In this document: piece by piece, positions 1-41,111 of the stretch | Layout: every line of letters starts with the position of its first letter | How positions within the stretch are numbered: position 1 is the first letter of the stretch | Program-made: the position numbers and the translations under genes | Origin: Eubacteriales bacterium | GTDB taxonomy: Bacteria > Bacillota > Clostridia > UBA1381 | Assembly (NCBI GenBank): GCA_018384175.1 | Contig: JAHAZB010000047.1 | Coordinates: 1-41,111, forward strand | Reading direction: 5' to 3' | DNA length: 41,111 nucleotides | The notes under the pieces: model-generated | Told to the model about the DNA's origin: nothing | The model's input: only the letters and a program-made list of their open reading frames with translations | Databases searched by the model: none

Positions 1-162
1 ATTATATATTGTATAAGTACCGGGTCTGATATTTCTCTTGTGTATGGAACCATTGAAAACATTCCTTTCCGTGCAAAAAGTGGTAAAATACAAAATTTAT
101 TCAAAATAATTATAGCATATATCAGAAAAAAATGGTATACTTATTTTGAAAAAATTTTATAA
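1..162 (+). CDS. Possible 3' end of an upstream gene, function unknown
   Basis: The first frame is open from the window edge to a TAA at 160-162, giving a 53-residue basic, hydrophobic C-terminal segment that ends YFEKIL. It stops 12 bases before rnhB, and the rnhB ribosome site (aagggg-like) lies in that gap, which would suit an operon. The frame is AT-rich and I do not recognise the sequence, so it could be a chance open stretch. No clear promoter is seen between it and rnhB. Low confidence. Confidence 0.3.
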   Translation: MIYCISTGSDISLVYGTIENIPFRAKSGKIQNLFKIIIAYIRKKWYTYFEKIL

Positions 163-174
163 GGGGCGAAAAAA

Positions 175-813
175 ATGCCGAAAAGAACACCGGAAGAAGA
201 AAAAGCACGTTTTGAAAGCTTGCTTTTAAGAGAGAGAGAATTAAGAAATGACGGATACTTACATATTGCAGGAGTTGACGAAGCAGGTAGAGGGCCTTTG
301 GCAGGTGCTGTGTATGCAGCAGCGGTTATCTTGCCTGATGATATTTTTATAGCAGGTCTTGATGATTCAAAAAAGCTCAGCGAGAAAAAGAGAGAACAGC
401 TTTTTGACGAAATATGCGAAAAGGCAATTTCCTATTCAATCGCATTTGCAACAGAATCGGAGATTGATGAAATAAACATCTTAAACGCAACACATCTGGC
501 AATGAACAGAGCAGTTGACGGGCTTATAGTTCCTGCAGACTACTGTATTATAGACGGAAACTCGATAAAGAATATGTCCACTCCCCACGAAACAATGGTA
601 AAGGGCGATGCAAAAAGTGCATCAATTGCAGCCGCATCAATTCTTGCCAAGGTTACCAGAGACCGCTATATCACAGAGCTTGCGAAAGAATATCCGGAAT
701 ACGGCTTTGACAAGCATAAAGGCTATGGAACAAAAGCTCATACCGAAGCGATACTTAAATACGGTGTACTGCCAATTCACCGCAAGAGCTTTTTAACTAA
801 ACTTATAAAGTGA
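175..813 (+). CDS. rnhB: Ribonuclease HII
   Basis: Cytoplasmic endonuclease that cuts the RNA strand of RNA-DNA hybrids and starts removal of misincorporated ribonucleotides. The 212-residue length is usual for the family. The catalytic motif [12 protein letters not shown] gives Asp35 and Glu36; a third acidic residue lies in IIDGNS (about residue 126) and a fourth in AKVTRDRY (about 160). The segment [17 protein letters not shown] is a family signature, and the C-terminus has GYGTKAH, also typical. The ATG has a purine-rich site (aagggg) 8 bases upstream. The stop codon lies 8 bases before the yraN start, an rnhB-yraN pairing that is common in Firmicutes. Confidence 0.97.
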
Positions 814-821
814 GGTGCTTT

Positions 822-1178
822 ATGCAAAAGGAAATAGGAAACTTTGGTGAGCAGGCGGCGGCAGATTATCTCGAAAATAAAGGTTTGAAAATAATCAAAC
901 GTAATTTTTACTGCCGCGTAGGTGAGCTTGATATCATTGCAACCGACGGTGAATACACCGTATTTGTGGAGGTTAAAACAAGAAAGTCGGCTATGTACGG
1001 CAGAGCATCTGAGTTTGTCGATTATAGAAAGCAACAAAAAATCATCAAAACCGCACTTTATTACATTGGCTCGACAGATACCCCCTTCCGTTTTGATGTG
1101 GTGGAGGTTTATTATCACGAAAAGGGCGACGGACGTGTTGTGGACAGTATAAACCATATAGAGAATGCGTTTAGTTGA
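822..1178 (+). CDS. yraN: YraN/UPF0102 family endonuclease-like protein
   Basis: Small protein of 118 residues with the restriction-endonuclease-like fold of the UPF0102 family; its exact role is not settled. Seen in the sequence: an N-terminal GNFGEQAAADYLENKGL helix, then GELDIIA and VFVEVKTRK, the PD-(D/E)XK-type core. A GTG at 810 also opens the frame but lies inside the rnhB stop region, and gaggtg at 812-817 is correctly placed for the ATG at 822, so I chose 822. It directly follows rnhB, so the two are probably co-transcribed. The family identification is firm, the function is not. Confidence 0.93.
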   Translation: MQKEIGNFGEQAAADYLENKGLKIIKRNFYCRVGELDIIATDGEYTVFVEVKTRKSAMYGRASEFVDYRKQQKIIKTALYYIGSTDTPFRFDVVEVYYHEKGDGRVVDSINHIENAFS

Positions 1179-1249
1179 TTGTGTATAGAAAATCAGACGT
1201 TATATACTGTATATGAATAATATTAAACAAAGAGTTACCATTAGCTTTT

Positions 1250-1456
1250 ATGTTAATATTTATTCTTGTCTTTGCTCTTTCCGTTCTTTTGCGCGTGCAA
1301 AAGAACCAAAACCTGCCGGGGGATACAGTCAACGTTAGCCAAATCAAAGATTTGGTTAGCGTTGACGAAAAAATGGATTTCAAAGCAATTGAGGACATTG
1401 TTCGCATCTACGAGGAACACGGCTATACCGGCGGTTCCATACATGATTTTGATTAA
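1250..1456 (+). CDS. Small unexplained frame, probably a gene remnant
   Basis: The frame encodes 68 residues: a hydrophobic start (LIFILVFALSVLL), then a polar segment ending in EEHGYTGGSIHDFD. The hydrophobic part and the middle are made by two inverted repeats (1283-1306 and 1328-1366), so those residues may simply be repeat DNA read in frame. The last 30 or so residues look protein-like and could be the surviving tail of a lost gene. No convincing ribosome site is visible before 1250. A terminator follows directly at 1456-1485. I do not recognise a family. Confidence 0.3.
   Translation: MLIFILVFALSVLLRVQKNQNLPGDTVNVSQIKDLVSVDEKMDFKAIEDIVRIYEEHGYTGGSIHDFD
1283..1306. repeat. Perfect 10-bp inverted repeat with 4-base loop
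   Basis: GTTCTTTTGC and GCAAAAGAAC pair perfectly around a GCGT loop. Without a following T-run it is not a usual intrinsic terminator. Short GC-centred, A/T-armed hairpins of this look are often dispersed repeats in Firmicutes and other bacteria; that reading is an inference, since only one copy is visible in this window. Confidence 0.6.
1328..1366. repeat. 18-bp inverted repeat with 3-base loop
   Basis: Arms 1328-1345 and 1349-1366 pair over all 18 positions if two G-U wobbles are allowed (in RNA), around an AAA loop. The hairpin begins 21 bases after the 1283-1306 hairpin. Both lie within one small frame between yraN and the convergent terminator. The pair may be a mobile short element or a structured RNA remnant. 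Confidence 0.6.
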
Positions 1457-1485
1457 AAAATAACCTGCTGATGCAGGTTATTTTT
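1456..1485. terminator. Bidirectional intrinsic terminator
   Basis: TAACCTGC and GCAGGTTA (1461-1468 and 1473-1480) pair around TGAT. The stem is flanked by A5 on the left and T5 on the right, so it can work for both the plus-strand rnhB-yraN side and the minus-strand glycosidase gene that ends at 1491. Confidence 0.9.
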
Positions 1486-1490
1486 CGTAT

Positions 1491-3431
1491 TTAGCTTATC
1501 ACTACTGTTTTTGTGCTCTGTTCCCAGCCAACCGTCTTACCGAAAACTTCTGCAGCAAGTCTTGCCGGAACAAGAGTTCTGCCGTTTATTGTCTTTGGTG
1601 AAACATCTGACTCTGCATAAAGTGTTCCGTTTTTGTATATTTTCTTATCACCAATCTGCATTTTTACTACATCGCCGTCTCTGGTAGCTGTAACAGTCTG
1701 AGTCGCACCGTCCCACTCAACATTCGCACCAACTGCTTCGAATATCGCACGTACAGGAACAAGAGTTCTGCTGTCAATAACCTCCGGCGGCTGGTCAAGT
1801 CCTGAAAGGAGATTACCGTCAAGCTTAATTTTTATATTCTCTGTTACCGTGAAATCAACAACTCTTGTATGAATCTTGCCATAGCTGTCCGACACATTAT
1901 ATTTGAGTGTGTGCTTACCTAAGGCATAGTTTGAAAAATCAATATCAACCGAATAAGGTATCTTGCTTGATGCTCCAACCCATGTATCATCAATAAAGTA
2001 ATCAACCTTTTCATACTCTGAGCCATAAATTCCCGCATATACACTCAGGCGGTTTACCGTCTCAGAAACACTAAAGCCATTATCACAGTTTTCAAATCCT
2101 GAAACATTATCGTTATCGTATCTATTCTGAATGAAATGCGAATTCTGAAGCTGAGAATTATAATAGGTCTTCATAGCAGAGTGGTCTTTAAGCGAGTAGT
2201 TGTCATTTTCAGGTGCAACATACTGGTCAAAATATCCGATCATTTTAATCTGCGGATACTTCATAGGAAGATAATTCAATATTTTTGCAATTCTTCTGTT
2301 TGCCCAATCCTCGCTGTATTCACCGACGCTTCGTGTATAACCGGTCGCTCCGCTTTCAAATACCATTATCGGCTTTCTGTCGCCAAACTCAGCTACTATT
2401 TTATCCATTATAATAACCGGCTCAGCGCTGTTTCCGCCACAGAAAAGCACCTCGTCGATACTTTCACGGAAGGTTGTAACAGGCGAACCCTTATAATACT
2501 TTTTGCAATAGAGTGATACTCCTACCCAGTCAACATACTCATCACCGGGATAGTAGTCCGAATACCCCGTATCCCAACCGGAAACAAAGTTGACACCGTA
2601 AACCATCGCAACATTCGGGCATCTTGAACGCATAACATCTGCTACCTTACGAAATGCCGATTTGAATTCTTCAGGGTTTGGTTTCACCTGCCATGCGTTT
2701 ACTTCGCCGGCAAATCTCAGATACACCGGAACATCAGGATATTTAGCAAGAACATCGGCTATATCAGAAACTGCCTGCGTGGACATATTTATCATTCCGA
2801 TATCTCCTGCACCGCTTACGTTATACGCAAACTCAACCGCCATCTTCTTCTCGGATGCTTCCCTCAAAAATCCTTCATAGAATTGGTTAAAATCATTTCC
2901 GTGATTATGATAAATCATCATCATTGATTCGTTTTTGAGTTCTTTTCTCGTCGGAGAGTCAAAGACTGTTCCGACCAATACACCACTTGCGTGTTCATTC
3001 TTAGCATAATGAGAATGTTGCATATTATATGTTCTTTTATAAAGGCTGATTTGAGTTTTGAACTGTCTGCTCTTTTCCTTTGATATTTTCACAGCATCCT
3101 CAAAGCCCATAGCCTCGTTTGGTGTAATAGCGCGTTCATACCATATAACTGCGTTTTCATAATCACCAAGTCGCTCATATGCCTCTGCAATCATATATGT
3201 CTTTGCGGCAGAAACAGCATTTGTATCACTGTCCTGTGGTGCAGACGCTACCATCTCATACTGTTTGGTAGCAAATTCTATTATACCTCTGTCATCACCT
3301 GCGTTTGTTGCAGCTTCAAGCGACTCCTGAAGCGAGAAAAACGCCTTTGGAAACTTAAAAGCGCTGCATGGCAAAGATGTGATTATCGCAAATACGCTTG
3401 CCAAAATTACTGTCTTAAAAATTCTTTTCAT
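1491..3431 (-). CDS. Secreted GH26-like glycoside hydrolase with C-terminal stalk domain
   Basis: 646-residue exported protein. It has a signal peptide (MKRIFKTVILASVF...SLPCSA), a helical TPR-like stretch (about residues 40-110), a (beta/alpha)8-type hydrolase core (about 130-430) and a linker/Ig-like segment. The C-terminal domain (about 540-646) has the two TLVPVRAIFE / TLVPARLAAE repeats of the copper-amine-oxidase-N-like family, often cell-wall associated. LRFAGEVNAW (Glu near 243) and MVFESGATGY (Glu near 357) look like the acid/base and nucleophile glutamates of GH26 mannanase-like enzymes, and YYPGDEYVDWVGVSLY is also GH26-like. The start at 3431 is preferred over a GTG/ATG seven codons earlier because a ggggggagagg site fits it. 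The substrate (a beta-mannan or related hemicellulose) is inferred. Confidence 0.8.
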   Translation of the reverse strand: MKRIFKTVILASVFAIITSLPCSAFKFPKAFFSLQESLEAATNAGDDRGIIEFATKQYEMVASAPQDSDTNAVSAAKTYMIAEAYERLGDYENAVIWYERAITPNEAMGFEDAVKISKEKSRQFKTQISLYKRTYNMQHSHYAKNEHASGVLVGTVFDSPTRKELKNESMMMIYHNHGNDFNQFYEGFLREASEKKMAVEFAYNVSGAGDIGMINMSTQAVSDIADVLAKYPDVPVYLRFAGEVNAWQVKPNPEEFKSAFRKVADVMRSRCPNVAMVYGVNFVSGWDTGYSDYYPGDEYVDWVGVSLYCKKYYKGSPVTTFRESIDEVLFCGGNSAEPVIIMDKIVAEFGDRKPIMVFESGATGYTRSVGEYSEDWANRRIAKILNYLPMKYPQIKMIGYFDQYVAPENDNYSLKDHSAMKTYYNSQLQNSHFIQNRYDNDNVSGFENCDNGFSVSETVNRLSVYAGIYGSEYEKVDYFIDDTWVGASSKIPYSVDIDFSNYALGKHTLKYNVSDSYGKIHTRVVDFTVTENIKIKLDGNLLSGLDQPPEVIDSRTLVPVRAIFEAVGANVEWDGATQTVTATRDGDVVKMQIGDKKIYKNGTLYAESDVSPKTINGRTLVPARLAAEVFGKTVGWEQSTKTVVIS

Positions 3432-3504
3432 AACCTCTCCCCCCACAATCAAAAATACCTTACTTTCTTCTGTTTGTCAACAGTTATTTCAATAATATAT
3501 CTTT

Positions 3505-3906
3505 TTATTTCTTGAATATCCATATTTTACTGATAATATAATTGAAAACTATTACAAATATGTTAGCCATCGCTTTAATGAACAGATGGTTAAAACCGAG
3601 CTTCTCAACCAGTACAAATATACTCAAAATCTGTATTATACTTGAAAATACCCTTGTTCCCACAAACTCCGAGAGTAGCTTAAGCTCTTGTTTTATTCCC
3701 TCAGGCTTTGTCTCAAATACCCATCTGCTGTTCACGATATACGCAAATATTATCGAAACAGATATTGCAATCACATTGCTGACTGTCGGCGAGAGCCATG
3801 CATCAAGAATAATGGTTAAAACCCAGTCAACCAACGTTGTCGCAACACCTGCAACGATATATGTTGCAAGTTCTCTGCTAATCTTTTTCAATTTGTTTTC
3901 TCCCAT
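3505..3906 (-). CDS. GtrA-like family membrane protein
   Basis: 133-residue protein with four predicted membrane helices (for example YIVAGVATTLVDWVLTIIL and VIAISVSIIFAYIVN), the NSRWVF motif after the second pair of helices, and a basic C-terminus ending KIWIFKK. These are marks of the GtrA/DPMS-like family. Members are thought to move or present polyprenyl-linked sugars for cell-surface polysaccharides, though some are unassigned. It starts 8 bases after the end of the AraC-type regulator gene and is probably transcribed with it. Family firm, role inferred. Confidence 0.88.
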   Translation of the reverse strand: MGENKLKKISRELATYIVAGVATTLVDWVLTIILDAWLSPTVSNVIAISVSIIFAYIVNSRWVFETKPEGIKQELKLLSEFVGTRVFSSIIQILSIFVLVEKLGFNHLFIKAMANIFVIVFNYIISKIWIFKK

Positions 3907-3914
3907 ATCCTTAA

Positions 3915-4715
3915 TTATCTGGACATTCTTTGTTTTGGATTTGTTTTATACTTCTTCATATATGCACGGTAAAAAGACGAATAATCCCCAAAACCCGCTG
4001 TAAGTGCTGCTTCGGTAAGACTCTTCCCCTCTGTTATAAGTGAATCTGCATATGTAAGCCTCTTTTGCCTTACATATTCCTGAACGGTAATTCCCGTCGC
4101 TTCCTTAAATATATGGCAAAGGTGATACTTTGAAAGGAAAAAGTTTTCGCATAATATATCAAGCGTTATCTCCTCGGTAAAATGATTGTTGATGTAGTTT
4201 ATTATATTCTTCAATGTTTTATTGGTTGTGTCTGACTTTTCAAACATTGATATTTTATTTATAAGGTACATAATCTCAATCATAATACTGTCTGTAATGG
4301 AATTGTGCATATCAGAAAAATCATTTGAATATTTCTTAAGCCTCAAAACTGCATCATATAATCCGCTCGAATGTACCAGCTCTGCGCTGATTCTGTTTCC
4401 TCTGCGCTTATTCTTTTCAAGAAAAACCTGCTCATACTCACCGCAATCGTGTTTTACAAAAAACTCCGGCGAAACCATTATAATAATACGTTCATAGTCC
4501 TTGCTGCTATTATGATATATACGGTGCATCTCGTGTTTTCTTATAATAATTATATCATCAGCTTCAAGGTCATAGCTCTTTTCCTCCACCACATACTTAG
4601 AATCACCCTCAAGAAAAATCAATATCTCGTGTTCAAGATGACTGTGCAAGTGAAAGTGATTGTTTGTGGGCTTTGTCATTTTTTCAAACCCTACACTATA
4701 CAGACATTCCGGCAT
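3915..4715 (-). CDS. AraC-family regulator with N-terminal cupin
   Basis: 266 residues. The N-terminal half is a cupin-like effector domain with FHLHSHLEHEILIFLEG (His-rich, sugar-binding type). The C-terminal 100 residues carry the two helix-turn-helix units of the AraC/XylS family, including FFLSKYHLCHIFKEATG and AALTAGFGDYSSFYRAYMKKY followed by NPKQRMSR. The ATG has aagaggtgagg just upstream. It is divergent from the Gfo/Idh-uxuA-uxuB genes, so it is a good candidate regulator of hexuronate use, and possibly of its own operon with the GtrA-like gene. The effector is not known. Confidence 0.93.
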   Translation of the reverse strand: MPECLYSVGFEKMTKPTNNHFHLHSHLEHEILIFLEGDSKYVVEEKSYDLEADDIIIIRKHEMHRIYHNSSKDYERIIIMVSPEFFVKHDCGEYEQVFLEKNKRRGNRISAELVHSSGLYDAVLRLKKYSNDFSDMHNSITDSIMIEIMYLINKISMFEKSDTTNKTLKNIINYINNHFTEEITLDILCENFFLSKYHLCHIFKEATGITVQEYVRQKRLTYADSLITEGKSLTEAALTAGFGDYSSFYRAYMKKYKTNPKQRMSR

Positions 4716-4734
4716 TTCCTCACCTCTTTTTTTG

Positions 4735-4763
4735 ATTATATCACATCACCGCAATAATTGCAA
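4735..4763 (-). promoter_or_regulatory. Sigma-A promoter for the AraC-type regulator
   Basis: On the minus strand TTGCAA, a 17-base spacer and TATAAT lie 20 bases upstream of the regulator's ATG. This is close to consensus. It sits back to back with the plus-strand promoter at 4792-4821, which gives a compact divergent control region. Confidence 0.8.
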
Positions 4764-4791
4764 TGTATTTAGCAATTTTTCTATAGTTACA

Positions 4792-4821
4792 TTGTTTAAT
4801 TTGTGTTATCCTTTGTATAAC
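4792..4821 (+). promoter_or_regulatory. Candidate promoter for the uxuA operon
   Basis: TTGTTT at 4792-4797 and TATAAC at 4816-4821 are separated by 18 bases. It lies between the divergent regulator and the oxidoreductase tail. The match is moderate, as expected for a promoter that depends on an activator of the AraC family. Confidence 0.5.
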
Positions 4822-5036
4822 ATATAGATAGCAAGCTCTTTAGAAACGGAGCATTGTTAGTTTCTGATTCTTCCGAGTATATGGGCAAAAGCTATTGGGG
4901 CAACGGACACACAAAAACCATTGCAGACTATTATTCAGGCAACAGCAAGCTTTCACTTGCTGATATCAAGGACACAATGAATCTTATGTTTGGCATATAT
5001 GAAAGTGCTGAGCAAAGAAAGGAGCAAAAGCTATGA
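4821..5036 (+). pseudogene. C-terminal remnant of a Gfo/Idh/MocA oxidoreductase
   Basis: An open frame without a normal start runs from just after a TAA at 4818-4820 to the TGA at 5034-5036. Its translation contains SYWGNGHTKTIADYY and SLADIKDTMNLMFGIYESA, typical of the C-terminal end of NAD-dependent Gfo/Idh/MocA sugar oxidoreductases. The N-terminal Rossmann domain and most of the catalytic domain (about 280 residues) are missing. The stop overlaps the uxuA start (ATGA), so the intact gene was probably translationally coupled to uxuA. A TTG at 4854 could start a 60-residue peptide that keeps this coupling. Confidence 0.7.
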
Positions 5037-6073
5037 AAATGACATTTCGCTGGTATGGCGAGGATGACAGTATAACACTTGATAAGATAAGGCAGATACC
5101 CTGTATAACAGGTGTTGTAACTGCTGTATACTCTACTCCCGTAGGCGAGGTATGGGCGCAGGAGGATATCGACAGATTAAAGGCACTTTCAAATGCGAAA
5201 GGTCTTGAAATGGAAGTTATCGAAAGCGTACCCGTACACGAGGATATCAAGCTAAGACGCGGCGATTATCAGCGCTACATAGATAACTACAAGGAGAATA
5301 TCAGACGTTTAGCAAAAGCAGGAGTTAAGTGTATCTGCTACAACTTTATGCCTGTATTCGACTGGACACGTTCTCGTCTTGACCAGCCGCTTCCCGACGG
5401 CTCAAACGCACTCGTTTACTACACCGAGGACGTTGGCAAGATGGACCCGACCAAGATGACTCTTCCCGGTTGGGACGCATCGTACACTCCTGATGAGATG
5501 AGCGGTCTTATTGACGAGTACAAGAAAATCGGCGAGGAAGGTTTATGGGCTAATCTTGAATATTTTATAAAGGAAATTATGCCCGTTGCCGTTGAGTGTG
5601 ATGTCAATATGGCAATACACCCCGATGATCCCCCCTGGTCAATCTTCGGTATTCCGAGAATTATAACAAACGAAGCAAATATCGACAGATTTTTGTCCCT
5701 TTATGATGACACCCATCACGGACTTACACTTTGTAGCGGTAGTCTTGGCTGTGCTAAGTTCAATGACTACACCGCAATGGTAAGAAAATACGGCAAAATG
5801 GGCAGAATCCACTTTGCACACGTCAGAAATATCAAAATTCTTGACGACGGTTCGTTTGAGGAAAGCGGACATTTCTCAGAGTGTGGCTCATTGGACGTTG
5901 TAGAGATTTTGAAGGCTTACCACGATTGCGGCTTTAAGGGTTATCTTCGTCCCGACCACGGCAGAATGATCTGGGGCGAAACAGGAAAACCCGGCTATGG
6001 TCTTTATGACAGAGCATTGGGTGCTATGTATATGGCAGGAATCTGGGAAACTCTTGATAAGATGAAAGGATAA
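5033..6073 (+). CDS. uxuA: Mannonate dehydratase
   Basis: Converts D-mannonate to 2-keto-3-deoxy-D-gluconate in glucuronate breakdown. The 346 residues cover the UxuA TIM barrel from MKMTFRWYG onward. Visible family motifs are YNFMPVFDWTRSRL, the metal-site segments HPDDPPW, CSGSLGC and HFAHVRN, and the C-terminal RPDHGR. These give the His, Cys, His and Asp set that holds the Mn/Fe ion. The ATG is inside the stop of the upstream remnant (ATGA) with aaggag 8 bases before it, and uxuB follows after 4 bases. Expected in the cytoplasm, with regulation by the divergent AraC protein likely. Confidence 0.97.
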   Translation: MKMTFRWYGEDDSITLDKIRQIPCITGVVTAVYSTPVGEVWAQEDIDRLKALSNAKGLEMEVIESVPVHEDIKLRRGDYQRYIDNYKENIRRLAKAGVKCICYNFMPVFDWTRSRLDQPLPDGSNALVYYTEDVGKMDPTKMTLPGWDASYTPDEMSGLIDEYKKIGEEGLWANLEYFIKEIMPVAVECDVNMAIHPDDPPWSIFGIPRIITNEANIDRFLSLYDDTHHGLTLCSGSLGCAKFNDYTAMVRKYGKMGRIHFAHVRNIKILDDGSFEESGHFSECGSLDVVEILKAYHDCGFKGYLRPDHGRMIWGETGKPGYGLYDRALGAMYMAGIWETLDKMKG

Positions 6074-6077
6074 TAAA

Positions 6078-6923
6078 ATGAAGTTACCATTTGAAATAGA
6101 TTTAAGCGGAAAGGTAGTTGTCGTAACAGGTGCAGGTGGAGTTTTATGCTCGATGTTTGCAGAAGCTATGGCAAAGACAGGTGCAAAGGTTGCACTTTTA
6201 GACCTTAACGGCGATGCTGCAAAGGAGTATGCAAATAAAATCAACGAAAACGGCGGTACTGCCAAAGGCTACACCTGCAATGTACTTGACAAGGACAGCT
6301 TAGAGAGTGTGCATAAAGAGGTAATAGCCGACTTCGGCACTTGCGATATCTTAATTAACGGTGCAGGCGGCAACAACCCGAAAGCAACTACCGACAACGA
6401 ATATTTCACCAAAGAGGCAATGGGAAATGTCAAGACATTCTTTGACCTTGACAAAGACGGAGTTGAGTTCGTATTTCACTTAAACTTCTTAGGAACACTT
6501 CTTCCCACGCAGGTATTTGCAGTTGATATGCTTGACAAGGAGGATGCAAGCATCATCAACATTTCGAGTATGAACGCATTTACACCGCTCACCAAAATCC
6601 CTGCATATTCAGGTGCAAAAGCGGCTATATCGAACTTTACACAGTGGCTCAGCGTACATTTTTCAAAGACAAACATCAGATGTAATGCAATCGCACCGGG
6701 CTTTTTCGTAACCAAGCAGAACGAAAAGCTGCTCTTTAACGAAGACGGAACACCGACACCGAGAACGGACAAGATACTAAACAGTACACCGATGGGACGT
6801 TTCGGCAAGGCAGAGGAGCTTATAGGCGCACTCTTGTTCCTTGTATCAAAGGATGCATCAAGCTTTGTAAACGGTGTTGTAATCCCCGTTGACGGCGGTT
6901 TCTCGGCATATAGCGGAGTGTGA
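6078..6923 (+). CDS. uxuB: SDR-type D-mannonate oxidoreductase (fructuronate reductase)
   Basis: Short-chain dehydrogenase of 281 residues that fits the Firmicutes-type UxuB/YjmF, which reduces D-fructuronate to D-mannonate, the UxuA substrate. Seen: the nucleotide-binding start VVVTGAGGVL, the NGAGGNNP loop, catalytic Ser in NISSMNAF, the YSGAKAA Tyr-Lys pair and the C-terminal VDGGFSAYSGV. The insertion EYFTKEAMGNVKTFFDLD is characteristic of this subfamily as far as I can judge. It starts 4 bases after uxuA and is followed by a strong terminator. The function rests on both sequence type and the neighbouring uxuA. Confidence 0.92.
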   Translation: MKLPFEIDLSGKVVVVTGAGGVLCSMFAEAMAKTGAKVALLDLNGDAAKEYANKINENGGTAKGYTCNVLDKDSLESVHKEVIADFGTCDILINGAGGNNPKATTDNEYFTKEAMGNVKTFFDLDKDGVEFVFHLNFLGTLLPTQVFAVDMLDKEDASIINISSMNAFTPLTKIPAYSGAKAAISNFTQWLSVHFSKTNIRCNAIAPGFFVTKQNEKLLFNEDGTPTPRTDKILNSTPMGRFGKAEELIGALLFLVSKDASSFVNGVVIPVDGGFSAYSGV

Positions 6924-6932
6924 TATATACAA

Positions 6933-6966
6933 AAAAATGGTTATGACTGCTGTCATAACCATTTTT
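6933..6966. terminator. Intrinsic terminator after uxuB
   Basis: AAAAATGGTTATGAC and its complement pair over 15 bases around a TGCT loop, and the right arm ends in T5. It is near-symmetric, so it may also serve the minus-strand gene that ends at 7008. Confidence 0.92.
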
Positions 6967-7007
6967 CTTATTCCTACGCACGCAGGCGGTTCTTCTATCA
7001 AAAGCTT

Positions 7008-7793
7008 TTATATTTTATGATTATCCTCTATCCACTTCTTCGCAAATTCCACACACGGAAGATTGCAGTCCATAGCAGTATTTGAGCAGAATATAATTCC
7101 CTCAATTTCTCCCTTTACCAAAAGCTCGGTATAAGTTTCAAGCTGGAACTTCATATTCTCAACTGTTGTAGGATGGCCGTTGATTTCCTCACTATAGTTC
7201 AGGCAATAAATACCGAGCATTCTTCTCTTGCCCTCTGTATCCGCCTTGAACTTATTGTATCTTTCGTGGAATATCGAAAGGTCTTTCTCATCCCATGTCC
7301 ACATATGTGCACCGTCAACATTTTCAAGATGTGCTCTTGAATTATCATTTTCAGGATAATACACGCACCACAAATCAAGCGGACGTTTATGGAAATTATG
7401 CATTTTGTCTTGAATATACTTAATCTTATCAGGTGTGTAAATCTTCGCACGGTCCTTGTGGTTAAAGAAATCGTCCAAAACACCGCCCGTTACATTGTCA
7501 AACATCTCCGCCTGACGCAAAACCTCGTCCAAGTCGCCGAAAGGTACGTCTGTTCTGTCGGAAGAAATATCACCTATAATGGACCATTTAACCTGGTTAA
7601 AGGTTGTAAACGACCTTGAATACTGGTCAAACGGTGGCTCAGGCTTATTAAAATTTACCACCATATAGATATTACGGATACCCATATAAAGCGCACCCTC
7701 TGCCGCTGTCATACGGGACTCAAGTCCGAATGCTTTATTATGGAAATTGGGCTCTAATCCCCATATCCACAAAGAATCTCTTAAATCTGCCAT
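7008..7793 (-). CDS. Protein of unknown function, probably TIM-barrel-like
   Basis: 261-residue soluble protein without signal peptide or membrane segment; I do not recognise the family. It is rich in Trp, Asp and aromatic residues (WIWGLEPNFHNKAFGL near the start, GAHMWTWDEKDLSIFHERY in the middle) and has alternating beta-like strands (NIYMVVNF, RPLDLWCVYY, RMLGIYCLNY, IEGIIFCSNT). That pattern would fit a (beta/alpha)-barrel acting on a sugar. A clean gaggagg site precedes the ATG and a promoter is visible at 7825-7853. It stands alone between the hexuronate and fructose operons, so a carbohydrate role is a guess from context. Confidence 0.8.
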   Translation of the reverse strand: MADLRDSLWIWGLEPNFHNKAFGLESRMTAAEGALYMGIRNIYMVVNFNKPEPPFDQYSRSFTTFNQVKWSIIGDISSDRTDVPFGDLDEVLRQAEMFDNVTGGVLDDFFNHKDRAKIYTPDKIKYIQDKMHNFHKRPLDLWCVYYPENDNSRAHLENVDGAHMWTWDEKDLSIFHERYNKFKADTEGKRRMLGIYCLNYSEEINGHPTTVENMKFQLETYTELLVKGEIEGIIFCSNTAMDCNLPCVEFAKKWIEDNHKI

Positions 7794-7824
7794 TTTATCA
7801 GCCTCCTCAAGCTATTATATTCTT

Positions 7825-7853
7825 ATTATACTATTTTGAATTAGTAAAGCCAA
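7825..7853 (-). promoter_or_regulatory. Sigma-A promoter for the 7008-7793 gene
   Basis: On the minus strand TTGGCT, 17 bases and a perfect TATAAT lie 32 bases before the start codon. The remaining intergenic DNA up to the end of ptsI at 8013 shows nothing else clear. Confidence 0.75.
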
Positions 7854-8012
7854 TAGGAATTTCACATCTTAGTATGGTGTTTTTTAACTCAATTTGACTA
7901 TTTTTATCATACAGCTTTTGATACAGCCCCCTGATTTTTACCCTGAAAATCGTTTAACTTAGGTAACATCGGTTCGCCAAAATTAGTAATTTAAGCACAT
8001 AGTACCCGTAAA

Positions 8013-9647
8013 CTATTTTGAAAGATTGCAATGACGCACCGTATCTCTGACCTTTAAAACAAACGAGGGTGAAACGGATAATTCATCAATACCCATACGA
8101 AGGAATGTTTCCGTTAAACTTGTATCAGCTGCAAGCTCACCGCATATTCCTATCCATATACCGTTTTTGTGTGCATTTTCCGCAGCCATCTCTATTAATC
8201 TTAAAATTGCCTCGTGATGAGTGTTACAGAATGATTCTATATCTGGATTCTGCCTGTCACAAGCAAGCGTATATTGTGTTAAGTCATTTGTTCCAACGCT
8301 AAAGAAATCAACCAAAGGTGCAAGCTTATCACTTATAATTGCCGCCGCCGGAGTTTCTATCATAACACCAAGCTCAACAGTTTTAGAATATTTAACGCCC
8401 TGCTCGTTTAATTCCTTTTTTACTTCATCGCATATAGTAAGAATTTGTTCAACCTCACGAACACTTGTAATCATTGGAAACATTATCCCAAGATTTCCGT
8501 AAACAGACGCTCTGTAAAGTGCTCTTAACTGCACCTTAAATATTTCAGGGCGTGTTAGGCATATTCTGATTGCACGATAGCCCAAAGCAGGGTTTTCTTC
8601 CTTCTTCATACCGAAATAATCAACCTGCTTATCCGCACCTATATCGAGTGTCCTTATTATAACCTTTTTCCCTGCCATTCTTTCAAGAACTCTTTTATAT
8701 GCTAAAAACTGCTGTTCCTCTGTCGGATAATCGCTGTTTTCAAGATACAGAAACTCGCTTCGGAACAAGCCTATACCGCCTGCATCATTAAGCAAAACAG
8801 CTCCGATATTGTCAACACTGCCGATATTTGCAAAAATATTAATTCTTTTGCCGTCCTCGGTTATGTTCTCCTTGCCTTTGAGCTCCTGTAAAAGCCGTTT
8901 CTTTTCCTCCTCGGAATGTTGTTTCAAAATCAGTCTGTCTCTCGTTTCATCATCGGGATTTACGAATATTTCGCCTGTAAATCCATCAACAAAAGCTTCG
9001 TCACCGTCATTGATTTGTGCAAGAAATTCATCGCCAACACCAATAACGGCAGGTATATTCATATTCCTTGCAAGTATCGCCGTATGAGAATTAGACGAGC
9101 CGTGAGCCGTAACAAATGCAACAACCTTATCTTTATCCAAAGATACCGTTTCACTCGGTGCAAGGTCATCTGCACAGACAATCATATTGTCATACAAGTC
9201 TCCCCCGTCTGATGTAGCGCCTGTTAGATTTGTAATAATTCTATTGGAAATATCTCGCACATCTGCGGCTCTCGCCTGCATATATGCGTCCTCCATTGAA
9301 GAAAACATCTCTGCAAAGTTATCCGCCGTCACTGCCACGGCATATTCTGCATTCACTTTTTGGGTTTCAATTATATTCACAATGCTCTCGTTATAATCAT
9401 CATCCTCAAGCATCATCATATGAATCTCAAAGATTTGTGCATTTGTTTCGCCGACTTCCTTAAGTGCTTTTTCATAGATTGACTGCAACTGCTCCAAAGT
9501 CTTAGCCTTTGCCGATTCAACTCGTGCTATTTCACTTTCGGAATTTGCACAATGAATACGCTTTATTGTTATATTCTGTTTCTTGAAAACAGAGATTTTG
9601 CCAGAGGCAACAGCACCGTAAACGCCTTTTCCTTTAAATACTTTCAT
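8013..9647 (-). CDS. ptsI: PTS enzyme I (phosphoenolpyruvate-protein phosphotransferase)
   Basis: Takes phosphate from phosphoenolpyruvate and passes it to HPr, feeding all PTS sugar uptake. The 544 residues include the HPr-binding N-terminal helices, the swivelling domain with the phospho-acceptor His in GSSNSHTAILARNM, and the PEP-binding barrel with GLFRSEFLY, SVGTNDLTQYTLACDR and the catalytic Cys in GICGELAAD. A GTG two codons upstream would sit 2 bases from the ggaggg site, so ATG at 9647 is the better start. The order fruR-fruK-fruA-ptsH-ptsI on one strand puts general PTS genes under fructose control here. Slightly shorter than the usual 570 residues. Confidence 0.97.
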   Translation of the reverse strand: MKVFKGKGVYGAVASGKISVFKKQNITIKRIHCANSESEIARVESAKAKTLEQLQSIYEKALKEVGETNAQIFEIHMMMLEDDDYNESIVNIIETQKVNAEYAVAVTADNFAEMFSSMEDAYMQARAADVRDISNRIITNLTGATSDGGDLYDNMIVCADDLAPSETVSLDKDKVVAFVTAHGSSNSHTAILARNMNIPAVIGVGDEFLAQINDGDEAFVDGFTGEIFVNPDDETRDRLILKQHSEEEKKRLLQELKGKENITEDGKRINIFANIGSVDNIGAVLLNDAGGIGLFRSEFLYLENSDYPTEEQQFLAYKRVLERMAGKKVIIRTLDIGADKQVDYFGMKKEENPALGYRAIRICLTRPEIFKVQLRALYRASVYGNLGIMFPMITSVREVEQILTICDEVKKELNEQGVKYSKTVELGVMIETPAAAIISDKLAPLVDFFSVGTNDLTQYTLACDRQNPDIESFCNTHHEAILRLIEMAAENAHKNGIWIGICGELAADTSLTETFLRMGIDELSVSPSFVLKVRDTVRHCNLSK

Positions 9648-9690
9648 ATTCACATCCCTCCATCAACATAATCTCCCTTTGTATACTGAT

Positions 9691-9720
9691 TGCAGGATGC
9701 GAACAAATACGCATCCTGCA
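9691..9720 (-). promoter_or_regulatory. Hairpin between ptsH and ptsI
   Basis: TGCAGGATGCG and CGCATCCTGCA pair perfectly over 11 bases around an 8-base loop. No T-run follows on the minus strand, so it is not a plain terminator. It may stabilise the upstream message or partly attenuate transcription so that HPr is made in excess over enzyme I, as is usual; this is an inference. Confidence 0.6.
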
Positions 9721-9732
9721 CTTTGCCAAACA

Positions 9733-9999
9733 TTACTCGTCGAATCCGCTTTCAAACAATGCAGCAATTTCATCAACAACAGCTTGTTCATCTGCACCAT
9801 TACAAACAATTTCAACTTCACAACCCTGTTTCATACATGCAGCCATTATCTGCATAGGAGCCTTTGCCTTTGCTTCCTTACCGTTTGCAATCAAGGTTAC
9901 TTCGCATTCGGGATGTTCCTTTACAACCTTTGCAATTATGCCTGCAGGACGCATATGAACGCCCTGCTCGTTTACAACTGTTACCTTTTTGGTTACCAT
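9733..9999 (-). CDS. ptsH: HPr-family phosphocarrier protein
   Basis: Phosphoryl carrier between enzyme I and the EII complexes, 88 residues as usual. The phospho-accepting His15 lies in GVHMRPAG. The segment that in most Firmicutes reads KSIMGVMSLG, with regulatory Ser46, here reads KAPMQIMAACMKQG: the aligned position (residue 47) is Ala. Such a protein could carry phosphate to the PTS, but could not be phosphorylated there by HPr kinase and so could not serve as the usual CcpA co-repressor. Located between fruA and ptsI, it may be a fructose-dedicated HPr. The ATG has aaaggag upstream. Confidence 0.93.
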   Translation of the reverse strand: MVTKKVTVVNEQGVHMRPAGIIAKVVKEHPECEVTLIANGKEAKAKAPMQIMAACMKQGCEVEIVCNGADEQAVVDEIAALFESGFDE

Positions 10000-10044
10000 A
10001 ATTAATTTCTCCTTTTAATAGCAAATGATGTTTTTTAAATTATC

Positions 10045-11955
10045 TTATGCGTCTGTTCGTTTTTTCTTAAGTAGTGTCAACATAACCATACTGACAAGCG
10101 AGCCGATTGCAAGTGACAATACATACAAAGGCCAGTTTCCAACAACTGCGAATACGAATATACCGCCGTGAGGTGCCATAAGCGTACATTTAAATGCCAT
10201 CGATAAACCGCCTGCCACAGCCGCACCAACCATACATGACGGGATAACTCTAATCGGGTCGGATGCAGCATAAGGAATTGCACCCTCTGTTATAAAGCTT
10301 AGACCCATAATATAGTTTACAGCACCGTTCTTTCTTTCCTCATCTGTCCATCTGTTCTTAAAGAAGGTTGTTGAAAGTGCAATAGCAATCGGAGGTACCA
10401 TACCGCCAATCATAACTGCGGCCATTATGTCATAACCGCTTGACGCGATAGCTGCTGTACCGAAAACATACGCCGCTTTATTGAACGGGCCGCCCATATC
10501 AATGGCCATCATACCACCAAGGATACAGCCGAGAACTATCTTACTTGTGTTGCCCATATTATTTAAGAAGTTTGATACACCTACATTTATCATTCCCATA
10601 AACGGGTTTACAGCACACATCAAAACTGCAATCATTCCAAGTCCTACGAGCGGATAAATCAGTACGGGTTTGATACCGTTTAGTGATTTGGGCATATGGT
10701 CGCAAAGTTTTTCAACGCCAAGCATCAAGTAACCTCCCGCAAAGCCTGCAAGAAGTGCACCTAAGAAGCCTGACGGGACCTCGCCTGCAAGATTTGCAAA
10801 TGTTGAGCCTGTGGTTGCCAGAAAACCTCCAACCAAGCCTACCAAGAATCCGGGTCTGTCTGCGATTGATTTGCCGATATATCCTGCAAGAACGGGAATC
10901 ATAAAGCTGAATGCATAGCCACCGATATTCTTAAAGAACGCTGCCAATGCAGTATAAGTGCCAAAGCTTGAATCCTGCGGAGCTCCTGCAATCGTATCTA
11001 TCAAGAAGGCAAGTGCGATAAAGATACCGCCTGCAACTGTGAACGGGAGCATATTTGATACGCCGTTCATCAAGTGCTTATATAGCTTTCTACCGAAGCT
11101 TTCTCCCTCTGTTGATTCATCTGCCGCCTTTGCTCCTGTGTGGTGATAAACGGGAGCATCGCCTTTTTCTATTCTTTCTATCAATTCCTTCGGAATTTTT
11201 ATACCGTCTGAAACCTTTGTACGAATTACTCTCTTGCCGTCAAACCTTGCCATATCCACTGTCTTGTCAGCCGCAATAATAATTCCGTCACAAGCCTCTA
11301 TTTCCTCTTTTGTTAAAACATTCTTTGCTCCGCCCGAGCCGTTTGTTTCTGCCTTAACGGTTATTCCGAGCTTTTTGCCCGCATTTTCAAGTGCCTCAGC
11401 TGCCATATATGTGTGTGCAATTCCTGTTGGACAAGCAGTAACGGCAAGAACTCTTATTCTTCCGTCATTTTCAACAACAGCCTTTGTCTCATCGGGATAC
11501 TTCGCTTTTTCCGTATCATCGATAATTTTCAAAAACTCGTTCTTGTCCTTTGCTGAAAGTAGCTTGTTTTTGAAATCCTCATCCATAAGCATTGTCATCA
11601 ATCTTGAAAGAACTTCAAGATGAACATCTCCGTCATTTGGTGCGGCAATCATAAACAGTAGAGTTGACGGCTCACCATCCATAGCCTCGTAATCAACACC
11701 GTTGGGTACTGTGATAGCCGCCAAAGACGGGGCTTTAACAGCATCGCTCTTTGCATGGGGAATGGCAATACCCTCTCCAACTGCTGTTGTGCTCACTGTC
11801 TCTCTTGCGAGAATACCCTCTTTATAAGCTTCTCTGTCTGCAATCTTTCCGCCCTTAACCTGCAAGTCGATAAGCTCATCAATCGCCTCCTGCTTGTTCT
11901 TTGGTGTAGCATTAAGCTTAATGCTCTCCACATTTAACAAATCTGTAATACGCAT
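10045..11955 (-). CDS. fruA: Fructose PTS transporter EIIABC
   Basis: Membrane permease that takes up fructose and phosphorylates it to fructose 1-phosphate. Three domains lie in order in 636 residues. EIIA (about 1-150) has the acceptor His in GEGIAIPHAKSD. EIIB (about 165-265) has the acceptor Cys in VTACPTGIAHTYMAAEAL. EIIC (about 285-630) has many membrane helices, GGMMAIDMGGPFNKAAYVFG and ITEGAIPYAASDP, which are hallmark segments of the fructose subfamily. It follows fruK after 26 bases and has aggag upstream of its ATG. The HPr gene follows after 45 bases. Confidence 0.97.
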   Translation of the reverse strand: MRITDLLNVESIKLNATPKNKQEAIDELIDLQVKGGKIADREAYKEGILARETVSTTAVGEGIAIPHAKSDAVKAPSLAAITVPNGVDYEAMDGEPSTLLFMIAAPNDGDVHLEVLSRLMTMLMDEDFKNKLLSAKDKNEFLKIIDDTEKAKYPDETKAVVENDGRIRVLAVTACPTGIAHTYMAAEALENAGKKLGITVKAETNGSGGAKNVLTKEEIEACDGIIIAADKTVDMARFDGKRVIRTKVSDGIKIPKELIERIEKGDAPVYHHTGAKAADESTEGESFGRKLYKHLMNGVSNMLPFTVAGGIFIALAFLIDTIAGAPQDSSFGTYTALAAFFKNIGGYAFSFMIPVLAGYIGKSIADRPGFLVGLVGGFLATTGSTFANLAGEVPSGFLGALLAGFAGGYLMLGVEKLCDHMPKSLNGIKPVLIYPLVGLGMIAVLMCAVNPFMGMINVGVSNFLNNMGNTSKIVLGCILGGMMAIDMGGPFNKAAYVFGTAAIASSGYDIMAAVMIGGMVPPIAIALSTTFFKNRWTDEERKNGAVNYIMGLSFITEGAIPYAASDPIRVIPSCMVGAAVAGGLSMAFKCTLMAPHGGIFVFAVVGNWPLYVLSLAIGSLVSMVMLTLLKKKRTDA

Positions 11956-11981
11956 AGTTGTTATCCTCCATTCTTTTTATT

Positions 11982-12881
11982 TTACATCTGCATAAGCAGT
12001 TTGTGTATTTCTTCTTTTTCTGCAAGACCGTTTGAAAACGCCGTTGCACCGCCGGCGGCAGTTCCGAGTTTTAGTGCATATTCATAATCTCCCGATTCCG
12101 CCCCTGCAATAAATCCGGCTACCATGGAATCACCGGCTCCAACCGAATTTTTAACTTGACCCTTGCAGGCGTTGCAAGTGTGGACATTGCCATACTCATC
12201 AACAAGCACTGCACCGTCGCCGGCCATAGATATAAGTACATTTACCGCACCCATATCCTTCAGCTTCTTTGCATATTCAATAATCTCATCCTGCGTTTTC
12301 AGTTCAACACCGAACATTTCTCCAAGCTCAAAATTGTTGGGCTTAACAAGGAACGGCTTGTATTTGAGAACATTCATAAGCAGTTGATTTGTTGCGTCTA
12401 CAACTGCCTTTATTTTCTTATTGGAAAGCCGAACAAGAATTTTCTCATAGATATCAGACGGTAAAGTGTTGGGAATACTTCCTGCAAGCACTAATGTGTC
12501 CCCGTCTTTAAGCTTATCTAACTTCTCATAAAGCAATCCAATTGCCTCGCCGCTGATTTTTGGACCTTGCCCGTTAAGCTCGGTTTCTTTATCCGACTTT
12601 ATCTTTACATTAATTCTTGAAACACCCTCGGGAAGATGTATGAAATCCGTTTCTACGCCTTTCTCTTGTACGCCTCTTTCAATAGCATTTCCCGTGAAAC
12701 CTGCAACAAAACCCAATGCTTTTGATTTTATACCAAGTTCACTTAAAACTATTGAAACATTAATTCCCTTGCCTCCAAAATACACTTCCTCTGACTGCGA
12801 TCTATTCACACAGTCCACCTGCAACTCATCAATATGAACCACATAATCAATTGCAGGATTAAAAGTAACCGTATAAATCAA
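11982..12881 (-). CDS. fruK: 1-phosphofructokinase
   Basis: PfkB-family kinase that turns fructose 1-phosphate into fructose 1,6-bisphosphate. The 299 residues show the family landmarks: TFNPAIDYVV at the N-terminus, FGGKGINVS for substrate binding, and the catalytic NSVGAGDSMVAGF near residue 250. It starts with TTG at 12879-12881, immediately after the TAA of fruR, with a strong aaggagg site 8 bases upstream that lies inside the fruR coding end. This indicates tight translational coupling. Third signature gene of a complete fructose operon. Confidence 0.96.
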   Translation of the reverse strand: MIYTVTFNPAIDYVVHIDELQVDCVNRSQSEEVYFGGKGINVSIVLSELGIKSKALGFVAGFTGNAIERGVQEKGVETDFIHLPEGVSRINVKIKSDKETELNGQGPKISGEAIGLLYEKLDKLKDGDTLVLAGSIPNTLPSDIYEKILVRLSNKKIKAVVDATNQLLMNVLKYKPFLVKPNNFELGEMFGVELKTQDEIIEYAKKLKDMGAVNVLISMAGDGAVLVDEYGNVHTCNACKGQVKNSVGAGDSMVAGFIAGAESGDYEYALKLGTAAGGATAFSNGLAEKEEIHKLLMQM

Positions 12882-13628
12882 TTATAACACCTCCTTTATG
12901 CTTGCTTCCGACAAATACTTTTTATCAATCAATTTGTCGGTAATTATCTCTCCGCAGTCCAGAGATGCAAATTTTGCACCCGTTATTTTACCAAACTTTG
13001 AGTGGTCTGCAAGGATATAAACCTCTTTGCTGTTTTTAATTGCCGTACTCTTTACGATTGCTTCGTTTTTATCAGGAGTGGATAACCCGCCCGACCTTGA
13101 AATACCATTTACCCCAATAAAACACTTGTTAAAATTATATTGCTGAAGCGATAGCACACATTCCGCACCGACAATTGCTTCTGTTGAGAGCTTTATTTCT
13201 CCTCCGGGGATCAAAACCTTAAATCCAAGCTGAGAAAGTTTCTTTGCATTTATAAAACCGTTTGTAACAAATGTAACATTCTTTTTTGGCAAATGGGCAA
13301 TCATCTTTTCCGTAGAAGTTCCGGCGTCAATAAATACTAAATCTCCGTCTTCTATCACGGAGGCGGCATATTGGGCAATCTTTTCTTTCTCTTTAACATA
13401 AAGAATTGATTTTTTCTCGACATCATTCTCATAACTGAAAAAACTCTCAGTGTTTGAAATTGCACCTCCGTGTACTTTTGTTATTATTCCACGTTTAGAC
13501 AAAACATTCAAATCTCTTCTGATTGTCGATTCGGATGCATCAAGCTCCTCGCACAGCTCACTAAGCTTAACACTTCCTCTGCTGTTGACAAGTTCAGCTA
13601 TTATTGCATACCTTTCTTCTGAAAGCAT
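12882..13628 (-). CDS. fruR: DeoR-family regulator of the fructose operon
   Basis: 248 residues. The N-terminal DeoR helix-turn-helix (about 1-55) contains VKLSELCEELDASESTIRRDL and KVHGGA. The C-terminal sugar-phosphate-sensing domain (about 75-235) has FIDAGTSTEKM, TFVTNG and ILADHSKFG, typical of DeoR regulators. The expected signal is fructose 1-phosphate, known for FruR of lactic acid bacteria. First gene of the operon, with aggaggtg before its ATG, so it controls its own expression. Operator-like repeats lie just upstream. Confidence 0.94.
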   Translation of the reverse strand: MLSEERYAIIAELVNSRGSVKLSELCEELDASESTIRRDLNVLSKRGIITKVHGGAISNTESFFSYENDVEKKSILYVKEKEKIAQYAASVIEDGDLVFIDAGTSTEKMIAHLPKKNVTFVTNGFINAKKLSQLGFKVLIPGGEIKLSTEAIVGAECVLSLQQYNFNKCFIGVNGISRSGGLSTPDKNEAIVKSTAIKNSKEVYILADHSKFGKITGAKFASLDCGEIITDKLIDKKYLSEASIKEVL

Positions 13629-13681
13629 TCTATCACCTCCTATTTGAACGATTTTGATTGATTATGACTTTTTCTGATATG

Positions 13682-13710
13682 ATAATATCACTTTACACCC
13701 CGTTCGTCAA
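13682..13710 (-). promoter_or_regulatory. Promoter of the fructose operon
   Basis: On the minus strand TTGACG, a 17-base spacer and TATTAT form a near-consensus sigma-A promoter whose -10 ends 54 bases before the fruR start. It directly abuts the repeat array at 13714-13753. Confidence 0.85.
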
Positions 13711-13713
13711 CAC

Positions 13714-13753
13714 TTTTCAGTCATTTTCAGTCATAAACCATCATTTTCGGTCA
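13714..13753 (-). promoter_or_regulatory. Four adjacent 10-bp repeats, likely FruR binding site
   Basis: Read on the minus strand the 40 bases divide into TGACCGAAAA, TGATGGTTTA, TGACTGAAAA and TGACTGAAAA, all sharing TGA at the same phase of one helical turn. They end 3 bases before the -35 box. Control by FruR through four adjacent 10-bp direct repeats is established for the Lactococcus lactis fru operon, and this array has the same architecture. The second unit is the least conserved. Confidence 0.75.
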
Positions 13754-14081
13754 TTTGTATAAAAACAGTCAGCCCTATTTGTACACATTATACAAGCATC
13801 TCAATTTCGTTATTATATATACAAGTACCTTCATTGTAAAATTCATAATCTCCCGTAAATTTACCTGAACATAATGCTCAATTGAAAGAATTATATCATA
13901 ATATTTTAAACAGCTATTGTGCTTGGATAAAACCGTCCAAGCACATTTTGTATTGGGAAATTTTACTTAAATAAGTATGGTTTGTTCCACTGAAACTAAT
14001 AATTTAAGGAAAGGGGAGAATTGTCAGGAAAATAGCGGGATTGAGAAGTTGAAAAACATTTAAAAAAATCACAGAGATTTC
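13754..14081. other. Gene-free stretch between fruR control region and AraC gene
   Basis: About 330 AT-rich bases with no credible gene. One clear hairpin is present at 13918-13945: TGTGCTTGGA pairs perfectly with TCCAAGCACA around an 8-base loop and is followed by TTTTG on the plus strand. It resembles a terminator but no plus-strand gene precedes it, so it may be left from a lost transcript. Nothing else stands out. Confidence 0.5.
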
Positions 14082-14855
14082 TTAAACAGACACATTATTT
14101 TCTTTATAGTTATAATAATAATCTGACGGAGACACTCCTGTTACTTTTTTAAATTCAGTTGAAAAATGCCGGTAGTCGCTGTATCCACACATTTCGGAAA
14201 TTTCCTGAATTGTATAGTAATTTGTCAGAATAAGAGCTTCGGCATATTTTATTCTGCTTTCAATAACATGTTTTTTTGGAGAAATACCAAATTCTTTTTT
14301 AAACAGTTTGCGAAAATAGGGTTCACTTACAAATGATTTACTTGCCGCAACATGAAGCGAAAAATTCTGTTTCAGGTAATTTTTCTGAATGTAGATAACC
14401 GAATCTAAAATTTTTCTTTCGTCGCATATGGTCATATTATCTCTGTAAAACTCCGAGAAAATTTTATTAAGAATTGAGGCGCTGTCACTCTTATATGAAA
14501 CATCCTTGTTTTTCCAACAAGCAAGCAGTTGTTTGAAAAGTTTGCCGTACTTTTCAGGTTCAGGCGGCAGAAACTTTTCAATCTTATTTGAACGATAGTT
14601 AAATGCTTTGAAATGTACCACTATCAGTGTATCGTTTTTTGAAAAGCGGGTGTATGACACACCTGAAGGGAAAAACCCTATAGAATTATCATGAAAGTCA
14701 ATTTGCTGATTTTCGTTTTGAATAACGGTATCTGCTTCGTATCTGAATGATATTGCATCAAAATTTCTGTTTGTGTCAGTTTTCTTTTTGAAGGACTGGT
14801 CTATGTATAACACATCAAGTATTTCAAAAATAATATACTCTTGTTCGAAAATCAA
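14082..14855 (-). CDS. AraC-family transcriptional regulator
   Basis: About 257 residues. The N-terminal sensing half is poorly conserved. The C-terminal 100 residues hold the double helix-turn-helix, with AASKSFVSEPYFRKLFKKEF, ISPKKHVIESRIKYAEALI, ISEMCGYSDYRHFSTEFKK and TGVSPSDY. A GTG at 14862-14864 opens the frame but overlaps the ggaggtg ribosome site, so TTG at 14853-14855, 8 bases from the site, is the likely start. It is divergent from the enolase-superfamily operon at 14991 and probably controls it. The effector is presumably a sugar or sugar acid, by context only. Confidence 0.9.
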   Translation of the reverse strand: MIFEQEYIIFEILDVLYIDQSFKKKTDTNRNFDAISFRYEADTVIQNENQQIDFHDNSIGFFPSGVSYTRFSKNDTLIVVHFKAFNYRSNKIEKFLPPEPEKYGKLFKQLLACWKNKDVSYKSDSASILNKIFSEFYRDNMTICDERKILDSVIYIQKNYLKQNFSLHVAASKSFVSEPYFRKLFKKEFGISPKKHVIESRIKYAEALILTNYYTIQEISEMCGYSDYRHFSTEFKKVTGVSPSDYYYNYKENNVSV

Positions 14856-14881
14856 TACAATCACCTCCGTTTTATAGTCTT

Positions 14882-14910
14882 ATTATACTGATTTAGTTTC
14901 GAAAAGTCAA
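14882..14910 (-). promoter_or_regulatory. Promoter of the AraC-type regulator
   Basis: On the minus strand TTGACT, 17 bases and a perfect TATAAT, ending 26 bases before the TTG start. Strong consensus match. Confidence 0.85.
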
Positions 14911-14941
14911 CATATCTACTCGGTTTTTGTATGTCTTTTTC

Positions 14942-14978
14942 TATCTATATGTGTTATCATAGTAAAAAAATATAGATA
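14942..14978 (+). promoter_or_regulatory. Inverted repeat upstream of the enolase-superfamily gene
   Basis: TATCTATA (14942-14949) and TATAGATA (14971-14978) form a perfect 8-base inverted repeat with a 21-base gap. The right half abuts the ribosome site aaggag. A TATCAT at 14955-14960 inside it could be the -10 element. It may be an operator for the divergent regulator. Confidence 0.4.
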
Positions 14979-14990
14979 AGGAGAAGAAAA

Positions 14991-16337
14991 ATGGACATTA
15001 ATGTAAATCGTTTTTCAGAACCATCTGAACTGAAAATAACAGACATCAGAGTTGCAAATATCAATGGCGCACCAAAACATTGCCCTCTTATCAAGGTTTA
15101 TACCAACCAGGGACTGATTGGTTATGGTGAAGTAAGAGATGCCTCCAGCGCTACATATGCTCTTATGCTCAAATCAAGACTTGTAGGCGAAAATCCTTGC
15201 AATGTGGACAAGCTGTTCAGAAGAATAAAGCAGTTTGGCGGTCACTCTCGTCAAGGCGGTGGTGTAAGCGGTCTTGAAATTGCTCTTTGGGATTTGGCGG
15301 GCAAAGCATGGGGCGTTCCCCTTTGGCAGATGCTTGGCGGAAAATTTCGTGACAAGGTTAGAATGTACTGTGACACCGATGTTGACGGCAAGCATACAGG
15401 AACTGATATGGGACACGCTCTCAAAAAGCGTATGGAGCAGGGCTTTACTTTACTTAAAATGGATTTGGGAATTGAGCTTATGCTTGATGAACCGGGTTGT
15501 TTAAATGCTCCCATCGGATTTTTAGAGGATATAAAAAAATATTCCATGAAAGCAATCAATCACCAGAAGGGCTCGATTGATATGGATATGATGCTTGGTA
15601 AAAATTATGAGGTGTTTACCATTCCTCACCATGCAACCGGCATTCATCTTACACAAAAAGGTATGGATTATCTTGAGGATTATGTGAAACAGGTCAGAGA
15701 TGTTATCGGCTATGAGGTTCCTCTTGCCATTGACCATTTCGGTCATATTTGCATAGAAGATTGTATTATGTTTGCAAAACGTCTGGAAAAATATAATATT
15801 GCATGGATTGAAGATATTGCACCGTGGCATTATACCGACCATTATGTGAAGATTGCCAATAGTTGTCATGTTCCTGTTTGTACCGGTGAGGATATCTACC
15901 TTGCTGAAAACTTTGAACCGCTGATGCAAAGCGGCGGTGTGTCCGTTGTACACCCTGACATACTTACCGTTGGCGGGGCATTGGAAATTAAAAAACTTGG
16001 CAATATGTGCGATAAATACGGCGTTGCGATGGCAATACATATGGCAGAAAGTCCGATTGCCTGCATGGCAGCTATTCATGCTGCTGCAGCAGTTCAGAAT
16101 ATACTTGCGGTTGAATTTCACTCTGTTGATATTCCATGGTGGAATGACCTTGCCATCGGAATTGACAATCCGCTGTTTAAGGATGGATTTGTAAACGTTC
16201 CCAATAAGCCCGGTCTTGGCATTGACGAACTGAATGAAGAATTGATTGCAGAGCATATGCATGAAAAATATACCGGCATATGGGAGCCTACAACCCAATG
16301 GGATAACGAATGGGCAAATGACAGGGAGTGGAGTTAA
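14991..16337 (+). CDS. Enolase-superfamily sugar-acid dehydratase (mandelate racemase/MLE type)
   Basis: 448-residue cytoplasmic protein. The N-terminal capping domain reads KITDIRVANINGAPKHCPLI with the loop YGEVRDAS. The barrel domain has GLEIALWDLAGKAWGVPLWQ and LLKMDLG. The three acidic metal ligands are LAIDHFGH (about residue 247), WIEDIAPW (about 274) and TGEDIY (about 300), followed by IHMAES near residue 345. This layout indicates a sugar-acid dehydratase of the mandelate-racemase group. An unusual insertion of about 60 residues follows the KMD motif. It is the first gene of an operon that also holds an SDR, an MBL hydrolase and an RraA-like protein, all expected in catabolism of an acidic sugar. 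Exact substrate unknown. Confidence 0.88.
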   Translation: MDINVNRFSEPSELKITDIRVANINGAPKHCPLIKVYTNQGLIGYGEVRDASSATYALMLKSRLVGENPCNVDKLFRRIKQFGGHSRQGGGVSGLEIALWDLAGKAWGVPLWQMLGGKFRDKVRMYCDTDVDGKHTGTDMGHALKKRMEQGFTLLKMDLGIELMLDEPGCLNAPIGFLEDIKKYSMKAINHQKGSIDMDMMLGKNYEVFTIPHHATGIHLTQKGMDYLEDYVKQVRDVIGYEVPLAIDHFGHICIEDCIMFAKRLEKYNIAWIEDIAPWHYTDHYVKIANSCHVPVCTGEDIYLAENFEPLMQSGGVSVVHPDILTVGGALEIKKLGNMCDKYGVAMAIHMAESPIACMAAIHAAAAVQNILAVEFHSVDIPWWNDLAIGIDNPLFKDGFVNVPNKPGLGIDELNEELIAEHMHEKYTGIWEPTTQWDNEWANDREWS

Positions 16338-16367
16338 TAGAAATTTTAACTAAGGAGTGGATTATAT

Positions 16368-17129
16368 GTGAATATTAAAGAAATTGAAAGAGTTTGTCTG
16401 GGACAGTTTGAGGCAAACAGGACGCTGTTTCAAACAACGGTAAAGGATAATATCGAAAAAAACAGAAAAGGCAGAAAAACTGTAGTCATAAAGGATAAAA
16501 CCGGTGCTCCGTTGGTTGGTGTTAAGGTTAAGGCAAATTTGAAAAACCACGAATTTAGGCACGGAGCACATATTTTTATGCTTGACCAGTTTGAAACGGT
16601 GCAGGAAAATGAAGAATTCCGCCGCCTGTTTTCGCAGTATTATAATCTGGCGACAATTCCGTTTTATTGGGAGGGGCTTGAGGTTATGTCTGCATTCGGT
16701 AAACCGCTCGAAATTACCGAGGTTACTATTCCTACCCTTGGCGATGGGAACGAGGCGGAAGATATCCAGGCTGAAGTTATAAAATATCTTTATACACTTT
16801 GGTTTTCTTCAGCTAATCTTGAAAGCGTTGTTTATTGGAATTCGTTTGATAAAACGGCGTATTCTTCTCCCGATTGGGATGAAAACAGACTGAATGGGGG
16901 TTTGTTTCACAGAGATTTGACACCCAAAAAATCGGCACAAGTGTTCAAAAAGTTGTTTAAACAAGAATGGCATACCGAATTGGAAATTGTGAGTGATGAA
17001 AGCGGAAAGATAAGTTTTGAGGGCTTTCACGGTGATTATGAAGTATGCGTGCAGCCGCATAATGAAGCAGTTTATTGTGCACGGTTGTATAAGGATAACC
17101 AAGAGGTGGAAGTCATATGTGCTCCTTGA
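16368..17129 (+). pseudogene. GH10-like glycoside hydrolase with internal deletion
   Basis: The 253-residue frame starts at GTG with aaggag upstream; an ATG two bases earlier is followed at once by TGA. The N-terminal part (GAPLVGVKVKANLKNHEFRH, then IFMLDQFET and ATIPFYWEGLE) and the C-terminal part (GKPLEITEVTIPTLGDG with the nucleophile-type Glu) look like the two ends of a GH10-like enzyme. The roughly 120 residues that should lie between, including the acid/base Glu of the VVNE region, are absent. The join at about 16687 is in frame. A catalytically active GH10 barrel is not possible in this state. The MBL gene starts inside its last codons. Confidence 0.65.
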
Positions 17130-17818
17130 AAATAAAGTGGATAGGACAAAGCGGATATATTCTCTCTGACGGAAAGACGGAAGTATGCATCGACCCGTAT
17201 CTTTCTAATGTTGTTGACCGTATAGCAAAGCGTGGAAGAATGGCAAAAGCGCCTTTTTTGCCCGAAGAATTAACAAGCGATGTTGTAATTTGTACACACA
17301 ATCATCTTGACCATGTGGATATTGATGCGATTCCGCTGATGAACAAGGAAAATATGATTTTTTTAGCTCCTGATGATGCAAAAAGTACATTGCTTGAATG
17401 CGGTGTTATAAACTATAAAGCATTTAATGAAGGAACAAGGATTAAAATCGGCGATTTTGAACTTGAAGCGGTATTTGCCGACCATAGCGTTCCTGCTGTT
17501 GGTGTTATTGTCAAACACAGCGGAATCACACTTTATTTTTCGGGTGATACGGAATATAACAAAAAGCTTGAAGAATTAAAACAATACAATATCGACATTA
17601 TGTTTATCTGCATCAATGGAAAGCTTGGGAATATGAATGTAGACGAAGCGGTTAAACTGACAAAAATAATTTGCCCGAAAGTTGGTGTCCCCACACACTA
17701 CGGTATGTTTGAAAGTAACACGGAAAATCCGAAGTTTTATACATCCAGACTTTCTTGTGGATTTGAAATGGCATACAACACTGAATATGACCTGGAGGAG
17801 GTGATGGGAAATGTTTGA
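17117..17818 (+). CDS. Metallo-beta-lactamase-fold hydrolase, UlaG-like
   Basis: 233 residues with the two-metal MBL signature THNHLDHVD near residue 60, an ADHSVPAVG His-containing loop, FSGDTEYNK (metal-bridging Asp) and the late VPTHYGMF His. The small size and SGYILSDGKTEVCIDPYLSN resemble L-ascorbate-6-phosphate lactonase (UlaG)-type lactonases. A sugar-lactone hydrolase would fit the operon. The start overlaps the previous frame by 13 bases and the stop overlaps the SDR gene by 8, indicating coupled translation. Substrate inferred only. Confidence 0.85.
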   Translation: MCSLKIKWIGQSGYILSDGKTEVCIDPYLSNVVDRIAKRGRMAKAPFLPEELTSDVVICTHNHLDHVDIDAIPLMNKENMIFLAPDDAKSTLLECGVINYKAFNEGTRIKIGDFELEAVFADHSVPAVGVIVKHSGITLYFSGDTEYNKKLEELKQYNIDIMFICINGKLGNMNVDEAVKLTKIICPKVGVPTHYGMFESNTENPKFYTSRLSCGFEMAYNTEYDLEEVMGNV

Positions 17819-18539
17819 TTTAAAAGGTAAAACTGCGCTTGTAACTGGCTCAACACAAGGGATAGGCTTTGAAATCGCAAGGATTCTTGCAAGTCACGGT
17901 GCAAAAGTTTATATTTCGGGAGCGGAAAGTATTGAAAAATGCAAACGAGCATGTGAGAAAATTCCGGGGTCCGTTCCTGTAAGAGCTAATCTTTTGGATA
18001 CCTGTGACATCAACAAGCTTTATGAAACAACAGGAGATATAGATATACTTGTTTTGAATGCATCAATTCAGTATAAACGTAATTGGGATGAATATTCGGA
18101 CGAGGAATATGACATTCAGATGAATTGCAATGTCAAAAGTTCATATCTCCTTATAAAAAAATACGTGACCGGAATGAAGAAAAACCGTTGGGGCAGAATC
18201 GTTACGATTGGTAGTGTAAATCAGTATAATCAGCACCCAAATCTTTCTCTCTACGGAGTTACAAAAGCGGCGCAGGCTAAAATGGCGCAGAATTTTGCTC
18301 CAATACTTGCCCCGTATGGTATAACGGTAAATAATATTGCGCCGGGAGCTATTGAAACCCCCAGAAATGAAAAGGCGTTTAATGACGTTGACTTCAAGAA
18401 AAAAGTTGAAAATCTGATTCCCTGCGGATACATCGGAAAACCGGAAGATATCAGTCCGGCTGTGCTTCTTTTGTGCTGTGAAGAGGGCAGATATATAACC
18501 GGTGCTGAAATTAAAATAGATGGTGGAATGAGTCTGTAA
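17811..18539 (+). CDS. Short-chain dehydrogenase/reductase
   Basis: 242-residue NAD(P)-dependent oxidoreductase with the full classical SDR set: TGSTQGIG at residues about 11-18, the LNAS loop, catalytic Ser in IGSVNQYNQ, the YGVTKAA Tyr/Lys pair, the NNIAPGAIETPRN loop, and ITGAEIKIDGGMSL at the end. It probably oxidises or reduces a sugar or sugar acid made by its operon partners. It overlaps the MBL gene and has a strong ggaggaggtg site inside that gene. Confidence 0.92.
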   Translation: MFDLKGKTALVTGSTQGIGFEIARILASHGAKVYISGAESIEKCKRACEKIPGSVPVRANLLDTCDINKLYETTGDIDILVLNASIQYKRNWDEYSDEEYDIQMNCNVKSSYLLIKKYVTGMKKNRWGRIVTIGSVNQYNQHPNLSLYGVTKAAQAKMAQNFAPILAPYGITVNNIAPGAIETPRNEKAFNDVDFKKKVENLIPCGYIGKPEDISPAVLLLCCEEGRYITGAEIKIDGGMSL

Positions 18540-18558
18540 TAAACAGGAGGAAAAGATT

Positions 18559-19467
18559 ATGCATTTTAATTCAAAAGATGAAATAATTGCCCTTACACCT
18601 CAATGGAAGGGCGAAAGACTTCCAGACGGAAGACCCAAGGTAGACGAAAAATATCTTAAAGCACTTAAAACACTTACCCTTGAGGAAGTGTGGAAACCTA
18701 TTTTTGTAAAGAGCTATGAACGTCAGTTCGAGGGCAGACTTCATACCCTCCACAATGATGGCAAAAAGCTTATCGGCAGAGCCGTTACGGCAACTTATTG
18801 CCCTTTCCGCCCTGACCTTGATGATGTTATAAAGGATATCGGAAGAAGTGAAAACAGAACAGGTACATATAACCAATGGGTAATTGATAATCTTATGGAG
18901 TATGATGTTCCGGTAATCGATATGTATGACAAGATTTACAAGGGAACATTCCTTGGTGGAAACCTTACAACTGCACTTAAAAATAAAACTAAAAATGAAA
19001 ATGGTGGTGCAGTAATCTGGGGTGGTATCAGGGATACAGAGCAGATGAAAAAGGTTGAAAACACCCAGGTTTATTACAGAGGTATTGACCCGACGCCTAT
19101 TCGTGATTTTATAATGACAGGATATAATACCGCAACAAGAATCGGTAATGCAATTGTATTGCCTGGCGATATTGTTTTCGGTGCGGGTGGCGGAGTTCTC
19201 TTTATTCCGGCACATCTTGTTGAAGAGGTTGTAGGTGGAGCGGCAAAGACGCAGGTTAAGGATATGTTCGGCTTTGAAATGATAAGCCTTAATAAATTCA
19301 CAACAGCACAGATTGATAAAAATACCTGGACAAAAGAAATGCTTGATCTTCTCATGGAATTTATTGAAAAAGATGACCGTGCAGCTGAATACAGAGGTCT
19401 TGACTGGTCCGAAGAGTATGACCTTGCAATAAACGGCGACCCGAACGACACACAATCAGCTCTTTGA
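18559..19467 (+). CDS. RraA-like aldolase/regulator family protein
   Basis: 302 residues, longer than typical RraA (about 160-230). The RraA-type core lies in the second half: LGGNLTTALKNKT, GGAVIWGGIRDTEQM (with the Arg-Asp pair used for metal and substrate in the aldolases) and VLPGDIVFGAGGGVLFIP. Members include 4-hydroxy-4-methyl-2-oxoglutarate or oxaloacetate-handling enzymes and unassigned catabolic proteins. In this operon a retro-aldol cleavage of a keto-deoxy acid is a reasonable guess. The usual acidic residues of the GD-x-x-x-x-D-x-x-G motif are replaced by GAGGG, so activity may differ. Clear aggagg site before the ATG. Confidence 0.82.
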   Translation: MHFNSKDEIIALTPQWKGERLPDGRPKVDEKYLKALKTLTLEEVWKPIFVKSYERQFEGRLHTLHNDGKKLIGRAVTATYCPFRPDLDDVIKDIGRSENRTGTYNQWVIDNLMEYDVPVIDMYDKIYKGTFLGGNLTTALKNKTKNENGGAVIWGGIRDTEQMKKVENTQVYYRGIDPTPIRDFIMTGYNTATRIGNAIVLPGDIVFGAGGGVLFIPAHLVEEVVGGAAKTQVKDMFGFEMISLNKFTTAQIDKNTWTKEMLDLLMEFIEKDDRAAEYRGLDWSEEYDLAINGDPNDTQSAL

Positions 19468-19482
19468 TGCAAAAGGAGAAAT

Positions 19483-20143
19483 CATTACGAAAAAGAGGAC
19501 GCTTTAAAACTTATAAAAAACAACCCGGTATTCTGGTCAAGACTTGGGTTCTGTTACGACCCACCGCTTAAAAATGAGCAAGGGGAAACCGTTGGTTTTT
19601 ACAGAAGATTTAAGTAAATATGGAAGATTTCACAGAATTGATGAAAAAACAAGAAGGTTCATCGCGCAGATTCCCACAGATAAGACACTGATGTTTAACT
19701 ATGCTTCGGGCATTATTTCCGAAACAGGAGTAACTCTTGATAATGTAGAGGCTCTTACAGGAGTAAAGGTTGAACCGTTTGACGATGATTACGCATTCCC
19801 GTCAATTGCAATTTCAAAAGATTGCGAAAATGTAAGGATAACGTCAGCAAAACGACCAAATTGTGGAGTAAATATCGTTAACACAAAACCATTTATGTCG
19901 CGTGATGAACTTAGAAAAATTGCTGACAGTGCAGGCTGTCATGCGTATTCTCCGGCGGGCAATATCGTCTATGGCGACAATAGATTTATCGGGATTTTCC
20001 CGTCAGAGACCGGAAAAGTTGAAATCTGTCTTAAAGAAAAAGGTGATTATGTGAACCTTGTAACAGGTGATGAATATAAAAACACCGATAAAATTTTCAT
20101 CAATGCAAGTAAAACAACTCCGATATTCTTAATAACAAAATAA
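19483..20143 (+). pseudogene. Broken glycosidase-like gene (frameshift plus internal loss)
   Basis: The N-terminal text HYEKEDALKLIKNNPVFW...FCYDPPLKNEQG is in one frame (19483 to about 19583) and continues as GKPLVFTEDLSKYGRFHR in the next frame. One extra base in the run at about 19581-19584 explains the shift. After YGRFHR the sequence jumps to what looks like the far C-terminal half: DEKTRRFIAQI, ISETGVTLDNVEALTGVKV, then a beta-rich end with GNIVYGDNRFIGIFPS. The catalytic middle of the presumed large glycosidase is missing, and no normal start codon is present although aaaggag is. A GTG at 19550 or ATG at 19572 could start the surviving C-terminal frame. Confidence 0.55.
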
Positions 20144-20152
20144 AACCTAAAA

Positions 20153-20176
20153 GGGATATGCAGATTTGCATATCCC
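20153..20176. terminator. Terminator-like hairpin between convergent genes
   Basis: GGGATATGCA pairs perfectly with TGCATATCCC around GATT. It lies just after the broken glycosidase gene and 8 bases before the end of the minus-strand cotJC remnant. T-rich sequence follows only weakly on the right; an A-rich run lies on the left, so it probably serves the minus-strand gene better. Confidence 0.65.
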
Positions 20177-20183
20177 TGTTGAT

Positions 20184-20378
20184 TTATTTGCTCATATAAA
20201 ACTTGTTTTTTTCTGTCAAATTCTGTTGTATTTTGTCGAGTGCTTCACCGAATCTCTGGAAGTGCACAACTTCTCTTTCACGAAGGTACTTGATTACCTT
20301 TGTAACGTCAGGGTCGTCGCATACTTTTAAGATATTGTCATATGTTACTCTTGCCTTTTGCTCGGGTGCTATCGTATA
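20184..20378 (-). pseudogene. cotJC: C-terminal remnant of CotJC / manganese-catalase family gene
   Basis: The last 64 codons read IAPEQKARVTYDNILKVCDD, then YLREREVVHFQRFGEAL, which is the C-terminal helix pair of CotJC-type spore coat / manganese catalase-like proteins, including the metal-ligand Glu and His of the final REREVVHFQRF helix. The N-terminal two thirds (about 120 residues) are missing. Upstream on the minus strand the open frame continues into unrelated DNA. The break at about 20379 coincides with the left edge of the accessory region. Not functional as it stands. Confidence 0.72.
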
Positions 20379-20445
20379 TGCACAACAAATCAAGGAAAAA
20401 TTGGACAAACATTCCGCTGCACAAAAACCGAGAAAACGCCGTAAT

Positions 20446-20470
20446 GACGCCCTTTGCGGCGTCTTTTTTG
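20446..20470 (+). terminator. Intrinsic terminator at the left edge of the accessory region
   Basis: GACGCC and GGCGTC pair around CTTTGC and are followed by T6. The plus-strand frame that runs into it (about 20379-20445, reading KEKLDKHSAAQKPRKRRNDA) may be the last codons of a lost mobile-element gene; the basic tail is protein-like but too short to assign. Confidence 0.75.
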
Positions 20471-20517
20471 TTGTTTTTAAACTGTGAGAAAATGTAAAAA
20501 TCAGGAGGAATGTAAAA

Positions 20518-21249
20518 ATGGTAGAATTTTTAGTTACAAAAGGAAAATTGGTAGTAAGAAATGGTGAGCCACTCATCGTGGTCGATGGTGAAGAGAAAGC
20601 ACTTTCAAAAAGTGAATTCATTTTGTGGACAAGTCTTAATTGGAAAATCTTAAATAAAGAATCACTTGAAAAAGAATTTGACAGAAGAATGAAAAAGTAT
20701 GGAATTGATAGCGAGATGTCATTTGAGCAGACACTTAACCGCTTGAAAACCAGAGGTATTGTTGCAGGTAAATCCGATTACCTTGCCGTTGATGCCCTGT
20801 ATAATCTTTTAAAGGATTTGTATGTGGTACCACTCGGTATTGTCGGTAATTTCAAAAAGGCAATGATATTCGGATGTATGCTTATTGATGGAATGCCAAT
20901 TGATAAGTGCAGAGAGGCAATGGCAGATTTTGACCTTAAAGGCCTTGAAAAACAAATTGTCTGCTTTTCTAAAAGGCTTAAGGTGTCCTCGGCAGAACTT
21001 ATCCGTATCAGCGATAAAGACTTGTGGAATATAAAGTCTGAAGATGATATTGTTCCCCTTGCCTATGAGAAAAATGAAGATATGGATTCACTTGGAAACT
21101 TCACACGATTTTCAAAAGATAAAACAAAAGTCCTTGATGCTATTGTGAATCTCTACTTAGTGATGAAACTTGCAATTTGTTCGTTTGTGCTATCAATTAT
21201 CACGCTTATTTTAACGGTAACAAATTTTGTTTTAACTCTAATAAAATAA
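20518..21249 (+). CDS. Unknown protein with C-terminal membrane helix
   Basis: 243 residues, family not recognised. The first 90 residues are mixed alpha/beta with EEKALSKSEFILWTSLNWKI and could be a winged-helix-like unit. The middle is helical. The last 30 residues (LAICSFVLSIITLILTVTNF) form one or two membrane-spanning helices, so it is probably anchored in the membrane with the bulk in the cytoplasm. The start has a strong aggagg site 9 bases before the ATG and follows a terminator. The 21-residue repeat protein begins 15 bases downstream, so the two are likely co-expressed. Confidence 0.8.
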   Translation: MVEFLVTKGKLVVRNGEPLIVVDGEEKALSKSEFILWTSLNWKILNKESLEKEFDRRMKKYGIDSEMSFEQTLNRLKTRGIVAGKSDYLAVDALYNLLKDLYVVPLGIVGNFKKAMIFGCMLIDGMPIDKCREAMADFDLKGLEKQIVCFSKRLKVSSAELIRISDKDLWNIKSEDDIVPLAYEKNEDMDSLGNFTRFSKDKTKVLDAIVNLYLVMKLAICSFVLSIITLILTVTNFVLTLIK

Positions 21250-21263
21250 TTTGGGGTATAGAA

Positions 21264-21572
21264 ATGGGAAACAAAGGATACAGCAGACAAGGATTTTTCG
21301 GAGATATTCATCACTACGATGAACATGGACATAAAACAGGAACAAGCAGACCGGGTATGTTTGGCGGTTACACAAACTATGATGCCAATGGTCACAAAAC
21401 CGGTCATAGTGATCCGGGCTTCTTCGGTGGATACAATCACTATGATAATTATGGTAAAAAGATAGGCCATAGCGATCCGAGTCTCTTTGGGGGATACAAT
21501 CACTACGATTCCAACAACAAATCAACTGGTTCCAGTGATCCGGGGATGTTCGGAGGTTATAACCATTCTTAA
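21264..21572 (+). CDS. 21-residue tandem-repeat protein (FGGYNHYD repeats)
   Basis: 102 residues made of four 21-residue units and a partial fifth. Each unit follows FGGY-N-H-YD-xx-G-x-K-xx-G-x-SDPG-x. The units are rich in Gly, His, Asp and Tyr, with no signal peptide or membrane helix. The frame ends at a single TAA (21570-21572). The same frame then continues without another stop into a conserved C-terminal domain (21573-21839), so the natural protein may be 191 residues. Repeats of this type are known to me as N-terminal or stand-alone segments in gut Clostridia; the function is unknown. The ribosome site (gggg) is weak, so translation probably depends on the upstream gene. Confidence 0.75.
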   Translation: MGNKGYSRQGFFGDIHHYDEHGHKTGTSRPGMFGGYTNYDANGHKTGHSDPGFFGGYNHYDNYGKKIGHSDPSLFGGYNHYDSNNKSTGSSDPGMFGGYNHS

Positions 21573-21839
21573 TCGGGCGGATGTTACATAGCGACCTGTG
21601 TGTATGGTTCTTACGATTGCCCTGAAGTATGGACACTCAGACGATTCAGAGACAATACTCTTGCTGGCAATATGTTCGGCAGGGCATTTATCAAAACATA
21701 TTATGCGATAAGCCCAAGAACTGTGAAATGGTTTGGTGATACATCGTGGTTTAAAAAGCTTTGGAAAAACTGTTTGGATAAAATGGTTTCTGCACTTAAA
21801 GACAAAGGTGTTGAGGATACTCCATACGAAGATAAATAA
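21573..21839 (+). pseudogene. CFI-box-type C-terminal domain separated by one stop codon
   Basis: In frame with the repeat protein after its TAA, the text reads SGGCYIATCVYGSYDCPEVW, then TLRRFRDNTLAGNMFGRAFI and KTYYAISPRTVKWFGDT. This matches the C-terminal domain often labelled CFI-box-CTERM, which begins with C-(F/Y)-I-A-T-A and ends near TPYEDK as here. The domain is complete at 88 residues. A GTG at 21600 could restart translation but would skip the CYIATC box and has no ribosome site. So the gene is split by a nonsense mutation, a sequencing error or a read-through stop. Function of the domain unknown. Confidence 0.7.
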
Positions 21840-21849
21840 CAATAAACTC

Positions 21850-21893
21850 ACCTCTGTAAGTAATTTGCCTTACAGGGGTGTTCGGCGTTTTTC
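21850..21893 (+). terminator. Intrinsic terminator after the CFI-box gene
   Basis: CACCTCTGTAAG (21850-21861) pairs with CTTACAGGGGTG (21870-21881) around 8 bases with one wobble pair. GTTTTT follows at 21888-21893 after a short spacer. Confidence 0.75.
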
Positions 21894-21910
21894 GTGAACA
21901 AAAATCCGGT

Positions 21911-21982
21911 ATTGTAAATACACTAAAAATATTGACGATTCGACATTTTTCTGTTATACTATAAATTGTATTATTGTAAATA
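21911..21982 (+). promoter_or_regulatory. Promoter with flanking direct repeats, upstream of the XRE gene
   Basis: TTGACG (21932-21937), 17 bases and TATACT (21955-21960) make a strong promoter. The 10-base word ATTGTAAATA occurs on each side (21911-21920 and 21973-21982). The repeats could be operators for the small helix-turn-helix protein encoded just downstream. Confidence 0.75.
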
Positions 21983-22008
21983 TTTTTCGTTCGAGAGGAT
22001 GAGGGAAA

Positions 22009-22212
22009 ATGTCAGTTACTTATAACAAATTATGGCACCTCCTGCTGGATAGGGGTATGAAGAAAAAAGATCTGAAAGAAGCTGCAGGTCTTACCGGTCA
22101 TACCATGCTGAAACTTCGCAAGGATCAGGATATTACAACCGAAACGATCGGCAAGATATGTAAAGCTCTTAATTGTCAGATGACAGATATTATGGAGTTT
22201 GTGGAGAAATAA
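22009..22212 (+). CDS. Small XRE-family DNA-binding protein
   Basis: 67 residues that consist almost entirely of one Cro/CI-type helix-turn-helix: LLLDRGMKKKDLKEAAGLTG, HTMLKLRKDQDITTETIGKI, then CKALNCQMTDIMEFVEK. Proteins of this short type act as repressors and commonly head defence or mobile-element operons. It follows a strong promoter and lies 23 bases before brxA, so it probably regulates the BREX locus and itself. The gagaggatgaggg site precedes the ATG. Confidence 0.92.
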   Translation: MSVTYNKLWHLLLDRGMKKKDLKEAAGLTGHTMLKLRKDQDITTETIGKICKALNCQMTDIMEFVEK

Positions 22213-22235
22213 TATATCCAGTTAAGGAGGTCCCT

Positions 22236-22838
22236 ATGATACCGGAAGAATATAGTGCCGGATTGATGTCGCAATCATTCTGGTTTATAGAATTTAAAAA
22301 AATAATAAAGCTGATTTCCGGCGGTAAGACGGATGATGAAATTAAAACCATCTGTATTGACGAAAACCTCTTTGGAGCAGCGAAAGAATATAGAGCCAAA
22401 AGAATGTGTGGGTATATTCTAAGTAGAGCGAAGAAACTTGACCAAACAATGATAGATTTGTTTCTCAACTCTGATCTGAACACACAGAAAATCATAAACC
22501 TTATAGCAATACTCAAAGGTGACAGATTGTTCTTTGAGTTTATGTTTGAGGTTTACAGAGAAAAAGTCATCTTGGGTATTCCTTATATTGAAGATGCCGA
22601 TTTAAAAGTTTTCTTCTCAAATAAGGAAGCTCAACATGAAGAAATCGAGATATGGAAAGATACAACGAAGAGAAAACTTCGTTGCACATATATAAATTAT
22701 TTGACAGATGCCAATTTAATAACAGTAATAGATAAGCAAAAAACAATTACTCCGCCTATTTTAGATATTGCATTAGAGCGTTATCTTGAAGCAACCGGCG
22801 AAAATGCAATAATCAAGGCGATTACGGGGGTGAATTAA
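22236..22838 (+). CDS. brxA: BREX protein BrxA (DUF1819 family)
   Basis: 200 residues, apparently full length. EEYSAGLMSQSFWFIEFKKI at the N-terminus, IDENLFGAAKEYRAKRM, and LTDANLI with a winged-helix-like middle are typical of the DUF1819/BrxA family, a DNA-binding component of BREX type 1 phage defence. ATG at 22236 is chosen because aaggagg lies 6 bases before it; an upstream ATG in frame overlaps the XRE gene. The gene ends at 22838 and brxB begins at the next base. Since the rest of the locus is gutted, BrxA is probably not part of a working BREX system here. Confidence 0.88.
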   Translation: MIPEEYSAGLMSQSFWFIEFKKIIKLISGGKTDDEIKTICIDENLFGAAKEYRAKRMCGYILSRAKKLDQTMIDLFLNSDLNTQKIINLIAILKGDRLFFEFMFEVYREKVILGIPYIEDADLKVFFSNKEAQHEEIEIWKDTTKRKLRCTYINYLTDANLITVIDKQKTITPPILDIALERYLEATGENAIIKAITGVN

Positions 22839-23249
22839 ATGGATGCTCTTGCACAAAAATTTGATAAAGCTGAAGAAATGATACAGAGACCGTCATTTCG
22901 TGAAAATAAAGGTTTGGGTAATGAAGTCGGATATTATATATTTGACTACGATGCAGACAGAGAGCTTTATGTTAGAGAGAGAATTGAATATATAAAAAAG
23001 AAAAATGAGAGCTCCAATGATGATTTCAAAGTAGTGGTATTCGACCTGTATGAAATCATAATAGATATCCTCAATAAAAAGGGTTATTTGGAAAAGTGTT
23101 TTGAATTTGAAAAAACAAAAGGCTTTGACAGAGTAACAAAATCTATTGGGAATATGCTGAGAATAACCGCAGCAGACAGTCTGATAGTAAACCATATAAA
23201 AGATAACACACCTGATAAGGCAGTTGTTTTTATAACGGGTAAACAATAG
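22839..23249 (+). pseudogene. brxB: BrxB (DUF1788), C-terminally truncated
   Basis: The first 134 residues match BrxB in character: GNEVGYYIFDYDADRELYVR, VVVFDLYEIIIDIL and NHIKDNTPDKAVVFITG. In the family VFITG is followed by GVG-x-x-(F/Y)P-type sequence and some 60 more residues. Here it goes straight to KQ and a stop, consistent with a deletion break inside or just after ACGGGT at about 23240. The genes normally found next, brxC (ATPase) and pglX (adenine methyltransferase), are absent: pglZ starts only 37 bases on. The KQ-stop may be the end of pglX. Confidence 0.8.
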
Positions 23250-23286
23250 AATGCATCAAAGACATTAAAATAAAGGTGATGAAATT

Positions 23287-25254
23287 ATGGCAGAGCTTAA
23301 TTTAAAACAAATAATTGATAAATTAAATAGTGAGTTTACAAGCGATGTGCGTAAACTTGTCTTTTGGTACGATGCAAATGCCGAGTTCAAAGACGATATA
23401 GAAACTATGGAGCTTGAAAATGCAAAGATACTGCATTTAGAGCCTGATAATCAGTTCTATATTAAATATTTCTTGGAGTGCGAAGATACAACTAACCATT
23501 ATCTTATCTATGCACCCTTTGCAAAGCCTGCCATTAGAGATAATCACCTTGCGGATACTATCCGTTATTCAAAAGAGTTCTTTGCCGATCGCGCCTCTCT
23601 CCTGACTATTGATTTGGGTATTGACGAGAAGTACAAGCCGGTTATTCAGCACTATATCAAGTTCTTTGCAAATAAAGACAGAACACAGAAGTTCTATGAT
23701 TTAGAAATTGAAACATTTAACCGTTCTACAATCGAAGTTGCTTTAATGAGTGTTCTTTGTAAGAGTAAGACTGCCTCATTTGAAGAAGTGTTGCGATGCA
23801 TACTCACGGATGATGGACTTGAAGGCAACAAATATCTTGCAGAATTTGAAAAGTATGATTTGCTGGGTGCTTTCTGGCAGCAGGCAGATACAAACTTTGG
23901 GTACAACGATTCAAAGCCTACACTTGAAAAGTTCATCATCACAATGTTTGTAACTTATGCATCCCGTGTTATTCATACAGATATGCCGCAGGCGTGGAAA
24001 CCCTTTGTATCATACAAATTCGGTAATATTATGACCTTTACTGATAATCTGATGAACAGTTATCTTTACAGCGACAGATACGATGAAATTTCAGACATTG
24101 TTTATCATGCAATAAACGGTAAAGAGCAGCTTGCAAAGTTTGATATTGAATCATTACTTGAATGCAACATCTTCTCCGGCGTTGACGAGCTTATTATCAA
24201 GTGGCTTGTTGAGCGTCTTGAAAACGAGGATATTGGTGCAAGACTTGACGGTAAAACCATTCCTGAAATATGTGTAGAACGTCGTAAACAGCATTTTGGT
24301 AAGAAGTTCCGTAGTGAGTACTTCATTATAGAGAATGCGTTTAATATCATTGCTTATGGTAAATATGAGCCTAAGAGTGGTATTGATAATATTATTAAAG
24401 AATACACAGAAAACTCATACAAGGTAGATCGCAGATACAGATACTTCTACTTCTTCTACGATAGCCTTGAAGATACAACACAGTTTGAAAATCTTCGTGA
24501 GCTTGTTGAAAATATTTACACCAATGAATATCTGAATAAGATTACGGTAAATTGGAATGCAGAGTTCTCCGAAGCAAAAGGCGTTACAAGACTGCCTTTG
24601 CAGAAAGACTTCTATTCAAGAAGTGTTAAGCCATTTAAGGAAAGAACAGCAGTTATTATATCTGATGCGTTCAGATATGAAGTGGCACATACTCTATATG
24701 AAAATATGCAGGCAGACGAAAAATGCAAGGTTGATATATCTGTAGCTTTAGGTGTTCTTCCTTCTTATACTGCACTCGGTATGGCTGCACTTCTTCCGCA
24801 TAAGACTATTGAATACACAGAAGATTACAATGTTCTCGTTGACGGTATGCCTACTGCATCAACAGAACAAAAAGAGAAAATCCTTCAGCAATACAGTCCG
24901 AACAGCAAATGTATTCAGTATGATGCTATAAAGCAGATGAAACAGGCTGAACTCCGTGAAGTTTTTACCGGGCAGGATGTTGTTTATATCTATCACAACC
25001 AAGTGGACGGACGCGGTGATAAGCCTGCAACCGAAAACGAAGTATTTAATGCTTGTGAAGAAACAATTGAAGAAATCCATACACTCATTCGCCGAATTTC
25101 ATCACAGGCAAACACACATCACTTTGTTGTTACGGCGGATCACGGTTTCATATACAAAAGAGATAAGCTTAATGAAAGCGACAAAATCAGCGGCAGCAAC
25201 TTATCTTCCGGTAAGTATGGTCAGCGTTATTATAGCTGTTGTATGGGACTTTGA
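23287..25254 (+). pseudogene. pglZ: PglZ, type A BREX phosphatase-like protein, truncated
   Basis: 655 codons of a protein that normally has about 830-850. The N-terminal part has LVFWYDANAEFKDDIE and IYAPFAKP. The alkaline-phosphatase-superfamily core has VIISDAFRYEVAHTLYE (metal-site Asp), LGVLPSYTALGMAALLP, VYIYHNQVDGRGDK and VTADHGFIYKR (Asp/His). After LNESDKISGSNLSSGKYGQR the frame runs into foreign DNA, encoding YYSCCMGL and a stop. That foreign DNA, in another frame, is the start of the HAD-like gene. So a deletion has fused the body of pglZ to the 5' end of the next gene and removed the pglZ end and brxL. A non-functional remnant is likely, though the core fold may still form. Confidence 0.85.
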
Positions 25255-26131
25255 TAAAACTTTAATTAGTGACTATATGCAAGGTCCAATTTTCAATAAA
25301 TATGGAGTTGATCCCAAGCAGTTTTGGAAGGAAGTAAACGAACTACCTGCTAAATACTTATCGGAACAAAATGTTAAAGTCAACCCCGACACAATATATT
25401 TAAACCATTTTATAAACTATACTAAAACTGGAAAATTCAAGGGATTAAACAACTCTCTTCTTCGTGAATTAGGAAAAGAATTGAAGTTTTATAATGGGCT
25501 TCCTAAGCTTATGGAAATAAGTAAAAAGATGATTGAGGATAACCCGATTTATTCAGAGTATGATATAAAAGTTGAGCACTATATTGTAAGTACAGGTTTT
25601 ACTGAAATGATTAAAGGATCGGCGGTTAATGAATATGTATCTGGGATTTGGGGCTGTGAACTTATTGAAGCTCCTGATGAGAATGGAAATGCAATTATTA
25701 GTGAAATAGGATATACAATTGACAATACAACGAAAACAAGAGCGATCTTTGAAATTAATAAAGGCGTAGGAATTTGGGATGATGTCAATGTAAACACTAA
25801 AATGGCAGAAGACGTACGTAGAGTTTCTTTGAAAAATATGATATATATAGCTGATGGCCCTAGTGATGTGCCTGCCTTTTCAACATTAAATAAGGGTGGC
25901 GGTGCTACTTTTGCAATTTATCCTCGCAATGACGTCAAGGCGTTTTCACAGGTGGAGCAATTGCGAAAAGACGGAAGAATAAATATGTATGCAGAAGCTG
26001 ACTATTCTGAAGGAACAACAGCATATATGTGGATAACAGAAAAAATTAAAGAATTTGCAAATAGAATACGTGAAACTGAACGTTCAAAGTTAAAAAGTTC
26101 AATTTCGGATGTGCCCAAACACCTTACATAA
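25217..26131 (+). CDS. HAD-superfamily phosphatase-like protein
   Basis: About 304 residues. HAD motif I is VVWDFDKTLIS near the start (the nucleophile is the first Asp), motif II is YIVSTGFTEM (Ser/Thr), a Lys follows in the middle, and motif IV is YIADGPSDVPAF with the acidic pair. The fold and order are complete. The ATG at 25217 lies in the tail of truncated pglZ, overlapping it by 38 bases in another frame, and the native start has probably been lost. No good ribosome site precedes it, so expression is uncertain. It forms a close cluster with the GNAT/PUA and ASCH genes. The substrate is unknown. Confidence 0.8.
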   Translation: MVSVIIAVVWDFDKTLISDYMQGPIFNKYGVDPKQFWKEVNELPAKYLSEQNVKVNPDTIYLNHFINYTKTGKFKGLNNSLLRELGKELKFYNGLPKLMEISKKMIEDNPIYSEYDIKVEHYIVSTGFTEMIKGSAVNEYVSGIWGCELIEAPDENGNAIISEIGYTIDNTTKTRAIFEINKGVGIWDDVNVNTKMAEDVRRVSLKNMIYIADGPSDVPAFSTLNKGGGATFAIYPRNDVKAFSQVEQLRKDGRINMYAEADYSEGTTAYMWITEKIKEFANRIRETERSKLKSSISDVPKHLT

Positions 26132-26145
26132 GGAAGATATAAGCT

Positions 26146-27216
26146 ATGTTAGAAAAACTAAAACAAATTAATTTTTCGAATGTGAATTTGGATGACTGCT
26201 TTTTTGAATCACTAAAATCCGATTACGGGCCACAATTTACAGAGTGGTATAATAGAAAAGCAAATGAAGGCGAAAAAGCATTAGCGGTAATAGATGATAA
26301 GGGTGTTCATGCGTTCTTATACATGAAAAGAGAGAATGAAGAAATCACCCTTCAAGGAAAAGTTTTGCCAAAAACAGAACGTGTTAAAATAGGAACACTA
26401 AAACTTGACTCTACAGTTGAAGGGCAGCGGTTAGGTGAAGGTATTATTGGTGTTGCACTATGGAAATGGCAATTTTCTAAAATTAATGAAGTATATTTGA
26501 CTGTGTTCCCAAAACAAGTTACATTGATAAGTATGTTGGAAAAGTTCGGATTTAAGCAAGTAGGGATGAAAGAAAACGGAGAATTAATTTTAATGAAGTC
26601 AAGAGACGATTTGGATTTTTCTTCGCCGTATAAAGCGTTTCCTTTTATTTCAGGAAACGCAAATAAATTTGGTCTTATTCCTATAAAAGATATATTTCAT
26701 GACAGGTTGTTTACATATTCAGAGTCATTCTATAAACTTTCTGATTTTAAAGAAGCTATTGCTGGAAATGGTGTTACAAAAGTATATATAGGGTGTCCGT
26801 ATACCCCTACGCAATATTCAGAAGGTCAAGTTGTTGGCATATATAGGATATATACAGGCAGCGGACCAAAAGGCAATCGTTCTGCGATTACTTCCTTTTG
26901 CACAATAACAAAAATTACAATTGTAAAATCGAACAATAAAGAAAACATGTCATTTGATGAATATATGAAAATGGCAGGTAATAAGACTATTTTCGAGCCG
27001 TCAGAACTTCGTTCTATATATAAAAGCAGAAATGTTATTATGATAGAAATGGTTTATAACAAATTTCTTTCTAAAGGTAAAAATATAACATATTCACAGC
27101 TAAAAAACAATCAATTGTTTGAAGATCATCCCTATAACATTGATTATACCGCTGAACAAATGAAGAGTATAATGAAAATGGGAGGGGTAGATATTGAAAA
27201 TATTATTATCAATTAA
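26146..27216 (+). CDS. GNAT acetyltransferase fused to a PUA/EVE-like domain
   Basis: 356 residues in two parts. The N-terminal half (about 20-165) has the acetyl-CoA-site pattern VEGQRLGEGIIGVALWKW, then YLTVFPKQVTLISMLEKFGF, typical of GNAT acetyltransferases. The second half (about 180-340) starts at FHDRLFTYSE and has KVYIGCPYTPTQYSEGQVVG plus RSAITSFCTITKIT, a PUA/EVE/ASCH-like beta-barrel of the kind that binds modified bases or RNA. It follows the HAD gene after 14 bases and overlaps the ASCH gene by 23. An enzyme that acetylates a nucleic-acid or nucleotide substrate is an inference from this pairing. Confidence 0.8.
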   Translation: MLEKLKQINFSNVNLDDCFFESLKSDYGPQFTEWYNRKANEGEKALAVIDDKGVHAFLYMKRENEEITLQGKVLPKTERVKIGTLKLDSTVEGQRLGEGIIGVALWKWQFSKINEVYLTVFPKQVTLISMLEKFGFKQVGMKENGELILMKSRDDLDFSSPYKAFPFISGNANKFGLIPIKDIFHDRLFTYSESFYKLSDFKEAIAGNGVTKVYIGCPYTPTQYSEGQVVGIYRIYTGSGPKGNRSAITSFCTITKITIVKSNNKENMSFDEYMKMAGNKTIFEPSELRSIYKSRNVIMIEMVYNKFLSKGKNITYSQLKNNQLFEDHPYNIDYTAEQMKSIMKMGGVDIENIIIN

Positions 27217-27562
27217 GCCAGAGTATGTAAATAAAATTATATCTGGAAAAAAGACTTACGAATTTAGAAAAAAGCTGCCAAAGCTACCAGTTGAAACAAT
27301 TATTATATATAGCACTGCCCCTTATTGTAAAATAATTGGCGAAGTGCAAATAAAAGGTACAATTACTGATACTGTGTCTAAAATATGGAATGATACAAAA
27401 GGAAATGCAGGGATAAGCCATAAAAAATATTTGCAGTATTTCAAAAACAAAAAAATAGCAAACGCTTTTGTCCTTGGAGAAGTTAAATTATATAATGAAA
27501 AAAAAGAACTAAGTGATTTTGGTATTAAACACGCCCCTCAATCCTTTGTATATATAAAATAG
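27194..27562 (+). CDS. ASCH-domain protein
   Basis: 122 residues. The N-terminal signature ILLSIKPEYVNKIISGKKTY followed by EFRK is typical of the ASCH/PUA-like family; then IIIYSTAPYCKIIGEVQIKG forms the barrel and APQSFVYIK the end. The family includes E. coli YqfB, an N4-acetylcytidine amidohydrolase, and proteins thought to bind RNA. It starts with TTG, having ggagggg 6 bases upstream, inside the end of the GNAT/PUA gene, so the two are translationally coupled. An acetyl-group eraser next to an acetyltransferase is an attractive but untested idea. Confidence 0.85.
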   Translation: MKILLSIKPEYVNKIISGKKTYEFRKKLPKLPVETIIIYSTAPYCKIIGEVQIKGTITDTVSKIWNDTKGNAGISHKKYLQYFKNKKIANAFVLGEVKLYNEKKELSDFGIKHAPQSFVYIK

Positions 27563-27572
27563 GAGAAAGGTT

Positions 27573-27617
27573 ATGATTGGATTTAAGGAAAGAGAAAGGA
27601 AAGCTAACCTGAAATAG
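27573..27617 (+). CDS. Fourteen-codon frame with strong ribosome site, probable deletion scar
   Basis: ATG at 27573 is preceded by aggagaaagg and encodes MIGFKERERKANLK before TAG. It is the length of a leader peptide but has no associated terminator or pairing structure that I can see. It may be the fused start and end of a lost gene between the ASCH and RibD-type genes, in line with other internal losses in the window. Confidence 0.3.
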   Translation: MIGFKERERKANLK

Positions 27618-27632
27618 AAGGACTGTGATTTC

Positions 27633-28331
27633 ATGAATAGACCATACATAATCTGTCACATGGTGACATCAATAGACGGAAAAGTTACGGGAGATTTTTT
27701 GTCCCGGCCGGAATGCGAAAAAGCTACGGAAATATATTATGAAATCAACCGCAACTATAAAGCAGATGGCTTTATATGTGGCCGCGAAACCATGCAGGAA
27801 AGCTTTGCAGGCAAAGAAGATGCTCCGCACTATAAATACAAAAATGTAGATGTGCCGAGTGGAGATTTTATAGGTGATAAGAATGCAAAGTTCTTTGCCG
27901 TTTCTTTTGATAGACATGGTCACATTGGTTGGAAAAGTAATTATATAAAAGATGAAGATCCCGGATATGATAATGCTCATATAATTGAAATTGTTGAAGG
28001 TGATGCACTTGATACTGGCGCTTTAGCGTATTTCAGAGATATTGGTATTTCTTATATTGGTGCTGATACAATGGGACCCAATATACCCTTAGCACTTCAG
28101 AAACTAAAAGAAAACTTTGGTATTAATAAACTTTTGCTTGAAGGTGGTAGTGCCATAAACTCCTCCTTTTTGGGAGCAGGAGTAATAGATGAACTAAGTC
28201 TTGTTGTTGCACCTGTTACAGCGAACTATGCAGACAAGTCATTGTTTGAATATAGCAGTATTGCAGAATTTAAATTAAAAAAAATCAAGCAATACGATGA
28301 TGTTGTTTGGATGAATTATATACGAAAATAA
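27633..28331 (+). CDS. RibD C-terminal / dihydrofolate reductase-like protein
   Basis: 232 residues with the reductase-type fold. It starts MNRPYIICHMVTSIDGKVTG, has ADGFICGRETMQESF for cofactor and substrate contacts, and NKLLLEGGSAINSSFLGAGV plus DELSLVVAPV near the end, which are hallmarks of the RibD C-terminal (pyrimidine reductase-like) family. Outside rib operons such proteins are usually NADPH-dependent reductases of unknown substrate. It is the first of a run of plus-strand redox and detoxification genes and lies 13 bases before the MATE gene. Confidence 0.9.
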   Translation: MNRPYIICHMVTSIDGKVTGDFLSRPECEKATEIYYEINRNYKADGFICGRETMQESFAGKEDAPHYKYKNVDVPSGDFIGDKNAKFFAVSFDRHGHIGWKSNYIKDEDPGYDNAHIIEIVEGDALDTGALAYFRDIGISYIGADTMGPNIPLALQKLKENFGINKLLLEGGSAINSSFLGAGVIDELSLVVAPVTANYADKSLFEYSSIAEFKLKKIKQYDDVVWMNYIRK

Positions 28332-28344
28332 GGTGTTTAATTAA

Positions 28345-29721
28345 ATGAATGAAAAAAAGGAATTTTTAGCAACGGAGCCTATCGGCAAGCTTTTGTTCAG
28401 ACTGTCGATTCCGACGGTTGTGGCACAGCTTATCAATATGCTTTACAATATAGTTGACCGCATATACATAGGTCATATGCCAGGTGAAGGCAGCTTAGCA
28501 CTCACGGGTGTTGGCGTTTGTATGCCGATTATCATGCTTGTTTCAGCGTTTGCGGCATTGGTCAGCTCAGGCGGTGCGCCGAGAGCGTCTATCTTTATGG
28601 GTGAAAAGGATAATGAATCTGCAGAAAAGACGCTTGGTAACTGCTTTAGTTTGCAGATTGTTGTGTCGGTTATCCTGACAGCTGTTCTGCTTATTTGGAA
28701 CAAGGACTTGCTCCTTGCTTTTGGTGCAAGTGAAAACACAATCGGATATGCAACCGATTATATGAGCATTTACGCCATTGGTACTCTGTTTGTACAGATG
28801 ACCCTGGGCATGAATACATTCATCACGGCACAGGGATTCACCACTATATCAATGGTTTCAGTCATTATTGGTGCGGTGTGCAATATTGTGCTTGACCCCA
28901 TATTCATTTTTGGATTCCAAATGGGTGTAAAGGGTGCGGCACTTGCGACTATTATTTCGCAGATGCTTTCATGCGTGTGGATTATCGCTTTCCTTTGCGG
29001 CAAAAAGACACAGCTTAAAATAAAGAAAGAAAACTTAAAACTTCGGGCAGACATAATTCTGCCTTGTATCGCACTCGGAACAGCGGCGTTTGTTATGCAG
29101 TCAAGCGAGAGTGTTATTTCCGTTTGCTTTAATTCTTCGCTCCTCAAATACGGCGGAGATATTGCAGTCGGTGCCATGACAATTATGACAAGCGTTATGC
29201 AGTTTGCAATGTTACCTTTGCAGGGAATTGCACAAGGTGCTCAGCCGATTACAAGCTACAATTTTGGCGCTAAAAATGCGGGCAGAGTTAAGAAAACCTT
29301 CCGTTTGCTTTTAATCACTTGCCTCACATATTCCATCGCACTTTGGGCGGCGGTTATGATAGCACCCCAGATGTTTGTTAAGATATTTACATCGGATGCA
29401 TCCCTTGCACAATTTGCAGCTCCGATGCTAAGAATTTATCTGGGCGGACTTGGACTCTTTGGCATACAGATTGCCTGCCAGATGACCTTTACATCACTCG
29501 GCAAAGCGGCAAATTCCATTGTGGTTGCGGTTGTGCGCAAATTCGTATTGCTTCTTCCGCTGATTTACATTATGCCAAGCCTTTTGGCAGACAAGACACA
29601 GGCGGTCTATATGGCGGAGCCTGTTGCAGATATTATTGCTGTTACATTTACGGCAATACTGTTTACATTCCAGTTTAAGAAAGCATTAAAAGAAATAATG
29701 GAGGCGCAAAATGTTAAATAA
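28345..29721 (+). CDS. MATE-family efflux transporter
   Basis: 458-residue inner-membrane protein with twelve predicted helices in two similar halves. EPIGKLLFRLSIPTVVAQL and VDRIYIGHMPG at the N-terminus, then GMNTFITAQGFTTISM and LQGIAQGAQPITSYNFGAK, are typical of the DinF/MepA-like bacterial MATE group, which exports cationic drugs or metabolites using Na+ or H+. It is preceded by the RibD-type gene and overlaps the PAS-domain gene by 11 bases, so these are one transcript. Specificity cannot be read from sequence. Confidence 0.95.
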   Translation: MNEKKEFLATEPIGKLLFRLSIPTVVAQLINMLYNIVDRIYIGHMPGEGSLALTGVGVCMPIIMLVSAFAALVSSGGAPRASIFMGEKDNESAEKTLGNCFSLQIVVSVILTAVLLIWNKDLLLAFGASENTIGYATDYMSIYAIGTLFVQMTLGMNTFITAQGFTTISMVSVIIGAVCNIVLDPIFIFGFQMGVKGAALATIISQMLSCVWIIAFLCGKKTQLKIKKENLKLRADIILPCIALGTAAFVMQSSESVISVCFNSSLLKYGGDIAVGAMTIMTSVMQFAMLPLQGIAQGAQPITSYNFGAKNAGRVKKTFRLLLITCLTYSIALWAAVMIAPQMFVKIFTSDASLAQFAAPMLRIYLGGLGLFGIQIACQMTFTSLGKAANSIVVAVVRKFVLLLPLIYIMPSLLADKTQAVYMAEPVADIIAVTFTAILFTFQFKKALKEIMEAQNVK

Positions 29722-30073
29722 ATTACTAAAAAGCGTACTTGACCAAGACACAGCGCCTGTGGTTGTCTGCGATATGGAGGATATCATTGTATATATGAAT
29801 CCGTCAGCAATAAAGCGATATCACAAGGATTTGACGGGCAGGAGCATTAAAGATTGCCATCCGCCAAAGGCTAATGAGCAGATTGACAAAGTGGTTTCGT
29901 GGTTTCGCGAAAGCAAGGACAACAACATCATATACACCTATCGCAATGACGAGGAAAATAAAGATGTGTATATGGTTGCTCTTCGTGATGATGATGGAAC
30001 ACTCATCGGCTATTACGAAAAGCACGAGTACAGAAACAGAGAAACAGTAGGGCTTTATCAGCCTAAACGATAA
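29711..30073 (+). CDS. PAS-domain protein
   Basis: 120 residues that are essentially one PAS domain. PVVVCDMEDIIVYMNPSAIK, the LTGRSIKDCHPP turn, and YMVALRDDDGTLIGYYEKHE are the typical sensor strands. No kinase, cyclase or DNA-binding part is attached, so it is probably a sensor or ligand-binding subunit. It overlaps the MATE gene and may sense the compound that is exported, or redox state through a bound cofactor. This is inference from position. Confidence 0.88.
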   Translation: MLNKLLKSVLDQDTAPVVVCDMEDIIVYMNPSAIKRYHKDLTGRSIKDCHPPKANEQIDKVVSWFRESKDNNIIYTYRNDEENKDVYMVALRDDDGTLIGYYEKHEYRNRETVGLYQPKR

Positions 30074-30093
30074 TATAATATGGTGACATAAAA

Positions 30094-30783
30094 ATGAATG
30101 AAGAATGTTTAATTTGCAAAGCACCGCTTGAATATTTAGAAGCAGACACAATGATGGAGTGTGTAATTTGCCATAAGAAAGAAAACAGTAAAACAAGATG
30201 CGTAAACGGGCATTATGTTTGCAGTGAGTGTCACACAAGCGGAATGGATGAAATTATAGCGTTAGCGTTAAATGAAAAGTCTAAAAATCCCACCCGCATT
30301 TTAGAAAAAATGATGTCAATGGACTTTTGTCACATGCACGGTCCCGAGCATCATGTTATGGTAGGAGTATCACTTCTTACTGCGTATAAAAATGCAGGCG
30401 GTGATATTGATTTGCCGACTGCACTTTCTGAAATGTACGCAAGGGGAAAGCAAGTTCCGGGCGGAGCATGCGGATTTTGGGGTGCTTGCGGTGCAGGTAT
30501 CAGCACAGGAATGTATATGTCGATTGTAACAAAGTCAACACCGCTTGCAAGCAAAGCTTGGGGGCTTTCCAATCAAATGACAGGACAAGCACTTACTGCG
30601 ATCGGCAAAAACGGCGGTCCTCGTTGTTGTAAAAGAGATTCGTATCTTTCAATTCGTGAGGCGGTCGGATTTACAAAGGAAAAGCTTAACGTCGAAATGG
30701 AACTTGACGAAATCAAGTGTTCACGCTCTAAACTTAATAATCAATGTATTGAAGAAAGGTGTCCTTTCCATGTCAAAAACTAA
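30094..30783 (+). CDS. DUF5714-type cysteine-rich protein
   Basis: 229 residues. The N-terminus is a zinc-ribbon-like region with CLICKAPL, CVICHKK and CVNGHYVCSECH (four or more Cys/His pairs). The main domain has MSMDFCHMHGPEHHVMVGVS, GGACGFWGACGAGISTGMY and GGPRCCKRDSYLS, all Cys- and Gly-rich, which I associate with the DUF5714 family. A metal- or cofactor-binding role is likely, the reaction is unknown. The last codons overlap the start of the phosphatase/arsenate reductase-like gene by 14 bases. Confidence 0.82.
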   Translation: MNEECLICKAPLEYLEADTMMECVICHKKENSKTRCVNGHYVCSECHTSGMDEIIALALNEKSKNPTRILEKMMSMDFCHMHGPEHHVMVGVSLLTAYKNAGGDIDLPTALSEMYARGKQVPGGACGFWGACGAGISTGMYMSIVTKSTPLASKAWGLSNQMTGQALTAIGKNGGPRCCKRDSYLSIREAVGFTKEKLNVEMELDEIKCSRSKLNNQCIEERCPFHVKN

Positions 30784-31144
30784 AATAGCATTTATTTGCG
30801 TGCATAACTCTTGCCGAAGTCAAATGGCGGAAGCATTTGGGAAAGTGTACCTTTCGGAAAAATATGACTGCTATTCTGCAGGAACAGAAACAAAGCCCGA
30901 GATAAATCAAGATGCCGTGCGGATTATGAAAGAGCATTTCGGTATTGATATTAAGAATCAGTATTCAAAGCTGATTTCGGATATTCCTGCTCCTGATATT
31001 GTTATTACAATGGGATGTAATGTTCATTGTCCCAATATACCATGCAAAGAGCGTTATGATTGGGGTCTTGACGATCCCACGGGAAAAAGCGATGAAGAAT
31101 TTATCAAAACTGCGAATAAGATAAAAGAGAAAATATGGAATTGA
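30770..31144 (+). CDS. arsC: Low-molecular-weight phosphatase-type arsenate reductase
   Basis: 124-residue protein with the P-loop CVHNSCRSQMAEAF (Cys-x5-Arg-Ser) close to the N-terminus and DIVITMGCNVHCP, then WGLDDPTGKSDEEF, which carry the general-acid Asp and the extra Cys residues used in thioredoxin-coupled arsenate reduction. This is the pI258 type, distinct from the glutaredoxin-like ArsC at 35361. The ATG at 30770 has gaaaggtg upstream inside the previous gene. No arsenite exporter or ArsR is seen nearby, so a protein-tyrosine-phosphatase role cannot be excluded. Confidence 0.9.
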   Translation: MSKTKIAFICVHNSCRSQMAEAFGKVYLSEKYDCYSAGTETKPEINQDAVRIMKEHFGIDIKNQYSKLISDIPAPDIVITMGCNVHCPNIPCKERYDWGLDDPTGKSDEEFIKTANKIKEKIWN

Positions 31145-31160
31145 AGAGGTAGTGAGGATA

Positions 31161-31475
31161 ATGCAAAATTGTAGAATTACCGTTATGAAAATGGCGCGTT
31201 ATGATGATTTGATAGAAAAATATGAAAATCCAATTGAGCACACCTGCGATATGAGGCTCGGTCAGGAGTTTATTTCCGTTGGTGGCGAAAAGCCTGAAAA
31301 TATGTGTGATTCTGCCTGGGAAAGTATGGAATACTTTGTGAAAGAGCTCAGCATAGGTGGCGGAAATTTCTATGATGGCTGGATGAAAAACAAAAAGTCG
31401 GCTATGATTTCCTGCAATGACGGATTCAGACCGGTCAGTTTTTACATAGAAGTTATAAATGAGCAGGAATTATAG
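31161..31475 (+). CDS. TIGR04076-family small protein
   Basis: 104 residues. CRITVMKMARYDDLIEKYEN at the start, then GQEFISVGGEKPENMCDSAW and DGWMKNKKSAMISCNDGFRP fit the TIGR04076 family, whose members are short, Cys-containing and often next to redox enzymes. Function is not established. ATG at 31161 is preceded by gtgagga. The nitroreductase gene follows after 10 bases. Confidence 0.82.
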   Translation: MQNCRITVMKMARYDDLIEKYENPIEHTCDMRLGQEFISVGGEKPENMCDSAWESMEYFVKELSIGGGNFYDGWMKNKKSAMISCNDGFRPVSFYIEVINEQEL

Positions 31476-31485
31476 GAGGTTATCT

Positions 31486-32295
31486 ATGAACAATATCACA
31501 GAACATATTCAAAACAGAAGAAGTGTCAGAACATTTGACGGTAGAAAACTGAGCAAAGCTGACATAGAAAAACTGGCATCTTTTGCGCAGACAATAGATA
31601 ATCCGTATAAAATTCCTGTTGACTTCAAATTTATGAATTCAAAAGAATACGGACTTAACTGTCCTGTTACGGTGGGTACGGATTTGTTTGTCGGCGGGAA
31701 AATCAAATGCAAGGAAAAGGCAAGTGTGGCATTTGGCTATTCCTTTGAAATGCTGGTTCTCTATGCCCAGTCTATCGGAATTGGAACAACTTGGGTTGGC
31801 GGAACTATGAATCGCTCTGCTTTTGAAGATGCAATGGAACTTAAAGCAGACGAAATTATGCCTTGTGCAAGTCCTTTGGGATATCCTGCAAAAAAGAAGT
31901 CCTTCCGCGAGAGTATGATGCGAAAAGGTGTTAAAGCCGATGAGCGTCTGCCTTTTGAAGAGTTATTCTTTGATGGCTCATTCGATACGCCATTATCTAA
32001 AGAAAAAGCGGATAAATGGACAGAACCATTGGAAATGGTAAGGCTTGCTCCATCTGCAGTAAATAAGCAACCCTGGCGAGTTGTTGTGACTGATGATGCA
32101 GTTCACTTTTACTTAAAACGCAGTAAGGGCTTTAGCTATAACGAAAAGCTTGATATGCAAATGATTGATATGGGCATTGCTCTTTGCCACTTTGGCCTGA
32201 CTGCGAAAGAAAACAATTTGAATATTGTTTTTGAACAAAATGATCCAAAACTCGAAACAGATGCTGAGTATATTGCATCATATAGATTAATGTAA
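31486..32295 (+). CDS. Nitroreductase-family FMN protein
   Basis: 269 residues. ITEHIQNRRSVRTFDGRKL is the FMN-binding N-terminal signature, GIGTTWVGGTMNRSAFE and MPCASPLGYPAKKKS are the central flavin-contact segments, and APSAVNKQPWRVVVTDD marks a second, repeated half typical of the long clostridial members of this group. Probably reduces nitro, quinone or enone substrates using NAD(P)H. Strong aggagg site before ATG at 31486. Confidence 0.92.
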   Translation: MNNITEHIQNRRSVRTFDGRKLSKADIEKLASFAQTIDNPYKIPVDFKFMNSKEYGLNCPVTVGTDLFVGGKIKCKEKASVAFGYSFEMLVLYAQSIGIGTTWVGGTMNRSAFEDAMELKADEIMPCASPLGYPAKKKSFRESMMRKGVKADERLPFEELFFDGSFDTPLSKEKADKWTEPLEMVRLAPSAVNKQPWRVVVTDDAVHFYLKRSKGFSYNEKLDMQMIDMGIALCHFGLTAKENNLNIVFEQNDPKLETDAEYIASYRLM

Positions 32296-32311
32296 AAATG
32301 GAGGCATAAAA

Positions 32312-33475
32312 ATGTTACACGATTTTACCTATTATAACCCTACAAAAATTTATTTTGGCAAGGACTCGATGCAGAATCTCTCTGCAGAACTTGCAAACTA
32401 TGGAAAAAATATTCTGCTTTTATACGGCAAAAACTCAATCAAGAAAATCGGCCTTTATGACGAGGTTGTTAAGACATTAAATGCTTGCGGTAAAAATATA
32501 ACAGAGCTTTCGGGAATTAAACCTAATCCTGCATATAGTCAGGTGCTTGAGGGTGCGAGACTTGTTCGTGAAAACAAGATTGATTTAATTTTGGCGGTTG
32601 GCGGTGGCTCTGTAATAGACTGTGCAAAGGCAATCTCTGTTTCCGCTTATGCAAAAGGCGATCCTTGGCAGAGGTATTGGATTGATTTTGAAGAAGTTGA
32701 CAACGAAATTGTTCCTGTCGGCACAATTTTAACAATGACAGGCACAGCATCCGAAATGAATGGCGGCTCGGTTATCACCAACGAAGAAGTAACTATAAAA
32801 ACAGGCAGAGTATATGGACCTGAGGTGTATCCTAAATTCGCAATTTTAAATCCTGAGTTTACTTATACTGTACCGCAGAAACAAATGGTAAGCGGTGTGT
32901 TTGATGTTATGAGCCATCTTATGGAACAGTATTTTTCAGGCGATGACGATAACACTACTGACTATGTGATTGAGGCGGTAATGAAATCAATTATCAATAG
33001 TAGCAGAAAGGCTGCCAAGAACCCCGAGGATTACGAGGCACGCAGTAATATTATGTGGTGTGCAACCCTTGGACTTAATACGATTACCGGACTTTCAAAA
33101 ACCCAGGACTGGGAAGTTCATAATATTGAACATCAGCTTGGTGCATACACCGACTGCCCTCACGGTCTTGGACTTGCTGTTATTTCAATGCCGTATTACA
33201 GATATATCTATAAAGACGGAATTGATAAATTTGTTCGTTTTGCCGAAAATGTGTGGAATGTAAATACAGATGGCAAAACCAAAGACGAAATTGCACTTGA
33301 AGGCATTGCCTCACTTGAAAACTTTGCAAAAGAGCTTGGTATTCCACTTACTCTCCGTGAGCTTGGCGCAACAGAAGATATGCTTCCTAAAATCGCTGAA
33401 ACTTCATACGAGGGTGGCGGATATAAATATATGACACACGAAGATATTTTGAATGTTCTGAAAGAGTGCTTTTAA
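32312..33475 (+). CDS. Iron-containing alcohol dehydrogenase, butanol dehydrogenase type
   Basis: 387 residues, the usual length. The NAD(P)-binding half has LAVGGGSVIDCAKAIS (Asp ligand or cofactor contact) and TGTASEMNGGSVITN. The metal-binding half has DVMSHLMEQYFSG and WEVHNIEHQLGAYTDCPHGL, supplying the conserved His residues for iron or zinc. It resembles YqhD/BdhA-type aldehyde-reducing enzymes, so it may clear reactive aldehydes or produce alcohols. Good gaggcat site before the ATG. It lies among other detoxification genes. Confidence 0.95.
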   Translation: MLHDFTYYNPTKIYFGKDSMQNLSAELANYGKNILLLYGKNSIKKIGLYDEVVKTLNACGKNITELSGIKPNPAYSQVLEGARLVRENKIDLILAVGGGSVIDCAKAISVSAYAKGDPWQRYWIDFEEVDNEIVPVGTILTMTGTASEMNGGSVITNEEVTIKTGRVYGPEVYPKFAILNPEFTYTVPQKQMVSGVFDVMSHLMEQYFSGDDDNTTDYVIEAVMKSIINSSRKAAKNPEDYEARSNIMWCATLGLNTITGLSKTQDWEVHNIEHQLGAYTDCPHGLGLAVISMPYYRYIYKDGIDKFVRFAENVWNVNTDGKTKDEIALEGIASLENFAKELGIPLTLRELGATEDMLPKIAETSYEGGGYKYMTHEDILNVLKECF

Positions 33476-33492
33476 AATTTAAAGGTGAGTTT

Positions 33493-33792
33493 ATGAACAC
33501 ATTTGAAAAGATATATGAAGTTGTTAAAAGCATCCCCAAAGGCAAAGTTGCAACCTACGGTCAGGTGGCACTGCTTGCAGGAAATCCCCGTTGGGCAAGG
33601 GTTGTGGGGTATGCCTTGCATGTAAACCCTGAGCCGGGGATAATTCCTTGCCACAGAGTTGTGAATCGCGAGGGCAGGGTTGCACCGTCGTTTGCATTTG
33701 GCGGTGAGGGTGTTCAAAGACAGTTGCTCGAATTGGAAGGCGTTGTTTTTGAATCAGACGGCAGGATAGATTTGAAGAAATATAGTATATAA
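33493..33792 (+). CDS. Methylated-DNA protein-cysteine methyltransferase family
   Basis: 99 residues, the C-terminal DNA-binding/active domain only. KVATYGQVALLAGNPRWARV is the helix-turn-helix region with the Arg finger, and IIPCHRVVNREG keeps the active Cys (PCHRV). Short single-domain members can be true alkyltransferases or, when the Cys is lost, alkyltransferase-like proteins; here the Cys is present, so direct reversal of O6-alkylguanine is possible. ATG at 33493 has aaaggtga upstream. Confidence 0.93.
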   Translation: MNTFEKIYEVVKSIPKGKVATYGQVALLAGNPRWARVVGYALHVNPEPGIIPCHRVVNREGRVAPSFAFGGEGVQRQLLELEGVVFESDGRIDLKKYSI

Positions 33793-33812
33793 ATTTAGTC
33801 AGGAGGGATAAC

Positions 33813-34196
33813 ATGAGAACAAGACAAGAAGTGATTGATTTTTGCCTGTCGCTTGATGACACATACGAAGATTATCCTTTTCACGATTTCAACTGGACAG
33901 TAATGCGGCATAAGGGCAACAAAAAGATGTTTGCGGCTATCTACGAGCATATGGGCAATATCTGGGTCAATGTAAAATGCGACCCGAATCTTACATATAT
34001 GTGGCGGTCTGCCTATGAGTCGGTTGTTCCGGCGTACCATATGAACAAATGGCATTGGAATTCTATTATCCTTGACGGTAGTATTCCTACAGATGAAATC
34101 AAGAATATGATTGACGACAGTTTTGAGCTGACCAAACCAAAAAAGCGAGGGAAAAGTGATGATAGAAAAGATAGCAGAAATGCTAAAGGAGTGTAA
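33813..34196 (+). CDS. MmcQ/YjbR family protein (DUF419)
   Basis: 127 residues. TRQEVIDFCLSLDDTYEDYP, then NKKMFAAIYEH and IWVNVKCDPN with the late YHMNKWHWNSIIL are the strands and basic helices of the YjbR/CyaY-like fold. These small proteins are thought to bind DNA or nucleic acid in a way related to frataxin-like or MmcQ folds, with no firm role. An aggaggga site precedes the ATG. The last 38 bases overlap the sirtuin start. Confidence 0.92.
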   Translation: MRTRQEVIDFCLSLDDTYEDYPFHDFNWTVMRHKGNKKMFAAIYEHMGNIWVNVKCDPNLTYMWRSAYESVVPAYHMNKWHWNSIILDGSIPTDEIKNMIDDSFELTKPKKRGKSDDRKDSRNAKGV

Positions 34197-34896
34197 CAGC
34201 ATTGTTTTCTTTGGTGGTGCAGGCGTTTCTACAGAAAGCGGTGTGAAGGACTATCGCAGCCAAGACGGACTGTATAACACCGTAAAAGAATACGGCGTGC
34301 CACCCGAAGAAATATTAAGCCATGACTTCTTTTTTCAGAATACTGAAACTTTTTATGATTTTTATAGAAAATATTTTATCATTGAAGTTGAGCCGAACAA
34401 CGCTCACAAAGCGCTGGCAAAGCTTGAAATCATGGGTAAGCTCAAAGCAGTGATAACGCAAAATATAGACGGTCTGCACCAAAGAGCTGGCAGTAAAAAC
34501 GTTATCGAACTCCACGGAACGGCAGAGGAATTTTATTGTGCATCCTGTGGTAAAAAAGGTGACACAGGCAAGGTTCTGTCAGAAATCAAAGACAAGAATG
34601 TTCCAAGGTGCGAATGCGGCGGCATTATGAAACCAAAGGTTGTTCTCTATGGCGAAAATCTATATGACGGTGTTGCAGAATCGGCGGTACACTATATCGA
34701 AAACGCCGATATTCTGATTGTTGGCGGAACTTCTCTTGCGGTGTATCCTGCCGCTTCTTTTGTGAGATATTTCAGAGGCAAATATATCGTTATGATAAAT
34801 AAGTCTGAAACGGAATACGATGGTAGTGCCGACTTGATTATCAGGGAAAATATCGGCGAAGTATTCAGACAAGTAATGGATAAGATTGAGGGTTAA
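34159..34896 (+). CDS. Sir2-family NAD-dependent protein deacylase
   Basis: 245 residues. The NAD pocket has FFGGAGVSTESGVKDYRS, then ITQNIDGLHQRAG and the catalytic His in ELHGTAEEF. A zinc site is formed by CASC and CEC. The late GGTSLAVYPAASF closes the cofactor site. This is a complete bacterial sirtuin that removes acyl groups from lysines in the cytoplasm. ATG at 34159 is preferred over an adjoining GTG since the gaggg site is best placed for it. It overlaps the YjbR gene by 38 bases. Confidence 0.96.
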   Translation: MIEKIAEMLKECNSIVFFGGAGVSTESGVKDYRSQDGLYNTVKEYGVPPEEILSHDFFFQNTETFYDFYRKYFIIEVEPNNAHKALAKLEIMGKLKAVITQNIDGLHQRAGSKNVIELHGTAEEFYCASCGKKGDTGKVLSEIKDKNVPRCECGGIMKPKVVLYGENLYDGVAESAVHYIENADILIVGGTSLAVYPAASFVRYFRGKYIVMINKSETEYDGSADLIIRENIGEVFRQVMDKIEG

Positions 34897-34900
34897 TGTG

Positions 34901-35347
34901 ATGAAGAAAGTTCTATGTATTATATCAATTTTACTTTGCATACTGCTCACCGCCTGCGGAAATGATAGCAGTATCGGAATTATCAGCAGTGCAGACGGAC
35001 CGACATCTATAATAGTATCAGAAAAAGGAGAAAAAACAATGTACGAACAAATTACGGCAGAGGAAGCCAAAAAGATAATGAACTCAGGCGAGGAACATAT
35101 CATTTTAGATACAAGAGAACAGGACGAGTTTGACGAGGGACATATCCCAGGTGCAATCCTGATTCCATATACTGAAATTGAAAATAAGGCAGAGGAAATG
35201 CTGCCTGATAAGGACAAGCTGATTTTAGTATATTGCAGGTCAGGCAGACGCAGTAAAATCGCCGCCGAAAGTCTTGCAAAACTCGGCTACACCAATGTAA
35301 AAGAGTTTGGTGGCATTATCGACTGGCCATATGAAATAGAAAAATAA
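34901..35347 (+). CDS. Rhodanese-domain lipoprotein
   Basis: 148 residues. A lipoprotein signal, MKKVLCIISILLCILLTACG, places Cys19 at the lipobox. A short spacer with GIISSADGPTSIIVS follows, which is a common surface-lipoprotein motif in gut Clostridia. The rhodanese domain has ILDTREQDEFDEGHIPGAIL and the active loop VYCRSGRRS (catalytic Cys), ending FGGIIDWPYEIEK. Sulphur transfer on the outer face of the membrane is likely. Starts 4 bases after the sirtuin stop and precedes the ArsC/Spx-type gene by 13. Confidence 0.93.
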   Translation: MKKVLCIISILLCILLTACGNDSSIGIISSADGPTSIIVSEKGEKTMYEQITAEEAKKIMNSGEEHIILDTREQDEFDEGHIPGAILIPYTEIENKAEEMLPDKDKLILVYCRSGRRSKIAAESLAKLGYTNVKEFGGIIDWPYEIEK

Positions 35348-35360
35348 AAGGAGAGTTACC

Positions 35361-35738
35361 ATGATTAAATTTATTTGTTACCCTAAATGCACAACTTGTC
35401 AGAAAGCGAAAAAGTGGCTTGATGACAACAAAATTGATTATGAACTTCGTGATATAAAAGGAGATAATCCAAGTCTTGAGGAGTTGTCTGCCTGGTACAA
35501 AATGAGCGGGTTACCGCTAAAAAAATTCTTTAACACATCCGGACTTTTGTATAAGTCAATGGAATTGAAAGACAAGCTTCCTACTATGTCTGAAGAAGAG
35601 CAGTTAAAGCTTCTTGCGACAGACGGAATGCTTGTAAAACGTCCGCTTGCTATAGGCAAAGATTTTGTTTTAGTTGGATTCAAGGAAAGTGAATGGAGTG
35701 AAAAACTGAAAATTGAACTGTTCGAAAAAATCGAATAG
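35361..35738 (+). CDS. ArsC/Spx-family thioredoxin-fold protein
   Basis: 125 residues. The N-terminal CYPKCTTCQKAKKWL has the redox Cys pair (Cys10 and Cys13), and LLATDGMLVKRPLAIG contains the Arg-Pro of the ArsC/Spx/YffB fold. Arg residues expected for true arsenate binding cannot be judged, so reduction of arsenate or control of a stress response are both possible. An imperfect hairpin (35715-35741, GAACTGTTCG and CGAATAGTTC) overlaps its end but has no T-run. Confidence 0.92.
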   Translation: MIKFICYPKCTTCQKAKKWLDDNKIDYELRDIKGDNPSLEELSAWYKMSGLPLKKFFNTSGLLYKSMELKDKLPTMSEEEQLKLLATDGMLVKRPLAIGKDFVLVGFKESEWSEKLKIELFEKIE

Positions 35739-35777
35739 TTCGAAATAATATTAACTGAAAAAAGGTGTGTAATAATT

Positions 35778-36338
35778 ATGAGAAAGAATTTTGGAGCGAA
35801 AGCTATTTTATATCCAATGCCGGTGCTTATTATCGGTACATATGACGAAAATGGAAAGCCTAATGCGATGAATGCTGCCTGGGGTGGCATCAGCGAGGAA
35901 ACGCAGATTTCCATTTGCATTGATGACGGACACAAGACTGCAAAGAATGTTGTCAAGACGGGTGCGTTTACTGTAAGTATCGCAGATGCAGATAATGTTG
36001 TTGCTTGTGATTATGTAGGTATTGTTTCCGGTAATAAGGAGCCCGATAAAATCGAAAAAGCAGGATGGCATGTTACAAAGAGTGAGTTTGTAAATGCTCC
36101 GCTTTTCGACGAACTACCTATGGCACTTGAATGTAAGCTCATCAGCTATGACGAAGAAACATGCAGACTTGTTGGCGAAATCGCAAATGTCTGCGCAGAC
36201 GAAAGAATTCTTGATGAAAACGGTAAAATTGATTTGAATAAATTCAGTCCTATTACATATGACCCGGTGCATCATACCTATCGTAAGATTGGTGATGTAG
36301 TCGGTAAGGCTTTTGGTGATGGGATGAGGTTAAAATAG
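35778..36338 (+). CDS. Flavin reductase-like domain protein
   Basis: 186 residues. KPNAMNAAWGGISEETQISI is the FMN-binding signature of flavoredoxin/flavin-reductase-like proteins; then KTGAFTVSIADADNVVACDY and PLFDELPMALECKLI continue the split-barrel. No fused rubredoxin or hydroxylase. It probably handles electrons for neighbouring oxidoreductases. An aaaggtgtg site lies upstream of the ATG. It is the last gene of the redox run: about 500 bases without a gene follow. Confidence 0.92.
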   Translation: MRKNFGAKAILYPMPVLIIGTYDENGKPNAMNAAWGGISEETQISICIDDGHKTAKNVVKTGAFTVSIADADNVVACDYVGIVSGNKEPDKIEKAGWHVTKSEFVNAPLFDELPMALECKLISYDEETCRLVGEIANVCADERILDENGKIDLNKFSPITYDPVHHTYRKIGDVVGKAFGDGMRLK

Positions 36339-36784
36339 AAAATGATTCAACTTTATATCCAAACATAGTGGTGATGTATTGTAATAGATTGTTTCAATTT
36401 TATTCATTTAATGTTAATTTAATAAGTATCTCAACAACAAAACAGGGGCAATTATGAACCCTGTTTTGTTGTACAATGTTGTTTTTAGTTTGCTTTTTGC
36501 TTCTAATGTTTGTATGATCAACATAATCATCTTATCTTTTTCTTTGTCATTTATTGTTACGTGTTTTGTGAATTTAATATTTTATATGGCGAAGATTTGA
36601 TCTTTAGAAATAGTTTGATGAAGTAAATAATTTATATTATATCAGATTAATTTTTTTAAAAATTTCTCTTGTAAAATAGCGCTTATATACTTGTAAAGAC
36701 GCGCAGAAAACAAAGATAGGTTGCGAACAAAGACGAGCAAACGCAAAAAAACAAACGAAAAAACGCAAGAAAAATAAAAAACTA
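36339..36784. other. Gene-free AT-rich stretch
   Basis: No credible gene. A terminator-type hairpin lies at 36434-36472 (separate entry). From about 36660 to 36780 the plus strand is strongly purine-rich, with short repeats of AAACGCAA and ACAAACGAA type words, which might be a binding region for the element's own proteins. Otherwise nothing stands out. Confidence 0.5.
36434..36472 (+). terminator. Long perfect hairpin, likely terminator
   Basis: ACAACAAAACAGGG and CCCTGTTTTGTTGT pair perfectly over 14 bases around an 11-base loop. GTTGTTTTTAG follows shortly after. It lies about 95 bases after the flavin-reductase stop. Confidence 0.7.
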
Positions 36785-36813
36785 TTGACAATATATATAG
36801 TTTGTGGTAATAT
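36785..36813 (+). promoter_or_regulatory. Strong promoter for the 36838 gene
   Basis: TTGACA, 17 bases, TAATAT: a consensus -35 with a near-consensus -10. The start codon follows 25 bases later with ggaagga between. Confidence 0.88.
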
Positions 36814-36837
36814 TGTAAATGGAAGGAGTGAAGAGCG

Positions 36838-37227
36838 ATGTTTGAGGGTTTCAAAACTATAAATCTTGCTGTAGGTTATCCAAATCTTTCAATCACAAAA
36901 AACGGAGTGACTTTTAATAAAGCATCTGTAATAAAGCTTGGAAAACCTGCCATGGTCAAACTAATGATTAATGAGGCTGAAAAACAAATTGCCATACAGG
37001 TTGCTGACGAAAACGATGAAAACGCAACACCTTTTGTGAAGGGTGAAAAGAAATTTCTGAATGTTAGATGGAATTATAAAGATTTTGTTTATTCGCTTGC
37101 ACAAATGATGAACTGGGATTTAGAAAAAGATGGTTATAAAGTTATGGGCGAATATTTCAGCAATGAAGATGCGTTGTTATTTGATTTGAAAAAAGCGACC
37201 AAATTAACCGTTGATGATGAAGAATAA
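36838..37227 (+). CDS. Hypothetical protein of mobile-element type
   Basis: 129 residues, acidic C-terminus (KLTVDDEE), no membrane helix or signal. Alternating strands such as INLAVGYPNLSITKNGVTFN and KQIAIQVADENDENATPFVK suggest a small beta-rich domain. I have no firm family; similar-looking short proteins occur in Clostridial integrative elements and phage. It has its own strong promoter and terminator, so it is expressed as a single gene. Confidence 0.75.
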   Translation: MFEGFKTINLAVGYPNLSITKNGVTFNKASVIKLGKPAMVKLMINEAEKQIAIQVADENDENATPFVKGEKKFLNVRWNYKDFVYSLAQMMNWDLEKDGYKVMGEYFSNEDALLFDLKKATKLTVDDEE

Positions 37228-37232
37228 ACAAT

Positions 37233-37260
37233 AAAAGGCAGCTCCCTCAAGCTACCTTTT
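37233..37260 (+). terminator. Intrinsic terminator
   Basis: AAAAGGCAGCT and AGCTACCTTTT pair over 11 bases with one mismatch around CCCTCA, 6 bases after the previous stop codon. The right arm ends in T4. Confidence 0.8.
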
Positions 37261-37373
37261 ATATACGGGAATATGACGGTTGAACCCGAACATATCGTAC
37301 CAAATGTTATGTTATCATAAAATGATTGATTTGTCAATGATTTTATCCTCCGTCGGAAAGGAAGGACCATATT

Positions 37374-37493
37374 ATGGCCAAAACTAAAACGAGCACTCGT
37401 GGTGTACAACAAAAGAAAATTGTTGTTGTAAAGCCCTATAAGAAGAGTGACGGAACAAAGGTTGGTGGACATCGAAGATCCACCCCTAATTAA
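37374..37493 (+). CDS. Small basic protein
   Basis: 39 residues, strongly basic: KTKTSTRGVQQKKIVVVKPY, then KKSDGTKVGGHRRSTPN. The end KPYKKSDGTKVGGHRRS resembles a short motif I associate with phage and plasmid proteins of Firmicutes, possibly nucleic-acid binding. The aggaagga site 7 bases before the ATG makes translation likely. No further assignment. Confidence 0.65.
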   Translation: MAKTKTSTRGVQQKKIVVVKPYKKSDGTKVGGHRRSTPN

Positions 37494-37526
37494 GCGGAAG
37501 AAAAATCATTGAAAGGAGGTCGTCTT

Positions 37527-37664
37527 ATGTACAAAACTGGAGAAAAACCCGGTAAAGGCGAATATGTTTGTCTTGTTTGTGGCCAGGTAGTACGTTTGGA
37601 TAATAATTCAGATACTTTACCACCTTGTCCAAAGTGCGAGTCTACAACATATTATAAAAGATAA
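37527..37664 (+). CDS. Small rubredoxin-like / zinc-ribbon protein
   Basis: 45 residues with CLVCGQ and CPKC, four cysteines in a C-x2-C / C-x2-C arrangement 19 residues apart, so a zinc ribbon or rubredoxin-like knuckle. An aaaggaggt site lies 7 bases upstream of the ATG. Follows the 39-residue basic protein after 33 bases and is likely co-transcribed with it. Ends before a terminator. Confidence 0.8.
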   Translation: MYKTGEKPGKGEYVCLVCGQVVRLDNNSDTLPPCPKCESTTYYKR

Positions 37665-37671
37665 CACTATG

Positions 37672-37703
37672 CCCCTGTTGGATAAACTTCAGCAGGGGTT
37701 TTA
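37672..37703 (+). terminator. Intrinsic terminator after the zinc-ribbon gene
   Basis: CCCCTGTTGGA pairs with TTCAGCAGGGG over 11 positions with wobble pairs, around a 5-base loop, followed by TTTTAGTTT. Confidence 0.8.
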
Positions 37704-37731
37704 GTTTGTATATTTCACAAATATTCAAAGA

Positions 37732-37757
37732 ACGGAGCCACCGAATGGTGGCTCCGT
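37732..37757. terminator. Hairpin at the end of the minus-strand XRE gene
   Basis: ACGGAGCCACC pairs perfectly with GGTGGCTCCGT around GAAT. On the minus strand it is followed by TTCTTTG, a weak T-rich tail. It separates the convergent zinc-ribbon and XRE genes. Confidence 0.75.
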
Positions 37758-37763
37758 GTTCTA

Positions 37764-38012
37764 TTAGATATTAACATCAAGTCCTTCAAAAAAGTCATCA
37801 TATGAGCAATTGTAGATTTTCTTCAACTCAATAATTACGCTTGCTCGGATATTGAGTTCGCCTGCTTCATATTTTGCATAAGTACTTCGACCAATATCAC
37901 AACCACGACGCTGAAGTTCAGCGCAGAGCTTTTCTTGAGATATATCGTGGTCAAGTCTGAGCTTTCTCAAATTATCTCCCATATTACGATCACGTCTTAT
38001 TTTCTGTTCCAT
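37764..38012 (-). CDS. XRE-family repressor
   Basis: 82 residues. MGDNLRKLRLDHDISQEKLC, then GRSTYAKYEAGELNIRASVI and IELKKIYNCSYDDFFEG form a standard Cro/CI helix-turn-helix. Ten residues precede the usual start (EQKIRRDRN), and a second Met at codon 11 is possible. It is divergent from the SLOG-type gene, with a shared control region at 38013-38130, so it likely represses that operon and itself. Confidence 0.92.
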   Translation of the reverse strand: MEQKIRRDRNMGDNLRKLRLDHDISQEKLCAELQRRGCDIGRSTYAKYEAGELNIRASVIIELKKIYNCSYDDFFEGLDVNI

Positions 38013-38049
38013 AAATTACACCCCATAATTCATAGTTGACCAGTATTGG

Positions 38050-38078
38050 TTGCAACTATTTATATTGTATGATATAAT
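38050..38078 (+). promoter_or_regulatory. Promoter for the SLOG-domain gene
   Basis: TTGCAA, 17 bases, TATAAT. The word TATTGGT occurs at 38044-38050 next to the -35 and again at about 38101-38107 downstream, so it may mark operator sites for the divergent XRE protein. Confidence 0.8.
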
Positions 38079-38130
38079 CAGAGAAAATATTGTCCGCGAT
38101 ATTGGTCAGTGATTATATGGAGTGATAATT

Positions 38131-38658
38131 GTGGGAGAAAAAGAACATACCTGTTGTTTCTTTGGACACAGGATGATAGAAGTTACAGATGAATTGGTAA
38201 ATCGTCTGGAAAAAGTTGTTGATGATTTAATTGTAGAGAAAAAGGTTGATACATTTTTATTTGGCAGCAAGAGTCAGTTTGATAAATTATGTTTGCATGT
38301 TGTTACAGAGCTAAAAAAGAAATACCCACACATCAGACGAATCTATGTGAGGGCAGAGTTTCCTAATATTGATGAAGATTACACATCGTATCTTTTGAAA
38401 AGATATGACCATACTTATTATCCGGAACGGATGATTAATGCTAGGAAGGCGGTGTATGTTGAGCGTAATTACGAGATGATTGACAACAGCAGTTACTGTG
38501 TCATTTACTATGATGAAAACTATATGCCTCCCAGACGAAAGAATAGCAGACGGGATTTGTTCGATTATCAACCTAAAAGCGGAACTGCAGTTGCATATGA
38601 TTATGCAGTCAGAAAAGGAAAAAGCATAATAAATCTATGCACAAATGCATCAGAATAA
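38131..38658 (+). CDS. SLOG-fold protein (DUF1273-like)
   Basis: 175 residues. The start HTCCFFGHR, with Gly-His-Arg in a nucleotide-binding loop, DTFLFGSKSQFDKLCLHVVT and the end SGTAVAYDYAVRKGKSIINL are typical of the DUF1273/SLOG group, Rossmann-like proteins that bind nucleotide-related ligands and appear in mobile elements and conflict systems. GTG at 38131 is preferred over a GTG at 38122, since ggag at 38119-38122 is 8 bases before it. Probably the first gene of an operon with the HTH gene at 38683. Confidence 0.85.
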   Translation: MGEKEHTCCFFGHRMIEVTDELVNRLEKVVDDLIVEKKVDTFLFGSKSQFDKLCLHVVTELKKKYPHIRRIYVRAEFPNIDEDYTSYLLKRYDHTYYPERMINARKAVYVERNYEMIDNSSYCVIYYDENYMPPRRKNSRRDLFDYQPKSGTAVAYDYAVRKGKSIINLCTNASE

Positions 38659-38682
38659 GCATTTTGAAAGAGAGGATGAAAG

Positions 38683-39336
38683 TTGATAATGAACGCTTAC
38701 GATAAAAGTTATCTTGAAAAAGCTCAAACAACACTTGGTAGAATGTTTGACTTTGCTGTGTATGATTTAAAAGTTGACCTCAAGGAATTTTTTGATAGAT
38801 TTATTGTATCGGGAGTGGCATACAATTTTGGATATGGTGATTCGGCAACTATTGCCGGAAAATCAGGCGTTGAACTTGCCTATGAAGTTATGGAGAAAAC
38901 GGGAGAAAACGTAAGGAATATAAAACCTCGATATACTGTAAATCGTAGCGAAGAATACTGGACAGGATGGGCACTTGCGTATTATCAATGGAAAACGGCA
39001 ATTTCTTTTTCAAAGATCGTTGAGTATATGCCTATTAACGAAATAAAGGCATTGTATTCACCGTATCATGAAATGGACATAAGACATTTCGTAGATAAAA
39101 TGAATGAACTTTATATTAACGCAAAACCGGAAACTAATCTTAAAATATACAGAAAAAGAGCAGGCATTAGTCAAAAAGAGCTTGCGGAACAAGCAGATAT
39201 TCCTGTTCGCATGATTCAGCACTACGAACAAAGACAGAAAAATATTAATAAAGCGCAAGTGGAATGTCTCGCCAGACTTGCAAGAGTTTTAAACTGTAAT
39301 ATTGAAGAGTTGTTGGAATTGGTGGATATGAGATAA
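38683..39336 (+). CDS. Element protein with C-terminal XRE domain
   Basis: 217 residues. The N-terminal 140 residues belong to a family common in Lachnospiraceae mobile elements but without a name I can give: YLEKAQTTLGRMFDFAVYDL, then GKSGVELAYEVMEKTGE and EYWTGWALAYYQWKTAISF. The C-terminal 65 residues are a clear XRE helix-turn-helix (YRKRAGISQKELAEQADIPV, MIQHYEQRQKNINKAQ). TTG at 38683 has agagga 6 bases upstream; ATG two codons later is the alternative. Probably a DNA-binding regulator of the element. Confidence 0.82.
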   Translation: MIMNAYDKSYLEKAQTTLGRMFDFAVYDLKVDLKEFFDRFIVSGVAYNFGYGDSATIAGKSGVELAYEVMEKTGENVRNIKPRYTVNRSEEYWTGWALAYYQWKTAISFSKIVEYMPINEIKALYSPYHEMDIRHFVDKMNELYINAKPETNLKIYRKRAGISQKELAEQADIPVRMIQHYEQRQKNINKAQVECLARLARVLNCNIEELLELVDMR

Positions 39337-39369
39337 GGGAAGATGTGTCAAATTGGTATGCAATCTAGT

Positions 39370-39422
39370 GGGTGAGTGTTCGGTAACGATTGGGTAACAC
39401 TTGGGTGCGTGTTCGGTAATGA
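39370..39422. repeat. Pair of 20-base direct repeats
   Basis: GGGTGAGTGTTCGGTAACGA (39370-39389) and GGGTGCGTGTTCGGTAATGA (39403-39422) differ at two positions, with a partial third copy (TGGGTAACACTTGGG) between. Offset is 33 bases, three helical turns. It lies just upstream of the promoter array. Such spacing would suit protein binding, for example an iteron-like or operator site. Confidence 0.6.
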
Positions 39423-39441
39423 AAAAGTAAGGGTTCAGGGA

Positions 39442-39488
39442 TTGAAAGGTGAATTTATTCATGTTATAATTGTAATGTGAAAAATTAA
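39442..39488 (+). promoter_or_regulatory. Array unit 1: TTGAAA-17-TATAAT, GTG-start triplet
   Basis: TTGAAA 39442-39447, TATAAT 39465-39470, then TGTAAT and GTG at 39477. The frame is only three codons (M K N) before TAA. TTCAGGG precedes the -35, as in unit 5. Confidence 0.75.
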
Positions 39489-39597
39489 GTTTTTCTGAAA
39501 AGCTCCAGTGGTTTTGACACAAATAGTTAGTGAAAATGACACTAAAATGACACTAAAATGACACTAAGATTCCAGAAAAATTCCAGAAGAATTGCCA

Positions 39598-39698
39598 TTG
39601 AAAGTATATTTTCTATGTGTTATAATGTTAGTGTGAAGGATTGCAAACAACCTTCAATGCCTTGCTACAACAGGATTCCTATGGTTTATGAACTTTAA
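39598..39698 (+). promoter_or_regulatory. Array unit 2: TTGAAA-17-TATAAT with 21-codon frame
   Basis: TTGAAA 39598-39603, TATAAT 39621-39626, six bases, then GTG at 39633. The frame encodes 21 residues (MKDCKQPSMPCYNRIPMVYE and Leu) and ends with TAA at 39698. No Shine-Dalgarno site is present. Confidence 0.75.
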
Positions 39699-39804
39699 AA
39701 AATAAAGGATTTGGGAAACAGTTTCGAAACAAAAAGGGAATAAAAAAGGCATAAAACGAAATTTATGTGAAATTTATAAGGGACAAAAAGAAATTTATAA
39801 GGGA

Positions 39805-39914
39805 TTGAAACGAAATTTTTAATGTGTTATAATGCTAGTATGAAAATTTGTATTTTTGCAATGAAATTAATTTGGAATTATGATGAAACTGATTTGGAAC
39901 TAAATTGGTATTAA
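39805..39914 (+). promoter_or_regulatory. Array unit 3: TTGAAA-17-TATAAT with 24-codon frame
   Basis: TTGAAA 39805-39810, TATAAT 39828-39833, GCTAGT, then ATG at 39840. The frame encodes 24 residues, starting MKICIFAMKLIWNYDE, and ends at 39914. No ribosome site. Confidence 0.75.
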
Positions 39915-39932
39915 ATTGGAATTGATCTGGTA

Positions 39933-40003
39933 TTGAAGTGAAATTATTAATGTGATATAATGGTATCGTGAAAATGTATACTAAAAGTACATTGGAACGA
40001 TGA
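39933..40003 (+). promoter_or_regulatory. Array unit 4: TTGAAG-17-TATAAT with 11-codon frame
   Basis: TTGAAG 39933-39938, TATAAT 39956-39961, GGTATC, then GTG at 39968. Encodes MKMYTKSTLER and TGA at 40003. Confidence 0.75.
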
Positions 40004-40046
40004 CACAATTTCAATGAAAACATACTAAAAAGAAACTGTTCAGGGG

Positions 40047-40075
40047 TTTTAAGTATATTATGAACATGTTATAAT
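40047..40075 (+). promoter_or_regulatory. Array unit 5: extended -10 promoter
   Basis: TATAAT at 40070-40075 with TG one base upstream; the -35 position reads TTTTAA and is weak. ATG follows at 40082 after GCTAAT. This unit feeds the frame with two embedded terminators. Confidence 0.7.
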
Positions 40076-40081
40076 GCTAAT

Positions 40082-40270
40082 ATGAAAAATAATTGTATGC
40101 AGCGCTTACGGAAGCTTATCACGATGGTGATCAGGCTTCTTTTTTATTATATAAAAGAAGAGAAAAATTTAATGTTGCTTTTTGAGAAGCTTATCGTTTT
40201 GACGGTCAGCTTCTTTTTTTATACTCAAAATCTGAAAGGAGGAAGTCGATGTGTAGAAAAAGATGAGTAA
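40082..40270 (+). CDS. Possible leader peptide with embedded attenuators
   Basis: A 62-codon frame beginning MKNNCMQRLRKLITMVIRLL at the sixth base after the unit-5 TATAAT, basic and hydrophobic. Two intrinsic terminators of similar sequence lie inside it (40111-40145 and 40186-40220). That is not expected inside an ordinary gene and fits a leader whose translation decides read-through. It could also be only a non-coding leader. The frame ends 66 bases before the next gene's ATG. Confidence 0.4.
   Translation: MKNNCMQRLRKLITMVIRLLFYYIKEEKNLMLLFEKLIVLTVSFFFYTQNLKGGSRCVEKDE
40111..40145 (+). terminator. First attenuator-like terminator
   Basis: GAAGC...TCAC (40111-40122) and GTGA...GCTTC (40127-40139) pair around GATG with a small internal loop; T6 follows. 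It begins with GAAGCTTATC, as does the second copy. Confidence 0.75.
40186..40220 (+). terminator. Second attenuator-like terminator
   Basis: GAAGCT (40186-40191) pairs with AGCTTC (40208-40213), with inner ATCGT / ACGGT pairs and loop TTTG; T7 follows. It resembles the first terminator closely enough to suggest duplication. Confidence 0.75.
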
Positions 40271-40336
40271 ATTCAAAACCAGAAAACTTTGTGCACCAAA
40301 TGCACACAACAAATTGAAAAGGAGATTTTAGAAATT

Positions 40337-40690
40337 ATGAAAAACGCAGTTATTTATTTAGTAAACAAAAATGTAAATTCTCTTGCAGAAGAAGAAAGAG
40401 AAATTAGAACACACGCGGAAAAGATTCCCGATGTAAGAATCACTGATATTTATATTGAGGAAAAATCAGTGGATTGTAAGCAACTGGTTACGCAACTTTG
40501 CGAGAAGATTGACAAAGGCGAGGTTCAGATGATTCTTACAAATAGTTTTGCTTTTGGCGGAAGGATAAGCGTTGGACCTCTTGCCAATAAAATTCACGAA
40601 AAAGATATTGATATATTAGTAGGAAGCAGATTTCCGTTTGTGAATAATACTGGGGAGAATTTGAGCGGCATTAAAGAATTCGAACTGTAA
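40337..40690 (+). CDS. Small protein resembling a recombinase catalytic domain without its serine
   Basis: 117 residues. NAVIYLVNKN, EEREIRTHAEKIPDVRITDI and KIDKGEVQMILTNSFAFGGR follow the strand-helix order of a serine-recombinase N-terminal domain (compare VAIYCRLS at 40963). The position of the nucleophile Ser is occupied by Asn/Lys, so it cannot cut DNA in that way. This likeness is by eye and weak. Start ATG 40337 has aaggag about 12 bases upstream, slightly far. It lies downstream of the attenuator pair and is the first normal gene that the promoter array could serve. Confidence 0.65.
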   Translation: MKNAVIYLVNKNVNSLAEEEREIRTHAEKIPDVRITDIYIEEKSVDCKQLVTQLCEKIDKGEVQMILTNSFAFGGRISVGPLANKIHEKDIDILVGSRFPFVNNTGENLSGIKEFEL

Positions 40691-40754
40691 TAAACATCCT
40701 GTCCCTGTTCATATTACTGTAATAGAGTAACCCATTTAAAGGAGGCTGACAGTT

Positions 40755-40892
40755 ATGGACAAAAAGAAAACTCAACAAGATTATCTTAAGAACAAATTCA
40801 AAAGTGGCGACTGTCCTGACAAAACTCAGTTCTCCGAAAAGTGGGTTGAACTGATTAACAGGCAGGAGAAAGCCAAGGCTGCAAAAAGGTAG
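40755..40892 (+). CDS. Small hypothetical protein before the recombinase
   Basis: 45 residues, very basic and helical: KKKTQQDYLKNKFKSGDCPD, then KTQFSEKWVELINRQEKAKA. An aaaggagg site lies 8 bases before the ATG. It is followed after 67 bases by the serine recombinase, whose -35 box overlaps its stop. Small basic proteins next to large serine recombinases can act as directionality factors; nothing in the sequence proves that here. Confidence 0.7.
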   Translation: MDKKKTQQDYLKNKFKSGDCPDKTQFSEKWVELINRQEKAKAAKR

Positions 40893-40918
40893 ACATGAAG
40901 AGCATTTTATGGTATAAT
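40890..40918 (+). promoter_or_regulatory. Promoter of the serine recombinase gene
   Basis: TAGACA, 17 bases, TATAAT, with the recombinase ATG 41 bases after the -10 and aaggagag between. It lacks the six-base RTG arrangement of the array. Confidence 0.75.
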
Positions 40919-40959
40919 ATATATGCAGCGGTTTGTTCTGTCCTAAAGGAGAGAAGCCA

Positions 40960-41111
40960 ATGGCAAAAGTAGCAATTTATTGCCGCTTATCTGAAGAAGA
41001 CAAGGACAAACTGAACAAAACTGACGATTCTAATAGTATTCAGAATCAAAAATCAATGCTTTTGCAGTATGCTATGCAACAGGGGTGGGAAGTTTATAAC
41101 ATTTACAGCGA
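40960..41111 (+). CDS. Large serine recombinase, N-terminal part only
   Basis: The gene runs off the window edge after 50 codons. KVAIYCRLSEEDKDKLNK holds the catalytic Ser of the YxRxS motif, and DSNSIQNQKSMLLQYAMQQG is the typical second segment of resolvase/invertase-family catalytic domains, as in large recombinases of Clostridial integrative elements. It probably integrates and excises the accessory region or an element that begins to the right. C-terminal domains not visible, so the subtype is open. Confidence 0.93.
   Translation, partial: MAKVAIYCRLSEEDKDKLNKTDDSNSIQNQKSMLLQYAMQQGWEVYNIYS

Follow-up and report, generated by a model that had tools for sequence, protein, structure and literature searches.

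Five promoters stand in tandem upstream of a serine recombinase gene in this Eubacteriales bacterium, and the DNA between them is built of 11-bp direct repeats that keep a common register to the −10 boxes. Taken singly, such a unit of direct repeats, extended −10 element and hairpin is the known Gram-positive phage late-promoter type under Ltr/ArpU/Alt activators. The promoter class is thus known, and what is new is its tandem, orphan and multi-word arrangement. The array most likely consists of promoters that would answer in trans when phages, invading or resident, supply their late activators, a reading to which we give about an even chance.

Five Promoter Units on One Strand

The window, i.e. 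the whole 41,111-nt stretch of DNA analyzed, is the entire contig C82 of a 1.98-Mb genome in 150 contigs that is 88% complete. Five units of the form TGN-TATAAT-N6-RTGAAR lie on its forward strand between the end of a gene for an XRE protein (39336) and two terminator-like hairpins. P1 (39442–39482) has TTGAAA at 39442–39447, TATAAT at 39465–39470, and GTGAAA from the expected +1 at 39477–39482. The corresponding elements of P2 (39598–39638) are TTGAAA at 39598–39603, TATAAT at 39621–39626, and GTGAAG at 39633–39638; those of P3 (39805–39845) are TTGAAA at 39805–39810, TATAAT at 39828–39833, and ATGAAA at 39840–39845; and those of P4 (39933–39973) are TTGAAG at 39933–39938, TATAAT at 39956–39961, and GTGAAA at 39968–39973. 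In P5 (40047–40087), with TATAAT at 40070–40075 and ATGAAA at 40082–40087, the weak −35 sequence TTTTAA takes the place that TTGAAA or TTGAAG occupies 17 bp upstream in P1–P4. The preliminary description had reported the five units, each with a Lys codon after RTG, and the four −35 boxes, and all were found as described.

Of the eight TATAATN6RTGAAR sites in the 1.98-Mb genome, five fall within 623 bp on one strand. Dinucleotide shuffles of 39337–40110 yielded a mean of 0.006 such sites per region, against the five observed. The conserved unit begins upstream of the −35 box, extends past +6, and covers ∼68 bp, over which the copies are 65–75% identical to that of P3. This supports the earlier view that it is the promoter unit that is conserved and not a simple repeat.

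The first hairpin (40110–40145, forward strand; −15.8 kcal/mol by terminator scan and folding) has a T tract and lies ∼30 nt into the P5 transcript. The second (40186–40221, forward strand; −14.5 kcal/mol by folding) is a near-copy of the first. P5 alone has such a hairpin shortly downstream; P1–P4 lack the hairpin that follows the phage units described below. Rfam gave no match at the gathering score for the array locus or for five phage loci, and neither plasmids nor phages matched the 971-bp region in BLASTN. Weak BLAST matches within the family proved unrelated; they comprised AT-rich DNA, a hairpin of similar appearance, and an ordinary −10 box in front of another recombinase.

Genes around the Array

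The genes nearest the array are on the forward strand. Upstream are those for a SLOG (YpsA-like) protein (38122–38658; PF06908, E 1.6e-6) and for a 217-residue protein with a C-terminal XRE HTH (38683–39336), the N-terminal 140 residues of which match PADLOC PDC-M42B, a candidate defense entry, at E 1.1e-9. Downstream is a gene for a 117-residue protein (40337–40690) with no significant Pfam or PHROG match, followed by one for a 45-residue protein (40755–40892) of no assigned family in Pfam and PHROG searches, and by the N-terminal part of a large serine recombinase (40960–41111; PF00239, PF07508; CcrB/XisF-like). A promoter-like site separate from the array, TAGACA-17-TATAAT (40890–40918, forward strand), precedes the recombinase. 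Neither to the left of the recombinase nor near the array was any gene for phage structure or packaging recognized.

The contig ends inside the recombinase gene. Contig C106 begins with an exact 127-bp overlap, the sole basis of the join, and completes the gene, beyond which it carries a cotJC-like gene and then gatB. The nearest relatives of the recombinase in the plasmid and phage collections (61% in Subdoligranulum) and one in a viral contig (49%) have no array upstream. No empty site was discernible through gatB synteny, the gene order being different in relatives. The structural model of the 117-residue protein (pLDDT 58) was too poor to use, and its Foldseek matches were not specific. 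Relatives of this protein were absent from viral contigs, genome contigs, plasmids, and phages; the class held five weak matches. Between the second terminator and the 117-residue protein gene, a Shine-Dalgarno-like AAAGGAGG is followed by a 5-codon frame, MCRKR (40249–40266), possibly a leader peptide.

Repeats of 11 bp between the Promoters

The preliminary description held that the DNA between the promoters is not conserved. This is correct as to sequence, but the intervening DNA consists of 11-bp direct-repeat arrays, with a periodicity over lags 11, 22, and 33 of z = 11.0 in 39337–40110. All arrays are on the forward strand. Array A1 of P1 (39369–39437; z 6.9) has the word TSGGTAANNNT, with a TRF period of 11 at 39382 and register blocks. 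In A2 of P2 (39533–39597; z 6.9) ATGACACTAAA occurs three times and is followed by two copies of ATTCCAGAARA, again with a TRF period of 11. A3 of P3 (39729–39804) is weak (z 2.3), with degenerate 10/11-bp words (GAAATTTATAA/AAGGGA), a TRF match at 39731, and D4 and D6 repeats. A4 of P4 (39860–39932; z 7.8) has the word NTTGGWATTAA, TRF matches at 39894 and 39906, and register blocks, and A5 of P5 (39974–40046; z 3.8) has degenerate, NNATACTAA-like 11-bp repeats and register blocks.

When 11-mers were cut from 8 nt before each TATAAT, a common repeat register was seen for all five −10 boxes. Direct repeats of about one helical turn in fixed register to the −10 box are clear at P1, P2, and P4 and weak at P3 and P5. 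The repeat words differ among the promoters, again most clearly at P1, P2, and P4 and less clearly at P3 and P5. Identity among the 11-mers within A1–A5 is 0.42, 0.46, 0.32, 0.58, and 0.47, respectively, as against 0.27–0.33 in shuffles; the value for A3 is not above its own shuffles. Identity between arrays is mostly at background, with the exceptions of P1–P4 and P4–P5. These between-array identities suggest that at least the P2 word is distinct, and the words of P1, P4, and P5 may be partly related; we do not claim five separate specificities as proven.

Other identities for the repeats were considered and rejected. No parM or parR gene was recognized next to the array, as would go with a parC centromere of ParR/ParM partition, and PhoB-type boxes were likewise discarded. 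Tyrosine-integrase arm sites were rejected since no tyrosine integrase was seen at the array, although such repeats adjoin integrases elsewhere (L244, L236). In contig L244 (7173), where the gene was checked, and in related contigs L238, L243, L245, L246, and L249, TGGGTAAAAGT 11-bp repeats lie directly 3′ of a tyrosine-integrase gene and are probably arm-type integrase sites. Long 11-bp direct-repeat arrays with several words in one register (TCGGTAACTGT, TTCGCAACTGT, and TTCACAGCTGT; TTGGAATTGAC and TTTGCGACCAC) also occur in viral contigs L241, L242, and L235, and P1- and P4-type words were met in other settings.

The number of binding-site-like units and the want of a clear gene product between them would suit a decoy array for a regulator, as the preliminary description had suggested. 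In such a reading, some 30–40 repeat units would soak up a phage late activator, the terS promoter would be under-activated, and packaging would fail, with the promoters incidental. The terminators that close the array are compatible with such a role, and the PDC-M42B-like neighbor hints at a defense setting. However, the whole core promoter from −35 to +6, which a decoy would not need, is kept in all five units, and different words would dilute the titration of any one activator. Titration is still a live rival, although we consider it quite unlikely.

RTG at the Expected Transcription Start

The frames that begin at the RTG of P1–P5 are of 3, 21, 24, 11, and 62 codons, as had been stated in the preliminary description, which listed a family of tiny leaderless peptides or RNAs among several possibilities. 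The placement of RTG at the expected transcription start agrees with leaderless peptides. Against it, the five frames have nothing in common beyond V/M-K, and the 62-codon frame of P5 passes through both terminators. Moreover, the RTG at +1 is shared by 13 units of phage or prophage type, whose frames run to 2–32 codons with no peptide common to unrelated loci, and no conserved reading frame was found behind the RTG in P1–P5 and these 13 units. Leaderless peptides are hardly credible on these grounds. Because the 13 units share no common peptide, RTGAA at +1 is better read as a conserved initially transcribed sequence than as a start codon.

The Same Unit in Phages and Prophages

No cluster comparable to the array was present among the matches listed for TGNTATAATN6RTGAAR in 398 genomes of the phylum or for the looser RTGNTATAATN6RTGA in 95 genomes of the order. 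The strict pattern did recover prophage sites in one genus (L164, L165, and L169), where TGTCC repeats ∼11 bp apart abut TGTGYTATAAT and are followed by RTGAAA and then a hairpin. The L169 site is flanked by a PHROG 36 gene (E 2.5e-14) on one side and a terminase-small-subunit-like gene (weak matches only) on the other, and the layout is the same in prophage units L165 and L169 and in viral L172–L174. Two more copies of the late-promoter unit, at 6668 and 7009 of L164, precede a tail-sheath gene; they are 341 bp apart, and their repeats are identical.

When one genome each of ∼85,000 species was scanned for exact matches to TRTGNTATAATGNTARTRTGAAA, the −10/+1 pattern of the window, 27 were obtained. 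A PHROG 36 gene (E 8.5e-18 to 5.8e-25) lies directly 5′ of at least five of the 27 (L190, L193, L204, L207, and L212). Two of these five, L207 and L212, are directly before terS (E 2.4e-47 and 6.7e-37, respectively). Other matches resemble leaderless genes of the ordinary kind, among them several from Saccharibacteria. The extended −10 (TG-N-TATAAT) and the +1 region of the PHROG 36-linked units are both present in the units of the array.

Of the words in the array, that of P2 (RTGACACTAAM) alone was matched at a late promoter of a phage with orientation and register preserved. In phage contigs L214 and L217, a PHROG 36 gene (E 3.5e-17) is followed by the repeat run TTGACACTAAC ATGACACTAAA GTGACACTAAC ATGACACTGAT ATGCCACTGAA GTGACACTAAT, 8 nt, TATAAT, a hairpin, a small gene, and a packaging gene that resembles terS of L252. 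The search of viral contigs that retrieved L214 and L217 selected for the word and its spacing and not for the register to the −10 box or the neighboring genes. From the PHROG 36 and terS neighbors of the same pattern, together with the P2 word in L214/L217, we assign the units of the array to the Ltr-type phage late promoters.

In the class, 30 PHROG 36 loci together show an excess of 10-bp direct repeats immediately 3′ of the gene (z 8.4 at lag 10 and 1.6 at lag 11). By folding, 19 of the 30 loci have a terminator-like hairpin at or below −12 kcal/mol within 220 nt after the PHROG 36 gene, as against 18 of 240 control windows. The position of these hairpins (L288–L317), directly after the late promoter in the first 220 nt past the gene, raises the possibility that antitermination of the lambda Q kind may also control these late operons; a Q-like PHROG is weakly matched by some members as well. 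By eye, the phage units inspected do not have good −35 boxes, whereas P1–P4 do.

The near-consensus promoters of P1–P4 and the HTH gene that ends directly upstream could also be accommodated by local autoregulation, in which an island protein such as the 217-residue XRE protein would bind the repeats and repress five sigma-A promoters driving the recombinase operon. XRE (Cro/C1-type) proteins usually bind inverted repeats, and the runs found here are long 11-bp direct repeats. One protein would not account for the different words, and the same unit occurs elsewhere directly 3′ of PHROG 36 genes. We judge such control by a local protein to be very unlikely.

A prophage locus (L297; G668:C97, reverse-complement 2040–2320) has three tandem, near-identical late promoters with a period of ∼100 bp and one terminator. 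It shows that duplication of such promoters happens, and the array might accordingly be a relic: a single late promoter, remaining from a prophage or mobile element, would have been duplicated in tandem, and its repeat arrays would have drifted with no present function. The degenerate state of A3 and A5 fits decayed copies of one control region, as had been proposed, and this idea too is still a live rival. It is at odds with the −10 box, the N6 spacing, and the RTGAAR that are intact in all five units though the intervening sequence has diverged, which suggests selection, and with the fact that no phage gene is left nearby. A relic is in our estimation unlikely.

Possible Activation in trans

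From the sequence we infer activator binding, a response to phages, and an effect on the recombinase genes. Each run of 11-bp repeats, set at a constant phase relative to its extended −10 box, would be a putative binding array for a phage late activator of the PHROG 36 type, and activators of invading or resident phages would act in trans on these orphan late-type promoters. The array would be able to answer to more than one phage by virtue of its different repeat words, which are clearest at P1, P2, and P4. The transcripts would meet the two terminator-like hairpins just before the 117-residue protein, 45-residue protein, and serine recombinase genes; read-through would raise expression of these genes late in infection, and without it short leader RNAs would be made. 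In a more specific form, which we hold to be doubtful, the array would be a multi-input phage sensor made of late-promoter mimics, each with its own activator word, so that infection by any of several unrelated phages would cause transcription toward the recombinase genes at a late stage.

Activation in trans is favored by the periodicity and common register of the repeats, the PHROG 36 neighbors of the unit elsewhere, L214/L217, the literature on Ltr, the tandem late promoters of prophage L297, and the orphan multi-word units L200 and L213 described below. Several findings weigh against it. The good −35 boxes of P1–P4 mean that these could be constitutive promoters. A phage late promoter matched the word of P2 only, A3 and A5 are degenerate, and P1–P4 have no hairpin. 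The genome holds no PHROG 36 gene at E ≤ 1e-12 (the assembly being 88% complete), and the recombinase has a promoter-like site of its own and relatives without an array. On sequence alone, a trans-activated array would hardly differ from a decoy or a relic.

If the array does answer phage late activators, it would be a DNA-level record of the phages met by the host lineage and a ready test system, in which the repeat words could be paired one by one with phage activators for assay. The loci compared here also give a simple handle on the DNA targets of the PHROG 36 family, which is large: immediately past the activator gene stand 10/11-bp direct repeats, an extended −10 box, and a terminator-like hairpin.

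Comparison with Known Systems

Ltr activators work through direct repeats that precede the late promoter; four repeats within −76 to −32 serve TP901-1 Alt, and in phi13 deletion of the repeats abolishes P23 (PMC13123087). The array resembles this group (phi13 P23/Ltr, TP901-1 Alt, RinA and ArpU relatives; PHROG 36/248) in having direct repeats upstream of an extended −10 box, and its 11-bp spacing fits the four repeats of TP901-1. The initially transcribed RTGAA is shared with the late promoters of L169, L204, and L207, the hairpin after P5 with Ltr-type late promoters, and the P2 word and register with phage L214. The array differs in its five tandem units, its different words, the −35 boxes of P1–P4, and its placement before a serine recombinase operon. 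It also has no activator gene directly upstream, where the nearest gene is that of the XRE protein, and no terS or late phage genes downstream, where the 117-residue protein, 45-residue protein, and serine recombinase genes are found instead. The preliminary description knew of no system with this layout. This does not hold for the single unit, which is of a known type, but five such units in tandem, orphaned, and with different repeat words appear to be without match among known systems.

The closest arrangements are partial ones. The G668 prophage likewise has tandem PHROG 36-linked late promoter copies that end in one terminator, but its three copies are near identical, with an activator gene before and HNH and terS genes after, whereas the array has five diverged orphan copies. 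In Bacillota RGIG7065, L213 (JAFYGI010000051.1, reverse-complement 6000–6530) is an orphan late-type promoter with TTGAAAAACG five times, a terminator, GGGCAGTTCAA five times, and GGGCAAACGAA six times, and L200 (4500–4660) shares this core promoter and carries two further words. Both loci are like the array in combining a late-type promoter with 10/11-bp repeats, in having two or three words per intergenic stretch, and in the absence of an adjacent PHROG 36 or terS gene. Unlike the array, they have one promoter per locus and not five, and no recombinase was seen adjoining.

Integrated elements that respond to a helper offer a further parallel. As a candidate satellite or helper-activated island (P4-, PICI-, or SGI1-like), the locus has a serine recombinase and chromosomal genes on both sides; no packaging, capsid-interference, or replication genes were recognized in the stretch. 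P4 listens to the helper activator P2 Ogr. SGI1 answers to IncC AcaCD, and its excision is timed in this way (PMC7826253). Under the proposed mechanism the array would be similar, with promoters in an integrated element answering to an activator in trans, but the activator class, the host, and the recombinase differ, and the helper and response are here putative. If the mechanism is correct, the listening to helper activators known from P4/Ogr and SGI1/AcaCD would be extended to several phages at once in Firmicutes.
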